From Fundidesulfovibrio terrae (GTDB lineage: Bacteria > Desulfobacterota > Desulfovibrionia > Desulfovibrionales > Desulfovibrionaceae), in contig NZ_JAKZFS010000005.1 in NCBI RefSeq assembly GCF_022808915.1, positions 248,001 through 312,000 on the forward strand: DNA of 64,000 bases, in the 5' to 3' direction. This document shows, in pieces, positions 1 through 64,000 of this stretch; within the stretch, counting starts at the first letter, position 1, and each line of letters starts with the position of its first letter. Below the pieces are notes generated by a model. That model had not been told where the DNA came from. It was given only the letters and a program-made list of their open reading frames with translations, and did not search any database. A program made the position numbers and the translations under genes.

Positions 1-1943
1 GGTTTGGTGCTGAAGAAGGGCTCGAATACTCGCTTGCGCACGTCTTCAGGCATGCCCGGACCGTTGTCCTCCACTTCGATTCGGACGTACTCTCCGTCCA
101 GGCGCGTGCGCAGCGCGAGTCTGGACGGAGCCACGCCCTCCGTGCAGCATTTCATGGCCTGGGCGGCGTTCTTGAGCAGGTTGAGCACCACCTGCTCCAC
201 TTGATTGGCCGTACAGGGAACCGGCGGCAGTGACGTGTCATAGTCCTTCTCGACGAGCACCTTCCTGAAATCGTATTTTTTCTTGAGGTCGTAGTCGTTC
301 AGGCTGAGTTCCAGAGCCCTGTCCAGAAGGCCGTTCAAGTCCGTGAAAGTCTTTTCCCCGCTGGTCTTGCGGCTGAATTCCAGCATGTTGGACACTGTCA
401 CTGCGGCCCGCTTGGCCGAATCGCGGATGCCTCGCAACAGCGCGTAGGCGTCTCGTCGCCGCAGGTAGCTCCAGACGGTCTCGAGCTCGCAACCGGATTC
501 GAACGCCGCAGCGCGGTTGACGGGGGTGTCGTTCTCCAGCCTGTTCGCCAATACCTGGGCGTTCTGCAGGATACCGCTCAAGGGGTTGTTGATTTCGTGC
601 GCCATTCCGGCAGCAAGACCGCCCAGGCTCATCATCTTTTCCGTCTGAACCATGATCTCCTGCATGCGGGTCTTTTCGGAGATGTCCGCGATGATCAGGA
701 GCAGGTAGAGCACGGAATCCGCCTCGATGCGGGCCAGCAGGCAGTCGATCATGACCTCCTTGCCGAAGTTCGACGTCATGCCGATATCCATGCGGGATGG
801 CTCGCCGCTCGAGAGCACGCGTTCAGACAGGGCGAGCAGCCCAGAGTTCCTCCAGGAGGCAAGGTCCCTGAAATTCTGCCGCCGCAACTCTTCGAGCGTC
901 CCTCCCATGAGGTCGGCCATGGTCCGGTTGGCGGCAACGCAACGACCCGAGACCGCCTCGTACACCCCGATGCCAGCCGGGGAATGCTCGAGAATCATGC
1001 GGAAGCGATGTTCGCTGGTCGTAAGCGCCCGCTCCCATGTCCGGTGTTTCCACTGCAGATATCCGGCCATGGCCAGCAGTATGGCGATGCACGAGACCAT
1101 CCAGGGTGTTTCCGGATGGTCCCGGAAGTAGCCGAGCACGCCCACCTGCCTGGGCATGAGCGCCAGGATGGTCAGGCCGCTGCTTCTGGATTCGAGCACT
1201 CCGGCCAGGTACTCGAGGCCCTCGAACCTGACGGAAGGAAAGTCGCCCTTGGCGTCGACCTCCAGCAGGCTCGGCGCCTGTTCGCGAACGGCCTTGCCGA
1301 GCAAGCCGGCGAACGGCCCGGTGGCGTAGTTGACTTGGCCCGACTGACCGTAGACCACCAGCGACGGTTTGACGGACGCGGCCAGTTCGTCCCATCTGGC
1401 CGAAAGCGCCGAGAAATGGATGGATGCGCCGACGAGGCCGTTGAATTCTCCGCTGTCGCCGGTCAGAGGCACGACAACTCCCGTGACCATTTCTCCAGTG
1501 ATGGGACCCTGGTGGGGCTGCATCACCGCTAGAGGAGCTCCCTTTGCCACTCGTTGGAAGAATTCCTTGCCGGAAATGCATTGCGGCGGAACGGAAAGGG
1601 GTTTGGCGGAGGCGAAGAAACAACCGTCCTTTCCGGTAGCGGCGATGTTCTCCGCTTCAGGAAAGGACTGCTCCAACTGCCGGAAATAGTCTCCTGATGC
1701 GGCCGCATCGTGGGAACGGACCGCGGGGATTCGGGCCACCCCGGTGAACAACGCCACATAACGGTCCACGAACGCGCTTGCGGCTTCGTCGGCCAGGAGG
1801 CTGGCGTTGCGGCATTCGGTCCAACGTTGCCGGAGCTCATCCTGCCGGTGCCAGGACACGCTGTGGACGAGATAAACCCCCATCCCCACGGCAACGGCCA
1901 GGAGGGTCGCAAGCATGCGTCTGCTGTGGGAACCGGTAACCAT
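1..1943 (-). CDS. PAS-containing sensor histidine kinase, C-terminus cut by window edge
   Basis: Membrane two-component sensor kinase. The frame is open from an ATG at 1943 to the window edge, about 647 codons. A short N-terminal membrane segment (about residues 9-24) is followed by a roughly 250-residue sensory region and a second membrane segment (about 277-297), then a PAS domain (about 305-420). The dimerisation helix carries the H-box GMAHEINNPLSG with the phospho-acceptor His near residue 449. The ATPase domain shows an N-box (LNLLKNAAQAM) and a G1 box (VEDNGPGMP) before the FEPFFSTK motif, where the window ends; only the last part of the ATPase domain is missing. No partner regulator is visible. 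Ligand unknown. A weak GAAGAG lies upstream of the start, so the exact start is less certain than the identity. Confidence 0.9.
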   Translation of the reverse strand, partial: MVTGSHSRRMLATLLAVAVGMGVYLVHSVSWHRQDELRQRWTECRNASLLADEAASAFVDRYVALFTGVARIPAVRSHDAAASGDYFRQLEQSFPEAENIAATGKDGCFFASAKPLSVPPQCISGKEFFQRVAKGAPLAVMQPHQGPITGEMVTGVVVPLTGDSGEFNGLVGASIHFSALSARWDELAASVKPSLVVYGQSGQVNYATGPFAGLLGKAVREQAPSLLEVDAKGDFPSVRFEGLEYLAGVLESRSSGLTILALMPRQVGVLGYFRDHPETPWMVSCIAILLAMAGYLQWKHRTWERALTTSEHRFRMILEHSPAGIGVYEAVSGRCVAANRTMADLMGGTLEELRRQNFRDLASWRNSGLLALSERVLSSGEPSRMDIGMTSNFGKEVMIDCLLARIEADSVLYLLLIIADISEKTRMQEIMVQTEKMMSLGGLAAGMAHEINNPLSGILQNAQVLANRLENDTPVNRAAAFESGCELETVWSYLRRRDAYALLRGIRDSAKRAAVTVSNMLEFSRKTSGEKTFTDLNGLLDRALELSLNDYDLKKKYDFRKVLVEKDYDTSLPPVPCTANQVEQVVLNLLKNAAQAMKCCTEGVAPSRLALRTRLDGEYVRIEVEDNGPGMPEDVRKRVFEPFFSTK

Positions 1944-2184
1944 ATCGTGCTCTTCGCGCAATCCGCCCTGAAGGCGGGAGAGAACTGTTCGGGTTGCCCA
2001 GGCGTCCGGAAACGCCGCTTTCTCGGGATATTTGATCCTGGGGACGGTCGTTATCCGCGTCCGCACGCCCGCCAAACGCCTGTGACTATCCGCCTCTTTA
2101 CCGCATACAGGTTGTCATTGCTAGGTCTTGGCCTCGCCTCGTTGCTGGGGTACACATGTCCGAGCCTCACTCAAGGAGCACTTC

Positions 2185-2568
2185 ATGTCCGCCAAAGAGA
2201 TCATCGACACCAAGAACGCCCCGGCCGCCATCGGCCCCTATTCCCAGGCCGTTTGGGCCGGAGACCTGCTCTTCTGTTCCGGCCAGATACCCATCGACCC
2301 TGCCACGGGCCAGATCGTCCCCGGTGGGGCAGCCGATCAGGCCCGGCAGGTCCTGGTCAACGTCAAGGCCGTACTCACGGCCGCAGGCCTCGGCATGGAG
2401 AACGTAGTCAAAGCCACTGTCTTCTTTAAGGATATGAATGACTTCCAAGCTGTGAACGAGGTCTACGCCTCATGCTTCGCGGCCCCATACCCCGCCCGTT
2501 CCGGCGTCGAGGTGGCCCGGCTGCCCCGCGACGTGCTGGTAGAAGTCGAGGTTGTGGCCAAGCGCTAG
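2185..2568 (+). CDS. ridA: RidA family reactive intermediate deaminase
   Basis: 127-residue RidA/YjgF/YER057c protein, which hydrolyses reactive enamine/imine intermediates released by PLP enzymes. It matches the family throughout: N-terminal APAAIGPYSQAV, middle FCSGQIPIDP, and the C-terminal block with the substrate-binding Arg (PARSGVEVARLPRD). The length is the usual one for the trimeric family. An upstream in-frame ATG at 2128 exists, but the start chosen has an AAGGAG box six bases before it and gives the family N-terminus. The gene stands alone on the plus strand, divergent from the kinase. Confidence 0.96.
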   Translation: MSAKEIIDTKNAPAAIGPYSQAVWAGDLLFCSGQIPIDPATGQIVPGGAADQARQVLVNVKAVLTAAGLGMENVVKATVFFKDMNDFQAVNEVYASCFAAPYPARSGVEVARLPRDVLVEVEVVAKR

Positions 2569-2725
2569 CCCTCCCCCGCACCATTTTTGTCCATATCGCG
2601 ACATATCTTGTCGCAACCTCTCAAACATTCGCGTGGCCGGTCGGGTAAGACCCGTCCGGCCGCACGGCCGGGGACGTATTGTCTCGGCTGGTGGTTCGGC
2701 CGCAAGTTCGTACAGGGGGATTGTC

Positions 2726-3472
2726 ATGGGTTCGTATCTTTTGTTGACCACGGCCGCGTTCTTCGCTGGTGTCATGAACGCGGTGGCTGGCGGGGGCTCA
2801 TTCCTCACGTTTCCCGCTCTGGTTTTCACCGGTGTGCCCTCGGTGATCGCCAACGCTTCGAGCACAGTGGCCCTGTTTCCCGGCAGCTTCGCCAGCGCCT
2901 GGGCCTATCGCCGGGATTTCACCCACTTTGAGAACATCCCCTTCAAGGCCTCCCTGCTCGTGAGTCTTGCCGGTGGAGTCACCGGTGCGCTGCTGCTTCT
3001 CTTCACATCGCAGCACGCCTTCGACGTGGTCATCCCCTGGCTTCTGGCTTTTGCTACCGTGCTTTTCACCTTCGGCCCCAAAATCGCCCCCTGGCTCAGC
3101 AGTCGCTTCCACATCGGCGTGCCCACGGTGCTTGCCTGTCAGTATCTGGTGGCCATCTACGGCGGATATTTCGGCGGCGCGGTGGGCATCATCATGCTGG
3201 CGCTGTTCAGCCTGCTGGGGCTCAAGGACATCCGCTCCATGAACGCGCTCAAGACGCTGCTTGGCGGCTCCATGAACGCGGTGGCCGTGGTGTGCTTCGT
3301 TATCGCGGGCAAGGTCTGGTGGACGCAGACCGCGGTGATGCTCTTGGGCTCGGTGGCAGGAGGCTACATGGGGGCCCACTACGCCAGGAAGATGAACCCC
3401 AAGATCGTGCGCGCCATCATCGTGCTCATCGGCGTGGGAATGACCATCGTGTTTTTCCGGCGCGGCTCCTGA
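2726..3472 (+). CDS. TauE/SafE (TSUP) family membrane transporter
   Basis: 248-residue integral membrane protein of the TSUP family (sulfite exporter TauE/SafE type), with about eight hydrophobic segments arranged as two halves. The N-terminal FFAGVMNAVAGGGSFLTFPAL and the second-half CQYLVAIYGGYFGGAVGII are the family's repeated glycine-rich signatures. Family members move sulfite, sulfoacetate or other small sulfur or organic anions; the substrate cannot be read from the sequence. The start follows an AGGGGGA box; in-frame codons further upstream would add a non-hydrophobic Arg-rich stretch and overlap ridA, so they were not used. A hairpin follows the stop. Confidence 0.9.
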   Translation: MGSYLLLTTAAFFAGVMNAVAGGGSFLTFPALVFTGVPSVIANASSTVALFPGSFASAWAYRRDFTHFENIPFKASLLVSLAGGVTGALLLLFTSQHAFDVVIPWLLAFATVLFTFGPKIAPWLSSRFHIGVPTVLACQYLVAIYGGYFGGAVGIIMLALFSLLGLKDIRSMNALKTLLGGSMNAVAVVCFVIAGKVWWTQTAVMLLGSVAGGYMGAHYARKMNPKIVRAIIVLIGVGMTIVFFRRGS

Positions 3473-3498
3473 GAGAAGAAAGACCATGCAAACGGCGC

Positions 3499-3545
3499 GG
3501 GCCGGTCTGGGGGGAATTCCCCGCAGACCGGCCCGTTTCAATTTC
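3499..3545 (+). terminator. Intrinsic terminator after the TSUP gene
   Basis: An 11-base perfect stem (GGGCCGGTCTG paired with CAGACCGGCCC) around a 14-base loop is followed by a modest T-rich tail. It lies 26 bases after the transporter stop and before the convergent quinone-reductase gene, so it may serve both strands. Confidence 0.7.
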
Positions 3546-3614
3546 TAAGGACGGCGCGACCGTCAGGCCGTGGCGGGCAGCATCCGCCGGCAATGAGGCC
3601 GATTGGTGGTCGGC

Positions 3615-4223
3615 TCAGGCAGTTCCGAAAATGCCGGTCAGCATGGCCTCGGCTTCGTCCAGCCAGCTGCTGCGCTGTTCAGGAGTGGAGGCGACCACAA
3701 CGGAAAAAGTCCGGCGGTGGAAATCCTTCACCCCGCACAGATCGAAAATGCAGTCTTTCCAGATGCGTTCGAGCGGATCGCCGAAAACTTTACGCTCGCG
3801 GTCTTCCAGCGTGTTGGAGGTATTGAGGACCACTGCGCTTCTGGCCTTGAGGAGTCCCCTGGGAACCCCCTCGCCCCCGTCGCCCTCGAGGAACTCATAG
3901 GCCACGCCGGGGCGCATCACCCGGTCCACCCAGCCTGTAAGCACTGCCGGGGGCATGCCCCACCAGTTCGGGTGCACAACCACGATCCCGTCCACTTGGG
4001 CGATTTCCTCGCAGTGCCGGGTGATGACACCGGGCACCACGCCATCCCGGGGAATCTCCACATCGGGCAGCGCTGGCGGAAAGCGCTCGGCGTAGAGGTC
4101 GTGCAAGGCGACCTCATGGCCGAGATTCTTGAGCGTCAATGACGCCCGTTCGGCGATGGCATGGTTGAAACTGCCAGGGGAGGGGTGGCACAGGATGATC
4201 GAGACCTTGCTCATGCCACTCAT
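3615..4223 (-). CDS. NAD(P)H dehydrogenase (quinone), flavodoxin-like fold
   Basis: 202-residue flavodoxin-fold protein of the KefF/MdaB/NQO family, probably an FMN- or FAD-dependent NAD(P)H:quinone or nitro reductase in the cytoplasm. The N-terminal beta strand and phosphate loop (IILCHPSPGSFNHAIA) and the VVVHPNWWGMPPAVLTGWVDR segment, typical of this family, are both present. The start lies two bases after the dxs stop, so the two are probably co-transcribed; a second Met three codons in is an alternative start. The electron acceptor is unknown. Confidence 0.88.
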   Translation of the reverse strand: MSGMSKVSIILCHPSPGSFNHAIAERASLTLKNLGHEVALHDLYAERFPPALPDVEIPRDGVVPGVITRHCEEIAQVDGIVVVHPNWWGMPPAVLTGWVDRVMRPGVAYEFLEGDGGEGVPRGLLKARSAVVLNTSNTLEDRERKVFGDPLERIWKDCIFDLCGVKDFHRRTFSVVVASTPEQRSSWLDEAEAMLTGIFGTA

Positions 4224-4225
4224 CC

Positions 4226-6130
4226 TTAAGAGGAAATAAGGTCCTTCGCGGCGTCCTTGATCCCCTGCTTGTGGATGCCCAGCATCTCCCGCAGAATCTT
4301 CTGCGGCCCGTGCTCCACGAAGTGGTCCGGGATGCCCAGGCGCCTGACCGCCGTGCCCGCCAGTTTCCCCTCGTCGCTTAAAAGCTCCACCACTGCCGAA
4401 CCGAACCCGCCCTGGAGGGCGTTTTCCTCAACGGTGAGGACGCGACTGAAGCGCCCGGCCAGGGATACCAGGTCCTCGGCGGGCAGGGGTTTGACGAACC
4501 GGGCGTTGTAGACAGCCACGGACAGCCCGCTTTCAGCCTCCAATTCCACGGCGGCCTGAAGCGCCGGGAGCACCCGGCTGCCGATGGCCACAATGAGCGC
4601 GTCCTTGCCGTCGCGCAGAAGTTCCCCTTGGCCGACAGGCAGAGGTTCGGGGTCGCATGCAAGCTCGGCCCCGATGCCCACGCCACGCAGGTAGCGTATG
4701 GCCACGGGACCGTCGTGGGCCATGGCCGTGGCCAGCATCCTCTGGAGTTCGGCCTCGTCCTTGGGTGCCATGAGCACCAGGTTTGGGATGTGGCGCAGGA
4801 AGGAGAGGTCGAACACACCGTGGTGCGTGGCTCCGTCCTCGCCTACCAGCCCTCCCCGGTCCAGGCAGAGGGTTACAGGCAGGTTCTGCAGGCAGACGTC
4901 GTGCACGATCTGGTCGTAGGAGCGTTGCAGGAACGTTGAATAGATGGCCACCACGGGTTTGAGCCCCTGGGTGGCCAGGCCGGCAGCGAAGGTCACGGCG
5001 TGCTGCTCGCAGATGCCCACGTCCACGAAGCGCTCCGGGAAGAGCCGAGAGAAGCAGGAAAGCCCCGTGCCTTCGGGCATGGCCGCGGTGATGGCCACGA
5101 TACGCGGGTCCTTGGCGGCGAGCTTGCACAGGGTGTCGCCGAAGACGTCGGTGTACGAGGGCAGCTTGACGCCCGCGTTCTTGATGGCCTCGCCTGTTTC
5201 CGGCTCGAAGGAGCCCACCCCGTGGAAATATGTGGGATTCTTCTCGGCCGGGCTGTAGCCCCTGCCCTTCTGGGTGAGCACGTGCACCAGCACGGGGCCC
5301 TTCATGTCGCGCACCTCCTTGAACACGGAGGTGAGCTTGGGCAGATCGTGACCGTCGATGGGGCCCACGTAGTTGAAATGGAACGCCTCGAAGAGCATGC
5401 CCGGGGTGAAGAAGCCCTTGAAGGACTCCTCGCCGCGCTTGACGATCTCCACCATCTCCTGGCCGAAGGGCATGAGCCGGGCCATGGACTCGAACTCCTT
5501 CTTGGCCCGCTGCACCCAGCGGTTGGAGAGCTTGCGCGACAAAAACAGCGACAGCGCCCCCACGTTCTTGGAGATGGACATCTTGTTGTCGTTGAGCACG
5601 ACCACCAGGTCGCGCTCGTCTCCGCCCGCCTGGTTCAGGCCCTCGTAGGCCAGGCCTGCGGTCATGGAGCCGTCGCCGATGACGGCCAGCACCTTGTTGC
5701 TCGCCCCGAGCACGTCGCGGGCCATGGCCATGCCCGACGCGGCCGAGATGGACGTGCTGGAGTGCCCGGTGCCGAAGTGGTCGTAAGGGCTCTCGGCCAT
5801 GCGCGGGAAGCCGCTCACGCCGCCCAGGGTGCGCAGAGTGTGGAAGGTGTCGCGGCGTCCGGTCAGGATCTTGTAGGCATATGCCTGGTGCCCCACGTCC
5901 CAGACGATCTTGTCACGCGAAGGATCGAAAACGGAAAGCAGCGCCAGGGTGAGCTCCACCACGCCAAGTGACGGGGCCAGGTGTCCACCGTTTTCCGAGA
6001 CCGTGGCGATGATGAGTTCGCGCACGTCCTTGGCCAGGTGCGCGAGCTCCTCCGTGGAGAGCTTGGCTAAGTCAGAAGGCTTTTCCACGCGAGCGAGCAT
6101 GGTCAGGGGATGTCCGTCGAGAAGGGACAT
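4226..6130 (-). CDS. dxs: 1-deoxy-D-xylulose-5-phosphate synthase
   Basis: 634-residue thiamine-diphosphate enzyme that condenses pyruvate and glyceraldehyde 3-phosphate to DXP, the first step of the MEP isoprenoid pathway. The ThDP/Mg motif GDGSMTAG...NDNKMSIS, the interior HFGTGHSS block and the C-terminal transketolase part (DRGGLVGEDGATHHG) are intact and the length is normal. It follows ispA by 14 bases in the same minus-strand run, so precursor synthesis and prenyl-chain elongation are co-expressed. An AGGAG box lies upstream of the ATG. Confidence 0.98.
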   Translation of the reverse strand: MSLLDGHPLTMLARVEKPSDLAKLSTEELAHLAKDVRELIIATVSENGGHLAPSLGVVELTLALLSVFDPSRDKIVWDVGHQAYAYKILTGRRDTFHTLRTLGGVSGFPRMAESPYDHFGTGHSSTSISAASGMAMARDVLGASNKVLAVIGDGSMTAGLAYEGLNQAGGDERDLVVVLNDNKMSISKNVGALSLFLSRKLSNRWVQRAKKEFESMARLMPFGQEMVEIVKRGEESFKGFFTPGMLFEAFHFNYVGPIDGHDLPKLTSVFKEVRDMKGPVLVHVLTQKGRGYSPAEKNPTYFHGVGSFEPETGEAIKNAGVKLPSYTDVFGDTLCKLAAKDPRIVAITAAMPEGTGLSCFSRLFPERFVDVGICEQHAVTFAAGLATQGLKPVVAIYSTFLQRSYDQIVHDVCLQNLPVTLCLDRGGLVGEDGATHHGVFDLSFLRHIPNLVLMAPKDEAELQRMLATAMAHDGPVAIRYLRGVGIGAELACDPEPLPVGQGELLRDGKDALIVAIGSRVLPALQAAVELEAESGLSVAVYNARFVKPLPAEDLVSLAGRFSRVLTVEENALQGGFGSAVVELLSDEGKLAGTAVRRLGIPDHFVEHGPQKILREMLGIHKQGIKDAAKDLISS

Positions 6131-6144
6131 GAGTCGTATTACTC

Positions 6145-7032
6145 CTAGGAAACGCGATCCACTATGTATTGCGCCAGATCGCGCAGGAACGCCGCCTCCT
6201 CGCCCTCGAAGGGCGAGAGGCTGTCCACGGCCTGGGCCGCATGCCGCCTGGCCAGGTCCATGCTGTGGTCCACGCCGATGAGCGACGGATAGGTGGTCTT
6301 GCCCTGCTCCTCGTCGGAGCCCACGGGCTTGCCCAAGGTCTTCTCGTCGCCCACCACGTCCAGCACGTCGTCCACGATCTGAAAGGCCGCGCCGACGGAC
6401 TGCCCGTAGCTTTTGGCGCGGGCCACGAGATCGTCCGAGGCCCCGGCCAGCTCCGCGCCGCAGACGCAGGCGGCGGTGATGAGCGCGCCGGTCTTGAGGG
6501 CCTGCATCTCGCGCAGCTCCTCCAGGCTGACCCCGGCCTTGGCCGTGTAGGCCATGTCCAGGGCCTGACCGCCTACCATCCCGGCCGCTCCTGCGGCTCG
6601 GGCCAGGGTGGCGATGGCCCTGGACACCCGGTCGGCGGGCAGGAACTCGGAGGTCCGGGCCATGAGCCCGAACGCTTCGGTGAGCAGGGCGTCACCCGCC
6701 AGGATGGCCATGGCCTCCCCGAACACCTTGTGGTTGGAGGGCCTGCCCCGGCGCAGGTCGTCGTCGTCCATGGCCGGAAGGTCGTCGTGCACCAGCGAAT
6801 AGGTGTGGATGTATTCAAACGACGCGGCAAAGGGCATGGCTGCCTGGGCGGGCGCGCCCAGCATGCGCGCGAAGCACAGGCACAAGACGGGCCGCAGGCG
6901 CTTGCCCCCGGCCAGCAGGCTGTATTCCATGGACTCCAGGAGTCCCGCCGGGATGCCCTTTCCCTTGAGCGAACCGCGCAGGAAGGCTTCCACTCCGTCG
7001 GCGTAATTCTTCAAGCGTTGCTTGACAGGCAC
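6145..7032 (-). CDS. ispA: Polyprenyl (farnesyl/geranyl) diphosphate synthase
   Basis: 295-residue trans-isoprenyl diphosphate synthase that adds isopentenyl units to allylic diphosphates (geranyl/farnesyl range expected). The first aspartate-rich motif reads HDDLPAMDDDDLRRG and the second QIVDDVLDVVGD; both bind the Mg-diphosphate. The start is GTG, one base after the xseB stop (TGA C GTG), which implies translational coupling. Residues before the first Asp-rich motif set product length; I cannot assign the exact chain length. Confidence 0.96.
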   Translation of the reverse strand: MPVKQRLKNYADGVEAFLRGSLKGKGIPAGLLESMEYSLLAGGKRLRPVLCLCFARMLGAPAQAAMPFAASFEYIHTYSLVHDDLPAMDDDDLRRGRPSNHKVFGEAMAILAGDALLTEAFGLMARTSEFLPADRVSRAIATLARAAGAAGMVGGQALDMAYTAKAGVSLEELREMQALKTGALITAACVCGAELAGASDDLVARAKSYGQSVGAAFQIVDDVLDVVGDEKTLGKPVGSDEEQGKTTYPSLIGVDHSMDLARRHAAQAVDSLSPFEGEEAAFLRDLAQYIVDRVS

Positions 7033-7033
7033 G

Positions 7034-7264
7034 TCACTTCTCCTCGCTTGCGTTGGCGTCGAACGGCGCGAGCCCTTCCGGTGTCACCTGGCTCACGGCC
7101 AGCCGGGCCTCGTCCAGCTGTTTGCGGCAGGAGGCCGTGAGCGAAAGCCCCTCCTTGTACAGGGACACGCCCTGCTCCAGGGCCAGCTCTCCGGATTCAA
7201 GCTGATCGACTATCTTCTGCAACCGTTCGAGATTGTTTTCGAAACTATTCTGCTTGTCGTTCAT
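7034..7264 (-). CDS. xseB: Exodeoxyribonuclease VII small subunit
   Basis: 76-residue helical small subunit of exonuclease VII. The typical FENNLERLQKIVDQLESGELALEQGVSLYKEG segment is present. Its ATG overlaps the stop of the upstream peptidase gene as ATGA. The partner large subunit (xseA) lies two genes upstream in the same run, with the M23 peptidase gene inserted between them. Confidence 0.97.
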   Translation of the reverse strand: MNDKQNSFENNLERLQKIVDQLESGELALEQGVSLYKEGLSLTASCRKQLDEARLAVSQVTPEGLAPFDANASEEK

Positions 7265-8166
7265 GAGCCCCCCTTGCCCCCAAGGCCTTCGGCGCTTTCG
7301 GCCGTGAACAGCGGGGTCGGGTCCACGGCCTGGCCCAGAATCTTCATGCCGAAATGAAGGTGTGGACCCGTGGCGCGCCCGGAGGCCCCCACCTGTCCCA
7401 CCTGATGGCCGCGCTCCACGTACTGGCCCAGCACAACGTCAACGCGCGACAGATGGAAGTACATGGAGATCACGCCCTGTCCGTGATCGATGAATACCGA
7501 CTTTCCGTTGAAGTAGAAATCCCCCACCAGGACCACCTTGCCCTGGTTGGCGGCAGCGACCGGGTCGCCTGTCTTGCCGTCCAGGTCCAGCCCGGAATGG
7601 GGGCTGCGCGGCTGGCCGTTCAAAATCCGGCGCAGGCCGAAGGCGCTGGTCACCTCGCCCGGAACGGGACGGAGAAACGGAAAGCTCCAGAAACGGCGGG
7701 GTGTTATTCCGGCCAGGGCCTTGGTGATCAGTTCCTGCTCGCGCTTGATGCGGGCCAGATCATCCTTGGAAGGCGTGACCATCTTGGGCGGCAGCTTCAG
7801 GCGCTGTTCCGGGAAATCCACGGCGTTGACCGTGATCTTGCCCAGCACCATCTCGCGCCGGTTGGGCCGCAGGGCCTCCACCACAAGGGTCTGCTCGCCG
7901 TGGGGGCAGCCAAGCCCGGCGCCAAGGAGGACCTCGCCCCGAAACGCGCCTTCGCGCCTGTTCATGGTCACGTCCACGGTCTTTCCCAGCCACTCCACCG
8001 TGACCTTCTCCACCTGGTTCTGCAGGCGCACCTCCACCAGGAAGGGAGCTCCCTCGCCCACTGCCTCGGGCACAGTGACGGAAAGCGGCCCCTCCACCAG
8101 GGTGGCGGCCTGCGAGACGGCGGCGAACGCCAGAAAAAGAAGCGCCACGAGCGCCCGGATGATCAT
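7261..8166 (-). CDS. M23 (LytM-type) family metallopeptidase, exported
   Basis: 301-residue exported peptidase of family M23, likely a peptidoglycan endopeptidase or an amidase activator. A signal peptide occupies about residues 1-20 (LVALLFLAFAAVSQA). A beta-rich N-terminal domain follows. The C-terminal LytM domain has the zinc ligands: H and D in SPHSGLDLDG and the HxH in GPHLHFGM, so it is predicted active. Its ATG overlaps the xseA stop (ATGA), and its stop overlaps the xseB start; longer in-frame starts would read back into xseA and lack the signal peptide. Placement between the two ExoVII subunit genes couples it to them. Confidence 0.93.
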   Translation of the reverse strand: MIIRALVALLFLAFAAVSQAATLVEGPLSVTVPEAVGEGAPFLVEVRLQNQVEKVTVEWLGKTVDVTMNRREGAFRGEVLLGAGLGCPHGEQTLVVEALRPNRREMVLGKITVNAVDFPEQRLKLPPKMVTPSKDDLARIKREQELITKALAGITPRRFWSFPFLRPVPGEVTSAFGLRRILNGQPRSPHSGLDLDGKTGDPVAAANQGKVVLVGDFYFNGKSVFIDHGQGVISMYFHLSRVDVVLGQYVERGHQVGQVGASGRATGPHLHFGMKILGQAVDPTPLFTAESAEGLGGKGGS

Positions 8167-9626
8167 TTCCGGTTCTTCTCCACGCCCGAGACGGCGGTCT
8201 TCACCGTGCCGTCGCGGACCACGATGTCCAGTGCGTCGCCGGGGCGGACCTCGTCCACCCGACGCAGAAAAGTTCCATCGGCCTTGCGGGCCATGACATA
8301 GCCCCGATCGAGCGGGGCCTCGGGATCGAGCCCGGCAAGCCGCGCCGCCATGAGGTCCAGGCGCGCGGCCGAGCGTTCCAGGCAGCGCTCCCCAGTGGGT
8401 TGCAGACGGCTCGCCGCAGCCTCCAGGCGCGTACCGAGAGCCTCGATCCATGCAGGGCCGAACGCGCTCAGGCGTCGCTCCAGGCCGTCCAGCCGGGCTT
8501 CGCCCTGCGCGGGCAGGGCCTGTCCCGCGCGCGCAAGCCGCGCCTCAAGCATGCCGAGCGCGCCTTGCGGTCCGGCAGCCAACGCCCGTCCGGACCGGGC
8601 CAGACGCCCGCACAGGTCGTCCAGGCGCTCGCCCAGGCGATCGACCTTGCCCCGTGGGGACAGCCAGGACAATGCCTTCGCCAGCGCCTCCAGACGTTCA
8701 GCCTTACCACGCGTGAAACGCGAAAACGCCTGGTTCAAGCGCATGTCCAATTCGTCGGCGCGCTGGGCCAGCACCGCGCGGTCGGGCCACAGGAGCTGGG
8801 CCGCGTGGCTTGGCGTGGCAGCGCGCACGTCGGCCACCAGGTCCGCGATGGTGGTGTCCACCTCGTGCCCCACGCCGGTCAGCACGGGAACGGAGCTTTT
8901 GAACACCGCCTGGGCCACGGCCTCGGTGTTGAAGGCCCACAGGTCCTCGATGGAGCCGCCGCCCCGCGTCAGCACCACCACTTCGGCCCAGCCGTCGCTC
9001 GCGGCCGCGTCAAGGGCCTCGGCGATCTGGCCCGGAGCGGCCTCGCCCTGCACCAGGGCCGGAAAGATGCGCACCTCGCAACCCGTGCCGCGAGCATTCG
9101 CCACGCGCAGAAAATCCCGGATGGCCGCGCCCGTCGGAGCCGTGACCACGGCCACGCGCCGGGGATTTGCCGGAAGCGGGCGCTTGCGCTCAGGGGCGAA
9201 CAGCCCCTGGGCCCCCATGCGCTGCTTGAGGGCCTCGAACTCCATGTAGAGCCGTCCCAGGCCCATGTCCTGCACCAGCTCCGCCACCAGCTGGTAGGCC
9301 CCGCGCGGGGCGTACACCGTGAGCCGCCCGGCGCAGAGCACGTCCGCTCCGTCGGCAAGCCAGGACGAATCCGCGGGACCGTCCATCACCTCGCCGGTCA
9401 GCGGGTCGTAGCGTTCCGAGCCGTTGAGAGTCACCCCGGACTGGCTGCCCTTGAACCAGACCACGTTCAGCACGGCTTCCTCGTCCTTGAGCGAGAAGTA
9501 CACGTGCCCCGAGGCCGGACGGGCCAGGTTGGACACCTGACCCCGCACCCACACGAAGGGGAACTGGCCCTCCACGACGTCCTTGAGGGCGCGGGTGATC
9601 TCGCCGACGCGGAAGATGTGCTGCAT
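8163..9626 (-). CDS. xseA: Exodeoxyribonuclease VII large subunit
   Basis: 487-residue catalytic subunit of ExoVII, which degrades single-stranded DNA in both directions. The N-terminal OB-fold (FVWVRGQVSNL...GHVYFSLKD) is followed by the catalytic core with the signatures PTGAAIRDFL, LTRGGGSIEDLWAFN and GVGHEVDTTIADLVAD, then a long coiled-coil region and the C-terminal LDRGYVMARKADG block. The length is slightly above the usual 450. It begins the xse-M23-ispA-dxs run; a 167-base gap separates it from proS upstream, which contains no gene I can support. Confidence 0.97.
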   Translation of the reverse strand: MQHIFRVGEITRALKDVVEGQFPFVWVRGQVSNLARPASGHVYFSLKDEEAVLNVVWFKGSQSGVTLNGSERYDPLTGEVMDGPADSSWLADGADVLCAGRLTVYAPRGAYQLVAELVQDMGLGRLYMEFEALKQRMGAQGLFAPERKRPLPANPRRVAVVTAPTGAAIRDFLRVANARGTGCEVRIFPALVQGEAAPGQIAEALDAAASDGWAEVVVLTRGGGSIEDLWAFNTEAVAQAVFKSSVPVLTGVGHEVDTTIADLVADVRAATPSHAAQLLWPDRAVLAQRADELDMRLNQAFSRFTRGKAERLEALAKALSWLSPRGKVDRLGERLDDLCGRLARSGRALAAGPQGALGMLEARLARAGQALPAQGEARLDGLERRLSAFGPAWIEALGTRLEAAASRLQPTGERCLERSAARLDLMAARLAGLDPEAPLDRGYVMARKADGTFLRRVDEVRPGDALDIVVRDGTVKTAVSGVEKNRK

Positions 9627-9793
9627 CGGTCAGATCGCCGGTATGCGGTTCGTGGTGGCGGCCATCGTCGTGGGGGGAGCCTCCGGCGGCCAAAGGGCTC
9701 TCGCCCTATGGAATCCCTCATGGTGAATACGGTGCTGCCCGGAGCCCGTTCCGGAAAGCGCCAAGGGTTGTTCGGTCAAACGCTGGACCAGAG

Positions 9794-11518
9794 CTATCTG
9801 GCGTTCCAGCCGGCCAGCACCTGCTCCCGCCACGCGGTGAACGCGGCCTCGAAACCCTCCACCGGCAGCTCGGACTTCTCGCCCGTGCGGCGGTCCTTCA
9901 CCTCGATCACGCCGCGCGCCAAGCCCTTGCCGCCGATGACGACCTGCATGGGCATGCCCATGAGGTCCACGTCCTTGAACTTCACGCCCGGGCGCTCGTC
10001 GCGGTCGTCCAGCAGCGCGTCCACGCCCTGGGTGCCCAGCCAGCCGTAGATTTCCTCGGCCTTGGCCAGGGCCTCGCCTTTCACGTCCAGGCACAGGACG
10101 GCCGCCTCGTAGGGAGCCAGGGCGGGCGGGAACTTGATGCCGTTGCCGTCGTGGTTCTGCTCGATGCAGGCCGCCACCACCCGCGACACGCCTATTCCGT
10201 AGCACCCCATGTACACGATGCGTTCCTTGCCCTGCTCGTCCAGGAAGGTGGCCTTCATGGCCTCGGAATACTTGTACCCCAGCTTGAACACGTGCCCCAC
10301 CTCGATCCCCTTGGTCAGGGACAGGCCCGTGGCGCACTTGGGGCAGGGGTCGCCGCTCGTCACCGAACGCAGGTCCGCGTAGTTGGTGACGAAGGCGTCG
10401 TCGTCCAGGTCCACGTGGATCAGGTGCTCGTCGGCGGCGTTGGCGCCTACGACCCAGTCGGTGTCGTTGGCCAGCTCGCGGTCGGCCAGGATGGTCTTGA
10501 TGTTCAGCTTCACCGGCCCGGCGAAGCCCACGGGAGCGCCGGTCCAGGCCTGCACCTGCTCGGGAGACGCCAGGGCCACGTCCTGGGCCTTGAGGGCGTT
10601 CTTCAGCTTCACTTCGTTGAGCTCGCGGTCGCCGCGCACCAGCGCGGCCACGGGCTGACCGTCGGCCACGAAAAGAAGCGTCTTGACCACCTTCTTCACG
10701 GGCACGTTCAGAAATTCCGCCACCTCCTCCACGGTGTGCTTTCCGGGCGTGGGCACGCGCTTGAACTCGGGGCAGTTGCCGGGCTTGGTCCCGGCGGGAG
10801 CCACGGCCTCGGCCTTCTCCAGGTTGGCCCCGTAGGCGCAGGCGGAGCAGGCTGCCACGGTGTCCTCGCCGGTGTCGGCCAGCACCATGAACTCGTGTGA
10901 GTAGTTGCCGCCGATGGAGCCGGTGTCGGCCTCGACCGCGCGGAACCTGAGCCCCAGGCGCTCGAAAATGCGGCAGTACGCGTCGTACATGCCCTTGTAG
11001 CTCACCATGGAGCCTTCCTCGTCCTTATCGAAGGAGTAGGCGTCCTTCATGAGGAACTCGCGCCCGCGCATGAGCCCGAAACGCGGCCTGATTTCGTCGC
11101 GGAACTTGCTTTGAATCTGGTACAGGTTCAGCGGCAGCTGCCTGTAGGAGCGTACTTCGTGGCGGATGAGGTCCGTGACCACCTCCTCGTGCGTGGGCCC
11201 GAGGCAGTAGTCGCGGTCATGACGGTCCTTGAAGCGCAAAAGCTCCTTGCCGTAGAACTCCCAGCGGCCCGTCTCCTGCCAGAGATCGGCCGGCTGGACA
11301 CCGGGCATGAGAATTTCCAGGGCTCCGGCACGGTCCATCTCCTCGCGCACGATGCGCGCGGCCTTGTTGAGCGAGCGCAGCCCGAGGGGCAGGAAAGTGT
11401 AGATGCCCGAGGTGAGCTTGCGGATCATGCCCGCGCGCAGCATCAGCTTGTGGCTGACCACTTCGGCGTCGGCGGGATCTTCCTTCAGGGTTGGGGCGTA
11501 GTAGCGGCTCAGTCGCAT
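9794..11518 (-). CDS. proS: Proline--tRNA ligase, bacterial type with editing domain
   Basis: 574-residue class II aminoacyl-tRNA synthetase that charges tRNA-Pro. Class II motifs are visible ([12 protein letters not shown] in the catalytic core; [10 protein letters not shown] in motif 3), and a YbaK-like editing domain that hydrolyses Ala-tRNA-Pro is inserted in the middle (about residues 230-390), as in E. coli-type ProRS. The N-terminus [20 protein letters not shown] is canonical. The start overlaps the last 10 bases of ispG, so the two are translated together. Confidence 0.98.
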
Positions 11519-12615
11519 CTTTCTTCGAACTCCGTTATGATGAGGTCCAGTTCTTTCATGAATTCGGCCAGGACGTTGGCCTCGCCGCGCACCTTGCGCA
11601 CCACTTCCCCCTTGCGGAAGATCACGGCGCAGTCGCGGCCCCCGGCCAGCCCGATGTCTGCTTCGCGGGCCTCTCCCGGCCCGTTCACCACGCAGCCCAT
11701 GACGGCCACCTTGATGGGCGTCTTCACATGGCGCAGCTTCTTTTCCACGGCCTCGGCCATGCCCGCCAAGTCGATCTCGGTGCGCCCACAGGTGGGGCAG
11801 GAGACCATCTCCGGGCCGCGCCTGCGCAGCCCCAGGCAGCGCAGAATCTCCCAGGCGGCGTCCATCTCGTTCAAGGGGTCGCCCGTGAGCGACACCCGAA
11901 GCGTGTCCCCCAGGCCCATCCACAGGAGAATGCCCAGCCCCACGCCGGACTTGGCCGCGCCCCGAAGCGGGGTTCCGGCCTCGGTGATGCCGATGTGCAG
12001 GGGGTAGTCCACCTTCTTGGACAGAAGGGAATAGGCCGCCACGGTGGCGGGCACCGAGGAGGACTTGAGCGAAATCTTGATCTGGTCGAAGTTCTCGTCC
12101 TCGAGCATGCGCACGTGGTGCAGGGCGCTCTCCACCATGGCCTCGGGGGTGGGGCCGCCGAACTTCTCCAGCAGGTGCTTCTCCACCGACCCCGAGTTGA
12201 CCCCGATGCGTATGGGCGCGCCCCGCTCCTTTGCCGCGCGAACTACGGCCGCGACCTTGTCCTGGCCGCCGATGTTGCCGGGATTGATGCGCAGGCCGTC
12301 AACGCCCGCATCCAGCGACTTGAGCGCCAGGCGGTAGTCGAAGTGGATGTCAGCGATGACCGGGATGGGCGAGGCGGCCTTGATCTGCCGAAGCGCTTTC
12401 GCGGCGTCTTCGTCGGGAACCGCCAGGCGGATGATCTCGCACCCGGCCTCGGCCAATGCCGTCACCTGGGCGATGGACGCGGCCGCGTCGCGTGTGTCCG
12501 TGTTGGTCATGGACTGCACGCGGATGGGGTTGTCCCCACCCAGGAGGACGTCCCCCAGGCGTATGACCCGGTTTTTGTGGCGGATGATGGGTGAAATCGT
12601 CTGTTCGTGGCTCAT
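11509..12615 (-). CDS. ispG: 4-hydroxy-3-methylbut-2-enyl diphosphate synthase (flavodoxin type)
   Basis: 368-residue 4Fe-4S enzyme of the MEP pathway that reduces methylerythritol cyclodiphosphate to HMBPP. The TIM-barrel part contains [13 protein letters not shown] and RINPGNIGG; the C-terminal cluster-binding part carries [11 protein letters not shown] and the third Cys in [10 protein letters not shown]. The chosen ATG gives the family N-terminus; an earlier in-frame ATG would add 44 unrelated residues. It is the first gene of the run with proS, and a non-coding gap of about 180 bases lies upstream. Confidence 0.97.
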
Positions 12616-12798
12616 GGAGGCAGGAAGCGTAGACGATTTCCCCGGCAAAGCCAACCGGAAGTAGCCCTCCCAGGACTGTCCGCACGGCGTTTCCGGCCGC
12701 AAGCCGAGGCAAGTCCGGTTCTCCTCCCGGACGGGCCGCGCGGTCACGGCAAGAGCCTCGGACTACGCATCCGCAGGCCCATGGATCGCCAGCGGCGC

Positions 12799-13461
12799 TC
12801 AGAAGTAGCCCAGGGCGCGCAGCTCGGCCATGCGGGCTTCCTTCTCCTGGTTGCGCCCGGCCCGCTCATCGAGCCCGTGGGCGGCCCTGGCCGTGCAGGG
12901 CACGCACCCGAGCGACCGGTACCCCCGGTCATAGAGCTCGCAGTACGGCAGCCCGCGCGCGGTCGTGTGCGCCCAGACGTCCATTTCGGTCCAGTGCAGG
13001 ATGGGGTTGGCCTGGACGTAACCCTGCCGGTCCTCCAAGTGGGTCAGGTCCGTGCGAGAGGGGTTCTCGTCGGCGCGGATGCCGGTGATGAGCACCTCCA
13101 GGCCCAGTTCAGCCACCGCCCGCCTGAGCGGGCGCACCTTGAGCCCGCCGCAACAGGCCAGCTTGTCGGCGGCGATCCGGGTCGGAACGTCCTCGGGCAG
13201 GGGGCGGACGATCCGCAGGTCCACGTCCCACTCCTCGGCCATGCGGTCGCGGAAGGCCATGACCTCGGAAAACTTGTGCCCGGTATCCAGGTTGACGGCC
13301 AGCACGCGGCGCGACCCCATGGTCTCGCGCCACAGGTCCAGGACCACGGTGGAGTCCTTGCCGCCGGTCCAGGCCAGGGCGACGCGGGCCGGGTCATGGT
13401 GCTCAATCAGGGAGGACAGGGTGCGCCGGGTTTCCGCGAGCTTGTCTTGAAGGCTTTGCAT
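12799..13461 (-). CDS. PAPS/APS reductase family protein lacking the C-terminal catalytic Cys motif
   Basis: 220-residue adenylyl-dependent PP-loop protein of the CysH (PAPS reductase) superfamily. The PP-loop is WTGGKDS (residues 31-37). Four cysteines in the pattern of the 4Fe-4S APS-type enzymes are present: C103-C104 in ACCGGLKVRPL and C186/C189 in LGCVPCT. The conserved C-terminal ECGLH-type segment that carries the nucleophilic Cys of true reductases is absent; the protein ends shortly after in LRALGYF. It may therefore do other chemistry on an adenylylated substrate, or need a partner. Alternative starts upstream would overlap the divergent gene. The stop is 183 bases before ispG. Confidence 0.75.
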   Translation of the reverse strand: MQSLQDKLAETRRTLSSLIEHHDPARVALAWTGGKDSTVVLDLWRETMGSRRVLAVNLDTGHKFSEVMAFRDRMAEEWDVDLRIVRPLPEDVPTRIAADKLACCGGLKVRPLRRAVAELGLEVLITGIRADENPSRTDLTHLEDRQGYVQANPILHWTEMDVWAHTTARGLPYCELYDRGYRSLGCVPCTARAAHGLDERAGRNQEKEARMAELRALGYF

Positions 13462-13504
13462 ATATGAAGAATCTTGCTTGAATTGTTGGAAGAGCAGGAG
13501 GTCC

Positions 13505-13888
13505 ATGACCATTCTTGACGACATGGCCCGGCTGATCCTCGATCGGAATCTGTGCGTGCTGGCCACGAGCTCCGACGGCATGCCGCACGCCTCGCCCATG
13601 TTCTGCATGCCAGAGCCGGACCTCGAATACATCCATATGGCCACGCTCGCAAACACGCGCAAGTGGGCGAACATTGCGGGCCAACCCCAACATGGCCCGT
13701 CTATCGAAGAGGGGGAGCCAGCACTCACCGTGGGCAGCGTGCTCGCCACCGTGAAGGGAACCGGCCAGCGGGAGAGCATTCTGGTCCTTCTTGAGACGAG
13801 CCCCCCACCGGAAGGATTTCCTGCGGGTGTCCGAATTCGAGCTGATCCGCCGCAAGCCGCTCCAGATCTAGTTTTTGACCGGTGCTGA
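13505..13888 (+). pseudogene. Pyridoxamine 5'-phosphate oxidase-like (PPOX) gene, probably frameshifted
   Basis: The uninterrupted frame gives 127 residues that begin like small PPOX-fold flavoproteins (DDMARLILDRNLCVLATSS, then TLANTRKWANI and EPALTVGSVLATV). After a run of six C at 13801-13806 the frame turns low-complexity, but removing one C continues in the other frame as RKDFLRVSEFELIRRKPLQI with a stop at 13869-13871, which is a proper PPOX ending. A second local mismatch near 13680-13710 (IAGQPQHGP where the next frame gives ANPNMARL) suggests another pair of shifts. AGGAGG precedes the ATG. It is either a decaying gene or a sequencing homopolymer error. Confidence 0.65.
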
Positions 13889-13930
13889 GAATTTCCGGCG
13901 AATTAATTTGCAAAAAAATTGAAAGATTGC

Positions 13931-13959
13931 TTGACGGTCCCGGGTAATGTCTTTAAACA
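13931..13959 (+). promoter_or_regulatory. Sigma-70-type promoter for tRNA-Arg(ACG)
   Basis: TTGACG, a 17-base spacer and TAAACA sit 17 bases upstream of the tRNA. Spacing and position fit a housekeeping promoter with transcription starting around 13966. Confidence 0.6.
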
Positions 13960-13975
13960 CCCTCTTCTCGACGAC

Positions 13976-14051
13976 GCGCCCGTAGCTCAGCGGATAGAGC
14001 GCCGGACTACGAATCCGTAGGTCGCACGTTCAAATCGTGCCGGGCGCACCA
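13976..14051 (+). tRNA. tRNA-Arg (anticodon ACG)
   Basis: A complete cloverleaf can be drawn: acceptor stem GCGCCCG/CGGGCGC, D-arm GCTC...GAGC, anticodon loop CTACGAA giving ACG (decodes CGU/C/A after inosine), T-arm GCACG TTCAAAT CGTGC, and encoded CCA. One mismatch lies at the base of the anticodon stem. An intrinsic terminator follows within ten bases. Confidence 0.97.
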
Positions 14052-14059
14052 AGAAAACA

Positions 14060-14096
14060 GGGGTTTAGGACAACGGTCCTAAGCCCCTTTTTCTTT
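14060..14096 (+). terminator. Intrinsic terminator after tRNA-Arg(ACG)
   Basis: A 12-base stem (GGGGTTTAGGAC with GTCCTAAGCCCC, one G-T pair, short loop) is followed by a run of T. It ends the tRNA transcript before the small secreted-protein gene. Confidence 0.85.
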
Positions 14097-14138
14097 TCCG
14101 ACAGCGGAAGCTTGCCGCACGCCAAGGAGGCCGCCATC

Positions 14139-14402
14139 ATGAAGATTCTCATTCTTGCCGCAATCCTGACCTTATCCCTGTCGTTCCCGGGGAACGCGGA
14201 AGATGAGCAGGGAAAAGCCTTGTACGACAACAAGGGGAACTTCCAGGGCATCGCAAAGTCTGATTCGGCGGGGGGCTGGAACATCATGAGCAAGACGGGC
14301 GAGCTTGTGGCCCATGTGGACGCCCAGGGAAACGTCACCGATCCCCAGGGCCGCCCCAAGGGCCATGTGCGGCCAGCGCCTCAGGCGAAGCCCGCGCAGT
14401 GA
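14139..14402 (+). CDS. Small secreted protein with glycine/aspartate hairpin repeats, unknown function
   Basis: 87 residues. A clear signal peptide (LILAAILTLSLSFPGNA, cleavage near residue 20) precedes a short mature part. I do not recognise the family. The mature part holds repeats of an 'xDxxGxxxGxV'-like hairpin pattern: DNKGNFQGIA (30-39), SKTGELVAHV (51-60) and DPQGRPKGHV (68-77), with a Pro/Ala/Gln tail. A good AAGGAGG box lies eight bases before the ATG. It stands alone after the tRNA terminator; codon use matches the surroundings. A periplasmic or surface location is predicted, function unknown. Confidence 0.75.
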   Translation: MKILILAAILTLSLSFPGNAEDEQGKALYDNKGNFQGIAKSDSAGGWNIMSKTGELVAHVDAQGNVTDPQGRPKGHVRPAPQAKPAQ

Positions 14403-14508
14403 CCAGGCCGCGTCTCGTCATCATGCCTGGAGCGACACGAAAGCGGGCCGCCGGGTGTTCAGGGATTCTTGATCGTCAGGCGCGTCGAGGCTTCGCCACG
14501 GTCAATGC

Positions 14509-15411
14509 CTAGCCGAAAGAACGCCTGTCCACGGTCGCGACCAGGATTCCCGCGATGATGAGCCCGCCGCCGAAAATGTGGAACAGGGCGATATGTTCGT
14601 CCAGGATAACCACGGACTCAATAGCAGCAAACAGCGGCAGGCTGTAGTACACGATTCCCGCCAGGACCGGCCCGATGACGGAAATGGCCTTCGTCCAGAG
14701 CAGGTACGCGGCGAAGGAACAACCTATGCCGGCGTAGAGCACCGCCACAACCACGGAGGCATTCCAGGTCGGAGCGGGCATCACGGCCGCCTCCCACACC
14801 AGCGCGGGAACCATCAGAACTATGCCTGCGCCGAACATCGCCGCGTTGAAGCCCTCAAGGGAAATGCTGGCCGGTCTTTTGCGAATGAAGAGCGAGTACA
14901 CCGCGAAGCAGGCCGAACCAGCCAGGGCCCACAGGTCCCCCGGGGTGAATTTCACCGCGGCGATATGTTGCCAGTCGCCGCGTGAAATGAGGGCCAGCAC
15001 CCCCACGAGGACCACACCGACCCCTGCCAGGCGGCGGTAGGTGATGGGCTCGCCATAGATGATGCGCGACATGACGATGATCATGATCGGGGCCGTGGGG
15101 ACCAGAAGCGCCATGTTCAGGCTTTGCGTGGTCTGGCCGGCCTTGTAGATCAGCGCGTTGAGGGCGGCGACCCCGACGAGGGCCATGGCGGCCAGGTAGC
15201 GCCAATGCTTTCGCATGCCGGGCCAATCGGCTCGGAGCTTGGGCAGGGCCACCGGAAGCATGCAGACAAGCGCCAGGGTCCACCGCCAGAAGTTCAGCTG
15301 AAGGGGCGGGATGTCGTGCGCGACGCCGCGGGCCAATACGAAATTACCCGCCCAGATGATCGTCGCGGCCAGGGCGGCGAGGTAGCCGTTTATCTTTGAG
15401 TTTGGTGGCAT
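14509..15411 (-). CDS. EamA/DMT family exporter
   Basis: 300-residue inner-membrane protein of the drug/metabolite transporter superfamily with ten predicted membrane segments in two EamA repeats. The first repeat shows YLAALAATIIWAGNFVLARG, the second LWALAGSACFAVYSLFIRK. Relatives export amino acids, nucleosides or other small metabolites; nothing nearby fixes the substrate. The start chosen (MPPNSKINGY) sits directly before the first membrane segment; an in-frame codon 26 positions earlier would add an Arg-rich leader. The Shine-Dalgarno match is weak. Confidence 0.9.
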   Translation of the reverse strand: MPPNSKINGYLAALAATIIWAGNFVLARGVAHDIPPLQLNFWRWTLALVCMLPVALPKLRADWPGMRKHWRYLAAMALVGVAALNALIYKAGQTTQSLNMALLVPTAPIMIIVMSRIIYGEPITYRRLAGVGVVLVGVLALISRGDWQHIAAVKFTPGDLWALAGSACFAVYSLFIRKRPASISLEGFNAAMFGAGIVLMVPALVWEAAVMPAPTWNASVVVAVLYAGIGCSFAAYLLWTKAISVIGPVLAGIVYYSLPLFAAIESVVILDEHIALFHIFGGGLIIAGILVATVDRRSFG

Positions 15412-15684
15412 TGGGGGCTCTTTGGAGGCCGCGAAGACATTGCGGCCCAGTCGGGAGAGCTTACAGCGCTGCGGAGGGCGAGGCAACACGCGAGGCTGCT
15501 TCGATGGCGTGCGAGCCTGGCCGCCCGGCGGGACGACAATCCGCCCTTCTTCGATTATGCGTAGTTGACACGTTGCCTATCTCTGATCACCTAGGGGCAG
15601 AATGCGCAGGATGCGACGCCCCGCGAGCAGCCTCCACATCGCGCGGACATCGGATACCGCCATATCGGACAAAGGAAGCGAACC

Positions 15685-16134
15685 ATGAACATAACCGTCC
15701 CCCCCGAGCTGGACCAGATCTACCTCGCCGGCCCCCTGTTCTCCGAGGCCAAGCAGGCGTGGCATCGCTCCACCAAGGCCCGCATCCAGTCCGAGACCGG
15801 CCGCAAGGTCATCTGGCCATACGAATTGCTCGATCAGTCCGAGATAGCGACCTGGGGCAACGACGCCCCCCGCAGGGTGATGGAGCGTTGCCGGGACGCC
15901 ATGGCCGCCTGCAGTCTGGTGGTGGCGCTCCTGGACGGCCCCCAGGTCGACGACGGGACGGCCTGGGAAATCGGTTTCGCCCACGCCAGGTGCATCCCGG
16001 TCATCGGCATACGCACGGATTTCCGCGCCGCCGGAGACGTGCCGGGAGCCCTGGTTAACGCCATGATCCACGCCAGCTGCGAGCGGATCGTACGGAGCGT
16101 GGACGAACTGATCAAAGTGTTGAAGGCGATGTAG
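15685..16134 (+). CDS. Nucleoside 2-deoxyribosyltransferase
   Basis: 149-residue enzyme of the nucleoside 2-deoxyribosyltransferase family, which moves the deoxyribose between purine or pyrimidine bases or hydrolyses the bond. Visible motifs are the N-terminal IYLAGPLFSEAKQAWH, the substrate-loop region, and VVALLDGPQVDDGTAWEIGFAHA, which holds the conserved Asp and catalytic Glu. An AGGAAG box precedes the ATG. The gene is monocistronic, with a terminator downstream. It could act in nucleotide salvage or in clearing modified nucleosides. Confidence 0.9.
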   Translation: MNITVPPELDQIYLAGPLFSEAKQAWHRSTKARIQSETGRKVIWPYELLDQSEIATWGNDAPRRVMERCRDAMAACSLVVALLDGPQVDDGTAWEIGFAHARCIPVIGIRTDFRAAGDVPGALVNAMIHASCERIVRSVDELIKVLKAM

Positions 16135-16162
16135 CGGGACAGGCGCGCACAGCGGTCGGACG

Positions 16163-16182
16163 CCTCGGCGCATGCGCCGAGG
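16163..16182. repeat. Perfect 20-base palindrome
   Basis: CCTCGGCGCATGCGCCGAGG reads the same on both strands with no central spacer. It lies 28 bases after the deoxyribosyltransferase stop and before its terminator. It could form a tight hairpin in RNA or be bound by a dimeric protein. Confidence 0.7.
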
Positions 16183-16226
16183 AACGAGAAGGCCGATCCT
16201 GGTCGATCTCGCGAACATGTTCTCAA

Positions 16227-16259
16227 GGGCCCTGGCCGAAACCAGGGCCTTTTGTTTTT
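16227..16259 (+). terminator. Intrinsic terminator after the deoxyribosyltransferase gene
   Basis: GGCCCTGG and CCAGGGCC form a perfect stem around a six-base loop, followed by TTTTGTTTTT. The strong T-tail assigns it to the plus strand. Confidence 0.88.
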
Positions 16260-16284
16260 ACGATGGAGCGCTCTCGACGCGGAG

Positions 16285-16316
16285 CCCGGTATCGGCCGAA
16301 AGAGGCCGACACCGGG
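16285..16316. other. Hairpin between convergent genes
   Basis: A 13-base stem (CCCGGTATCGGCC with GGCCGACACCGGG, one mismatch) closes a six-base loop just after the lipoprotein stop on the minus strand. There is no T-run on either side, so it may be a weak minus-strand terminator or an RNA-stabilising end. Confidence 0.45.
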
Positions 16317-16340
16317 CGGGAGAACGAAACCGCCCGGGTT

Positions 16341-16742
16341 TCAATACCCCAGGTTCTTGCGCACGCACAGGTCGCGCGCGTGGTTGCAGTTGGCGATGCA
16401 CACGGCGCGCTGGTTGGCATCTATATTCGTGTTGCAGGCGTTTGAGCAGCCGGTCCAGACCGTGTTGCAGTTGGCCTGGACATGCCTGGAGCGGTCATGC
16501 TGGGGGTTCTGCCCGCCGCCTGCACGACCCTCGATGACCACGGCCGGCGGAGGGGCTGGCACGTAGTAGCCGGGAGGCGGTGACGGAGCGTAATAAACCG
16601 GCGGTGGAGGCGGTGGCGGGGGCGGCGCATAGACCACGGGTCTGGGTTCATCCAACAGGACGATGCATCCCGTGGCGAGCCACGCCGAGGCCAACAGGAC
16701 GGCGAACATCATGAGAGGCAATCTTCTACGGGCGATACGCAT
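16341..16742 (-). CDS. Lipoprotein with polyproline linker and symmetric six-cysteine C-terminal domain
   Basis: 133 residues. The lipobox LATGC places the lipidated Cys at residue 26. A polyproline/tyrosine stalk (about 39-68, including a run of ten prolines) is followed by a small domain with six cysteines at 92, 99, 103, 115, 119 and 126. The spacing C-x6-C-x3-C-x11-C-x3-C-x6-C is mirror-symmetric, as expected for two helices clipped together by three nested disulfides. A GAGGAA box precedes the ATG. I do not recognise a named family. Outer-membrane or periplasmic-face anchoring is inferred. Confidence 0.8.
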   Translation of the reverse strand: MRIARRRLPLMMFAVLLASAWLATGCIVLLDEPRPVVYAPPPPPPPPPVYYAPSPPPGYYVPAPPPAVVIEGRAGGGQNPQHDRSRHVQANCNTVWTGCSNACNTNIDANQRAVCIANCNHARDLCVRKNLGY

Positions 16743-16830
16743 GTATTCCTCACACGGCAAAGGTGGGCCTCCTGTACGCCAGGTTGCCCACAAAAGCCCG
16801 TGTTGGTCGATTACTTTTTTGACAGAGTGA

Positions 16831-17009
16831 TGGTACGCCGTGATGCTCACGGGCCATGCCGATCTGGAGTCCGTCATGTCGGCGGTGAATCAGGGGCACG
16901 TTTTCCGTTTCCTGACCAAGCCCTGTGCACGCGCGGAGGCGCGCTCATGCTGGCCCAGGGGCTCGAAATGAGCCGCTCCATGATCGAACGCCTGGAGAAT
17001 CTGGCCTAG
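16831..17009 (+). pseudogene. Response-regulator receiver remnant
   Basis: A gene fragment without start or N-terminal half. From 16840 one frame reads VMLTGHADLESVMSAVNQG then VFRFLTKPCA, the unmistakable C-terminal half of a receiver domain (conserved Thr in LTG and Lys in TKP) of the type fused to HD-GYP or similar outputs. A stop codon (16828-16830) lies just before it. After PCA the frame is broken; the neighbouring frame continues as ALMLAQGLEMSRSMIERLENLA and stops at 17009. The 5' part, including the phospho-acceptor Asp, is gone. The rest of the gap between the lipoprotein and cytochrome genes holds nothing else I can support. Confidence 0.75.
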
Positions 17010-17071
17010 TCGCGTTCCATCAGGGAGCCCATCGCCGTGTTCATCCCGGCCCCCGAGCCTCACAAGATGCC

Positions 17072-17356
17072 TTAAAGCGTGGATATGTACTTGGCCAGGG
17101 CCTGCATGTCCTCGTCGCTCAGGTTCTTCACCAGGTTTTCCATGACCGTTTTCTTCTCACCGCCGTAGGTCTTGGCCTTGTAGCCGGTGAGGGCCTTGAG
17201 CACGTCTCCCTCGGCCTTGCTCTTCAGGAGCTTGCTGCCGTCCTGGCCGTGGCATCCCTGGCACCGCACGTACAGCTCCTTGCCATCGGCTGCAGCGGAC
17301 ACGGAAGCGAACATGCACACAAGAGCCAAACCGAGAGTGCAGGACATGATTCTCAT
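17072..17356 (-). CDS. Class I c-type cytochrome, periplasmic
   Basis: 94-residue monohaem cytochrome. A signal peptide (about residues 1-22, LALVCMFASVSAAA) precedes a mature domain with the haem-binding CQGCH (residues 32-36) and a C-terminal Met-containing stretch (VMENLVKNLSDEDMQALAKYI) that supplies the likely sixth ligand and final helix. The layout matches cytochrome c553-like electron carriers of Desulfovibrio. A GGAGGAA box precedes the ATG. It is a single gene, divergent from the methyltransferase. The redox partner is not visible. Confidence 0.93.
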   Translation of the reverse strand: MRIMSCTLGLALVCMFASVSAAADGKELYVRCQGCHGQDGSKLLKSKAEGDVLKALTGYKAKTYGGEKKTVMENLVKNLSDEDMQALAKYISTL

Positions 17357-17452
17357 GAAATTCCTCCGTATTTGTCGCAATGAAGATGTTTTGATACTGA
17401 TCATCCCGAATCTACCGGACACTACGCCGCAAGGCAACAGGAGAAGCCGCTT

Positions 17453-18445
17453 ATGACCATCGACGCATCCTCTCCCGCTGAACTGCTCCGGATTTCCGGC
17501 TCCTATTGGCCGACCTGCGCCCTGCACGCAGGGGCGATGCTCGACGTCTTCACGCCGCTCGACGGAGGCCCGGCGTCCGCCGCTTCCCTGGCGCCCTCCC
17601 TTGCGTGCGACGCCAGGGCGCTCACGATGCTCCTGAACGCCCTCGCCGCCATGGGCCTCGTCACCAAGGACGGCGACGCCTACGCCCTGAGCGATGCCGC
17701 CCGCCGGTTCCTGGTGAAGACCTCGCCGGACTACGTCGGCTACATCATCCGCCACCACCACCGGCTCATGCCCTCCTGGGCGCAGCTTCCCGACGCGGTA
17801 CGCTCCGGGAAACCCGTGCGGGGTCGCGGCGGATCCGGGGACGGCCGCGAAGACTTCCTCCTGGGCATGTACAACCTAGCCTCGGCCATCGCCCCCAGGC
17901 TTGCCAAGTGCATCGACCTCACCGGCAGGGAGCGCTTCCTTGACCTGGGAGGCGGCCCCGGCACCTACGCGGTCCACTTCTGTCTGGCCAATCCGGGCCT
18001 GCAGGCCAGCGTGTTCGACCTGGACACGTCCGAGGCTTTCGCCCGCACCATCGCCGCCCGGCACGGCGTCGCGGACCGCATCGGCTTCATCCCGGGCGAC
18101 TACCTCCAGGATCCCGTTCCCGGGGGATTTGATGTGGCCTGGCTGTCGCACATCCTGCACGCCGAAGATCCGGCTGGATGCCGGACCATCATCGGCAAGG
18201 CCGCCAAGGCACTCAAACCGGGCGGACTCGTGTTCATCCATGAGTTCATCCTGAATGACACCATGGACGGTCCCGAGTTCCCGGCGCTGTTTTCGCTGAA
18301 CATGCTGCTGGGCACGGCCGGAGGCCAGTCCTACAGCGAGGCCCAGCTGCGAGGTATGCTCGAGGAAGCCGGTTTCCGAGACGTGAGAAGGCTCGATTTC
18401 AAGGGCCCCAACGATTCGGGAGTGCTGCGGGCCGTGGCCGGATAG
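17453..18445 (+). CDS. SAM-dependent O-methyltransferase with winged-helix dimerisation domain
   Basis: 330 residues. The N-terminal part (about 10-95) is a winged-helix dimerisation domain (AMLDVFTPLDG...LTMLLNALAAMGLVTKDGDAYALS), as in acetylserotonin-, hydroxyneurosporene- and polyketide O-methyltransferases. The C-terminal Rossmann domain carries the SAM motif FLDLGGGPGTYA, the acidic VFDLDTSEAF, and LSHILHAEDPAGC in the position of the catalytic His. The substrate is unknown: no biosynthetic partner gene lies nearby. AGGAG lies upstream of the ATG. Confidence 0.88.
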   Translation: MTIDASSPAELLRISGSYWPTCALHAGAMLDVFTPLDGGPASAASLAPSLACDARALTMLLNALAAMGLVTKDGDAYALSDAARRFLVKTSPDYVGYIIRHHHRLMPSWAQLPDAVRSGKPVRGRGGSGDGREDFLLGMYNLASAIAPRLAKCIDLTGRERFLDLGGGPGTYAVHFCLANPGLQASVFDLDTSEAFARTIAARHGVADRIGFIPGDYLQDPVPGGFDVAWLSHILHAEDPAGCRTIIGKAAKALKPGGLVFIHEFILNDTMDGPEFPALFSLNMLLGTAGGQSYSEAQLRGMLEEAGFRDVRRLDFKGPNDSGVLRAVAG

Positions 18446-18450
18446 CGGGC

Positions 18451-18481
18451 AAAAAACGGGCGCGGCCATACGGCCGCGCCC
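18451..18481 (-). terminator. Intrinsic terminator of the DJ-1/PfpI gene
   Basis: GGGCGCGGCC and GGCCGCGCCC form a perfect ten-base stem with a four-base loop. On the minus strand it is followed by C/G and six T, so it ends the DJ-1 transcript; the plus side lacks a T-run. Confidence 0.8.
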
Positions 18482-18510
18482 GCCTTGCTCGAGAACCTGC
18501 ACAGGACGGA

Positions 18511-19098
18511 CTAGGGCTCGATCTTCGAGCCGAGAATCCCCAGGAATTTGCGCATCCACTCGGGATGGGCGGGCCACGCCGGGGCGGTCACCAGGTTGCC
18601 GTCCGCGTGGGCGTTGGAAAATGTGTCGTTGATCTCCATCCACTTGCCTCCGGCAGCGATGATGTCCGGGCGCACGGCGGGATAGGCCGTGCATCCCTTG
18701 CCCTCGAGCACCCCCGCCGCCACCAGCACCTGCGGGCCATGGCAGATGGAGGCGATGGGCTTGCCCGACGAGGCGAAGTGCCGCACGATCTCCAGCACCC
18801 GTTCGTTGAGCCGGATGTACTCGGGGGCGCGCCCGCCGGGGATCACAAGCGCGTCGTAATCCAGCGGATCGAGTCTGTCGAAATCGTGGTTGATCATGAA
18901 GTTGTGGCCGGGCTTCTCGGTGTAGGTCTGGTCTCCCTCGAAGTCGTGGACAGCCGTTTTCACCTTGTCCCCGGCCTTTTTTCCCGGGCAGACGGCATGC
19001 ACGTCATGTCCGACCATAAGAAGCATCTGGAAAGGAACCATCACCTCGTAATCCTCGACGAAATCACCGACGAGCATCAGGATGCGTTTTGCAGCCAT
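18511..19098 (-). CDS. DJ-1/PfpI family protein
   Basis: 195-residue class I glutamine-amidotransferase-like protein of the DJ-1/PfpI family. The nucleophilic elbow SICHGPQVL carries the conserved Cys and the preceding loop [14 protein letters not shown] the supporting Glu. The [13 protein letters not shown] segment is typical of the PfpI/YhbO branch, members of which act as proteases, chaperones or deglycases depending on subclass. The start matches the family N-terminus. No operon partner. Confidence 0.92.
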
Positions 19099-19233
19099 CG
19101 TGGTCCTCCATGTATGGGCCGCCCTGCCGGGCGTTGCCGGTTGGCTCCCCCATAGCCGACTTTTCGACCGGATGTAAGCGGCAACACACGTGAAAATGCC
19201 CCAAACCGGGGAAGTATGAAATGCCCTGGCCGA

Positions 19234-20025
19234 TCAGGAGGGGAAAAACTCGCCCGGAGTGCGCCCGAAATGGCGCTTGAAGGCGGCGATGAAGGCGGAT
19301 GGCGATTCGTATCCGGAGTCGATGGAGACTGAGGTCACGCTCTCGCCCCGCTGCAGCCCCGAGAGCGACAGCAAGAGACGCAGGCGCAGGCGCCACTCCC
19401 TGAAACTGAGCCCCGTCTCCTTTTCGAACAGCCTGGCCAGGGTCCGGGCGGACATCCCGGCCGTGCCGGCCAGTTCCTCCAGGGTGCGGCTGTCGTCGGG
19501 CTGGTTGCGAAGCGCCGTGCAGATGCCCGCCAGGCGCGATTCCACGGGAAACGGCAGAGTGAAATCGGCTTCGGGCAAGGTCTCCAGCTGATCCAGGAGC
19601 ACGGCGACCAGGCGCCCTTCAGGGCCGTCCATGGGATAGTCGGCCGGAAGAGCCGACACGGCCAGGATCAGTTCCCGGGCAAGCGGCGTCACCTCGAGCA
19701 CCCGGCATGGGGCCTCGGCCACCCAGGGAGCGGCGTCGGAGTCGATGTAGAGCGAGCGCATGAGGGCCGGACCAGAGGAGACCACGGCGTGTTCGGTGTC
19801 GGGAGGGACCCACACCGCCCGCTGCGGCGGAACGATGTGGCTGCCCTGGGAGGTGCGCACCTCCAGAATGCCGCTGGAAGCATAGGTGAACTGTGCCCAG
19901 CTGTGGGCGTGAGGCTTGGTCCAGGATCCGGCAGCCAGGGATTCCGACCTGGAATGCACCGGCCGGGGGAGTTTGCGTAGTTGTGGTATCTCCCTGGGAG
20001 GGAGATTTTGTCCGTTTTGAGACAT
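19234..20025 (-). CDS. AraC family transcriptional regulator (cupin sensor)
   Basis: 263-residue regulator. The N-terminal cupin-like part (about 25-120: LAAGSWTKPHAHSWAQFTY, GSHIVPPQRAVWVPPDTEH) senses a ligand; the C-terminal part has two helix-turn-helix units ending in YESPSAFIAAFKRHFGRTP, the AraC signature. An in-frame extension upstream would overlap the divergent transporter gene and adds no domain. The 88-base divergent space to the transporter gene suggests it controls that gene, as commonly seen for such pairs. Confidence 0.93.
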   Translation of the reverse strand: MSQNGQNLPPREIPQLRKLPRPVHSRSESLAAGSWTKPHAHSWAQFTYASSGILEVRTSQGSHIVPPQRAVWVPPDTEHAVVSSGPALMRSLYIDSDAAPWVAEAPCRVLEVTPLARELILAVSALPADYPMDGPEGRLVAVLLDQLETLPEADFTLPFPVESRLAGICTALRNQPDDSRTLEELAGTAGMSARTLARLFEKETGLSFREWRLRLRLLLSLSGLQRGESVTSVSIDSGYESPSAFIAAFKRHFGRTPGEFFPS

Positions 20026-20113
20026 ATATTGTGTTTCTATCGCTATGCCACATTGCCGGTCAATGGTTATCTGCAGAGCGGCAAGCTCGCGCCGAAACCC
20101 AAGGGAGTGACGC

Positions 20114-21115
20114 ATGATCGCAAAGGCATTGAAACGGATGTCCAAGGACTGGTTCCTCGCCGGAATGATCTCGGCGGTGATACTGGCGACGCTTTTCCCC
20201 CAGGTCGGAATGACCGGCGGGACCATCCACGCGGACCAGCTGGCCGATTGGGGCATCTTCTCGGTGTTTCTGCTGCACGGACTGGGCTTAAGCACCGAGC
20301 GCATGTGGGCAGGCATGTCCCGCTGGAAGCTGCACCTGTCCGTGCAGCTCATGACCTTCGTGATGTTTCCCCTGCTGTGGCTCGGCATCAACGCCCTGTT
20401 CGGCAAGATGCTGGCTCCCGCGCTGCTTCTCGGGTTCTTTTACCTGTGCGCCCTGCCGTCCACCATCTCCTCTTCGGTGGCCATGACCGGCATCGCCAAG
20501 GGCAACGTGCCCGGGGCCATCTTCAACGCCACCCTGTCGAGCCTTCTTGGCGTCTTCCTCACCCCCCTGCTTGTCAGCTTCGTCACCGGAAGCGGCGTCG
20601 AGGGAGGCATCTCCCTGGGCCAGGCCATCATGAAGATTTCCATGCTGCTGCTCCTGCCCTTCCTCATCGGCCAGGCCCTGCGGCCCATGATCGGCACCTG
20701 GTTCGACAAACACAAGAAGACCATCAACCCCTTCGACAAGTGCGTCATCCTCATGCTGGTCTACAGCTCGTTCTGCGACTCGGTGAAGTCCGGCCTGTGG
20801 ACCGACTACGGCATGGGGACCCTGGGGGCGGCCCTGCTGGGAGCGGGCGTGATCCTCACAGTGGTGCTCTTCTGCACCACCCGCATCGCCATCTGGATGG
20901 GCTTCGACATGGAGGACCGCATCACGGCCGTGATGTGCGGTTCCAAGAAGACCCTGGCCTCCGGCGTGCCCATGGCCAAGATGCTCTTCGGAGCCCATCC
21001 TGGACTTGGGCTCATCGTGCTGCCCATCATGTTCTACCACCAACTGCAGCTCTTCGCCTGCTCCATCCTGGCTGAACGCTACGCCCGCAGGCCTCGGCCC
21101 GAGACTGTCGCGTGA
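20114..21115 (+). CDS. Bile acid:sodium symporter-like (BASS/YfeH) transporter
   Basis: 333-residue polytopic membrane protein with nine to ten hydrophobic segments, of the SBF-like (YfeH-type) branch of the BASS superfamily. Core motifs include FFYLCALPSTISSSVAMTGI and GNVPGAIFNATLSSLLGVF in the first half, and GSKKTLASGVPMAKMLFG in the second, the two discontinuous-helix regions that bind Na and substrate. The physiological substrate of this branch is not established. A GGGAGTG box precedes the ATG. It is divergent from the AraC regulator and closed by a strong terminator. Confidence 0.9.
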   Translation: MIAKALKRMSKDWFLAGMISAVILATLFPQVGMTGGTIHADQLADWGIFSVFLLHGLGLSTERMWAGMSRWKLHLSVQLMTFVMFPLLWLGINALFGKMLAPALLLGFFYLCALPSTISSSVAMTGIAKGNVPGAIFNATLSSLLGVFLTPLLVSFVTGSGVEGGISLGQAIMKISMLLLLPFLIGQALRPMIGTWFDKHKKTINPFDKCVILMLVYSSFCDSVKSGLWTDYGMGTLGAALLGAGVILTVVLFCTTRIAIWMGFDMEDRITAVMCGSKKTLASGVPMAKMLFGAHPGLGLIVLPIMFYHQLQLFACSILAERYARRPRPETVA

Positions 21116-21140
21116 TCTCCACCTTGGAAATTCTTCCTGA

Positions 21141-21178
21141 AAAAACGGGGCCGTCTAAGTGGACGGCCCCGTTTTTCT
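21141..21178. terminator. Bidirectional intrinsic terminator
   Basis: AAAAACGGGGCCGTC pairs perfectly with GACGGCCCCGTTTTT around a six-base loop. A/T tracts on both sides allow it to end both the transporter transcript and the convergent DsrE transcript. Confidence 0.9.
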
Positions 21179-21197
21179 TGAAACAGCTGGTGCGCTT

Positions 21198-21554
21198 CTA
21201 GAAACTGAATACCTTGGCCTCCACCGCCATGTCGATGAGTACGGCGGCCGTGCTGATCTCGAATCCGGCCGGCAGGTCGTCTTCGCCGATGAGCCGGGCT
21301 TCCGCGCACGGCTTGCACACCAGGAACTTCACGTTCTTGGACCGGAGCTCGTTTATCTGGTCGATGAGGGCGTCTCCCGTAGGGATGCGCACCTTTTCGG
21401 CCATGCCCAGGTTCACCCAGTAGACGGCCTCGTCCAGCAAAAACACCGTCACATCGTGGCCCTTGTTGGCCGCGACCTTGGCCAGAAACAGGGCGCGTAC
21501 GCTGCGGGTGGTGTCTTCCGGGCCGCGAGAGAGCACAAAGAGGAACTTGGTCAT
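21198..21554 (-). CDS. DsrE/DsrF-like family protein
   Basis: 118-residue cytoplasmic protein of the DsrE/TusD fold. It starts KFLFVLSRGPEDTTRSVRALFLA, the family beta-alpha opening, and keeps a Cys in the active loop (KFLVCKPCAEARLIGE; Cys at about 80 and 83), where family members carry persulfide sulfur. Related proteins shuttle sulfur to TusE/DsrC-type carriers. It is a single gene; the neighbouring exported rhodanese on the same strand is also a sulfur-handling protein but lies 137 bases away. Confidence 0.88.
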   Translation of the reverse strand: MTKFLFVLSRGPEDTTRSVRALFLAKVAANKGHDVTVFLLDEAVYWVNLGMAEKVRIPTGDALIDQINELRSKNVKFLVCKPCAEARLIGEDDLPAGFEISTAAVLIDMAVEAKVFSF

Positions 21555-21691
21555 GGGAGCCTCCGGGAATTTTCCGGAATCATATCGCTGCTCTGCCCCA
21601 GGTGGTCAAGAGGGGGGTTCCCCGCTTTTGGGCGCGAAAAAGGGCGGCTCAGCCATGACCAAGCCACCCCTTCAAGACGTGTGCGTCCGCC

Positions 21692-22270
21692 CTACTTCGA
21701 CCAGACCAGATCGGGATTCAGGGAGTAGGTCCAGGGCAGGCCGTAGTTCTTCCAGCCGTTCTTCATGCGCTTGCCGTTGTAGACGCTCTCGGGGTCGGTG
21801 ACGGCGTCGCCCTCGAAGCTGTCCACCACGCTGTAGACATTGGTGAAACCAGCCTGGGCCAGCTTGTTCACCGCCGGAGCCGTGCGTTCTCCGTTACGGC
21901 ACATAACCAGGATGGTGTCGTTCTTGCCGAGACGCATGGAGACCTGAGACGTGAAGTCGGGGTTGTCGTCCATTCCGTAACGCTTCGTCTCGGCATTGAA
22001 CTTGGCGTTGAAGAGAGACACGGGGATATTCAGGGCCATTTCGGCATGCCCCACGAAGCTGTATTCCTCCGGGGTGCGCACATCCAGGATGGTCACTTCC
22101 TTGGGTTTGGCGCGCCACATCAGGTATGCCTCCATGGCGGTGCAATACTTGCCGAGGGTGGTCAGCTTGGCGGGATTCGACGGCGCCTGGCCGGTCTGGG
22201 CCAGGGCCACGGCGGCCCACAAAGCGGTGACGGTCAATACGAGGGCCAGAATCTTGCTCATGTGCCTCAT
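21692..22270 (-). CDS. Exported rhodanese-like domain protein
   Basis: 192 residues. A signal peptide (LALVLTVTALWAAVALAQ) sends it to the periplasm. The rhodanese domain (about 45-170) has VTILDVRTPEEYSFVGHAEMAL and the active-site loop VMCRNGERT, with the catalytic Cys present, so sulfur transfer or persulfide binding is possible. A second Met three codons downstream is an alternative start; the first has AAGGA at proper distance. An additional tail (VYNGKRMKNGWKNYGLPWTYS) is shared by secreted rhodanese-like proteins of this type. Confidence 0.9.
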   Translation of the reverse strand: MRHMSKILALVLTVTALWAAVALAQTGQAPSNPAKLTTLGKYCTAMEAYLMWRAKPKEVTILDVRTPEEYSFVGHAEMALNIPVSLFNAKFNAETKRYGMDDNPDFTSQVSMRLGKNDTILVMCRNGERTAPAVNKLAQAGFTNVYSVVDSFEGDAVTDPESVYNGKRMKNGWKNYGLPWTYSLNPDLVWSK

Positions 22271-22413
22271 TGTCGATCCTTGCGTGTGTGGTTGGAGGTG
22301 AATCGATTTACCGCAGGCATGATACCCCGCTCGGACAGTCATAACAACCGGGAACAAATCGGACCTGCGCATGGACGATTCATTCCCCGGGGCGAGCAAC
22401 CCGGAGAAGACAC

Positions 22414-22446
22414 AAAAAAGCGCCCAGGCCGATCCGGCCCGGGCGC
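22414..22446 (-). terminator. Intrinsic terminator of the bcsZ-bcsC operon
   Basis: GCGCCC-A-GGCC pairs with GGCC-C-GGGCGC around a short loop; on the minus strand a run of six T follows. It lies 28 bases after the bcsC stop. Confidence 0.85.
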
Positions 22447-22474
22447 TGGCGCGTCAACGTTCATCATCCTGGCG

Positions 22475-25279
22475 TCAATCACTGGCCAGCGGCGTGTAGT
22501 ACCGGAAGAGCCCCTTGGGAGCCCAGAAGGACGCCTGGGGATCCAGGTACAGGCGCAGGCCGAGTCCGCCGTAGGCTTCGCGGAAATCAGCCGCGTTGTT
22601 CACGCCGCCGAAGACGCCAGCCGCGAGATAAGGCGTCAGGAGCTTGAGCGCCTCGCCCTTGGCCGAATAGGAGAACTTCGTGTCGCTCTTGCCGGAATAG
22701 CTGCCGCCGATCTCGGCGATCTGGCCGGACGTCGGCGCGAACACGGACGCCCCCGTGACCGGATACTTGGACGCCCCGGCGGTGCGCTCGTACATGTAGC
22801 CCACGGAGCCTTCCAGGTCGAACCAGTAGTCGCGGTATTGCGGCGAGCGCAGGCGCACGAACGGCCCGGCTATGAACAGCAGGTCGGGACTGTAGTAGCC
22901 GCCGTTGCCGAAGGTGTAGAAGTTCAGGTTGCGGGCGTAGTGCTTGATGGTCCCGAACGCGCCCAAGGCCAGCTGGTTGTCCAATATGTCGAAGGTCCTG
23001 CCGGCGGAGAGGTTGCCCTTGACCCCGGCGTTGTCCGCCACGTTGTGTCCCCAGATGTATTCGGCCCCGCCGCCCGCGCTCACGAACCACTTCTCCGCCG
23101 GGGTGAAAACGTACGCACCCTGCCCGCCGCTTCGCAGCACGCGCCCCCAGGTTTTGGACCCGTAGGGGTCGCGCTGGCCCACCCAGGAGAGGATGGACTC
23201 GGTGACGGGCTTCTGGTGCAGCTGCACCTCCCATTCGGGAGCCGAGGCGTTGGCGGTGAAGGTGGGCATCACGGCGATGGGGCCGCCGAGGGGGGTGGTC
23301 CCGCCTTGGAAGCGCAGTTTGTATGGCCCCTCCACATCCAGGGAGAGGCTTGGGGTATAGACGGTCAAGTCGGTGATGAGCGAATTGCGCGGGGGGACGC
23401 CGGACGCCTGGGCATAGTAGGACCCGGCGTATGGGATGGCGGGCGCGTTGCCGCTGGAAAGGAAGGTCGGGGTGAAGGCGCCCGTGAGCCGCCAGCCGTC
23501 CCGCCCGGCCAGGGAGTAACTTGCCGGGGCGCTCCATTCGGTGAGCCGGGAGAACCCGCTGTCGCCGGTCTTGGAGCGCACGAACCCCACGGCGTCCGCC
23601 ATCTGGGTGGCCGCGTTGGCCGTGGCCGGGTCCTTGTTGTCCGAGGCGGAGGCAGCCAGGATGGGAGCGTTCTGGTCCTTGTAGAACCCCGCTGCTGCGG
23701 CCTTGCCCTCGGGGTTCGCATCCGCGGCCAGCTGCGCGGCCGTGCTGAAAGCCTTCACCCGCTGCCCGCTCCTGGAAAGGGCCAGAAGCATGGGCGAGAG
23801 GTAGCGCTTGTCACCCGTTGCGGCGTAGCGTTCCTGGAACACGGCGTAGGCCTGGGTGAAATCGCCCTTGCCGAAGGCGGTCCAGCCCTCAACCTCGCGG
23901 ACCTCCGCCCCTTCCGGCCAGACGCCTGCCGCCTTTTTCGCCATGGCCGTGGCCAAGGGGTAGTCCTTGGCCTCCACGGCCGCGAAAGCCTTCTTGACGT
24001 AGACCTGATAGGCCAAATCCTTCATGGCCGGGTCTCCGGACTGCGCCGAGGCCACGGCCAAGGCCTCGTCCAGGCGGCCCAGGTGGTACAGGCAGTAGCC
24101 GAGCCCGGCCAGGACGTCCTGGCGGCTGGGATATTGGTCTTTCAGCGCGCGGAATGCGTCGTAAGCCTTGGCTGGCTCGCCCTTGTCCAGGGCGTCCCAA
24201 GCCAGGGCCGCTCGGGCGTCGGGGTCGCCAGGGCTCGCCTTGAGGATGTCCCCGGCCAGTTCGAGCCGCCGGGACTTGATTATTCCGGGCTGCCCCATCT
24301 CCTTCTTGTCCAGGACCACGGCCAGCTCCCGCAGGGACTGCAGCTGCTTTTCCGTGAGGCCCTTCGCCGTCTCCTGATAGCGGTGCAGATGCTCGCGGGC
24401 GATGTCCGGCGGGGTGATGGCGGCCAATTCGTAGAACGCGCCCAGGCGGATGCCGAAGTCCAGGCGCGGGCAGGACAGCAGTTTCGTGAGCACGGGCCGG
24501 GCCTGGGCCGACTGCCCCTGGCCGGAGAGCCCTTGGGCGATCTTGAGAAAAACGTCCGCGTCTGAGCACGAGCCCAGCGCCCCGGCGTACCGGGCCAGCA
24601 TGGCCTGGAGCTTCGCGGCCGGGGGATTGGCCCCGGCCAGGGTGAATGCCTGGCGTACGCCCGCCTCGGCGGCGGGAGCCTGAGCCGTCTGAGTCGGTGA
24701 GGGCGCGGCCTCCTCGGGCTTGACCTCGGCCCACTGGCCACGCTGTGACTCGGGGAGCATGGCCGCGTAGCGTTTGAGCGCCTCACGGTCGCCCTGGGCC
24801 TTGAGCACGGTCAGAAGCGCCGGGAGCGTCTCCTGGAGGTTGTAGCCCGCGTCCACGGCCGCTTGGAAATTCTCCCGCGCCTGGGGGAGCTTGCCCAGGC
24901 GCACGCTCGTGTACCCCAGGCCCAGGCGGGCTCGCAGAGCTGTTTCGCCGCGCGCCGTGGCCAGGGCCTTGGCGAAGGCGTCCTCTGCCAGGAGCCAGTC
25001 CCCGGCCTTGAACCGCTCCCACCCCGCCGCGACGAGTTGATCGGCAGGGATGGCCACGCCATCGGCGTCACCGGAACCGGCCCGGCGGCCCGGCTGGGCT
25101 GACCGTTCCACCGACGACGGCTCCTGCGGGGTGGTCCTGACGCCGGGGGATTCCGATTCACGGACCACCGACGGTCCCTGCCCCTGCCTTTCCACCACGG
25201 GGGCCGCCGTCTGCGCGGAGGCGACGCCGCACAGGCCCGTGAGGAGCGCCGCGTAAATGATCGCGCGGTACCGTTTCAT
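22475..25279 (-). CDS. bcsC: Cellulose biosynthesis outer-membrane protein BcsC-like
   Basis: 934 residues. A signal peptide (YAALLTGLCGVASAQ) is followed by a long TPR superhelix (about 60-560; repeats such as ALAWDALDKGEPAKAYDAF and LGYCLYHLGRLDEALAVA) and a C-terminal BcsC beta-barrel domain (about 590-930, ending in GGLGLRLYLDPQASFWAPKG). BcsC spans periplasm and outer membrane and lets nascent cellulose out. It is shorter than enterobacterial BcsC (about 1150), mainly in the TPR part. Its ATG overlaps the bcsZ stop (ATGA). No bcsA or bcsB is in the window, so the synthase must be elsewhere or another polymer is exported. Confidence 0.88.
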   Translation of the reverse strand: MKRYRAIIYAALLTGLCGVASAQTAAPVVERQGQGPSVVRESESPGVRTTPQEPSSVERSAQPGRRAGSGDADGVAIPADQLVAAGWERFKAGDWLLAEDAFAKALATARGETALRARLGLGYTSVRLGKLPQARENFQAAVDAGYNLQETLPALLTVLKAQGDREALKRYAAMLPESQRGQWAEVKPEEAAPSPTQTAQAPAAEAGVRQAFTLAGANPPAAKLQAMLARYAGALGSCSDADVFLKIAQGLSGQGQSAQARPVLTKLLSCPRLDFGIRLGAFYELAAITPPDIAREHLHRYQETAKGLTEKQLQSLRELAVVLDKKEMGQPGIIKSRRLELAGDILKASPGDPDARAALAWDALDKGEPAKAYDAFRALKDQYPSRQDVLAGLGYCLYHLGRLDEALAVASAQSGDPAMKDLAYQVYVKKAFAAVEAKDYPLATAMAKKAAGVWPEGAEVREVEGWTAFGKGDFTQAYAVFQERYAATGDKRYLSPMLLALSRSGQRVKAFSTAAQLAADANPEGKAAAAGFYKDQNAPILAASASDNKDPATANAATQMADAVGFVRSKTGDSGFSRLTEWSAPASYSLAGRDGWRLTGAFTPTFLSSGNAPAIPYAGSYYAQASGVPPRNSLITDLTVYTPSLSLDVEGPYKLRFQGGTTPLGGPIAVMPTFTANASAPEWEVQLHQKPVTESILSWVGQRDPYGSKTWGRVLRSGGQGAYVFTPAEKWFVSAGGGAEYIWGHNVADNAGVKGNLSAGRTFDILDNQLALGAFGTIKHYARNLNFYTFGNGGYYSPDLLFIAGPFVRLRSPQYRDYWFDLEGSVGYMYERTAGASKYPVTGASVFAPTSGQIAEIGGSYSGKSDTKFSYSAKGEALKLLTPYLAAGVFGGVNNAADFREAYGGLGLRLYLDPQASFWAPKGLFRYYTPLASD

Positions 25280-26379
25280 TGCAATCCTCGCGTCTTGGAC
25301 ATCAAAAACAGGACGTGGGAGTAATAGTCTTCCTTCTCGTTGGCGAGCTTGGCCTCGGCCTTTTCCCACAACGCGGCGGCTCCCGGGCCATCGCCCAGGG
25401 TTTCGGCGGCCCGGGCCAGCACGGCGTAGAAGCCCGCCGGGGCCTCGCCCTCGTCGTCCGCGCCGGGGGTGAGCCCGAAGCGCGCGGGAAGCGATCCGGA
25501 CTTTTTGAAAAGCCCGATCACGTCCGTGAAACCGGCCAGGGAGGCGCGGTCCAGGTCCCAGGAGAGATAGAGCGGCACCCGGATGGCGTCGTAGGAGAAA
25601 TAGCGGCCTTTATCCCCCCAGGGCGTCAGCGAGCCGCCCGAGAAGGCCATCCAGTCGGGCGGCAGCTTGAGCGGACCGGCCAGGGATTTCCCCACAAGCT
25701 CCCGGCAGGAGGCGTGAAGCCTGCGCCAGAAGGCCGTGTCGCCCGCGCGCGCCAGATCGTGAAACGCGGGGAAGACGAAATACGAAGGATTGAAGGCTAT
25801 CTCGCCGGGTTTTACGAACCCTTCCCGGCCGGGCAGCAGGATCAGGCGCCCGCCCGCCTCGACGGTCAGCTTCGCCTGGATGGCCCCGGTCATGGCCCGG
25901 GCCGCGTCGATGTAGTCCTTGTTCTTCCAGCGTTCGCCGGCGCGAAGGAGCGTCCAGGCCAGGAAGATGTCGGCGTCGGAGGCGTCGTTGGCGTCAAGCA
26001 CGCCCCAGGAACCGTCGTCGCGCCTGCCCCAGGCCCAGGCGGCGAGACCGTCCCGTCCGACCGTGACCAGGTTGTTGCGCGTCCAGGTCCACACCGTGTC
26101 AAAAAGGGCCTGCTCGCCGAAAGCCAGGGCCAGATACATGGTGAAGCCTTGTCCCTCGGAATGGCTCATCTGCTTGTTGACGAAGTCGATGACCCGGCCG
26201 TCCTGCTGGATGAACTTGGATTTGTAGGAGTCCCACTCGCGGGGAACCTGCGCATGGGCCATGGAAGGGGAACAAAACAGCAAAACAGACAGGGCGCAGA
26301 CGCACCCCAGGCGCGGCGCGGTTGAAACGTCCCACTTCCAGGGAACAAGATGCCGAAGGAAACTCTGTTGCAATCGCAT
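25276..26379 (-). CDS. bcsZ: Endoglucanase, glycoside hydrolase family 8 (BcsZ-like)
   Basis: 367-residue periplasmic GH8 cellulase. The N-terminus is an unusually long signal peptide with hydrophobic core CALSVLLFCSPSMAHA. Catalytic positions are recognisable: the proton-donor Glu in MSHSEGQGFT and the Asp in YFSYDAIRVPLYLSWD. BcsZ trims nascent cellulose and is needed for normal polymer export. The start codon is preceded too closely by GGTGAGG, so the true start is uncertain, but no better in-frame codon precedes the hydrophobic core. First gene of the two-gene operon with bcsC. Confidence 0.9.
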   Translation of the reverse strand: MRLQQSFLRHLVPWKWDVSTAPRLGCVCALSVLLFCSPSMAHAQVPREWDSYKSKFIQQDGRVIDFVNKQMSHSEGQGFTMYLALAFGEQALFDTVWTWTRNNLVTVGRDGLAAWAWGRRDDGSWGVLDANDASDADIFLAWTLLRAGERWKNKDYIDAARAMTGAIQAKLTVEAGGRLILLPGREGFVKPGEIAFNPSYFVFPAFHDLARAGDTAFWRRLHASCRELVGKSLAGPLKLPPDWMAFSGGSLTPWGDKGRYFSYDAIRVPLYLSWDLDRASLAGFTDVIGLFKKSGSLPARFGLTPGADDEGEAPAGFYAVLARAAETLGDGPGAAALWEKAEAKLANEKEDYYSHVLFLMSKTRGLQ

Positions 26380-26755
26380 ACCTCACCATTCACGCACGGC
26401 AAACATATCCATCCACACCGACGGACTGTTTCTGCCACGACAACAATATTTTTTCAAACACCAAGTCAAGTCGTCCCCATGTAATTTCGACTCTTGCGCG
26501 AAACAATTTTCACCCCATGCATCACCCTTTTGAAGGGAAATCCTCTCGCAATCGAAATTCCTCACAGATGAGACAAGGCGCTCCCGGAAGCTACACCACA
26601 CAACATTTCAGATTTGTCATCCGCATCCACAGGAGACGTCATGACGCACATGAGCGACGCCAGGCTGAAATGAGTCCGGGAATTTCTCGCAAATGTAATG
26701 CAACCGGGACCAAGAACGGCTAAGGTTGCGGCAAATATCCGTTCAGGAGGAAATC
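26380..26755. other. Divergent intergenic region upstream of bcsZ and the amphi-Trp gene
   Basis: About 375 bases, visibly more AT-rich than the flanks between roughly 26400 and 26720, with no reading frame I trust. It must hold the promoters of both divergent transcription units. I see no clear operator repeat or RNA structure. Confidence 0.6.
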
Positions 26756-26992
26756 ATGGGAGAGAAGACCGTACTCATGGATGTGAAGGAGACCATGCTG
26801 CGCTACGACGCCGCCGTCATGCTCCGGAACCTGGCCGACGACCTGGCGCAGGGCAAGATCGCCACCTCCGGCGGCGACGTGGAGATCGGGGGCACCCTGA
26901 AGGTCGAATGCAAGGGCAAGCGCAAGCCCAAGGCCGAAGGCGCCAAGGCTTCCATCAAGATCGAGCTTTCCTGGCACGCCCCCGACGCCTGA
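26756..26992 (+). CDS. Amphi-Trp domain-containing protein
   Basis: 78-residue protein that fits the amphi-Trp domain family (small proteins with an amphipathic pattern and a C-terminal conserved Trp): an N-terminal helix (DAAVMLRNLADDLAQGKI), a beta hairpin with ATSGGDVEIGG, and the closing IKIELSW. The biochemical role of the family is not established. A perfect AGGAGG lies six bases before the ATG; a longer in-frame start would add ten residues outside the family. It is a single gene between convergent/divergent neighbours. Confidence 0.82.
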   Translation: MGEKTVLMDVKETMLRYDAAVMLRNLADDLAQGKIATSGGDVEIGGTLKVECKGKRKPKAEGAKASIKIELSWHAPDA

Positions 26993-27001
26993 AACGTGCA
27001 A

Positions 27002-27038
27002 GGCCCCTCTTGTCCGGACGCCCCGGCCGGGAGGGGCC
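27002..27038. other. Hairpin between convergent genes
   Basis: GGCCCCTC and GAGGGGCC pair over a 21-base loop that itself contains CCGG repeats. No T-run follows, so termination here would be weak. It separates the amphi-Trp gene from the convergent glycosyltransferase. Confidence 0.4.
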
Positions 27039-27047
27039 GCGAGGGCC

Positions 27048-28202
27048 CTACCCCATTTGGCCTTGATCCGGGCTCGAGCCCCCGGGCACGGCGACAAGCC
27101 GGGCGTATACCTTGGCGTAGTCGGCGGCCATGCGCTCGGCCGTAAAATGCCTGAGCGCCCGCTGTCTCCCGTTCTCGCCCATGGCCCGGGCCAGCGAGTG
27201 GTCCGTGAGCAGCGCCGAAGCCGCCGAGACCAGCCCGTCCTCGTCCATGGGGAAAGCCAGCCGGCCCGTCACTGCGTCCAGCACCTGCTCGACGATCCCG
27301 CCCACCGCGTAGGACGCCACCGGCAGCCCGTGGGCCATGGCTTCCAGCACGATGAGCGGATGGTTGTCCGCCAGGCTCGGATAGACCAGAACGTCGCTGG
27401 CGCACAGAACAACCGACAGCATCTCGCCCTCGAGATACGGCAGGAACAGCATGCCACCGTGCCGCTCTGCCGCCTCCCCGCCAGCCACCACGCCCAGCGC
27501 CCCCGGCACCAACGCCGCGATGCGGGCAAACAGCGCCTCATAGCGCCCGCCGCCCTTATACCCGGCGCGCGTGCCCCCGTGGGCCAGGAACAGCGCCACC
27601 CGGGCTTCGGGCGCGATGCCGAGCTTCGCCCGGGCGGAGGCCTTCTCCATGAGCTCCGGCGGCACGACCACGCCGTTGGGGACCACCTTCACCGCGAGGT
27701 CCGGCCACTCCCGCCTCAAGAGGCCCGCCAGCCACGACGACGGAGAGACCATGGCGGGCCGCACGTCCCGGACCAGGGCGTGGCGCTCGGCGCGGGTGCG
27801 CTTTGTGTCGGGATAATCGCGCGGGCACGGGTCCGGACAGCCGAGTTCGTGCTTGGGGCAGGATGCCGGATAGACGCAGCCGCCCGTGATGAGCGCGCAA
27901 TCGTGCGCCGTGACCACGAGCGGCCTGGGAACGGACAGAAAACCCGAGAGCAGGCCGCCCCAGTCCTTGGTGGCGTGGACGTGGACGATGCGGCCGGCGG
28001 GAGCGCATCCGGCCAACCTGTCCGGCGGGCAGAGGAAGGATTCCAGTCCTCCGGGCTCGGCTCCTCCGGGTTCGGCCGCTTCGAAACTCAGGCTGACCGA
28101 GCGCTCGCTCGCCTGCATGCGCGCGAGCGTCCTGGCCACTCCAGCCGCGCCGCCCCTGCGTTCAAGGAGCACGTGGTGGTGCACGCCGGGCGGGTCAGGC
28201 AT
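27048..28202 (-). CDS. GT4 family glycosyltransferase (first of pair by position)
   Basis: 384-residue GT-B fold retaining glycosyltransferase. The C-terminal donor-binding part has SDVLVYPSLADNHPLIVLEAMAHGLPV with the conserved Glu residues, and EGRLAFPMDEDG-like closing helix region. The acceptor domain contains an unusual Cys-rich stretch, CVYPASCPKHELGCPDPCPRD, found in some GT4 enzymes annotated with WcaC-like polysaccharide genes. The start overlaps the stop of the upstream glycosyltransferase by eight bases, so both are co-translated. Donor and acceptor unknown. Confidence 0.88.
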   Translation of the reverse strand: MPDPPGVHHHVLLERRGGAAGVARTLARMQASERSVSLSFEAAEPGGAEPGGLESFLCPPDRLAGCAPAGRIVHVHATKDWGGLLSGFLSVPRPLVVTAHDCALITGGCVYPASCPKHELGCPDPCPRDYPDTKRTRAERHALVRDVRPAMVSPSSWLAGLLRREWPDLAVKVVPNGVVVPPELMEKASARAKLGIAPEARVALFLAHGGTRAGYKGGGRYEALFARIAALVPGALGVVAGGEAAERHGGMLFLPYLEGEMLSVVLCASDVLVYPSLADNHPLIVLEAMAHGLPVASYAVGGIVEQVLDAVTGRLAFPMDEDGLVSAASALLTDHSLARAMGENGRQRALRHFTAERMAADYAKVYARLVAVPGGSSPDQGQMG

Positions 28203-29847
28203 GGGTTCTCTCCAGCAAATCGTGCTTCAAGCACCAGAGCACCAGGGCCTGGGCTTTTTCCGCATTCATGCCCGGTTGGGCCGCCATGAGCTTTTCCGTA
28301 AGTTCCGCCGCCGCCACGGGCTTTCGCGCGAAGACCAGGACTGCGCGCATGGCCTGCTCGTCCACCACCGCCTCCAGCCCTTCGTAGACCAAGGGGAAAT
28401 CCTGCCCCCGGTACACGGCGTTGCCCAGCCTGCTGGCCGTGAGAGTAACGGCCGAACCGACCACTTCGGCGGGAAATCCCGCGAACACCCGGGCGTAGAC
28501 GACAGCCGAGGGATGGCGCGTGCCAGGGCTCTCCGGCACTTCGCGGGTCCAGAGTTTTTCCCACAGATCGGCGTATCGTCCGGCGACGGCCCGCCAGGAG
28601 TATCCCGAGGCGTTGCGCACTCCGGCACGTCCCATCTCGCGGCGAAGCCCCGGGCTTTCGGCCAGGCGGCGTATGGCCCCGGCCATGGCGGGCACATCCA
28701 CAGCCATCCGCTGTGCGAGCAGCAGGTGGGTGTGGTTGTCGAAACACATGGGCGCCAGGAGGTCGACCCCCTCCGTGGCTGACGGCCCCATCGTGGGAAC
28801 CAGCAGTCCGCTTTCCTCCGGCAGGACCAGGTCGCGGTAGCCGTCGAAATCCGAAGCGATTACCGGCAGACCGCTGGCCTGGGCCTCAAGCAGGGTCAGG
28901 CCGAATGTCTCCTGGAGGTTGTCCGAGGGGGAGAGGAACACGTCCGCCGCTGCGTAGAACGCCCGTCGTTGCTCGTCAGTTGGGCGCTCGGCCACGGTCA
29001 GGGGCAGGCCGATGTTGCGGGCCAGGTCTTCCAGGACGCCCCGCCCCCAGTCGCTCTCGTCGGTCCATCCGGCCAGCACGAGCCTCGCGCCTTCCAGGCG
29101 GAACCCGCCAAGCGACAGGCGGTGGAAAGCCCGCAAGATGGGCAGGAAATCCATCTTGGAGGTGTGGCACAGCCTGGCCAGGACCAGGAAGACCACCTCA
29201 CCGCCGAAGCCCAGGCTCCGGCGACACCGGGCGCGGCGGATCTCGTCCTGGGCCTGGAATTCGTCCAGATCCACTCCCAGGGGGACGTGCTCCACGGCCG
29301 GTTCGCGGTGGACGGCCGGGTCCAGGCCGTAGCCTTCGCGCAAAAAGCGGTAGAACTCCCGAACCACCCCCACGGCCGCCCGGGACGTGGCCACCACGGC
29401 GTCGCGAGGGGTGGTGCACGGGCTCAGATGCTTAAGGAAATCCTGTCCGTAACGGGCATAGCTCAGGGAATGGGTGACGGATGTGATGGGAAATATTTGC
29501 CCGGAACAGGCATTGCGTACTGCTGCCAGATACCCCGGGTGCATGATGCAGTCCGAAAGATGGAAGACGTGGTGCGGCGTTGCGCGTAGCTGCCCGGGAA
29601 GCTGGCGGCGCTCTATGACCTCGATCCGGCCCTGCCCCCACAGATCCGGCCACCGTTCGGAAAGCGCGCCGGAGAGTTGCGCGCAGGCCCCGGCGGAAGC
29701 GGGATAGAAACGGTAGGCGTCGTAGGGGTCCAGGTCCAGGAGCCCCCTCAGAAACCCTGCGTTGGCCTGGGTCCTGCCCAGGATCGGCCCCTGCTCCACG
29801 AACGGGTCCAGGGTGGCCCAGATGCGTTTGGCGATCATTGTTTTCAT
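28195..29847 (-). CDS. GT4 family glycosyltransferase with C-terminal extension
   Basis: 550 residues. The glycosyltransferase part (about 1-430) has an acceptor domain with FHLSDCIMHPGYLAA and a donor domain with VFLVLARLCHTSKMD, LSPSDNLQETFGLTLLEAQ and GLPVIASDFDGYRDLV (E-x7-E motif). About 120 further residues (from SPGTRHPSAVVYARV on) are outside the usual fold and contain a helical tail reminiscent of a small winged domain; I cannot name it. First gene of the two-gene unit; divergent from the diguanylate cyclase with a 117-base gap. A Met at codon 4 is an alternative start. Confidence 0.87.
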   Translation of the reverse strand: MKTMIAKRIWATLDPFVEQGPILGRTQANAGFLRGLLDLDPYDAYRFYPASAGACAQLSGALSERWPDLWGQGRIEVIERRQLPGQLRATPHHVFHLSDCIMHPGYLAAVRNACSGQIFPITSVTHSLSYARYGQDFLKHLSPCTTPRDAVVATSRAAVGVVREFYRFLREGYGLDPAVHREPAVEHVPLGVDLDEFQAQDEIRRARCRRSLGFGGEVVFLVLARLCHTSKMDFLPILRAFHRLSLGGFRLEGARLVLAGWTDESDWGRGVLEDLARNIGLPLTVAERPTDEQRRAFYAAADVFLSPSDNLQETFGLTLLEAQASGLPVIASDFDGYRDLVLPEESGLLVPTMGPSATEGVDLLAPMCFDNHTHLLLAQRMAVDVPAMAGAIRRLAESPGLRREMGRAGVRNASGYSWRAVAGRYADLWEKLWTREVPESPGTRHPSAVVYARVFAGFPAEVVGSAVTLTASRLGNAVYRGQDFPLVYEGLEAVVDEQAMRAVLVFARKPVAAAELTEKLMAAQPGMNAEKAQALVLWCLKHDLLERTHA

Positions 29848-29964
29848 GAAACATGCGGCAGCCTTGAAGTCAAACCGTCTCTCCGGGCGGCCATTCCAGC
29901 CACGTGGACCGCATATTGCATAAGACGGACGGCGGCATTGACGCACATCCTTCGGAGGAACGCC

Positions 29965-31452
29965 ATGAAACGAGGCAGCAGACCCGACCTTATCTGGGGC
30001 TTAGGGCTCGACGAGAACCTTTCCAAGGCCCTGGAAACGGCCCTGGGGTCCGGATACCACCTGCGCAACTGGCCCATCACCGCCCTGCCGTCCAAGCGCG
30101 ACATGGACAAGGCCAGCCCGCTCACGGTCTGGATTCCGCTCTCCGTGTGGAACGTCCTGCCGCCCTCCTCCCGCAAGCACCTGCGCGATTGGGAGCTCAC
30201 CCAGCGGGTGCTCCTGCTGGACGGCCCCCAGGATGGCCCGGACGTGGAGGAAATCCTCGAGCTGGGTTTCCTGACCGCGCTCACCCCGCCGATCACCGCC
30301 AACAAGATCCGCGACGCCGTGTTCAGAGCCAAGGAAGTGCGCGGCCTCTACGACGACATCTTCAGCATGACCCGTGAAATCATGCTCGAACGCGAACTCC
30401 TGGCCCGCAAGACGGACCAGATCATCTTTCTCAACACGGTGCTGGCGCGGGCTTCCCAGTCCCTCGAACCGGGCACGATCCTTTCCAACGCCCGCGAGGA
30501 CTTGAGCCTGCTCTTCCCTATCCACGGCCTGCAGGGCGTTTTCTGGCAGCCCGGCGAAAACGGCAAGCTGGAGGCCGAACTGTTTCTCGCCCCGTGCCTG
30601 GACCAGCACGGCAGACAGTCCTGGATCGAATACCTGCTCGGCAGCGCGACCAAGCTGGCCGGAGGCCCGGTGGACGCCTTCACGGTGGAGCATCTGTTTC
30701 AGGTCTCGCCGGACTCCTGCATGCCCGAACCCGGCGCCCAGACGGCCATGCTGCTCCCTCTCAAGATCGCGGGCAGCGCCTTCGGCTGCCTAAGCATCGC
30801 CAAGGACAAGAATCTGCGCCTGGGCAAGGATCAGGTGACGTCGCTCAATGCGGCCGCGAACCACCTGGCCCTGGCGTTGCGCAACGCCTTGCTCTTCCGC
30901 GAGATCAAGGCCAAGGCGGACCACGACGGGCTCACGCGCATCCATAATCGTCAATCCTTTGACGAACGCTTGGCGGACGAACTCAAGCGCCACCAGCGCT
31001 ACCGGCACAGCCTGAGCCTGCTCCTGTTCGACCTGGACCATTTCAAAGCCATCAACGACACCTACGGCCACCAGGCCGGAGACATGGTTCTCAAGGACGT
31101 GGGGGCCATCATGGACGACTCATGCCGCGAAACGGACTTCGCGGCCCGTTTCGGAGGCGAAGAGTTCGTGGTCATCCTGCCCCAGACCACAGAGGACCAG
31201 GCATGGGTCCTGGCGGAGCGCCTGCGGCGCAAGATCGAACACGCCACTTTCAACTACGCGGACAAGAACTTCCAGGTGACGGCCTCCATCGGAGTGGCGA
31301 CGCTCAGCCCCGGCTCCCTGGACAAGCGCGAGGACCTGATCCGCCAGGCGGACCAGGCGCTCTACCTGGCCAAGTCCAACGGGCGCAACATGGTGTGCGC
31401 CTCCCAGGCAAAAGAACAAAAGAAAGCGGTGGCCAAAGCTCGCCTCGCTTGA
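29965..31452 (+). CDS. GAF-GGDEF diguanylate cyclase
   Basis: 495 residues, soluble. The N-terminal 125 residues look like a degenerate receiver or sensing domain (ends LTALTPPITANKIRDAV). A GAF domain follows (about 155-305), then a GGDEF domain (about 315-480) with the intact active site GGEEF (397-401) and the product-inhibition I-site RETD (Arg 388, Asp 391) five residues before it. It should make c-di-GMP and be feedback-inhibited. There is no EAL domain. GGAGGAA precedes the ATG. Position next to glycosyltransferases and close to bcsZC makes polysaccharide control plausible, not shown. Confidence 0.92.
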   Translation: MKRGSRPDLIWGLGLDENLSKALETALGSGYHLRNWPITALPSKRDMDKASPLTVWIPLSVWNVLPPSSRKHLRDWELTQRVLLLDGPQDGPDVEEILELGFLTALTPPITANKIRDAVFRAKEVRGLYDDIFSMTREIMLERELLARKTDQIIFLNTVLARASQSLEPGTILSNAREDLSLLFPIHGLQGVFWQPGENGKLEAELFLAPCLDQHGRQSWIEYLLGSATKLAGGPVDAFTVEHLFQVSPDSCMPEPGAQTAMLLPLKIAGSAFGCLSIAKDKNLRLGKDQVTSLNAAANHLALALRNALLFREIKAKADHDGLTRIHNRQSFDERLADELKRHQRYRHSLSLLLFDLDHFKAINDTYGHQAGDMVLKDVGAIMDDSCRETDFAARFGGEEFVVILPQTTEDQAWVLAERLRRKIEHATFNYADKNFQVTASIGVATLSPGSLDKREDLIRQADQALYLAKSNGRNMVCASQAKEQKKAVAKARLA

Positions 31453-31477
31453 CATCGCGCGCTGCCCAACATACATA
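31449..31477 (+). promoter_or_regulatory. Sigma-70-type promoter for tRNA-Arg(CCG)
   Basis: TTGACA, a 17-base spacer and TACATA lie 13 bases before the tRNA. The -35 box overlaps the end of the cyclase gene. Confidence 0.65.
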
Positions 31478-31490
31478 AAGCGGCTTCAAA

Positions 31491-31567
<77 letters not shown>

Positions 31568-31574
31568 AGGATTT

Positions 31575-31609
31575 AAGAGGTTTAGGTACATCACCTAAAC
31601 CTCTTTTTT
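31575..31609 (+). terminator. Intrinsic terminator after tRNA-Arg(CCG)
   Basis: AAGAGGTTTAGGT and ACCTAAACCTCTT form a perfect 13-base stem with a five-base loop, followed by a T-run. Confidence 0.92.
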
Positions 31610-32405
31610 CGTTGAGAAGCCGTTTCACGAGATCCAGCATTGCCGTTTCCCGGCCTAGCCGGCCTCCGGCTTCGGCGCACGCCGCCCTCAGGCAACCCAC
31701 GAACGGAATTCAGGCCAGGCAGGATTGTTTTGCGCAGGCACCTTTCTGGGGCACGCAGGACATAAGACCTTCCTGGCCCCGACAAACGTCGGATCACGCC
31801 CGGAAGCCTGGGAAGCCCGCCAGCCCCAGAATCAAGATCAAGTCAGGCCGGAGTATCGGCGCGGCCGCCCCCCTTACCTAACTAAACGCATCGACAAGCC
31901 GAAGGGCGTTCAGCCCTGGTCGGGCACGATTAGAGGTCATGGTTTTCAATCCACCCGCCTCGCATGACCCCACCCGTCCAAGTGCCCACCCGGAAAACCT
32001 GGAGCGAACAACAACCGTCCAGCGCAACAATCGTCAAACCGTGGAAAGACATGGGTCGTAGAAAATACGTATCTTTCGTGTTTCCCCCAATTGAGGGATT
32101 CGGAGAATACCTGTTAGATAAAATAGAGACGGTCTTCTAGGAACCAGAAATAACTGGAGATGCTCCGGACGGCAGGCGACACACTGGCGACGAAGGGGGC
32201 ATTCATAAAAATACAATCAGTCCAAACAGATACAATTACGCAAGACATACTCACGCATAGTTTTCTAAACAAATTCCATATAGCTCATCATTATTGTTTA
32301 TCACGCGGGATGATGGGAGCACGCAAATAACACAGAAACTCAAAAATAATATTCGATCGCAAACAATGCAATATAAATTAATTGTTTACGAACGGAGATA
32401 GTCAA
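31610..32405. other. Long gene-free transition zone into the AT-rich block
   Basis: About 800 bases without a gene I can support. The first 370 bases have normal high GC and contain only weak frames, perhaps gene debris; from about 32000 the sequence becomes AT-rich and no open frame with family features is present. I see no integrase remnant, no insertion-sequence ends and no copy of the tRNA 3' end. The promoter of the downstream three-gene unit must lie in the last part. Confidence 0.6.
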
Positions 32406-33101
32406 ATGGACTACAACGACACTGAATGGAACAACTACAGGGAACGATTTTCAAAGGTATACGACAACTCAAACTATTCTGGCGGAATCCAGTCTCTTGT
32501 AATGAGAGAGAGTCACAAACTTTCAGAGAAGGCGTTTAGTCCACGTGTCCATTTCGAAAAAGTTCTAGAGGTGGGGTCGGGAACGGGAGAACATTTCAAG
32601 TACGTCAGGCATACATTTAGCACATATATTATTACTGATGCAGATGAAAATGCTCTTGGGATTGCAAAAACAAAAATCAGCAATGCAGAACAACAAAATA
32701 TTAAATTTGAAGTGCAATCCGCAGAAAACCTCTCATACCAAGACGGAACATTCGACAGGCTCTTGGCTTGTCATGTTCTCGAACACCTCTACCATCCTCA
32801 TCTCGTCCTGCAAGAGTGGCATAGGGTACTTAAGGACGAAGGGGTCCTCTCGGTTCTTCTTCCAACTGACCCTGGTCTTGCCTGGCGCTTAGGACGGCAT
32901 TTAGGGCCACGAAAGAATGCCCTCGCGCAAGGAATAGCATACGATTATATAATGGCCCGAGAACACGTCAACTCGTGCAATAACCTCATCTACCTACTCA
33001 GACATTACTTCCCTGGCGCAAAAGAAAGCTGGTGGCCGCTACCTATTCCCTCCATTGATTTAAATCTATTTTTCGCATTCCATGCAACAGTAAAAAAATA
33101 A
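32406..33101 (+). CDS. Class I SAM-dependent methyltransferase
   Basis: 231-residue methyltransferase. The SAM-binding motif is KVLEVGSGTGEHFKYV, followed by the acidic strand end ITDADENAL, and the motif IV region LLACHVLEHLYHPHLVLQEW typical of the UbiE/Methyltransf_11 group. Such genes often lie in glycan clusters and modify sugars. GGAG lies eight bases before the ATG; an earlier in-frame TTG would add eight residues. Codon use and base composition are clearly AT-richer than the window average, as in the two following genes. Confidence 0.85.
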   Translation: MDYNDTEWNNYRERFSKVYDNSNYSGGIQSLVMRESHKLSEKAFSPRVHFEKVLEVGSGTGEHFKYVRHTFSTYIITDADENALGIAKTKISNAEQQNIKFEVQSAENLSYQDGTFDRLLACHVLEHLYHPHLVLQEWHRVLKDEGVLSVLLPTDPGLAWRLGRHLGPRKNALAQGIAYDYIMAREHVNSCNNLIYLLRHYFPGAKESWWPLPIPSIDLNLFFAFHATVKK

Positions 33102-33226
33102 CGTCTATATTTAAAAAATGAACTACATTCAATTTTAAACAAAATTTTATGAACTGTTATAACAGCTTTTATCAATAAATACTCAACACAATTAGTTGCT
33201 GTCATAAATAATAAGGTGGAAAAATC

Positions 33227-34207
33227 ATGATCTCATCCCTACAAATTGCAGTCGTAATCCCCTGTTACAGGGTTAAAGACAAAATATTGAGTGTACTGAC
33301 TAGAATAGGACAAGAAGTAGACAGGATCTATGTCGTTGACGACTGCTGCCCGGAGCACTCAGGACACTATGTGGAACACAACCACCCTGACAAAAGGGTA
33401 CGCGTCATAGTGAACAAGCACAATATGGGCGTAGGTGGGGCCGTAATCGAGGGCTACAAGCAGGCTCTCTCCGACGGGATGGACATAATCGTGAAGCTGG
33501 ATGGCGACGGCCAAATGGACCCAGCAAAGATACCTCTACTCGTGAGCCCCATAGTTGCAGGGCAGGCAGACTACACAAAAGGAAATAGATTTTACAACCT
33601 CGAGAAGCTTTCAGCGATGCCCAGAGCTCGAAAATTTGGCAATGCCGCATTGTCATTTATGACTAAAATTTCATCAGGATATTGGAATATATTTGACCCA
33701 ACCAACGGCTTTACGGCTGTTCATCGCGGAGCAGCAGTTTTAATTCCTTTTGACAAGTTAAGTTTGCGCTATTTTTTTGAGACCGACATTCTTTTCAGAT
33801 TGAACATTATCAAGGCCGTTGTCGTAGATGTGCCAATGGACGCCTTTTACGGAGATGAAAAAAGCAACTTGAAGATTTCAAAAATTCTGTTTGAATTTCT
33901 TTATAAACATGCCGTAAATTTTTCAAAGCGGATATTTTACAACTACTATCTCCGTGATATGTCTCTTGCATCCCTAGAATTACCATGCGGAGTAATATTA
34001 CTTACTTTCGGCGTATTATTTGGCTCTTCGCAATGGTATCATTCAGTCAAGACTGGCAATGTCGCCAGCTCCGGAACAGTCATGCTTTCGGCATTACCGC
34101 TGATCGTTGGTATCCAATTCATACTTGCATTCATCGGATATGACATAAGTACAGTACCAAGCAGGCCTTTGCACATCATTTACGCAGAGCGCGAAAGATT
34201 GAAATAG
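33227..34207 (+). CDS. GT2 family glycosyltransferase, polyprenyl-phosphate type, with C-terminal membrane segments
   Basis: 326 residues. The GT-A domain (about 1-230) has VVIPCYRVKDKI, the metal-binding KLDGDGQMDPAKI and GNRFYNLEKL, resembling dolichol/undecaprenyl-phosphate mannosyl- or glucosyl-transferases. Two hydrophobic segments at about 250-275 and 285-310 anchor it. It most likely charges undecaprenyl phosphate with a sugar for later use by a membrane transferase. AAGGTGG precedes the ATG. It shares the AT-rich composition of its neighbours. Confidence 0.88.
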   Translation: MISSLQIAVVIPCYRVKDKILSVLTRIGQEVDRIYVVDDCCPEHSGHYVEHNHPDKRVRVIVNKHNMGVGGAVIEGYKQALSDGMDIIVKLDGDGQMDPAKIPLLVSPIVAGQADYTKGNRFYNLEKLSAMPRARKFGNAALSFMTKISSGYWNIFDPTNGFTAVHRGAAVLIPFDKLSLRYFFETDILFRLNIIKAVVVDVPMDAFYGDEKSNLKISKILFEFLYKHAVNFSKRIFYNYYLRDMSLASLELPCGVILLTFGVLFGSSQWYHSVKTGNVASSGTVMLSALPLIVGIQFILAFIGYDISTVPSRPLHIIYAERERLK

Positions 34208-34281
34208 CGAGTTTCAAAGTATTTTCCCCTCGCGTAATACTTCACGCCATAATCCATTTTGAATTCATCATCGGAGCATCT

Positions 34282-35652
34282 GTGAATACGTATACAAAGT
34301 TTGACAAACTGTTTATTCTTTTGTTGCTTACACTTGTCGCTGTTTTTGGCTTGTTGTTTTTGCGCATCATCCCCCCATTCCAGTCTCCAGATGAGTTTGA
34401 TCATGTGAAACGCGCCTATATGTTAAGTCGAGGCGTTTTTTTTCTTGAAACTCGGAAAGGGGAATCCACGGGCGGCATGGTTGACACCGCCCTCCTCAAC
34501 TTCATGGAAAAATTTACCAATCTTCCTTTTAAGCCATTGAATAAAATCAACCGGGAAGAAACCAGCTCTGCAAGCACGATTCGATGGTCTGGCCTTGAGA
34601 CTTATTCTACTGCTCCGGGAACTGGGTATTATTTTCCACTCATTTACACTCCGCAAGCAATAGGGCTTTTTGTTGGCAGAACCCTTAACCTGACTGTGTA
34701 CAGTTCGTATCAGCTTGCGAGAACTTGCAATATCGCAGTGTCCTTGGCTTTGCTATGGATCGCATTCTCCTATTGGCCTTGCAGTCCCCTCCTCGCGGCC
34801 CTTCTCATTCTCCCGATGAGCCTATTCCAACTAACTTCCGCATGCATTGACTATACATCAATATCATTAACTGCACTATTGATATCCATATTCTTGTACA
34901 TATCGGACTCAGCAAAGGATGAAAAAGAAAAATTATTTTATATCATGACGTTTCTGATATCCGTCATATCTTCTTGCCGCCTGCAGATGCTCCCAGTGTT
35001 TGCGCTCGTTATAATGTCGTGCTTTAATCCATTTCGTTGGCGCAAGATGTTGTTTGGATTTTTTTCTTTAGTTGGCGTATTATACTGGACGTTATACTCA
35101 ATAGTTAACACGGCAGACCTACGCGTTTCACAAGACGCATCAAAGGTCGACATCATCTTCTTCTACCTGAATAATCCAGTTAAGTTTATTGCTGTACTGT
35201 GTAATACTTTGTCGTCACGAGAATTAATCTCATGGTACACAAGTGGCCTGCTAGGCAGACTTGGGTGGCTCGACATAGCGTTCTCTGATTCGCAATATAT
35301 TTTCTTGCTTATATGTTTGTCGCTCACCATTGTGCTATCGATTTCCATCAAGACTTTTGCCAGCATGAAGATTGAAAGATTCTTAATATTGCTTGCATCC
35401 ATCGTGTCAATATTTATTGTGTTCGCCTCTATGCTTATAGGCTGGTCTAAACATCCAGCGCAAATCATTTCCGGGGTACAAGGACGATATTTCACCTTAC
35501 CATTCATACTTTTTTCCTTTTCGATTTCATCTACATGGAAAGGACACGATTCCATTTACCGCAGAATTGGCCTTTCATTAAATGCAGTATTTATTATATT
35601 TGCCGCGCTGGTGATGCCTATTGCAATAATATATCGGTACTACTTGGGGTGA
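34282..35652 (+). CDS. DUF2142-type polytopic membrane protein
   Basis: 456 residues with about ten to twelve hydrophobic segments. After the first segment comes a conserved-looking periplasmic loop, PPFQSPDEFDHVKRAYMLSRG, which matches the acidic first loop of DUF2142 and related GT-C-like membrane proteins (acidic residues at the start of the first periplasmic loop act as base/metal ligand in GT-C enzymes). It is probably a membrane glycosyltransferase that uses the lipid-linked sugar made by the preceding GT2. The start is GTG with CGGAG five bases upstream. AT-rich, with codon use unlike the flanks. Confidence 0.75.
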   Translation: MNTYTKFDKLFILLLLTLVAVFGLLFLRIIPPFQSPDEFDHVKRAYMLSRGVFFLETRKGESTGGMVDTALLNFMEKFTNLPFKPLNKINREETSSASTIRWSGLETYSTAPGTGYYFPLIYTPQAIGLFVGRTLNLTVYSSYQLARTCNIAVSLALLWIAFSYWPCSPLLAALLILPMSLFQLTSACIDYTSISLTALLISIFLYISDSAKDEKEKLFYIMTFLISVISSCRLQMLPVFALVIMSCFNPFRWRKMLFGFFSLVGVLYWTLYSIVNTADLRVSQDASKVDIIFFYLNNPVKFIAVLCNTLSSRELISWYTSGLLGRLGWLDIAFSDSQYIFLLICLSLTIVLSISIKTFASMKIERFLILLASIVSIFIVFASMLIGWSKHPAQIISGVQGRYFTLPFILFSFSISSTWKGHDSIYRRIGLSLNAVFIIFAALVMPIAIIYRYYLG

Positions 35653-35700
35653 AGAATTATTCAACATGCGCCCAGGGCAAAAGATCCAGGCACAAACAAG

Positions 35701-35750
35701 AAACCGCCTCGCTCGGTTCCGGTTCGGGACTGAAGAGGCGGTTTGCTTCT
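35701..35750. terminator. Hairpin ending the AT-rich gene block
   Basis: AAACCGCCTC pairs with GAGGCGGTTT over a 24-base loop, followed by a T-rich tail on the plus strand and TCTTGTTTG on the minus strand. It can serve both the DUF2142 transcript and the convergent CheY transcript. Confidence 0.65.
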
Positions 35751-35756
35751 TGATCG

Positions 35757-35815
35757 CGTTCAGATCGTTGAGGCCGCTTCGCTCGGCCTGTGAGGCGTGC
35801 CTCTCTGTCTGAACG
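35757..35815. repeat. Three-way-junction inverted-repeat structure
   Basis: An outer stem CGTTCAGA/TCTGAACG (35757-35764 with 35808-35815) encloses two hairpins: AGGCCG/CGGCCT (35771-35776 with 35784-35789) and GAGGC/GCCTC (35792-35796 with 35799-35803). All three stems are perfect. It lies between the AT-rich block and the CheY gene and is not coding. Confidence 0.6.
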
Positions 35816-35879
35816 TGGTGAGGCGAAGCTCAATTCGCACCGTTACGCATTCTTTACGAACGCCCCCCACGGGCCAGTC

Positions 35880-36257
35880 CTACCTGCGCGCCGCCCCCAA
35901 GAGGCTTGTGATGCTCTCGAGCACCTCGTCCACGTCGAGGGGTTTGGTGATCACCTTCCTGGCTCCAAAATCCTTGGCCCAGGAGAGCGTCTCCAGATCG
36001 GTAAAGGAACTCCCCGCGCTCATGGCCACAATGGGCAGGCTCGGACGTATCTTGAGCAGTTCGGTGATGGTGGCCAGCCCCTCCTGGCGCGGCATGAAGA
36101 TGTCCATAAACACCAGGTCGGCGGGCTGTTTCCTGAAGAGGTCCACCGCCTCCACGCCGTCTCCTGCGGTGACGACCTCGTGACCCTGCTGCGCGAGCAG
36201 GGTCGAGAAAAACACTCGTATCATCTCCGCGTCGTCCACGACCAGTATCCGAGCCAT
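35880..36257 (-). CDS. CheY-like single-domain response regulator
   Basis: 125-residue receiver domain without an output domain. The acidic pair is in ILVVDDAEM, the phospho-acceptor Asp in LVFMDIFMPRQEG, the Thr/Ser position in IVAMSAGSS and the Lys in VITKPLD. ATG is preferred to a GTG two codons upstream because GGAG lies five bases before the ATG and overlaps the GTG. It follows the chemoreceptor gene by 40 bases, so it probably receives phosphate from the neighbouring hybrid kinases or from the chemotaxis kinase. Confidence 0.94.
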   Translation of the reverse strand: MARILVVDDAEMIRVFFSTLLAQQGHEVVTAGDGVEAVDLFRKQPADLVFMDIFMPRQEGLATITELLKIRPSLPIVAMSAGSSFTDLETLSWAKDFGARKVITKPLDVDEVLESITSLLGAARR

Positions 36258-36297
36258 GGTCACTCCTTCTCCGTTTTCGCCGCCAAGGGCGTTCGGG

Positions 36298-38949
36298 CTA
36301 TTTCAGCATGTGACAGGCGTCCCGGCCCTGTTCGGCCTGCTGGGTGCACATGCTCTGTATAAGCCGGTTGAGCGATTCAAACTTCTCATTGAGGCCGCGC
36401 ACGGCCTCCACCGACAGATCCATGCCCTGCGCGATCTCCGAGGCCAGCTGGTTGACCTCTTCGGTTGAGCGGGTGATCTCCTCCACGGCTTCGGCCTGTT
36501 CCTCGGACGCGTTGGCGATGGCGTGAACCTGCGAGGCGGTGGATTCGGACATGCCCACGATCTCCCGTAGGGACACCCCGGCCGTATCCGCCAGCTGCGT
36601 GCATTCGGCAGCGGCCTTGGCCGCCTTGTCGGACTCGACGATGTTGGCCCGGGTGCCCTCCTGGATGGCCAGAACCACCTTGGCCACGTCCTTGGTGGCC
36701 TCCATGGTCTTCTCGGCCAGCTTGCGCACCTCGTCGGCGACAACAGCGAAACCGCGCCCGGCGTCACCGGCGCGGGCGGCCTCGATGGCCGCGTTCAGGG
36801 CCAGGAGGTTGGTCTGGTCGGCGATGTCGTTGATGACGGTCATCACCTGGCTTATGCCCTCGGCCTGCTGCCCGAGGGCGGCCATGTTGCGGCTCTGGGC
36901 GTCGGTCAGATCGCGGATGCGCCCGATGGCCCCCGTGACCTGTCCCACCACCTCCGCGCCGTTCTGGGCCCTCTGCCGGGCGGTTTCGGCGTTGCCGGAG
37001 ACTTGGGAAGCGCTCCTGCTCACTTCGAGCACCATCCGCTTGAGCTTTTCCGAGGCGTCCAGGGCCTCGCCCACCCGCTGCTGCTGGGTCTTGGCGCCGC
37101 TGCTGGACTCAGTCACGTGGTGTTCAAGGCGTTCGCTGTCGTTGTTGACCTCGGCGGCCAGGGTGTCGGCCTCGCCCGCGATGCGGGCAATGGTTTCGTT
37201 CTGTTCCTTGAGCAACTGCAGGTTGCGCTTGATGTCGGTCAGGGCCGTGAGCATGGCCATGACCCCGACCATGTTTCCGGCTTCGTCCTGGATGGGGGCG
37301 GTGTCGATCTTCACGAAGAACTTCTCCCCGCCTGAGTGCGCGCCCTCGTATTCCACGTTGGTCATGATCTCGCGCTTGTCGATGACCTGCCGGATGATCG
37401 TCTCCAACTGCCGGTGGGAGGAGAACACCTGGGAGAGGTCCTTGCCCACGTAGTCCTCGGGCATGTGCTTCTCGTGGAGGAAGTGGGCCAGCCATTGGTT
37501 CACCAGATGGGCCTTCCCGTTTAAGTCCGTGACGATGCAGGGCAGGGTCACGGCGTTCAGGATTCCCCGGGCGAAAGCCAGGCGGGCCTTGAGTTCCGCC
37601 ACCATCTTCTCGATGGCTTCCTTGAGGTGCCCCATCTCGGCGGTGAACGTCCCCTTGAGGCTGGCGTCCAGATCGCCTCCGGCCACCTGCTCCGCGTAGT
37701 GGAGCACCGCGCCCAGGGGCCGGTTGAGGGTCTTGCGGGTGAGCCAGATGAAGGCGGCGGCGGCCAGCGCCAGGAAGAAGGCCCCGAAAATCGCCAACCG
37801 CAGGACGATGCCCTCGATCTCGTTGCGCAAGTCGGAGGTCTGGGCGGCCACGGCCCTGTCGATGTCGTCGGTATATTCGCCCATGCCGACAACCCATCCC
37901 CAGGGTTTGAAGAGCTTTACGTAGGAGAGCTTGGGATAGGTTTCGGTGGTCGCCCCTCCGTCCTTGGTGGGCTTGGTCCACTGGTAGACCACATAGCCGT
38001 CCCCGGCCATGGTGGCCACGTCCACCATGGCCACGAACAGGTTTTCGGACTTGCCCGGAATCTCTTCCATCTTGCCCGAGAGCCCGGCCTGCTTGTGGGT
38101 GGCTTTGTTGAATGCCGGTGAATCAAGCGCCTTGCCCACCAACTGGGGCGAGGTGGGGTGCATGAGGGTGATGGGCACGGGCCGGGTGGTGTCGGTTATC
38201 CAGAAGTAGTTGCCGTCGTCCAGACGCATCTGGGCCACGGCGGCCTTGGCGTCCTCCTGCATGCGTTTGGTGATGTCCTCCATCCAGGAGCCGGCTCCGA
38301 ATATCCAGCCCAGCTCGGGCAGCAGGTGCACGAAGGATATCTTCTCCTTGGGGCTGCCCTTCTGGCCGGGCTTGTCCCACATGTAGCTGACCATGCCCTC
38401 TCCGTGCTCCTTGGCCGTCTTCACGATATCCTGGAACATGGGCGTGCCGTGGGGGTCCTTGAAGTCCTTGAGGTCCTGCCCGTCCAGCTCGGGCTTGACC
38501 GGGTGCATGACCATGCGGTGTTCGGTGTCGTTGATCCAGATGTAGTTGCCCTCGTCGAAACTGGCGTTCCTGGCCATCTGCTTAATGCGGGACTTGATCT
38601 CCTCCATGGGGAGCTTGTCCTTGTTGGCGATCAGGAACTCCTTGGCCTGGTTGTAGACGCCGTCCACCACGAGCTTGAGCTCGTCGCGTTTACGGCGCTT
38701 GAGGGCCTCCTTGTCCTGGGAGAGTTTGTAGTAGGAGTTCACTACCTCGTAGGCCAGGGTAACGTAATTCTTACGCTCCATCTTGGCCGCCGCGTACATT
38801 TGCCCCGAGAGATCGTGTTCGCTACGCTTGGCGTACTGTTCCAGCTGGGAGATCATATAGGCCAGGGAAACCGCGCCACCCACCATGAGGATGACCACGA
38901 AAAGAAGAGTGACCTTGACGCCGATCGATGCCTCGGAAAGCCGTCTCAT
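36298..38949 (-). CDS. Methyl-accepting chemotaxis protein with two Cache modules, HAMP and PAS
   Basis: 883 residues. A membrane segment (about 11-33) leads into two tandem single-Cache modules (about 60-230 and 235-375), each with the same pattern: [17 protein letters not shown]...[10 protein letters not shown] and [20 protein letters not shown]...[11 protein letters not shown] second membrane segment (about 385-407), HAMP (to 460), a PAS domain (about 465-590) and a methyl-accepting signalling domain follow, with the hairpin tip [22 protein letters not shown]. No C-terminal CheR-tethering pentapeptide. The tandem Cache form suggests small organic acids as ligands. It lies 48 bases after the hybrid kinase. 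Confidence 0.94.
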
Positions 38950-38997
38950 CGTGGATCTCCTTGTGGTCGCCGCGAAGAACGGCCGGCGGCCGCGATT

Positions 38998-41900
38998 CTA
39001 CCGGGCATCCCCGGCCGTGTTCTTCACGCGGTTCATTTCAGCCGATGTCTGATCGAAAAGCGTCTTCAAGCCGTCCAAGGCCGCGACGCCAGGGGCGCCC
39101 CCTTTGACGGCGGCCGCTTCCACCCTCCTGGCCGCCTCACTCAGGCGGAGCGCGCCGACTCCGGCCGCGTTGCCCTTGATACGGTGAGCGTAGAGCCTGA
39201 CATTCGCCGCGTCGCCCGCCGCGTCAGCGCGGGACAGCTCCGCGAGGTCCTCGGGAGTGGCCCTGATGAAGGTCGCCTCCATGGCCTCGAGGAGCGCGGT
39301 CATGCCCTTGAGCCGGGCCAGGGCGACCTCCCGGTCCAGAAGCGGCGCCTCGCCGGGTTCCGGCGCGGGTCGCTCCCCGGAACCGCCGGAAGCCCCCTCC
39401 CCCATTTCCGGAGTGGAGACGAGCGTCTTTTCCCGGGCTTCCGCACGTTTAGAGAGAGGTGCATGTCGTGCCAGTACCAGCAAAACCTCGTCCAGGTCCA
39501 CCGGCTTTGTCACGTAATCATCCATTCCGGCGGCAAGGAACGCCTCGCGGTCGCCTTGCATGGCCTGGGCGGTGATGGCCACGATGGGCAGGCTCTTGCC
39601 GGCCTCGCCGCAGGCCCCTGCCCGTATGGCCCTGACGGCCTCCATGCCGTCCATCACAGGCATGCGTCCGTCCATGAGCACCAGGTCGAAGCCGCCCTGC
39701 TTGAGCTTTTCCAGGGCCTGGGCTCCGTCCTCGGCCAACACCACCTCGTGCCCGAATCCCCCCAGGAACGAGCTCAGGAGCTCCCGGCCCATTTCGTGGT
39801 CTTCCGCCAACAGGATGCGCATGGGCTTGAGATGCTCGGCCGACCACAGTTTTTCTTGCCTGAGCTGGCGGGCGTCCTCGTGGTCGATGCCCGGCTTCAA
39901 GGGCAGGGAAAGGGAGAAGCGCGAGCCGCCCCCCGGCCGGGGCTGGTAGGAAAGCGTCCCGCCCAGAAGCTTGGTCAGCTTGCGGCTGATGGAAAGCCCG
40001 AGCCCGGTGCCGCCGTACTTGCGCCCCACGCTCTCGTCCGCCTGCCGGAAGCTTCTGAAGACAAGGGAGCTCTTGTCCTCGGGGATGCCGATGCCGGTGT
40101 CCTCGACGGTGAAGGCGGTCACGCCCTTGGAATAGGCCACCGTCACCGTAACCCCGCCCTCTTCGGTGAACTTCACCGCGTTGGAGCAGAGGTTTGCCAG
40201 GATGGCCCGCAGCTTGGTGGGGTCGGAGACCACGAACCGGGGCACGTCGTCGTCAATGACCAGGTCCAGCCTGAGCCCTTTGGCCTCGGCTTGGTGGGAG
40301 AACGTGACCACCATGTCCTGCACGAGTCTCGGCAGGTTGAAATCTATGGCCTCCACCTCGGCCTTTCCCGCCTCGAGCTTGGAAAAATCCAGGATGTCGT
40401 TGACAAGCGCCAGAAGCCCGTGGCTGCTCTTGTGGATCATCTCCAGGAAACGCCCGGCCTCACCGGAGGCCCCCCTGCGCAGGGCCAGGTCGGACAGGCC
40501 CAGGATGGCATTGATGGGGGTGCGCACCTCGTGGCTCATGTTGGCCAGGAAGATCGACTTGGCCCTGGTGGCCTCCTCCGAGCGCCTGCGCGAGCGTTCG
40601 AGCTTCTCGGCGGTGCGGGTCAGTTCCCGGTTGGCCTCTTCCAGCTCGCGGGCCTTGGCTTCCAGGTCGGTGGTCTTGCGGGAGAGGTCCTCGGTCCTGT
40701 CGCGCACCAGCTGCTCCAGGCTCTCGTTGAGCTCATGGAGCTTCTCCTCGGCCATTTTCCGGTCGGTTATGTCCGCGTACATGCCAAAGGACCCTGCGAA
40801 ATGTCCCTCGCGATCCGTGACGGGAGTGACCGAGGCGATGGTGCACAGGATGGTTCCGTCCTTGCGCAGGAACATCCGTTCGCGCTTGCGGTCGAGACGG
40901 CTCCGGCGACCGCGGTTTGTGTTCCGGTCCTGCCGGTAGGGTTCGTACAGGAACATCTCCATGTGCTGCCCAACGATGTCGGCAGGCTCGTAGCCCAACA
41001 TGTCCGCCATGACCGAGTTCACATAGGTGATGCGCTGAGCGGGGTTGAGAACGGCGATTCCTTCGTTTGCGGTTTCCACGATGCGCCTGAAGCGCTCCTC
41101 GCTCTCCTTGAGCTCCTGCTCGGCCACCGCGCGCTCTGCGATCTGCCCGAGGTGCTCGGCCACCACCTGGATGATCTTGCGTTCGTCGCGGGTGAAGGGA
41201 CCGTCGTCCAGGACGGTCTTCGGCTCCGGGTAACCCGCCTCCACGAAGCCGTGGCACTGTCCTCGCACCAGAATGTCCTCGGTGATGGACGCCACCGGAG
41301 TCCTGAAACCGGGAGGGGCATGCTGCACGCCTTCGTAAACGATTCTGGCCACGGCGGATTCTCCGAAGGTGAGCACCGGAGGGAGCAGCGTCGCGGCCTC
41401 CCCCAGGATGCCACCGAGGGTGACGCCGCGCTTCTGGCTCAGGTGGGAGATTCCGTAAAGGCAGTCGAGCATCTTCACCCGCTCATCCAGTTCGGCGGTG
41501 CGGCGCAGAAGCTCCATGCCAGCCCGCTTGTTCTCGGTGACGTCGCGAATGATGCCCACCACGAAGCGGTTGCCCGAAGTGTCGATGTAGCGGGTCTTGG
41601 TGGTGACGATGACCCGAATCTGGCCGAACTTGTCGGTGATGACCTCGTCGGAGATGTCTTCCTCTCCGGTTTCGAGCACCACGGCGTCCCTTTTCCAGAA
41701 GAAATCCACCTGCGCCTTGGGGAAGAAGTCCGAGTCGTCCCGGCCCAGGACCTCCTCGCGGGACTTGCCGATCAGCGTGCACAGGGCGTCGTTGACCAGG
41801 ATGAAGCTGTGCCGGTGGTCCTTGACGAATATGGGGTCCGAGATGCTGTTTATGATCTTGTCCAGAAACTCGCGGGACGCGGCGGTATCGCGTTCGGCCC

Positions 41901-43002
41901 GCTCGCGCCGGGCGATGTCCTGGGTGAGGGTGTGGGCCATGGAGTCGAAGGACTTGGCCAATTGGCCAAGCTCCCCATCGGCGTAGTCGAGCCCGCTGCG
42001 CGTGTCCATGTTGCCCGCGCTGAGCATGCCGGCCGCGTCGATGAGGCGCTTTACCTTGCCCACGATGATCAGCCTTCCCGCAAGGATGGCCACGCTCAGG
42101 GCCAGGGCGGTGGCGGCCAGCACGAGCAGTATGTCGCGCAGAAGGATGCCGTGGGCCCGGCTCAGAGCAGCGGATTCGGGCATCCTGACCCAGAAGTGCA
42201 TGTAGGGCTCGCCGCCGTCTTTAAGGCGCAGCCGCCGGTAGGCCACGATCTGGCCGAGACCGTCGGCGTCTCGGGCTCTGATCACGGCCCTGTCCGGGAC
42301 TGAGGTCATGAGCGCCAGGGAGTCCCGGTCCAGGGCGCCTCCCGGGACCGGGCCCGACCCTGGAGGAGAGCTGGTGAAGAGGATCGTCCCATTGCGGTCG
42401 GCGACATCGAAAACCGTTCCGGCGGGCAGACCCGGCATGCGGGAGAGAGGTTCGAACAGGCCCAGATCCACGATGGCCACGGCGATGCCCGCCGCGTCTC
42501 CGGATCCGAACGGAGCGGCGAAAGCAATGCCGGGGCGCCCGTCGGCCTGGGTGCGCAGGAAGCCACTGGCCGAAAATGCTTGCGCGGCCTGGATCGGCCG
42601 GAAAAATGGAGCCTTGAGCAACGCCTCGCGGTCCACTGGCTCGGCGGCCACCATGCGGGAGCCGTCGGCCCGGCACAGGAGCAGGTTCAGGTATCCGCTG
42701 CCCGCCTTGAGCGCCCGGCGCAGAATGGCGCCGCTTTCCTCGCCGTCGTCCAGCGAGGTCGCGGGAAGAGCGCTCAACACGGAAAGCATGCGCCGCGTGG
42801 ACTCGGTGGCGATGCTTTGGATGTCGGCCGTTTCCTCCACCAGCGCCGCCGCGTCGGACTTCACCATGTCCAGGGCGTGCTGCTGGCGCTCCACCCCAGC
42901 ATTGATGATCACGGCCAGCGGAGGCAGGACGCACAGAAAGACGAGCAAAAGAATCTTCTTCTGGACTGATCCGCGCAGGATCTTTTCCAAACCCGTCTTC
43001 AT
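38998..43002 (-). CDS. Hybrid sensor histidine kinase: Cache-HAMP-PAS-GAF-PAS-HisKA-HATPase-REC-HPt
   Basis: 1334 residues. Membrane segments at about 17-36 and 288-312 flank a periplasmic Cache-type sensor. HAMP (313-366) is followed by PAS (380-490), a GAF-like domain (505-625) and a second PAS (640-750), a coiled coil (750-815), HisKA with His 824 (MSHEVRTPINAILG), HATPase (about 925-1035; VEDTGIGIPED, GGTGLGLSIS), a receiver with Asp 1111 (LVLMDGRMPVMDG), and an HPt domain with His 1273 (AHRIKGNAAGVGA). All phosphorelay residues are present, so it can pass phosphate His-Asp-His to a separate regulator, plausibly the CheY-like protein two genes on. Confidence 0.94.
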   Translation of the reverse strand: MKTGLEKILRGSVQKKILLLVFLCVLPPLAVIINAGVERQQHALDMVKSDAAALVEETADIQSIATESTRRMLSVLSALPATSLDDGEESGAILRRALKAGSGYLNLLLCRADGSRMVAAEPVDREALLKAPFFRPIQAAQAFSASGFLRTQADGRPGIAFAAPFGSGDAAGIAVAIVDLGLFEPLSRMPGLPAGTVFDVADRNGTILFTSSPPGSGPVPGGALDRDSLALMTSVPDRAVIRARDADGLGQIVAYRRLRLKDGGEPYMHFWVRMPESAALSRAHGILLRDILLVLAATALALSVAILAGRLIIVGKVKRLIDAAGMLSAGNMDTRSGLDYADGELGQLAKSFDSMAHTLTQDIARRERAERDTAASREFLDKIINSISDPIFVKDHRHSFILVNDALCTLIGKSREEVLGRDDSDFFPKAQVDFFWKRDAVVLETGEEDISDEVITDKFGQIRVIVTTKTRYIDTSGNRFVVGIIRDVTENKRAGMELLRRTAELDERVKMLDCLYGISHLSQKRGVTLGGILGEAATLLPPVLTFGESAVARIVYEGVQHAPPGFRTPVASITEDILVRGQCHGFVEAGYPEPKTVLDDGPFTRDERKIIQVVAEHLGQIAERAVAEQELKESEERFRRIVETANEGIAVLNPAQRITYVNSVMADMLGYEPADIVGQHMEMFLYEPYRQDRNTNRGRRSRLDRKRERMFLRKDGTILCTIASVTPVTDREGHFAGSFGMYADITDRKMAEEKLHELNESLEQLVRDRTEDLSRKTTDLEAKARELEEANRELTRTAEKLERSRRRSEEATRAKSIFLANMSHEVRTPINAILGLSDLALRRGASGEAGRFLEMIHKSSHGLLALVNDILDFSKLEAGKAEVEAIDFNLPRLVQDMVVTFSHQAEAKGLRLDLVIDDDVPRFVVSDPTKLRAILANLCSNAVKFTEEGGVTVTVAYSKGVTAFTVEDTGIGIPEDKSSLVFRSFRQADESVGRKYGGTGLGLSISRKLTKLLGGTLSYQPRPGGGSRFSLSLPLKPGIDHEDARQLRQEKLWSAEHLKPMRILLAEDHEMGRELLSSFLGGFGHEVVLAEDGAQALEKLKQGGFDLVLMDGRMPVMDGMEAVRAIRAGACGEAGKSLPIVAITAQAMQGDREAFLAAGMDDYVTKPVDLDEVLLVLARHAPLSKRAEAREKTLVSTPEMGEGASGGSGERPAPEPGEAPLLDREVALARLKGMTALLEAMEATFIRATPEDLAELSRADAAGDAANVRLYAHRIKGNAAGVGALRLSEAARRVEAAAVKGGAPGVAALDGLKTLFDQTSAEMNRVKNTAGDAR

Positions 43003-43171
43003 GCGGCGCGGCCTTTTCGATGGTTGATCGGCTTGCGTCGGCAGCGAACCGGTATCGGATATCGGGAACTTCTATTGAAAACTCCAGCGAATCGTATTTC
43101 ATTGCGACAAAAACGGCAATGAGTCCGATCCTTCTCCAGCAAGGACATTCCCGCCCCTGACCTCCTTCTCG

Positions 43172-45865
43172 CTACCGGGGTTCGTGAATGGACGACGCGA
43201 CCTCCTCGAGCAGGTCGTCCAACTGCCGCAAGGCCAGGACCGCTTCCGCACGATCGTTTTTCCCACATGCCCTTTCGAGGGATTCTCCGGCCGCGTTGAT
43301 CGGCGAAACTCCGAATGCGAGCGACGTCCCCTTGATGTCATGCCCGGCGGCCCTGGCGCCGGCGAAATCGCCCGCTTCGACGGAGGCCCTGGCCGAATCG
43401 GCGCGACCACGGATAAAATGGAGGAAATCCTTGACCATCGGCCTAAAAGACTCACGCACGGAGTCCATCATGGGGTTCATGGACTGCTGGCGCGCCCCCC
43501 CCTGGGTGTGGCGCACGATGGCATCCTGGAGCGCCTCCAGAGTGACTGGCTTGGCCAGATAGCCGGTCATTCCGGCGTCCAGGAAGCGTTTCTCGTCGCC
43601 CTGCATGGCGTAAGCCGTGAGCGCCACCACGGGCATTCCGGCGGTCCTTTCACCGCATTCCCCCGCCCGTATCCGCCCGACTACCTCCAACCCGTCGAGC
43701 TTGGGCATCTGAACGTCCAGGAAGACCAAGTCGAACTCGTACGATTTCAGGCACTCCAGAGTGGCCTGGCCGTCTCCAACGGCCTGGACCGAATGGCCGA
43801 GCATGCTCAAGTATTGCTCGAAGACGTGCCGGTTGAACGGGTTGTCCTCGGCCACGAGAATCCGCACGGCGGATTGAGCCCCGCCCTCGGCCTGTCCTGT
43901 CCTGGCCGATTGCGATACCACCCCGCGCGCCGGTTCGAACGCCGCCGTGAAGTAAAACGCGCTCCCCCGGCCGGGAACGCTCTCCGCCCATATGCGCCCA
44001 CCCATAAGCGACACCAGTTCCCGGCATATGGCCAGGCCGAGTCCCGCGCCCTGGTAAGCCTTCGAATACGACGAGTCGGCCTGCCTGAAGCTGTCGAAGA
44101 TCATCTCGATATCCCCGGGAGCGATCCCCACGCCCGTGTCGGTGACGGTGAACTGGAGCACTGCCAGCCCGGAAAGGGCGTTGCGCAGCATCCGCACGCT
44201 CACGGATATCGTGCCCTGGTCGGTGAATTTCAATGCGTTGCCCACAAGGTTGGTCAGGACCTGCCCAAGTCGGGTGGGGTCGCCCATCAGAGTGTTCGGG
44301 ACGTCCGTGTCAATCTCCCACGCGAGTTCGATCCTTTTCTCCCGGCAGGGATAGGCGAACGGCTCCAGCACCTTCTCAACGAGATGCCCGAGCGAAAACA
44401 CCTTGGAGTCCAGCTGCAGCTTGCCCGCCTCCACCCGCGAGAGGTCCAGCACGTCGCCGATGATGGCCAGCAGGGTGTGGGCGGATTCTGCTATCATGGA
44501 GAGGTGGCGGGCCGTCTTCAACGGATCGGGGACACGCTGCGACAGCTCGGCCAAGCCCAGGATGGCCGAGAGGGGGGTGCGTATCTCGTGGCTCATGTTG
44601 GCCAAAAATTCGCTCTTGGCGCGGCTGGCGGCTTCCACGGCGTTCATGGCGGCCTGCAGCCTGTCACGGCTCGATTTGCGTTCCGTGATGTCGCTGACGA
44701 AAGCGTAGTAGTATTCCACGCTCCCGTCCGGCCCCAAGAACTGGTGCAGGTTGACCTCCACGGGCACATGCGCTCCGCCGAGGCGGACCAGGCAGGTCTC
44801 GAAACGCACCGGCTGCCCCGTGGCGCGCAGGCGCTCCATGGCGTCGTTGCCCGCCTGCCTGTTCTCGATGGGGACGAGGGCGCCGGTCCAGGCGAGTTCC
44901 AGGAGCTCCTTCCTGGAATACCCGAGCAGGACCGAGAAGGCCTTGTTCACGATGGCGATTTTTCCGTCGGGCCACATGGCCAGGAAGGGCTGCGAGGAGT
45001 TTTCCAGGAAGTCGGAGAGCAGATCGGAATGCTTGCGGATGACCCGCAGGGCTTTTTCAGCGTTCACCTGCTCGGTGATGTCGTATCCGAAGGACACCGT
45101 GAAGAACGCGCCGTCGAACCCTGCGAACCGGCTGTTCTGCCAGGAGAAATGGCGTTCCTCGCCGAGCTTGCTCACGATGGGGTTGGCGTGGTTCCGGGGG
45201 TAGTCGGAGCCAGTTTGGATGGATTGGAAGAGTTCCACGAGTTCGCAATACCGGTCGCCCGGGACCACGGTGTCGAACCAGGAGCGGCCGAGGAGCTCGT
45301 CGCGCTCGTAGCCAGTGGCCCGCTCCACCGCTCCGTTGCAGACGAGAATCCGGCCCGACTTGTCCAGGCACACCACAAGGACGTTGGCCGTCTCGATGAG
45401 CTGTTCGAGGAAATCGTTGGCGCGACGGAGGTCGCGAAAGGCCATCGCGCGTTCGGTGATGTCCCGGATGAACCCGGAAACCTTGACGGGCCTGCCGGAT
45501 TCATCCCGGGCCACCCGCGCGCACGCGTGCACGACGCGGGTTTCGCCGTCGCTGCGCCGGACGATGCGGTATTCGATATCGAAGGGAGCGGTTCCGTCCA
45601 GGGCGTCGCGCAGTGCGGCCATGACGGCCAGCCGGTCCTCGGGATGAGCCAGCGACAGGCATTCCTCGAGGTCGAGGCGGCTTTCTTCAAGGCCGTGCAA
45701 CGCAAGCCATCCCCGTGAGAAATGGGCCAGGTCCCTCTCGATATCCCACGCCCAGGAGCCCATGCCCGCCAGGACCTCGCTATCCTGGAACAGGTGATGG
45801 CTCCTGCGCAGTTCGCCCAGTTCGGCGAGCAGTTCATCCCGCGATTTTCCGTCGTCGGGGTTCAT
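43172..45865 (-). CDS. Soluble hybrid histidine kinase: triple PAS-HisKA-HATPase-REC-HPt
   Basis: 897 residues with no membrane segment. Three PAS domains (about 28-140, 150-265, 280-395) each end in a DITE(R/Q) motif. HisKA has His 426 (MSHEIRTPLSAILG), the ATPase domain (about 525-645) VTDTGVGIAPG and GAGLGLAIC, the receiver Asp 717 (LVFLDVQMPKLDG), and a C-terminal HPt domain His 842 (GHDIKGTSLAFG). Same downstream architecture as the membrane kinase that follows 169 bases later, and probably part of the same relay. The start follows an acidic MNPDDGKSRDELLAELGEL coiled coil. Confidence 0.94.
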   Translation of the reverse strand: MNPDDGKSRDELLAELGELRRSHHLFQDSEVLAGMGSWAWDIERDLAHFSRGWLALHGLEESRLDLEECLSLAHPEDRLAVMAALRDALDGTAPFDIEYRIVRRSDGETRVVHACARVARDESGRPVKVSGFIRDITERAMAFRDLRRANDFLEQLIETANVLVVCLDKSGRILVCNGAVERATGYERDELLGRSWFDTVVPGDRYCELVELFQSIQTGSDYPRNHANPIVSKLGEERHFSWQNSRFAGFDGAFFTVSFGYDITEQVNAEKALRVIRKHSDLLSDFLENSSQPFLAMWPDGKIAIVNKAFSVLLGYSRKELLELAWTGALVPIENRQAGNDAMERLRATGQPVRFETCLVRLGGAHVPVEVNLHQFLGPDGSVEYYYAFVSDITERKSSRDRLQAAMNAVEAASRAKSEFLANMSHEIRTPLSAILGLAELSQRVPDPLKTARHLSMIAESAHTLLAIIGDVLDLSRVEAGKLQLDSKVFSLGHLVEKVLEPFAYPCREKRIELAWEIDTDVPNTLMGDPTRLGQVLTNLVGNALKFTDQGTISVSVRMLRNALSGLAVLQFTVTDTGVGIAPGDIEMIFDSFRQADSSYSKAYQGAGLGLAICRELVSLMGGRIWAESVPGRGSAFYFTAAFEPARGVVSQSARTGQAEGGAQSAVRILVAEDNPFNRHVFEQYLSMLGHSVQAVGDGQATLECLKSYEFDLVFLDVQMPKLDGLEVVGRIRAGECGERTAGMPVVALTAYAMQGDEKRFLDAGMTGYLAKPVTLEALQDAIVRHTQGGARQQSMNPMMDSVRESFRPMVKDFLHFIRGRADSARASVEAGDFAGARAAGHDIKGTSLAFGVSPINAAGESLERACGKNDRAEAVLALRQLDDLLEEVASSIHEPR

Positions 45866-45927
45866 CGGAACTCCGCAAGGCGAGAACGTCCGCCGGATCA
45901 GGATTGAAGTTCTCCCGCAGGCCGTGC

Positions 45928-48207
45928 CTATCCCTCCAGCATGGCCAGTTCCAGGGCCCGGTCGATGTAGGGAGGAATGACCACCCCGGCCCGAGCCAGG
46001 TTGTCGCGGGCCGAGGCCACCTTGGCCAGATCGATTCCCGCCTGCCGCCAGTAGGCCGCAGGATCGTCCAGAAACGCTTTTATCACGGCGAGCGCCTCAG
46101 GATACGAACCCACCATGTGGCAGCAGTTCACCACCCACATGGGGCCGAGCGGAGGAATCTCCGCCGTCCCGACGTCGTGGGCCGAAGACAGCTCCTGGAA
46201 CTGCTCGATGGCCTTGCGCCAGAGGTGGCCTCCCTCGCCGCCCAGGCCCATGGGGTCCACGAACACGTAGGGTGCGGGCAGGCAGTGGCCGATCTTCATG
46301 AACGTCAGGGCCATGTTGATCTCGTAGCAGGTGCCATAGCCGCCGATGTTGAACACCTTGAAGAGCGAACGCCTGTCCAGGATGTCCTGGCGGGTGTTCA
46401 GGGCGATGTTCACGAACTGCACCACGGCCTCGGGGGAGAAGTTGGTCTCCTGCCCGATCTTCTCGCCGTCGATGCCGACACCTATGCGATAGATGCCGTG
46501 CCGGGCCGCCGCGTCGTCCACGGCCTTCATCACGCCGGGGCCGCTGCCGTGGGCCACGGCCAGGGCCTGCCCCAGGCGCTCGTCCGCGGCCAGGGCCGCG
46601 AAGAATTCCTCCAGCTGCGGCATGAGGATGGGCTTGAGTTCGTCCACGACCGAGCCGAAGAAGGCGATGGTGGTGTGCAGCCGGGAGATGCGCTCCTTGC
46701 CCTCGGCCGAGACCCAGAAGCCGCCCTTGAACTCGCGTACGTGGGAGGACTCCTCGGAGCCGAAGATCATGTAGAAGCGCATGCCCTCGCGCCATAGGCG
46801 GGCGATCTCCTCGTAGGAGGACTGGTCCAGGTAGTACTCGGGCTTGCCGCCGTTGTTCGCGCCCCGCATGTTGATGCTCTTGATGACCACCACGCCCACG
46901 CCGCTGCGCTTGAGCACGCGCAGGGTATCCACCGGCGGCAGGGCGTCGCTGACGAACACCTTGGACAGGCTCTGCTCGCCGCCCACGTATTTGAGGTCGT
47001 GCAGGAAGGTGCGGAAGCGCTTGGGCACCTCCTCGTCGGCCAGCACCGCCTCGGGCACGTTGCCGCGCGCGCATTCGTAGACCAGGCGCCACTGGAATTC
47101 CGGTATCCAGCGCCCGTCTTCCTGCTCCCAGGGGATGTTCACGATGCGCCCAGGCATCATGATGCGCCCGTAGATGCCGCCCCGGCCGGAGGTCGGGGAC
47201 ACCTCGTCGAAGAGGGCGTCGCAGGCGCTGGGGCTGAAGATGTCGGTGATCTCCGCGAAGTCCACTCCCCTGGCCAGGATGGCCGTGGCCTTTCCGGGCT
47301 TGAGCACCCGCGACGAGATGGCCGCCACCCGCTCGTCGGCCGGGTAGAGCTTGATGCGCACCTTGAGGGCGCGGCAATCCACCGGGTCCTCGCCCCGGTT
47401 GTAGATCTCGGCCTGGCGCAGGGTGCCGATGCCGGTGGTGCGCACTCCGTCCAGCAGCCGGGATGCCAGATGGAAGACGCTGGGGTGGCTCAGCTGGCGG
47501 GAGATGAAGGCCGTGTAGGGGCCGAGCGAGATGCGCAAGGCGCTTACCAGGAACTCCTTGGGGCCGAGGAACTCCGGCAGTCCCGAGGGGGCGGGCTGCT
47601 GGAACATGGCCAGCCCGTGCTTGCCGCGTATGAGCATCTCGGAAAAGTTGTTGGGGATGCGGATGAGGCTCTGGGAGATGATGTAGCGCACGTTCTCCAG
47701 GGGAATCTCGACCACCCCGTCGGGGCCTATGTCATGATGCTCGGGCAGAAGGAGCTCCTCGCGCTCCATGGCGGAGAGGACCTCGTCGCGGTTCAGATGG
47801 TCGCCCATGGGCACGAACAGGCGGCCGATGTCCACGGGGGTGCGCTGGGTCAGGTTCTGGAGGTCGGAGAGCGATTCGGCCAGATGCTTGTTGAGCGCCG
47901 TGACCACCACGGGCAGCTCGATGCTTTTGTGGGCGTCGGACACCACCGGATCGCCCTCGCCCAGGTGGATGTCCAGGCCGATGCGCGAATGTCCGCTCCG
48001 CCCGCTTATGTCCAGGAACTCATCGAGGCGGCGGCTCTGGGACACTGTCCGGTCGGCCAGGTCGCGCACCAGTCCGCGCAGGGAGTCGCTCACATGGTTG
48101 AAGCGCATCACGCCGAAAAGCTGCGGTGCGGCCAGCTCCTGGTTGAAATGGATGACGCTGGCCTCCACCAGCTGGCCGTCGCCTGTAACGAAAGGGGCTT
48201 GTTTCAT
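45928..48207 (-). CDS. LOG-domain (lysine-decarboxylase-like) protein with large N-terminal region
   Basis: 759 residues. The C-terminal 250 residues (about 510-700) are a Rossmann-type LOG domain: VAHGSGPGVMKAVDDAA and the PGGxGTxxE-like motif NIGGYGTCYE at 620-629, used in cytokinin-type nucleotide phosphoribohydrolases and related nucleosidases. The first 500 residues have no domain I recognise; they contain HFNQELAAPQLFG, SLIRIPNNFSEMLIRG and an IMMPGRIVNIPWEQEDGRW stretch. The first Pro of the LOG motif is Ile here. The start Met has only a distant AAAGGA box; in-frame codons up to 58 positions earlier exist but look non-coding. Function unknown; nucleotide-binding is likely. Confidence 0.78.
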   Translation of the reverse strand: MKQAPFVTGDGQLVEASVIHFNQELAAPQLFGVMRFNHVSDSLRGLVRDLADRTVSQSRRLDEFLDISGRSGHSRIGLDIHLGEGDPVVSDAHKSIELPVVVTALNKHLAESLSDLQNLTQRTPVDIGRLFVPMGDHLNRDEVLSAMEREELLLPEHHDIGPDGVVEIPLENVRYIISQSLIRIPNNFSEMLIRGKHGLAMFQQPAPSGLPEFLGPKEFLVSALRISLGPYTAFISRQLSHPSVFHLASRLLDGVRTTGIGTLRQAEIYNRGEDPVDCRALKVRIKLYPADERVAAISSRVLKPGKATAILARGVDFAEITDIFSPSACDALFDEVSPTSGRGGIYGRIMMPGRIVNIPWEQEDGRWIPEFQWRLVYECARGNVPEAVLADEEVPKRFRTFLHDLKYVGGEQSLSKVFVSDALPPVDTLRVLKRSGVGVVVIKSINMRGANNGGKPEYYLDQSSYEEIARLWREGMRFYMIFGSEESSHVREFKGGFWVSAEGKERISRLHTTIAFFGSVVDELKPILMPQLEEFFAALAADERLGQALAVAHGSGPGVMKAVDDAAARHGIYRIGVGIDGEKIGQETNFSPEAVVQFVNIALNTRQDILDRRSLFKVFNIGGYGTCYEINMALTFMKIGHCLPAPYVFVDPMGLGGEGGHLWRKAIEQFQELSSAHDVGTAEIPPLGPMWVVNCCHMVGSYPEALAVIKAFLDDPAAYWRQAGIDLAKVASARDNLARAGVVIPPYIDRALELAMLEG

Positions 48208-48401
48208 GGAAGATGCATGGTCCTTTGCGTGCGATTCGAATACGATCACATCGTAACGGAGTTTCCCGGCTTCTGGCAACAACCGGCGGCGCATCCATCC
48301 GCGACTGACCCCGGCGCGCCCCACCGGAGGAACGGGGCTTCCCTTTTTTCCAGCAATGCCTATCATACCCGGATGTTGCAAAACTTTCCACGGAGCACGT
48401 C

Positions 48402-49301
48402 ATGAGCAGTACGCAATGCCTCATCATCGGCGCGGGCCCGGCAGGGCTCTCCGCCGCCATATACACGGCCCGGGCCGGGATGAGCACCCTGGTCCTGGGC
48501 GGCAACCCAAAAGTGTACGGCGACTACGACATCGACAACTATTTCGGGTTCGAGCAGACCATCTCCGGCCGCGAGCTCATCGAACGCGGACGCCGCCAGG
48601 CCGCCCGCTTCGGCGCGGATATCCGCGAGGAGAAGGTGCTCGGCGTCCACCACGGCGAGGACGGCGGATTCTCGGTCAAGACCGACAAGGGCCAATACCG
48701 CGCCTGCTCGATCATCCTGGCCGCCGGCGTCAGCCGGTCCAGGCCGAAGATTCCCGGCATCGAGGCGTACGAGGGCAAGGGCGTCTCCTACTGCGTCTCC
48801 TGCGACGGGTTCTTCATCAGGAACAAGCCCGTAGTGGTGGCCGGCGAGGGCGTCTTTGCCGCCAACCAGGCCCTGGAGCTTCTCAACTACACCCCGGACG
48901 TGACCATCTGCACCCTTGGCAAGGAGCCCTCCTATCCGGCGGACTTCGCCGCGCGACTGGAGCATGCGGGAATAAAGACCCTCACCTCGCCCGTCACGGC
49001 CCTGTCCGGCAATCCGGGCCTGGAATCCGCGGCCCTGGCCGACGGAACGGTTCTGCCCGCGCAGGGGCTCTTCATCGCCCTGGGTGAGGCGTCCTCCACC
49101 GATTTCGCCTACACCTTGGGCGTCACCCGCAAGGGAAACTTCATCGAGGTCGACCCGGAGATGAAAACCAGCGTGGAGGGGGTCTTCGCCGCCGGAGACT
49201 GTACTGGGGGATTCCTGCAGATCGCCGTGGCCGTCGGGGAAGGCGCGCTGGCGGGAAAATCCGCCATAACCTGGCTCAAGGAGAAGTGCCCGGCGAAATG
49301 A
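48402..49301 (+). CDS. Thioredoxin-reductase-like FAD oxidoreductase
   Basis: 299 residues. FAD-binding LIIGAGPAGLSAA at the N-terminus and GVFAAGDCTGG near the C-terminus are as in TrxB. The redox-active pair is C131-V-S-C134 (usual bacterial form CATC). The nucleotide-binding loop keeps a minimal G-x-G-x-x-A (GEGVFA, 148-153), but the NADPH-specific HRRxxFR segment is missing (ICTLGKEPSYP instead). It may use another electron donor or NADH. It is divergent from the LOG gene. GGAGCACGTC precedes the ATG. Confidence 0.87.
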   Translation: MSSTQCLIIGAGPAGLSAAIYTARAGMSTLVLGGNPKVYGDYDIDNYFGFEQTISGRELIERGRRQAARFGADIREEKVLGVHHGEDGGFSVKTDKGQYRACSIILAAGVSRSRPKIPGIEAYEGKGVSYCVSCDGFFIRNKPVVVAGEGVFAANQALELLNYTPDVTICTLGKEPSYPADFAARLEHAGIKTLTSPVTALSGNPGLESAALADGTVLPAQGLFIALGEASSTDFAYTLGVTRKGNFIEVDPEMKTSVEGVFAAGDCTGGFLQIAVAVGEGALAGKSAITWLKEKCPAK

Positions 49302-49316
49302 TCCCGCCCAAACCTC

Positions 49317-49345
49317 TTGACACAAGTCATCCGCAGAGGTATGGG
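49317..49345 (+). promoter_or_regulatory. Sigma-70-type promoter for tRNA-Met
   Basis: TTGACA, a 17-base spacer and TATGGG lie 22 bases before the tRNA. The -35 matches consensus fully. Confidence 0.65.
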
Positions 49346-49367
49346 CTTTGATTCATACTTGAGTTGG

Positions 49368-49443
49368 GGGCCTATAGCTCAGTTGGCAGAGCTTCCGGCT
49401 CATAACCGGGTGGTCCCAGGTTCGAATCCTGGTGGGCCCACCA
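49368..49443 (+). tRNA. tRNA-Met (anticodon CAT)
   Basis: Acceptor GGGCCTA/TGGGCCC (one G-T pair), anticodon loop CTCATAA giving CAT, T-arm CCAGG TTCGAAT CCTGG and encoded CCA. The first acceptor pair is G-C, so it is not the initiator form; an elongator tRNA-Met is most likely, though CAT could also be a lysidine-modified tRNA-Ile. Confidence 0.94.
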
Positions 49444-49521
49444 CTCATCCTGCAAGGAAGAGCCGTTGCCGAACGACGAGCAGAAAATCTTTTTGGCTGA
49501 CGCCGCAAACAAAACGAGCTT

Positions 49522-49566
49522 GAAGGTGCTTTCCTAGGGGTCTACCCGGAAAGCGCCTTCTTTTTT
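49522..49566 (+). terminator. Intrinsic terminator abutting the nif3 start
   Basis: GAAGGTGCTTTCC pairs with GGAAAGCGCCTTC (one G-T pair) over a 13-base loop, followed by six T. It ends five bases before the next start codon, so it occupies the place of the ribosome-binding site. Confidence 0.88.
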
Positions 49567-49571
49567 GACAA

Positions 49572-50591
49572 ATGAACATACGCGACATTTTTGGCCTCAT
49601 CGAGCAGGCCGCCCCCCCGCACATGGCCGCCTCATGGGACAGGTGCGGCGTGCAGGTGGCCGCCGCCGCCACCGATGCGAGCAAGGTGGCCGTGGCCCTG
49701 GACCCCACCCCGGAAACCCTGGCCGAGTCGCTCGCCTGGGGAGCCCAGGTGGTGCTCACCCACCATCCCCTGGGCAAGACCCCGCGCCTGCCCGACCGCC
49801 TGGACACGCATCATGAGGCCCTGCGCCTGCTCCTGACCCACGGCGCATGGCTCTACGCCGCCCACACCACCCTGGACTGCGCCCCGGGCGGACCGGCCTC
49901 CTGGCTGGCCGACGAGCTGAATCTTTCCAACCGCCGCATCGTGGACCCGCAAGGCGCCACTCCCCGCGTCATGGGCATCTTCAAGGAAGTGACCATGGAC
50001 GGCTTCGAGGCCATCAGCTTCCCCGACGACCTCGACGTGGACCGCCTGCACTTTGACCGCGACGCCCTGCGCCACGCGCCCCAGGCGTTTTCCTGCCCCG
50101 AGCCCCAGTGGCCCGCCATGCGCGAAACGCTCAAGCGCTGCCCGGACGTGTCCGCCATGGCCGGGGCAGTGCGCCTCGTCGAGCCCGCAGAGCCCTTCGG
50201 CTACGGCATCGCGGGCGAACTGCCCGAGGCCCTGAGCTTCGAGGCCTTCATGGCCGCGCTCTGGAAGGCCGTGCCCCGGTCATTCTTGACGCTTACGGGC
50301 CAGGCTCCGGCCACGGTCAGAACCGTGGCCTACTGCACGGGCTCGGGCGCGTCCTGCGCGGCCAAGGCGTTCGCCCTGGGGGCGGACGTGTTCTTAACCG
50401 GCGACGTGACCCATCACGCCGCCCTGGATATTCGTGGGCTCGGCCTGACCATCGACGCGGGGCATCGCGTCCTTGAGGAAGAGATGATGCGCCGCATGGC
50501 CGATCTCTTGTCCCCGAAGCTCGGCGCAAACGGAGTGTCCGTGCGCTTCTTCGAGAGCGCCGACCCCTTGCGGGCCGTGCTCAGGCCCTAG
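49572..50591 (+). CDS. Nif3-like dinuclear metal centre protein (YbgI/DUF34)
   Basis: 339 residues of the Nif3/YbgI family, hexameric toroids with a two-metal site, linked to GTP cyclohydrolase-I-type activity and metal homeostasis but of uncertain role. Metal ligands are recognisable in VVLTHHPLG, AAHTTLDCAPGG and the C-terminal LTGDVTHHAALD. The middle insert (about 125-230) is the usual PII-like domain of longer members. The N-terminus MNIRDIFGLIEQAAPPHMAASWD is canonical, yet the ATG has no Shine-Dalgarno sequence and directly follows a terminator T-run. Confidence 0.92.
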   Translation: MNIRDIFGLIEQAAPPHMAASWDRCGVQVAAAATDASKVAVALDPTPETLAESLAWGAQVVLTHHPLGKTPRLPDRLDTHHEALRLLLTHGAWLYAAHTTLDCAPGGPASWLADELNLSNRRIVDPQGATPRVMGIFKEVTMDGFEAISFPDDLDVDRLHFDRDALRHAPQAFSCPEPQWPAMRETLKRCPDVSAMAGAVRLVEPAEPFGYGIAGELPEALSFEAFMAALWKAVPRSFLTLTGQAPATVRTVAYCTGSGASCAAKAFALGADVFLTGDVTHHAALDIRGLGLTIDAGHRVLEEEMMRRMADLLSPKLGANGVSVRFFESADPLRAVLRP

Positions 50592-50721
50592 GACGATTTG
50601 CGCGGACGCCGCCCGTCCGCAAGGCATTTGTCGTTAAAGATCGCACCGGCCGGACCTCCCAGGCGGACGTACAGTCCGCCGCCTGTACGCACCGGACCGG
50701 CGCACACACCCGGAGAGGGCA

Positions 50722-51477
50722 ATGTACCAGAGACAGATCGAACAGTTGGTGATGCTCCAGCAGGTTGACGGCGAAATCATCGCCCTTCGCTCCGAGCTGG
50801 AAAACGCTCCCATGGAAATCCAGGGCCTGGAAAAGAAGTTCCAGGACATGGAAGCCTCCAGGGACATCGTCAAGGAAAAGCTCGGCTACCTGACCGACCA
50901 GCTCAAGCGGCTCGAGAACGACATGGAGGAAGACCATGTCCGCCTCAAGAAGTCCAAGAGCAAGATGATGATGGTGGGCAACTCCAAGGAATACCACGCC
51001 ATGGTGCGCGAGATGGACAGCCTGGAGAAGCTCAACCGCTCCCGCGACGAGGAAAAGGCTGCCTTCGCCGAGGAGCTCGAGCGCCAGACCACCGCCGACC
51101 AGGATATTTCCGGCCAGGTGGATACCGTGCGCGTTGAGCTCGAAGCCGCCCGCGCGGGCCTGGCCGACCGCATGAACGCCGCCCAGAAGCGCCTCGAGGT
51201 GCTCGGCGCCCTGCGCAAGGAAGCCTGCAAGGTGCTGCCGCCGCCGATCCTGTCGCGCTACGAATTCATCCGCTCCCGCCTGGCCAACCCGGTCATCGTG
51301 TCCGTGGACCAGGGCGTGTGCTCGGGCTGCAACATCTCCATTCCGCCCCAGGCGTACATCGAACTGCAGAAGGGCCAGCAGATCCTCTCCTGCCCCAACT
51401 GCCAGCGCCTGATCTACTGGATCCAGCACATCCCCGGAGCGGAAAAGCCCGCCGAGGAAACCGCCGCCGCGGGCTAG
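50722..51477 (+). CDS. Zinc-ribbon coiled-coil protein (C4-type, DUF164-like)
   Basis: 251 residues. Residues about 1-175 form a long coiled coil (MYQRQIEQLVMLQQVDGEI...); a C-terminal zinc ribbon (about 190-230) has two CxxC pairs, CSGCNISIPP and CPNCQRLIYW. Such proteins are common in Desulfobacterota, Chlamydiae and Campylobacterota; the role is not settled, with proposals in nucleic-acid or flagellar/secretion contexts. It is directly upstream of the RNase P RNA, which starts 28 bases after the stop. Confidence 0.9.
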   Translation: MYQRQIEQLVMLQQVDGEIIALRSELENAPMEIQGLEKKFQDMEASRDIVKEKLGYLTDQLKRLENDMEEDHVRLKKSKSKMMMVGNSKEYHAMVREMDSLEKLNRSRDEEKAAFAEELERQTTADQDISGQVDTVRVELEAARAGLADRMNAAQKRLEVLGALRKEACKVLPPPILSRYEFIRSRLANPVIVSVDQGVCSGCNISIPPQAYIELQKGQQILSCPNCQRLIYWIQHIPGAEKPAEETAAAG

Positions 51478-51504
51478 CCCGCCAAGTTGGCAGCCTTATA
51501 TGTC

Positions 51505-51884
51505 GAGAGGGGAGCCGGACAGGCTGTCGCCGCGGGGAAACCCGGGGAGGAAAGTCCGGACTCCGCAGGGCAGGACGCTGGGTAACGCCCAGGAGGAGCG
51601 ATCCTCGGAGAAGCGCCACAGAAAGCAGACCGCCGGCCGCACTCGTTGCGGCCGGTAAGGGTGAAACGGTGGAGTAAGAGCCCACCAGTTGCCGTGGTGA
51701 CACGGCAAGCTAGGTATGCCCCGTCCGGAGCAAGACCAAATAGGGAAGCGCTTGAGGCCGGCCCGGCCGAAGCTTCCGGGTAGGTTGCTTGAGGCGGCGG
51801 GTAATCGCCGCCCTAGAGGAATGACAGCCCCCCACCCCCTCGGGGGCGGGTTACAGAATCCGGCTTATGGCCGGCTCCCCTCTC
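51505..51884 (+). ncRNA. rnpB: RNase P RNA, bacterial class A
   Basis: The catalytic RNA that removes 5' leaders from tRNA precursors. The P1 stem is exact: GAGAGGGGAGCCGG at the start pairs with CCGGCTCCCCTCTC at the end. Between them lie the conserved blocks GAGGAAAGTCCGGACTCC, ACAGAAA, GTAAGGGTGAAACGGTGGAG, GCTAGGTATGCCCC and GAGGAATGACAGCC in the right order. Length about 380 bases is typical. No separate promoter was found in the 27 bases upstream, so it may be processed from the zinc-ribbon transcript. Confidence 0.97.
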
Positions 51885-51910
51885 ACTTTTCCGACCGGAT
51901 CGGCATGGCG

Positions 51911-52462
51911 CTAGACCATGGCCTCCAGGTGGCGCGCCACCACCGCCCGGCTAACCGCCTCCGCGATGGCCTTCATCACCTTGTCCGCGCTCTGAGCCAC
52001 GGACTCCTCGTAGGCGAAGACCGCCACCTCGGGGCTTTCCGGCGGCTCGTAGGGGGAGCTTATCCCTGTGAAATCATCAAGTTTCCCGGCAAGGGCTTGG
52101 GCGTAGATCCCCTTGACGTCCTTGGCCACAAGGGTGTCCAGGGGAGCCGCGCAGTGCACCTCCACGAAGTCGCCCAGCCTGCGCCGCACGGCACGCCGCG
52201 CCACGGCGTAGGGCGCGATGGCCGCCACCAGGCAGACCCGCCCGGCCAGGTTGTGCATGAGCGCCAGGTCGCCCAGGCGGTGGGTGTGCTCGATGCGGTC
52301 CTCGCGGGAAAATCCCAGGCTCCATTCGGGACGGGCGCGCAGCTCGTTGCCGTCCAGGCGTACCACCGGCAGCCCGTAGGCGCACAGCCGCTCCTCCACG
52401 ACCAGCGAAACCGCTGTCTTGCCCGATCCGGAAAGCCCTGTGAACCAGACGGTGAAGCTCAT
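51911..52462 (-). CDS. cysC: Adenylyl-sulfate kinase family protein
   Basis: 183 residues of the APS kinase family, which phosphorylates APS to PAPS. The P-loop is GLSGSGKTAV, followed by RLDGNELRA (usually LDGD), REDRIEHTHRLGDLA and the C-terminal FTGISSPYEPPESPEV with the substrate-binding YExP. It is somewhat divergent, but the active motifs remain. A start 15 codons earlier is possible, though the chosen one gives the family N-terminus. No sulfate adenylyltransferase or sulfotransferase is adjacent. Convergent with rnpB. Confidence 0.88.
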   Translation of the reverse strand: MSFTVWFTGLSGSGKTAVSLVVEERLCAYGLPVVRLDGNELRARPEWSLGFSREDRIEHTHRLGDLALMHNLAGRVCLVAAIAPYAVARRAVRRRLGDFVEVHCAAPLDTLVAKDVKGIYAQALAGKLDDFTGISSPYEPPESPEVAVFAYEESVAQSADKVMKAIAEAVSRAVVARHLEAMV

Positions 52463-52684
52463 GCTCTCATCCCACGGGACAAAGGGTGCTCTGGCCGACG
52501 CCGGCAACGATCACAGCGCATCCGGAAGATGGTTCCGGATGGGAGACTCGTTCAAGCCTACCAGCCCGGAGAATCTTTCTCAACCGTCGCAACCGGTTTC
52601 CAGGCACTGGCCCGTGACATCCGGGCGTGATTGGGGCATGTACCCGGCGTCGACCTGCTAACCCTCAAACCGTTCTGGAACACC

Positions 52685-53899
52685 ATGATCGCCTGGACCA
52701 TCCTCCTGGCCGCCGGCAGCGGATCGCGCATGAAGGCCGCCGGACTTTCCACGAAAAAACAGTTCATGGACGCGGGCGGCGAACCCGTGTTCTGGAAATC
52801 GGCCAAGGCGTTTTCGCGCGTGGCCGGGTTATCGGGCATGGTCTTCGCCCTGCCGCCGGATGAGAAGGAGTCCATGGAGGCCGTCGTGGCCGAGCTGGAC
52901 GCCAAATCACCTCTAGGGCTTGAATGGGCCTGCGTGGCCGGTGGCGAGAGACGCCAGGACTCCCTGGAGAACGCCCTGGCCGCCCTGCCCCGCGACTGCA
53001 CCCACGTGCTGGTGCACGACGCGGCGCGCTGCTTCGTGACCCCCGAGGTGATCGTGCGCGTGGTCGAGGCGCTTCGAGGCGGGGCCCGGGCCGTGATACC
53101 GGCCGTGCCGGTCAAGGACACCATCAAGGAGGTCCGGGACGGAGTCGTGGCCGCGACGCCGGACCGCAGCCGCCTCATGGCCGTGCAGACCCCCCAGGGC
53201 GTATCCCTGGACGTGCTGCGCCGTGGCTTCGAGGCGGCCCGGGCGAACGGCCTCACCGTGACTGACGACGCCGGGCTGGCCGAAGCCCTGGGGCTTCCCG
53301 TCCATGTCGTCGAAGGTTCGGAGGATAACGTGAAGATCACCACCCCGGAGGACCTGCGCCTGCTCGACGGACAGGCTCCCCTGGTCGCCATCCCGCGCGT
53401 GGGCTTCGGCTACGACGTGCACCGCTACGCCGCCGCCGACACCCCGGACGACGCGCCCACGCGCCCCATGGTGCTCGGCTGCGCGCCCATCCCGGGCGCA
53501 CCCCGGGTCATCGCCCATTCCGACGGGGACGTGCTCCTGCACGCCCTGGCCGACGCCCTGCTCGGCTGTCTCTGCCAGGGCGACATCGGCCAGCACTTCC
53601 CCGACACCGACGCCAAATATTCCGGAGTGGCCAGCTCCATCCTGGTGAGCGAGGTGCTGGCCGGGTTTGCTCCGGCAGGGCTCACCCTGACCCATGTGGA
53701 CTTGACCGTAGTGGCCCAGGTCCCCAAGGTCGGCCCCCACCGCGAACACATCCGCCGCAACGTGGCCGGGCTTTTGGGCCTGCCCCTGGAGCGGGTCAAC
53801 GTGAAGGCCACCACCGAGGAAAAGCTCGGCTTCACCGGCGAGAAGCTGGGCATCAAGGCCTACGCCACGGCCACCGCAGTCGGGTTCGAGTCTCCTTGA
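52685..53899 (+). CDS. ispDF: Bifunctional IspD-IspF isoprenoid enzyme
   Basis: 404 residues that fuse two MEP-pathway enzymes. The N-terminal IspD (about 1-235) has the CTP loop LLAAGSGSRM, VHDAARCFVTP and QTPQG; the C-terminal IspF (about 240-400) has GFGYDVHRY with the zinc ligands, ALLGCLCQGDIGQHFPDTD and EEKLGFTGEK. The fusion catalyses the cytidylyl transfer to MEP and the later cyclisation, skipping the kinase step between. A TTG or ATG further upstream would add unrelated residues; the SD is weak. Followed by cysS after 71 bases. Confidence 0.97.
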   Translation: MIAWTILLAAGSGSRMKAAGLSTKKQFMDAGGEPVFWKSAKAFSRVAGLSGMVFALPPDEKESMEAVVAELDAKSPLGLEWACVAGGERRQDSLENALAALPRDCTHVLVHDAARCFVTPEVIVRVVEALRGGARAVIPAVPVKDTIKEVRDGVVAATPDRSRLMAVQTPQGVSLDVLRRGFEAARANGLTVTDDAGLAEALGLPVHVVEGSEDNVKITTPEDLRLLDGQAPLVAIPRVGFGYDVHRYAAADTPDDAPTRPMVLGCAPIPGAPRVIAHSDGDVLLHALADALLGCLCQGDIGQHFPDTDAKYSGVASSILVSEVLAGFAPAGLTLTHVDLTVVAQVPKVGPHREHIRRNVAGLLGLPLERVNVKATTEEKLGFTGEKLGIKAYATATAVGFESP

Positions 53900-53970
53900 C
53901 TTTTGCCCTCCGCTCTGCAACGGGATTTGCCCTCGACATGACTTCCCCAAGGTGAATTCAAGGACCAGCC

Positions 53971-55428
53971 ATGCAGCTCTTCAATACACTTTCGCGCTCC
54001 AAGGAAACCTTCACCCCTCTGACCGAAGGACGGGTGAACATGTACGTCTGCGGCATCACCGCCTACGACTACTGCCACATCGGCCACGCCCGCTCGGCGG
54101 TGGTCTTCGACGTGATGGTGCGCTACCTGCGCTCCAAGGGGCTCGAGGTCCGCTTCGCCCGCAACTTCACCGACGTGGACGACAAGATCATCAAGCGCGC
54201 CAATGAAGAGAACTCCACCTCCGAGGCAGTGTCCGAGAAATACATCGCCGCCTTCTACGAGGACATGGACCGCCTGAACATCCTGCGCGCCGACCTGGAG
54301 CCCAAGGCCACCCAGTACATCGGAGAGATGATCACGCTCGCCAAGCACCTCATCGATACCGGCCACGCCTACGCCACGCCGTCGGGCGACGTGTACTTCC
54401 GGGTGCGGTCATTCGCCCCCTACGGCAAGCTCTCCGGGCGCAACCTGGAGGAGCTCCAGGCGGGCGCGCGTGTGGCTCCCGGCGAGGAGAAGGAAGATCC
54501 CCTGGACTTCGCCCTGTGGAAGGGCGCCAAACCCGGCGAGCCCACCTGGGACAGCCCCTGGGGGCCCGGCCGCCCCGGCTGGCACCTGGAATGCTCGGCA
54601 ATGAGCGAAGACCTCCTGGGCCTGCCCCTGGACATCCACGGCGGCGGACAGGATCTGGTTTTCCCCCACCACGAGAACGAGATCGCCCAGACCGAGGCCG
54701 CCTCGGGCAAGGAGTTCTCGCGCTTCTGGGTGCACAACGGCTTCGTGCAGATCAACTCCGAGAAGATGTCCAAGTCGCTGGGGAACTTCGTCACCATCCG
54801 CGACATCTTCGGCTATTGCCTGCCCGAGGTGCTGCGCTATTTCCTGATCACCTCCCACTACCGCTCCCCCCTGGACTACTCCACCGAGGCACTGGACGAG
54901 GCCGAGAAGGGCATCCGGCGGGTCTACGCCGCCCTGGCCCAGACGGAGGATGTGCTGGCCGGGACCAAGTGGTCCCCCGCCGCTGCCCCCAAGGAACTAA
55001 CCGGCGAGCTGACCGATCTGGAAAGCGGGTTCTTCCAGGCCATGGAAGACGACCTGAACACTGCCGCCGCCCTGGGGCATCTCTTCGGCATGGTGCGTTT
55101 GGCCGGACGGGTGATGGAGGACAAGGGGCTGCGCAAGAGCATCGGCGGCAAGGAGATCCTGGAGCGCATCCAGGCAAATTTCGCGGAATACGCCTCCATC
55201 CTGGGCGTGTTCGACACGGCCCCCGCCGAATTCCTGACGACGCTGCGCGACAAGAAGGCCGCCCGCAAGGGCATCGACGCATCCAAGGTGGAGGGGCTGC
55301 TCGTCGCCCGCCAGGAAGCCCGCAAGAACAAGGATTTCGCCGAGTCCGACCGCATCCGCGACGAACTGGCCTCCATGGGCGTGGAGGTGAAGGACACCCC
55401 GGCCGGGGCGGTGTGGGACGTGGCCTAG
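53971..55428 (+). CDS. cysS: Cysteine--tRNA ligase
   Basis: 485-residue class I synthetase. The HIGH motif is in CHIGHAR, the zinc-binding Cys in MYVCGITAYD, the HxxE region in HHENEIAQTEA, and KMSKS in SEKMSKSLGN. The length is normal. Immediately after ispDF on the same strand, an order common in Desulfovibrio; a strong terminator follows. Confidence 0.98.
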   Translation: MQLFNTLSRSKETFTPLTEGRVNMYVCGITAYDYCHIGHARSAVVFDVMVRYLRSKGLEVRFARNFTDVDDKIIKRANEENSTSEAVSEKYIAAFYEDMDRLNILRADLEPKATQYIGEMITLAKHLIDTGHAYATPSGDVYFRVRSFAPYGKLSGRNLEELQAGARVAPGEEKEDPLDFALWKGAKPGEPTWDSPWGPGRPGWHLECSAMSEDLLGLPLDIHGGGQDLVFPHHENEIAQTEAASGKEFSRFWVHNGFVQINSEKMSKSLGNFVTIRDIFGYCLPEVLRYFLITSHYRSPLDYSTEALDEAEKGIRRVYAALAQTEDVLAGTKWSPAAAPKELTGELTDLESGFFQAMEDDLNTAAALGHLFGMVRLAGRVMEDKGLRKSIGGKEILERIQANFAEYASILGVFDTAPAEFLTTLRDKKAARKGIDASKVEGLLVARQEARKNKDFAESDRIRDELASMGVEVKDTPAGAVWDVA

Positions 55429-55452
55429 ACAGGCCGCCCGCTTCGAAGAATC

Positions 55453-55489
55453 AAGCATCCCGCCGCGGTCCGCGGCGGGATGCTTTTTT
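55453..55489. terminator. Bidirectional intrinsic terminator between cysS and radA
   Basis: AAGCATCCCGCCGCGG pairs with CGCGGCGGGATGCTT around a two- to three-base loop, with T after it on the plus strand and TTGATTCTTCG-like tail on the minus strand. It separates the convergent cysS and radA transcripts. Confidence 0.9.
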
Positions 55490-55490
55490 A

Positions 55491-56828
55491 TTATCCCGCC
55501 CCGAAGAGCGCCCGCTGAAAATCTTTGAGCGTAGCGGTGCCTTTGCCCTCAACGGGCGGGTGGAAGATGGGCTTGTAGCCGAGCCTCTTGGCCTGCTTGA
55601 GCCGGGCGTCGTGGCCCGACACCGGGCGGATGCGCCCGCTTAGGTCAACCTCTCCCCAGAACACCGAACGCGGCGGCAGGGGCCGGTCGTAGTAGGACGA
55701 CAGAACCGCCGCAACAAGTCCCAGATCCAGTCCAGGATCGGTGAGCTTCAGTCCCCCGCCGGTCTTGGCGTAGATGTCGGACTGGCCCATCTGCACCCCC
55801 AGGCGTTTTTCCAACACCGCCAGCAGCAGGTTCAGCCGGTTGAGGTCAAGCCCCAGGGCCGTGCGCCTGGGCATGGCCAGGTACGACTTGCTCACCAGCG
55901 ACTGCACCTCCACCGCGAAGGGCCGCTTGCCCTCCAGAGCCAGCACCACGGCCGAGCCGCTGGCCGTCTCGTCTCGCTCTCCCAGGAAATACGTGGACGG
56001 ATCGGGCACGGGCGCCAAGCCGTCGCCCAGCATCTCCAGCACCATGAGTTCGTCCGTCGGGCCGAAGCGGTTCTTGAACACCCGCAGGATGCGGTAGAAG
56101 TGCTGCCGGTCTCCCTCAAGATAGAGCACGGTGTCCACCATGTGCTCCAGGATTTTGGGTCCGGCGATGAGGCCTTCCTTGGTGACGTGGCCCACCAGAA
56201 TGAGCGTGGAGGAGCTCTTCTTCACGGCCTCCACAAGCTCCGCGGCCACGGCGCGCACCTGGGCAGGGCTGCCGGGCACGCCGTCGGCCAGCGACGAGGC
56301 CATGGTTTGCACGGAATCGACCACCACCACGGCGGGAGCGTCGCGCCGTCCCAGGATGTCCACGGCTTCGGCGGCGCTGGTGGTGCTGGAGGCCAGCAGG
56401 GCATCATGGGCAAGGCCCAGCCTGCGGGCGCGCGTGGCCAGCTGTCCCAGGGATTCCTCGCCCGAGACGTAGACGGCGGTGCGCCCCGTGGCGGCCACCT
56501 GCCCGGCCAGCTGCAATAAAAGAGTGGATTTACCGATGCCCGGTTCTCCGCCCAGCAGGATGGCGGCCCCCGGCTGGAGCCCCTGGCCCAGGACCCGGTC
56601 CAGCTCGGGCAGGCCGCTGGGCGCGGCGGGCGCATGTTCCTGGCTGAAACCGGCCAGGGGGACGGGACCGGACGAAGGGCCCAAGGGGGCGCCCGGGCGG
56701 AGCTGCTGTTTTGGGGCGGCCTGTTCGGCCAGGGTGTTCCACGCGCCGCAGGACTCGCACTGCCCGCGCCAGCGCGGGCTCACGCCGCCGCACGCCGTGC
56801 AGGCGTAGATGAGTCGCGCCTTGGCCAC
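55491..56828 (-). CDS. radA: DNA repair protein RadA (branch-migration ATPase)
   Basis: 445 residues. An N-terminal zinc finger (YACTACGGVSPRWRGQCESC) is followed by a RecA-like ATPase with Walker A GGEPGIGKSTLLLQ and Walker B VVVVDSVQTM, the RadA-specific KNRFG motif (FKNRFGPTDE), and a Lon-protease-like C-terminal domain (no active Ser-Lys dyad needed here). RadA helps process recombination intermediates. It is the last gene of the metH-tlpA-GNAT-hpt-DUF3426 run, with three bases between it and the preceding gene. Confidence 0.97.
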   Translation of the reverse strand: MAKARLIYACTACGGVSPRWRGQCESCGAWNTLAEQAAPKQQLRPGAPLGPSSGPVPLAGFSQEHAPAAPSGLPELDRVLGQGLQPGAAILLGGEPGIGKSTLLLQLAGQVAATGRTAVYVSGEESLGQLATRARRLGLAHDALLASSTTSAAEAVDILGRRDAPAVVVVDSVQTMASSLADGVPGSPAQVRAVAAELVEAVKKSSSTLILVGHVTKEGLIAGPKILEHMVDTVLYLEGDRQHFYRILRVFKNRFGPTDELMVLEMLGDGLAPVPDPSTYFLGERDETASGSAVVLALEGKRPFAVEVQSLVSKSYLAMPRRTALGLDLNRLNLLLAVLEKRLGVQMGQSDIYAKTGGGLKLTDPGLDLGLVAAVLSSYYDRPLPPRSVFWGEVDLSGRIRPVSGHDARLKQAKRLGYKPIFHPPVEGKGTATLKDFQRALFGAG

Positions 56829-56831
56829 GGG

Positions 56832-57728
56832 CTACTTCTTCTGGGCTGGCGCTTCGGGGGCTACTTCGAAGTAATCCTTCAGCTTGAGGGAGAAATTGCG
56901 CACGGTATCCGGAATGTCCACGAAGGCCACCATGAAGGGCACTTCGTCCCCCGGCTTGACCTGGCTGTTGTTCAGGAGAATCTCCTGGCGCGAATTGAGG
57001 CGGCTTTCCAGGTCTTCCTTGCTGAGCGTCTTGAGCTCAAAGTTGGAAGCCTTGGGTCCGGCGGTGATGACCTTGGAAACCACGGGAGCTTCCTTGGCGT
57101 CCAGCAGCGTGGCCTCGATGGAGATCTGGCCGAGAACCACGGGGGAGCGGTTCACGAGCTTGCCCTCGATCACGAACAGCTTGCCGACCTTGTCGTTTTC
57201 CACGAAATAGTTGGTGTAGGATTCGAAAGGCAGTTGGGCGGAATAATCCGTGGCAGGGGCGGGAGGCGTCGGAGCGTTCTCCATGGCCGAGGTGGCCGGC
57301 TTCTTTGCGAAAGGCCACAGCTCGAAGAAATAGGCGGCGGTGCCCCCTATTCCGAGCAGTATCACTAGGCCAAGGACCGCGCCCAGAATCATGGTCTTGT
57401 GGGAACGGCCGGCTTTGGGCTGCTCCGGCTGGCCGAAGTCGATGGAGGTGAACTCGCTTACGGAAACGGCGCCATGATCGAAAGGATCTTTCTTGCGTTC
57501 GCTCTCCAAATGTCCGGCGAAATCGCCGGGGGCCTGTTCCTCATCCCCTTCCACGGGCCACGCGGGGGCGGCCCCGGTGTCGCCGAAACCGGGAAAGTCC
57601 TCGGATTCCGGAGCGTCCACATGGAAGACGTGCTTGCACAGGCTGCAACGAACGGTAGCCCCTTCGGGACCGATCTTGTCGTCGGGAAGATTGTATTTGG
57701 TCTGGCAACTGGGGCATTCGACTTTCAT
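56832..57728 (-). CDS. MJ0042 zinc-ribbon and DUF3426 membrane protein
   Basis: 298 residues. The N-terminus is an MJ0042-type zinc ribbon with two CxxC pairs (VECPSCQTKYNLPDD and VRCSLCKHVFHVD). After an acidic, low-complexity linker one membrane segment lies at about 116-140 (MILGAVLGLVILLGIGGTA), followed by an extracytoplasmic DUF3426 domain (about 175-285). Function unknown; the family is widespread in Desulfobacterota and Proteobacteria. It is three bases from radA and four bases from hpt, so tightly co-transcribed. Confidence 0.88.
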   Translation of the reverse strand: MKVECPSCQTKYNLPDDKIGPEGATVRCSLCKHVFHVDAPESEDFPGFGDTGAAPAWPVEGDEEQAPGDFAGHLESERKKDPFDHGAVSVSEFTSIDFGQPEQPKAGRSHKTMILGAVLGLVILLGIGGTAAYFFELWPFAKKPATSAMENAPTPPAPATDYSAQLPFESYTNYFVENDKVGKLFVIEGKLVNRSPVVLGQISIEATLLDAKEAPVVSKVITAGPKASNFELKTLSKEDLESRLNSRQEILLNNSQVKPGDEVPFMVAFVDIPDTVRNFSLKLKDYFEVAPEAPAQKK

Positions 57729-57732
57729 GGCG

Positions 57733-58263
57733 TCAATGACCTTCCTGTTGGCTCAGTTCGTAGACTCCGGGCAGACAGCGATAATCCTCTGCAAAGTCCA
57801 GGCCGTACCCTACCAGGAATCCCTTTGCCAGTCTGAATCCATGAAAGTCAACTGTTACCTCGGCAGTGCGCCGTTCGGCCTTGTCGATGAGCGCGCACAA
57901 CTTCACCGATGCGGCCCCGCGCACCTTCAGGAGCTTGAGCAGCATGGCCATGGAATTGCCGGTGTCCACGATGTCCTCTACCACCAGGACGTGCTTTCCC
58001 TGGCAGGAGGTTTCGAGGTCCTGCAGGAAATGCAGGTCTCCGGGGCGGTCGGAAGCCCCGTAGCTGGAGAGGCGCACGAAATCCACGTGGGCGGGCACAG
58101 TGATATGGCGCACGACGTCCGCCAGGAACATGAACGCGCCCTTGAGCACGCCCACCACCAGCAGATCCTTTCCTTCGTATTCGCGGGAAATGGCGGCCCC
58201 TATCTCGGCCACCTTTTCGGCAATGCATTCCTTGGTGATGACGGGTAAAAGCTTGCCGGGCAC
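57733..58263 (-). CDS. hpt: Hypoxanthine phosphoribosyltransferase
   Basis: 176-residue purine salvage enzyme that makes IMP (or GMP) from hypoxanthine (or guanine) and PRPP. The PRPP-binding motif is VLVVEDIVDTGNSM, preceded by the loop VGVLKGAFMF. The start is GTG and lies one base after the upstream GNAT stop, so the two are coupled. The length is normal. Confidence 0.96.
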   Translation of the reverse strand: MPGKLLPVITKECIAEKVAEIGAAISREYEGKDLLVVGVLKGAFMFLADVVRHITVPAHVDFVRLSSYGASDRPGDLHFLQDLETSCQGKHVLVVEDIVDTGNSMAMLLKLLKVRGAASVKLCALIDKAERRTAEVTVDFHGFRLAKGFLVGYGLDFAEDYRCLPGVYELSQQEGH

Positions 58264-58264
58264 G

Positions 58265-58732
58265 CTACATCTCCATGACCATGGCTATTTCGTCGCATTC
58301 GGGGAACTTGGGACAGTGGATGCAGTCCGCCCAGACCTTCTGGGGAAGCTTTTCCTTGGTGACTTCCTCGAAGCCCATCTTGGCGAAGAAATCGCGCTGG
58401 TAGGTCAGGGTGAACACCTTGTAGACCCCCAGGGTCACGGCCTCGGAGAGGCACGCCTCCACCAGCTTGCGGCCCCAGCCCTGCTTCTGCAGGTCCGGGT
58501 GCACCACAAGCGACCGGATCTCGGCCAGCTGGTCCCAGCAGATGGACAGGGCGCAGCACCCCTTGATGGTCTTGTTGTCGTCGGAGGACAGCACGTAGAA
58601 GTCGCGCAGGTGCGAATAGAGCTGGTTGAAGGACCTGGGCAGCAGCAGCTCGCCCTTGGCGCACTCCATGAGCAGCATGTGGATGGTCTTTACATCCTCG
58701 ATGCGGGCCTTGCGCAGGAAGAAGCCGGACAT
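58265..58732 (-). CDS. GNAT N-acetyltransferase, N-acetylglutamate-synthase-like
   Basis: 155 residues of the GNAT fold resembling the short, stand-alone N-acetylglutamate synthase-like proteins. Coenzyme A binding is in EIRSLVVHPDLQKQGWGRKLVEA (the RxxGxG/A motif). A cysteine motif near the end, CIHCPKFPEC, is typical of this subgroup. The acceptor amino acid is not proven. Its ATG follows the TlpA-like stop by three bases. Confidence 0.87.
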   Translation of the reverse strand: MSGFFLRKARIEDVKTIHMLLMECAKGELLLPRSFNQLYSHLRDFYVLSSDDNKTIKGCCALSICWDQLAEIRSLVVHPDLQKQGWGRKLVEACLSEAVTLGVYKVFTLTYQRDFFAKMGFEEVTKEKLPQKVWADCIHCPKFPECDEIAMVMEM

Positions 58733-58735
58733 TCC

Positions 58736-59227
58736 CTAGGCCCCCAGAAGCTTATGAATGAGTTTTTCCAGGTCGGGACCGGGCATGTAGCCCTCCTGGG
58801 AGTGCACCATCTCACCCTTGGGCGAATAGACCACCGTGCGGGGGATGGCCCGGATGGAGAACGCCTGGGACACGTCGGCCTTGGCCAGGTAAACGGGATA
58901 GTTGAAACCGGCCTTGGCCGCGTACATGGCGAACATGGACGGATCCTGGTCCACGCTCACGCCGATGACGAGGAGCTTGTCCTCGGGGATGCGCTTGCGC
59001 AGGTCGATGATCTCGGGGATCTCCTGGCGGCAGGGGCCGCACCAGGAGGCCCAGAAGTTGATCACCACCACCTTGCCGCGAGCCTGGCTCACGGTCTTGA
59101 TGATGTCCTGGCTGGAAGCCGCGGGCTCGCCCTTGGCCTGGGCCAGGACGGCGGTGGCGGCGAGGCCGGTCAGGACCAGGGCCAGAAGTATCGTACGGAG
59201 AATATTCATGCGTCGGAACACCTTCAT
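58736..59227 (-). CDS. TlpA-like exported thiol-disulfide oxidoreductase
   Basis: 163 residues. A signal peptide (ILLALVLTGLAATAVLAQ) leads to a periplasmic thioredoxin-fold domain with the redox motif WASWCGPCRQ and the cis-Pro region IRAIPRTVVY. TlpA/ResA-type proteins reduce cytochrome c or other periplasmic thiols. A second in-frame ATG at codon 7 (MNILRT) with AAGGTG upstream is an equally good start. It lies 54 bases after metH. Confidence 0.92.
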   Translation of the reverse strand: MKVFRRMNILRTILLALVLTGLAATAVLAQAKGEPAASSQDIIKTVSQARGKVVVINFWASWCGPCRQEIPEIIDLRKRIPEDKLLVIGVSVDQDPSMFAMYAAKAGFNYPVYLAKADVSQAFSIRAIPRTVVYSPKGEMVHSQEGYMPGPDLEKLIHKLLGA

Positions 59228-59281
59228 GATTGTGGACGCCTCTATTCGAGGGCGTCCCTTCGGTCTATAGCGCGTGAACGC

Positions 59282-61684
59282 CTACGCGTCCACGAACCTT
59301 TTGGCCAGGCGCACGGCTTCCACCGCGTCGGCGGCGTGTCCGTCGGCTCCGATGGCCCTGGCGAAGGAATCCGACACCACGGCCCCTCCCACCATGACCT
59401 TCTGGTCCATGCCCCGGCTGCGCAGGAGTTTCACCGTGTCCTCCATGCGCACCATGGTGGTGGTCATGAGCGCGGACAGGCCGATGACCTTGGCTCCCGA
59501 CTCGGCGGCCGCGTCCACGATACGCTCGGCGGACACGTCCTTGCCCAAGTCGATCACCTCAAACCCATGGTTGCGCAGCATGAGCCCGACGATGTTCTTG
59601 CCGATGTCGTGGATGTCGCCCTCCACCGTGGCCAGCACGATGCCCGGGCGCTTTCCGCCATCGGCGGCGGCTTCGAGAAGCGGGGTCAGGCGCTCGTACC
59701 CGGCCTGCATGGCCTCGGCCGAGAGCAGGAGCTGCGGCAGGAAGTATTCCTTGCGCTCGTAGAGCACGCCCACGTCCATGATGCCCGGGATCAGCTCGCC
59801 GCTCAGGATGTCCTGGGGGGCCTTGCCGGCGGTCAGGGCGTCCTCCACCATGGAGAGCACGGCCTCCTTGCGTCCGGCCACCACGGCCTCGCGCAGGGTG
59901 CCCACGGCCTTGGCCTGGACTTGGCGCACGGGGGCTCCCGCGCCGCCGCCGTATTTCCAGTCCGCGCAGTTCTCGATGAATCGTGCGGCCTGGGGATCGC
60001 GGGCGAGCATGACCTCGGAGGCCAGTCCCACCTCGCGCGGCAGGGGCGTGGACGGGTTGGAGATGTGCGCGGCCATGCCCGCGCCCAGGCACATGGCCAT
60101 GAACGTGGCGTTAAGGAGCTCGCGCGCGGGCAGCCCGAAGGAGATGTTGGAGAGCCCGAGCGTGGTGGGCAGGCCCCACACCGCGGCGCAGTGGCGGATG
60201 GTCTCCAGGCAGTGCTTGGCGGCCTCGGGCTTGGAGGACACGGTCAGCGCCAGGGCGTCCACCAGGATCAGGCGTTTGGGGATGCCCAGGGCCTCGGCCT
60301 GGATAAGCAGGGCCTCGATGGCCGCGATGCGCTCGGCCGCCGTGACGGGAAGCTTCTTCCCAGCCAGGGGCAGCAGGATGAAAGGCGCGCCGTGCAGCTT
60401 GCACAGGGGGCCGAGCTGGTCCATGCGGCCGGGCTCGCCGCTGATGGAGTTCACCAGGGCCGATCCGGGCACGGCCCACAGGGCCTCCTCGATGGCCTCG
60501 GGCTTGGTGGAATCCAGGCACAGGGGGGACAGGAACCGGGCGGTGAGCTGCTTGACCAGGGCGGGAAGCAGCGTCTCCTCCTGCACCATGGGAGCGCCCA
60601 CGTTGACGTCGAGCACGCGCGCCCCGGCCTGGATCTGCTCCTCGGCCAGGCGCAGGGCCTCGGTGAACTGCCCGGCCTGGAGCTCCTCGGTGAGCACCTT
60701 CTTGCCGGTGGGGTTGATGCGCTCGCCGATGCACACCGCGGGAAGCCCCACGCCGATGCAGACCGACTTGGAGCGCGAAGTGAGCACCAGGGGGCGTCCC
60801 TGGGACGGTTCGGGCCTTACCCAGGCGCGCCCGGCGGCCTGCTTGGCCAGGGCCTCGATGTGGGCCGGGGTGGTGCCGCAGCAGCCCGAGACGCACTTGG
60901 CGCCCATGTCCAGGAAGGCGGCCATGCGATCGCCGAATTCGGCGGGGCCCATGGGGTAGACGGTAACGCCGTTCTCCAGACGGGGCAGCCCGGCGTTGGG
61001 CTTGATGAAGAAGGGGACGTCGATGCGGGGCAAAAAGCCCTTGGCCACGTCCAGCATCTGCTCGGGTCCGAGGCCGCAATTGATGCCCAGAAGCTCCACG
61101 CCCAGGTTCTGCATGGTGTCGGCGAAGGTGGCCGAGGGCGTGCCGGTGAGCGATCCGCCCGGCTCGAAGGTCATGAGAACGGCCACGGGCAGGTCGCAGA
61201 CCCGGCGGGCGGCCAGGACCACGGCCTTGGCCTCGGCCAGGTCGAAATGGGTCTCTGCGATGATGAGGTCGGCGCCGCCTTCCACCAATCCTTCGATCTG
61301 CAGGGCGAAGGCGTCCACCAGCTCGCGCATGGTGAGCGTGCCCAGGGGCTCCACGAAATGACCGGTGGGGCCGACGCTGCCCGCCACGAAGGCGCCTTCG
61401 CCGGCGGCCTGGCGGGCGGTTCTGGCGAGGCCCGCGTTCAGGGCGCGGATGTCCGTGCCCGCGGGGAGCTTGAAGCGGGTGCCGCCGAAGGTGTTGGTGG
61501 TGACCACCCTGGCTCCCACGCGCAGGTAGTCCTCGTGCACCGAGCGCACGACGTCGGCGTGTTCGAGCCCCCAGAGTTCGGGGGACGCGCCCGGAGGAAG
61601 CCCCCTGGCCTGCAAGAGCGTACCCATGGCCCCGTCAAAAACTATTATGGAATCGTCGGCGAGAGCCTTGCGGAAATCCGGCAC
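59282..61684 (-). CDS. metH: Methionine synthase, cobalamin-dependent, without activation domain
   Basis: 800 residues in three modules: homocysteine S-methyltransferase barrel (about 1-290, zinc ligands in LLGINCGLG and VSGCCGTTP), pterin-binding domain (about 310-580; ISGEPGRMDQ, LGLSNISFG) and a C-terminal cobalamin module (about 590-800) with the base-off ligand motif DIHDIGKN, His 692. The fourth, SAM-dependent reactivation domain of E. coli MetH is absent; many anaerobes have this short form and need a separate activator. First gene of the six-gene minus-strand run; divergent from rpoH. Confidence 0.95.
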   Translation of the reverse strand: MPDFRKALADDSIIVFDGAMGTLLQARGLPPGASPELWGLEHADVVRSVHEDYLRVGARVVTTNTFGGTRFKLPAGTDIRALNAGLARTARQAAGEGAFVAGSVGPTGHFVEPLGTLTMRELVDAFALQIEGLVEGGADLIIAETHFDLAEAKAVVLAARRVCDLPVAVLMTFEPGGSLTGTPSATFADTMQNLGVELLGINCGLGPEQMLDVAKGFLPRIDVPFFIKPNAGLPRLENGVTVYPMGPAEFGDRMAAFLDMGAKCVSGCCGTTPAHIEALAKQAAGRAWVRPEPSQGRPLVLTSRSKSVCIGVGLPAVCIGERINPTGKKVLTEELQAGQFTEALRLAEEQIQAGARVLDVNVGAPMVQEETLLPALVKQLTARFLSPLCLDSTKPEAIEEALWAVPGSALVNSISGEPGRMDQLGPLCKLHGAPFILLPLAGKKLPVTAAERIAAIEALLIQAEALGIPKRLILVDALALTVSSKPEAAKHCLETIRHCAAVWGLPTTLGLSNISFGLPARELLNATFMAMCLGAGMAAHISNPSTPLPREVGLASEVMLARDPQAARFIENCADWKYGGGAGAPVRQVQAKAVGTLREAVVAGRKEAVLSMVEDALTAGKAPQDILSGELIPGIMDVGVLYERKEYFLPQLLLSAEAMQAGYERLTPLLEAAADGGKRPGIVLATVEGDIHDIGKNIVGLMLRNHGFEVIDLGKDVSAERIVDAAAESGAKVIGLSALMTTTMVRMEDTVKLLRSRGMDQKVMVGGAVVSDSFARAIGADGHAADAVEAVRLAKRFVDA

Positions 61685-61800
61685 CGTTGGTCCCTCCTTG
61701 GCTTGAAAGCCTCTGGGTCGTACTGAAAAACGTTGAATCCGGCAAATGAAAAGCGTATGGAGGAATGCTTCGGGCGTTTCACGCCAAACGGACAGGCATC

Positions 61801-62856
61801 ATGAGCATCCAAGAGGATTCCCCCGAGGAGAAGAAACTCCTCCCCCCCGACGTCGAGGATGACCCCGACTCCGTCGACGCGTCCGACGAGGAGAACATCC
61901 AGGAAGAACCCGCCCTGGAAGAAGATTCCGCCGGCGAAACGCCGGAAGAGGACACGTTCAACCTTCCTGCGCACAAGATCCCCTCGGTCCCGGCCACGGG
62001 GCGCGACAACCTGCACGTCTACCTGCGCGAGATCAGCAAGTTTCCGCTCTTGAACCCCGACGAGGAGTTCGAACTGGCCCGGCGCGTGCGCGACAACGCC
62101 GACCAGCGCGCGGCCTTCAGGCTGGTCACTTCGCACCTGCGCCTGGTGGTCAAGATCGCCATGGACTTCCAGCGCCGCTGGGCCCAGAACGTGTCCGACC
62201 TCATCCAGGAAGGCAACGTGGGGCTCATGCGGGCGGTGAAGAAGTTCGACCCCGACAAGGGCATCAAGTTCTCCTACTACGCCGCCTACTGGATCAAGGC
62301 GTACATCCTCAAATTCATCATGGACAACTGGCGGCTGGTGCGCATCGGCACCACCCAGGCCCAGCGCACCCTGTTCTACAACTTGAACAAGGAGCGCCAG
62401 CGCCTGACCTCGCTGGGGTTCGACCCGTCGGTGTCCAACATCTCCAAGAGCCTCAAGGTCTCGGAGACGGACGTCCTGGAGATGGACCAGCGCATGGCCC
62501 GCAACGACCTCTCCCTGGACATCACCCTGGGGGACGATTCCTCGTCCACGCGCCTGGACTACCTGCCCGCCCTCACCCCTGGCATCGAGGAGATGCTGGC
62601 CAAGGACGAGATCGCGGGCCTGGTGGAAAAGCACCTCCAGACCATCATGCCCAGCCTCTCCGACAAGGAGCGCGACCTCCTGGAGCAGCGCATCCTTTCC
62701 GACAGCCCCGTGACCCTGCGCGAGATCGGGGCCAAGTACGGCATCACCCGCGAACGGGTGCGCCAGATCGAAACCAGGCTTCTGGACAAGATTCGCGACC
62801 ACTTCGTCAAACGCATCGGCGACTTCTCCACCGAGTGGATTCGCAAGGAAGAGTGA
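61801..62856 (+). CDS. rpoH: RNA polymerase sigma-32 family factor with acidic N-terminal extension
   Basis: 351 residues. The sigma core has region 1.2 (DNLHVYLREISKFPLL), region 2 (HLRLVVKIAMDFQRRW, DLIQEGNVGLMRAVKKFD, FSYYAAYWIKAYI), region 3 and region 4.2 (TLREIGAKYGITRERVRQIE), matching the heat-shock sigma-32 branch. About 65 residues before region 1.2 are highly acidic (EDSPEEKKLLPPDVEDDPD...), longer than in typical RpoH (about 285 residues in E. coli). It is divergent from metH and followed eight bases later by a TPR lipoprotein gene. Confidence 0.92.
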   Translation: MSIQEDSPEEKKLLPPDVEDDPDSVDASDEENIQEEPALEEDSAGETPEEDTFNLPAHKIPSVPATGRDNLHVYLREISKFPLLNPDEEFELARRVRDNADQRAAFRLVTSHLRLVVKIAMDFQRRWAQNVSDLIQEGNVGLMRAVKKFDPDKGIKFSYYAAYWIKAYILKFIMDNWRLVRIGTTQAQRTLFYNLNKERQRLTSLGFDPSVSNISKSLKVSETDVLEMDQRMARNDLSLDITLGDDSSSTRLDYLPALTPGIEEMLAKDEIAGLVEKHLQTIMPSLSDKERDLLEQRILSDSPVTLREIGAKYGITRERVRQIETRLLDKIRDHFVKRIGDFSTEWIRKEE

Positions 62857-62864
62857 CCATCCCC

Positions 62865-64000
62865 ATGCAGAAAATCGCTTGCGCCATCCTCGCGGCCCTG
62901 GCCCTGTCCGTGGCCGCCTGCGCGCCCAAGAAAGCCGCCGTTTCCGTTGACCCCTCCGCCAAGGGGCTCTCCCAGGGAGCAGCGACGGACTATTATTTCC
63001 TGCTCTACCAGGAGCTCAGCCGCAAGGGGCAGCCCCGCGAAGCCGCCCTGGTGCTGGAGAAGCTCATTGAGCTGGCTCCCTCGCCCGACCTTTACCGCGA
63101 CCTGGCCAACCTCTATTGGGGCCTGGGCGATCCGGAGAAGACCCGCGAGGTGCTTGCCGAGGGCCTGAAGAAATTCCCGGACGAGAAGATCCTGCACTTC
63201 TACCAGGCCAACTCCTACCTGCTGCAGCGCCGCTTCGACGAGGCCATCGCCATCCTCAAGAACTACCTCGCGACCCACCCCAAGGACCAGACCACCAGCC
63301 AGGAGTTGGGGGCCGTGTACATGGAGGCCGGACGCTTCCAGGAGACCCTGGACTTCCTGGCCCAGGTTCCCCGGGAGAAGCGCACCCCGGCCATGGCCTA
63401 TTACGAAGCCAAGGCCCTGGCGGGCCTGAACAAGCGCAAGCAGGCCATGGACAAGCTCCACCAGGCCCTGCGCGAGGACCCCAACCTTCTGGCCGCATGG
63501 TCCGAGTTGGCCTACCTGCACGAGCAGGCGGGCGAACTGCGCCAGGCCGAGGAAGCCTACCGCCGCATCATGGACCTGGGCGAGGACGGCCCCGAGGTCT
63601 GGACCAGGCTCATCAGGCTGGCCATCAAAGAGAAAAACGAAGCCAAGGCCATTGAATTTCTGGAAAAAGCTCCCGCAGACCGGACCTTCCTCTTCGAGGT
63701 CATGGGCATGTTCGTTGATGCCGGCTATCAGCAGGGCGCGGCCAAGGTGCTGGAGCGCCTGGCCCAGGACCAGCCGGGCAATCCCGACGTGCTCTTCCTC
63801 CAGGCCATGATCGCCGTGGACAAGGAAAAGAACCTGGAAAAGGCGTTCACCCTGCTTTCCCAGATCCCCAAGGGCCATAAATACTACGACAAGAGCCTGA
63901 CCACCCGTATCCAACTGGCCCTGGACGCTGGTCAGCCCGAACGCGCGTGGCCTCTCATCCGGGAAGGCCGCGAGACCTACCCCGATCGCATCGAATTCTG
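62865..64000 (+). CDS. TPR lipoprotein, C-terminus beyond window
   Basis: The frame is open from the ATG to the window end (378 codons seen). Signal peptide with lipobox ALSVAAC (lipidated Cys at residue 19) followed by serial TPR-like repeats (ALVLEKLIELAPSPDLYRDL, AIAILKNYLATHPKD, QAMDKLHQALREDP, AEEAYRRIMDLGED and others). It should be anchored in the outer or inner membrane facing the periplasm and act as a scaffold for other proteins. It begins eight bases after rpoH and is probably co-transcribed. The protein partner is unknown. Confidence 0.92.
   Translation, partial: MQKIACAILAALALSVAACAPKKAAVSVDPSAKGLSQGAATDYYFLLYQELSRKGQPREAALVLEKLIELAPSPDLYRDLANLYWGLGDPEKTREVLAEGLKKFPDEKILHFYQANSYLLQRRFDEAIAILKNYLATHPKDQTTSQELGAVYMEAGRFQETLDFLAQVPREKRTPAMAYYEAKALAGLNKRKQAMDKLHQALREDPNLLAAWSELAYLHEQAGELRQAEEAYRRIMDLGEDGPEVWTRLIRLAIKEKNEAKAIEFLEKAPADRTFLFEVMGMFVDAGYQQGAAKVLERLAQDQPGNPDVLFLQAMIAVDKEKNLEKAFTLLSQIPKGHKYYDKSLTTRIQLALDAGQPERAWPLIREGRETYPDRIEF

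Follow-up and report, generated by a model that had tools for sequence, protein, structure and literature searches.

The DNA analysed here, a 64,000-nucleotide stretch of the Fundidesulfovibrio terrae genome (the window), contains a gene for a small exported protein that ends in a predicted helical hairpin with six cysteines in mirror-symmetric positions. We read this hairpin as an undescribed protein module built on a scaffold of an already known type, and, on sequence grounds, it is best regarded as a reusable unit attached at, or close to, the C-terminus of numerous exported proteins that otherwise differ from one another. So far, within the phylum searched, the module has been seen almost exclusively in a single family of sulfate reducers, the Desulfovibrionaceae. 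To the whole explanation that we favor, a stalked, exported lipoprotein with a disulfide-stapled hairpin that docks in the cell envelope, we would give a probability of roughly 0.6.

A lipoprotein with a mirror-symmetric cysteine array

The gene is carried on the minus strand (no strand was given in the original prediction), its stop codon lies at 16341-16343, and translation of the plus-strand frame of 16341-16742 is interrupted by stops. The features of the gene and its product are collected in Table 1. Cysteines appear at residues 26, 92, 99, 103, 115, 119, and 126, the last six within the final 45 of the 133 residues and spaced x6, x3, x11, x3, x6, exactly as had been predicted. The predicted lipobox is also there, located by eye as LATGC (residues 22 to 26) and in agreement with the bacterial lipoprotein pattern, and Cys26 is expected to be lipidated. 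The stalk that follows had been described as polyproline; its composition is rich in proline and tyrosine. Mirror-symmetric spacing arose in 812 of 400,000 random placings of six cysteines in a 62-residue tail (0.2%), a figure that carries less weight than the recurrence of the spacing in other proteins (see below).

Table 1 Coordinates of the features discussed (window positions unless another locus is named)
Feature	Position	Strand	Basis
Whole gene, 133 aa	16341..16742	-	Translation; orthologues L079 and L028/L123
Signal peptide and lipobox, residues 1-26	16665..16742	-	Sequence; helix 9-24 in the full-length model
Pro/Tyr-rich stalk, residues ~33-68	16539..16646	-	Sequence; low pLDDT, no secondary structure
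Predicted helical hairpin, residues 80-128 (helices 80-103 and 109-128)	16359..16505	-	AlphaFold2 of the 62-mer (H9-32, H38-57; numbering +71)
Cys92 (C1), probable partner Cys126	16467..16469	-	Sequence
Cys99 (C2), probable partner Cys119	16446..16448	-	Sequence; C2 and C5 both missing in L030
Cys103 (C3), probable partner Cys115	16434..16436	-	Sequence
Cys115 (C4)	16398..16400	-	Sequence
Cys119 (C5)	16386..16388	-	Sequence
Cys126 (C6)	16365..16367	-	Sequence
GAGGAA, Shine-Dalgarno-like, just 5' of the ATG	16746..16751	-	By eye
DsbA fusion membrane protein	L147:685-1797 (F. terrae C1 ~156.8-157.9 kb)		DsbA match

The closest named match of the protein is its orthologue in F. agrisoli (L079). 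Comparison of the window gene with two orthologues over the last 57 codons gave dN/dS values of ~0.41 and 0.14, and comparison of these orthologues with each other gave 0.15, with dN below dS. An artefact or a chance reading frame is ruled out by the paralogues, the orthologues, and these ratios.

No described family accounted for the protein. The window protein had no Pfam match up to an E value of 10, and in NCBIfam it retrieved just a match to its proline run, at 12 bits against a cutoff of 600. When 34 members of the group were compared, PHROGs gave no match, Pfam gave five families with one or two members each (E values of 0.0011 to 0.086), and NCBIfam gave a single member matching TrbK-alt (E value of 0.0046), none of them convincing. 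The Pfam family Antimicrobial21 was matched weakly by 2 of 22 members (best E value, 0.00095) and by 2 of 34 (best E value, 0.0011), and by the window protein not at all. The module was also absent from the literature surveyed by text search, the coverage of which was partial. The claim that no named family has this spacing is thus borne out for Pfam, NCBIfam, and PHROGs. Binding of heme c by the hairpin domain was ruled out by the absence of CXXCH from it.

Predicted fold

AlphaFold2 modeling of residues 72 to 133, together with four relatives, gave a two-helix hairpin with a mean pLDDT of 92 to 94 over residues 92 to 121 and of 85 over residues 122 to 131, which include Cys126. The structure prediction that had been proposed as a check is thus confident and supports the two antiparallel helices first suggested. 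In the full-length model, the helices span residues 80 to 106 and 109 to 128 at lower confidence, the mean pLDDT is 57.9, and the stalk is shapeless.

A Foldseek search with the hairpin model returned only E values above 1. Direct superposition placed the hairpin of walnut Jug r 2 on model residues 21 to 58 at 0.9 Å over 38 residues (Z score of 5.5) and nigellin at 1.8 Å (Z score of 4.8). However, encapsulated ferritins, which are unrelated helical pairs, reached Z scores of 6.0 to 6.1 at 5.3 to 5.4 Å, above the hairpinins, so that the superpositions speak for a shared arrangement and not for kinship. When the family profile was compared with solved structures, Tim13 came first (E value of 0.013), and the top matches also included two vicilin peptides (7uv2 and 7uv4; 0.05 and 0.13) and 2m6a (0.061). 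The inner four cysteines aligned without gaps with those of Tim13, the vicilin peptides, and 2m6a, all at nonsignificant E values above 0.01.

Constant arms, a variable loop, and the pairing of the cysteines

Among 110 distinct matched tails, 104 had arms of exactly 6-3 and 3-6, a count favored by the use of profiles built from six-cysteine sequences. The loop between the arms was 11 residues long in 63 of these 104, and 14 (16 tails), 13 (10), 5 (7), 15 (4), 12 (2), or 10 (2) in the others. The pattern of the original prediction therefore needs to be split, its arms being invariant and its x11 loop merely the commonest length. Put in this way, the rule (constant 6-3/3-6 arms, free loop) is usable at once as a family model and would give a name to many hypothetical proteins. 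By a crude rule, a signal peptide or lipobox was recognized in 101 of the 104 members and a lipobox in 36, and C6 was at most 13 residues from the protein end in 92.

Four of the 110 tails were judged to be noise (L176, L139, L061, and L062; L139 is perhaps a cut fragment). Apart from such matches, homologues departing from the symmetric cysteines, which would have counted against the prediction, were found only as members missing whole predicted pairs. In L030, Ala and Ser stand at C2 and C5 with the other four cysteines kept, and L037, a weak relative (E value of ~1e-5), contains two copies of a four-cysteine version, both without C1 and C6. These paired losses are what nested pairing predicts, and since one in five random pairs drawn from six cysteines would be nested, the evidence of L030 and L037 alone is modest. 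Moreover, the number of cysteines in the mature part was even in 94 of the 101 proteins with a recognized signal, and each of the seven odd-count proteins had an extra cysteine in its signal region, so the mature count may be even in all 101. Constant arms around a variable loop, paired absences, even counts, and the ungapped alignment of the inner cysteines with CX3C-x11-CX3C hairpins all point the same way, and we consider it very probable that the hairpin is closed by the three nested disulfides originally proposed (92-126, 99-119, and 103-115), the pairing being well accommodated by the data and the bonds themselves inferred from them.

The alternative that the cysteines stay reduced and bind zinc or copper, as they do in zinc fingers and copper storage proteins, seems to us unlikely. 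It draws on the string CX6CX3C, present in the available portions of plant LBD/LOB papers, and on the small Tims, whose twin CX3C has been called a zinc-finger motif, zinc binding being one model for the reduced form in the part of the source at hand (PMC3759932). It would also suit the lack of classical DsbB and VKOR in the F. terrae genome. However, at no arm position does histidine rank with the five most frequent residues, cysteine sets are even and are lost as nested pairs, and disulfide bonds are present in the hairpins whose cysteines line up without gaps with the inner four.

As for the enzymes that could form the bonds, the F. terrae genome had no Pfam match to DsbB or VKOR and a single DsbA domain, located behind a membrane part with two cysteine pairs, CAAFTGGC and CLFC. 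By eye, this membrane part looks VKOR-like, with no match to the Pfam VKOR family. In a draw of 119 Desulfovibrionaceae genomes, DsbB was found in 4 and VKOR in 2 below the cutoff and none above it, and the DsbA-fusion membrane part was found in 5, 3 of which belong to the 7 genomes of the genus of the window, a distribution that does not follow that of the module. Neither DsbB, VKOR, nor the DsbA fusion showed a link to the module across the family. These findings on the oxidizing enzymes somewhat weaken the disulfide claim.

Modular architecture

The same hairpin head follows N-terminal parts that are Pro-rich, Tyr-rich, charged, or made of YYxDxxG repeats. One F. terrae locus (L004) encodes the lipoprotein start typical of the F. 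agrisoli orthologue without any hairpin (23 of 38 residues identical, E value of 3e-14 in a single comparison), from which it follows that stalk and head are separable.

The repeats deserve a description of their own. Units of the form YYxDxxGxxYYVD precede the hairpin in L006, L007, L041, L042, and others, and those of L006, L007, and L046 had no convincing Pfam match. The stalk of the F. agrisoli protein seems to hold a single such unit (YKDKQGQTHYE).

A head that follows very different stalks, and that carries less than 2 bits at most non-cysteine positions of its arms, might be thought a purely structural end cap, shielding the C-terminus from proteases and having no partner. We regard this as rather improbable, given that Asn after C1 (0.51) and Asn or Asp after C5 (0.36 and 0.23) recur, and that an inert cap would hardly need the four to nine copies per genome found within the genus.

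Distribution of the module

A first search of the F. terrae genome brought up five further genes with identical spacing and different N-terminal parts, and the final profile (E value of ≤1e-3) matched nine. At the same threshold, matches were found in 28 of 288 Desulfovibrionaceae genomes from 7 genera, a count that includes one genome alone in its genus (G618) whose only match, L176, is a short frame judged to be noise. In the 119-genome draw, all 7 genomes of the genus of the window were matched; of the 18 matched genomes in that draw, 2 (G004 and G029) had noise-like frames, and both are absent from the 288-genome result. With a narrower model, 23 of 297 genomes across the order were matched, all in the same family. 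An early contig scan with one nine-residue pattern yielded 4 loci and is not a measure of spread.

In phylum-wide samples of 395 genomes, each of two models (A2 and A5) matched 4 genomes of the family, and weak matches outside it were found in 3 genomes with A2 and 4 with A5. The profile search across Desulfobacterota that had been recommended thus shows a recurrent module, almost only within the Desulfovibrionaceae. Among the matches outside the family, L061, L062, L208, and L209 were noise-like (L063 is the same place as L209), and the single plausible exported protein was L207 (genome G469, minus strand), with the pattern C-x6-C-x4-C-x13-C-x3-C-x6-C, in which one arm differs and Trp precedes C2. 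This small protein from another family of the phylum could be either a distant relative or a case of convergence.

Searches of plasmids and phages (with the L003 domain as query) and of viral contigs (with A3 as query) gave no match. The idea that the module is mobile-element cargo was rejected on this lack of matches, though one paralogue, L007, adjoins a terminase gene (see below).

Gene neighborhoods

The window gene is convergent with a nucleoside deoxyribosyltransferase gene, an adjacency kept at the orthologue in G050, and a cytochrome c gene lies upstream; these neighbors give no clue to function. Two other elements were noticed in its surroundings. At 16834-16965 (plus strand), the sequence YAVMLTGHADLESVMSAVNQGHVFRFLTKPC can be read as the C-terminal portion of a receiver domain from a response regulator, with stop codons close behind it, and by eye looks like a gene remnant, and at 16225-16252 (plus strand), there is an intrinsic-terminator-like hairpin after the deoxyribosyltransferase gene (shuffled sequences averaged 1.1 such sites).

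The suggested gene-context survey covered 63 members whose loci were 6 kb or longer, with crude gene calls that missed the cytochrome c gene. Ten were within three called genes of an SH3_3-like, OmpA, CsbD, LTXXQ, DUF883-like, glycine-zipper, or unnamed "DVDG" exported protein (the SH3_3 and DUF883 matches being below their Pfam cutoffs), and nine had ExbB/TolQ- or ExbD/TolR-type genes no more than three genes away, these nine forming one syntenic subfamily and not nine independent events. The remaining 44, including the window gene, had no flagged neighbor of either kind. The neighborhoods thus suggest an envelope connection in just a subset of the members.

At L041, L042, L109, and L121, small genes of envelope and stress type form an island (OmpA, SH3_3-like, CsbD, LTXXQ, PRC-barrel, LpxR, and glycine zipper), which also carries hairpin subfamilies and the unnamed exported "DVDG" family. 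Elsewhere in F. terrae, the hairpin lipoprotein paralogue L007 (L056, C1:721300-729500) adjoins a terminase and other phage-like genes, possibly at a prophage border.

Possible function

By the sorting rules of Escherichia coli, an Ile after the lipidated cysteine directs a lipoprotein to the outer membrane. We envisage that the window protein would be exported as a lipoprotein with Cys26 lipidated and, with Ile as the next residue, would go to the outer membrane if those rules apply. The Pro/Tyr stalk would then carry the C-terminal hairpin, closed by its nested disulfides, the lipid or stalk would set the place and reach of the head, and the stapled hairpin would act as a rugged binding head that docks on an envelope partner and helps to hold or protect it. 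This last step, a binding head with a role in envelope upkeep or docking, is the tentative part of the scheme, and we place its chances somewhat below even.

A bolder version would make the module a periplasmic counterpart of the small Tims, an expanded set of triply stapled hairpins on lipids or stalks of varied length, which hold clients or join envelope layers and are oxidized mostly without classical DsbB or VKOR; we think this unlikely. A holdase of the periplasm that would bind hydrophobic segments in the manner of the small Tim chaperones strikes us as distinctly unlikely: Tim13 is the top solved match and has the identical inner CX3C-x11-CX3C, Trp or Tyr is the commonest residue four positions after C1 (0.37 and 0.32), and paralogues are many, with one group next to TolQ/R-type genes, but the Tim13 E value is not significant, the arms are polar and rich in Asn and Gln, and the forms seen here are bound to a lipid or a stalk. 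Very improbable is a secreted antimicrobial or inhibitor of the alpha-hairpinin type held at the cell surface, which the fold, the inner spacing, and the weak Antimicrobial21 matches (those to toxin families being weaker still) might suggest, but against which stand the absence from the plasmids, phages, and viral contigs searched, purifying selection, and the lack of a recognized immunity gene among the subset of neighbors scanned.

Comparison with known helical hairpins

The original prediction had likened the hairpin to the twin-CX3C and CHCH proteins. Twin CX9C (CHCH) proteins are helical hairpins with two nested disulfides, and membership in that group was ruled out because the window protein has no CX9C pair; the likeness to twin CX3C, with Tim13 as the top, nonsignificant profile match, stands. 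The plant LOB-domain zinc finger, with the motif CX2CX6CX3C, shares one arm with the module, but it belongs to transcription factors and lacks the mirrored arm, and it was ruled out by the absence of a cysteine three residues before Cys92 and hence of a CX2C preceding the arm. The kappa-hefutoxins with Tk-hefu and neurotoxin B-IV, which also form helical hairpins, came up in the structural comparisons, but they are animal peptides with no significant sequence relation in the profile search, and B-IV differs from the module both in spacing and from the bonding proposed here. Aphid BCR3 peptides (CX3CX6CX21-25CX6CX3C) also have six mirror-symmetric cysteines but in the opposite order, 3-6...6-3, and their bonding is given as unknown in the portion of the source available (PMC9604261).

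The small Tims (Tim8, Tim9, Tim10, Tim12, and Tim13), which are hexameric chaperones, share two helices and the twin CX3C, represented here by C99-x3-C103-x11-C115-x3-C119, and in the part of the source at hand the bonds of Tim9 and Tim10 are nested, C1-C4 and C2-C3 (PMC3759932). However, they have no outer third pair, whereas the window protein has six conserved cysteines plus that of the lipobox, and they act in the mitochondrial intermembrane space, whereas the module is bacterial and bears an export signal.

The alpha-hairpinins, described in the available text as helix-loop-helix peptides with nested CX3C...CX3C disulfides, among them EcAMP1, with four cysteines in nested bonds (PMC7191063), have the fold predicted for the module. 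The window protein fits their four-cysteine core, CX3C-X4-20-CX3C, and the vicilin peptides Pis v 3 and 7uv2 have the same inner C-x3-C-x11-C-x3-C. The plant "6C" hairpinins even have six mirror-placed cysteines, in the form CX3CX3C-X4-20-CX3CX3C according to the excerpt consulted (PMC11591084), against CX6CX3C-Xn-CX3CX6C in the module, where 104 of 110 tails have an outer spacing of 6 instead of 3. Alpha-hairpinins are, moreover, plant peptides cut from precursors, and the module is exported and borne on a lipid or stalk.

We conclude that the alpha-hairpinins, the plant "6C" forms included, are as close to the module as the mitochondrial small Tims, although it is assigned to neither group, and that C1-C6, the outer pair, comes on top of what four-cysteine nested hairpins have. 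To our knowledge, cystine-stapled helical hairpins are otherwise known from mitochondria, plants, and venoms, and the module would be a bacterial instance of a probably cystine-stapled helical hairpin, made in anaerobes and perhaps reached independently.
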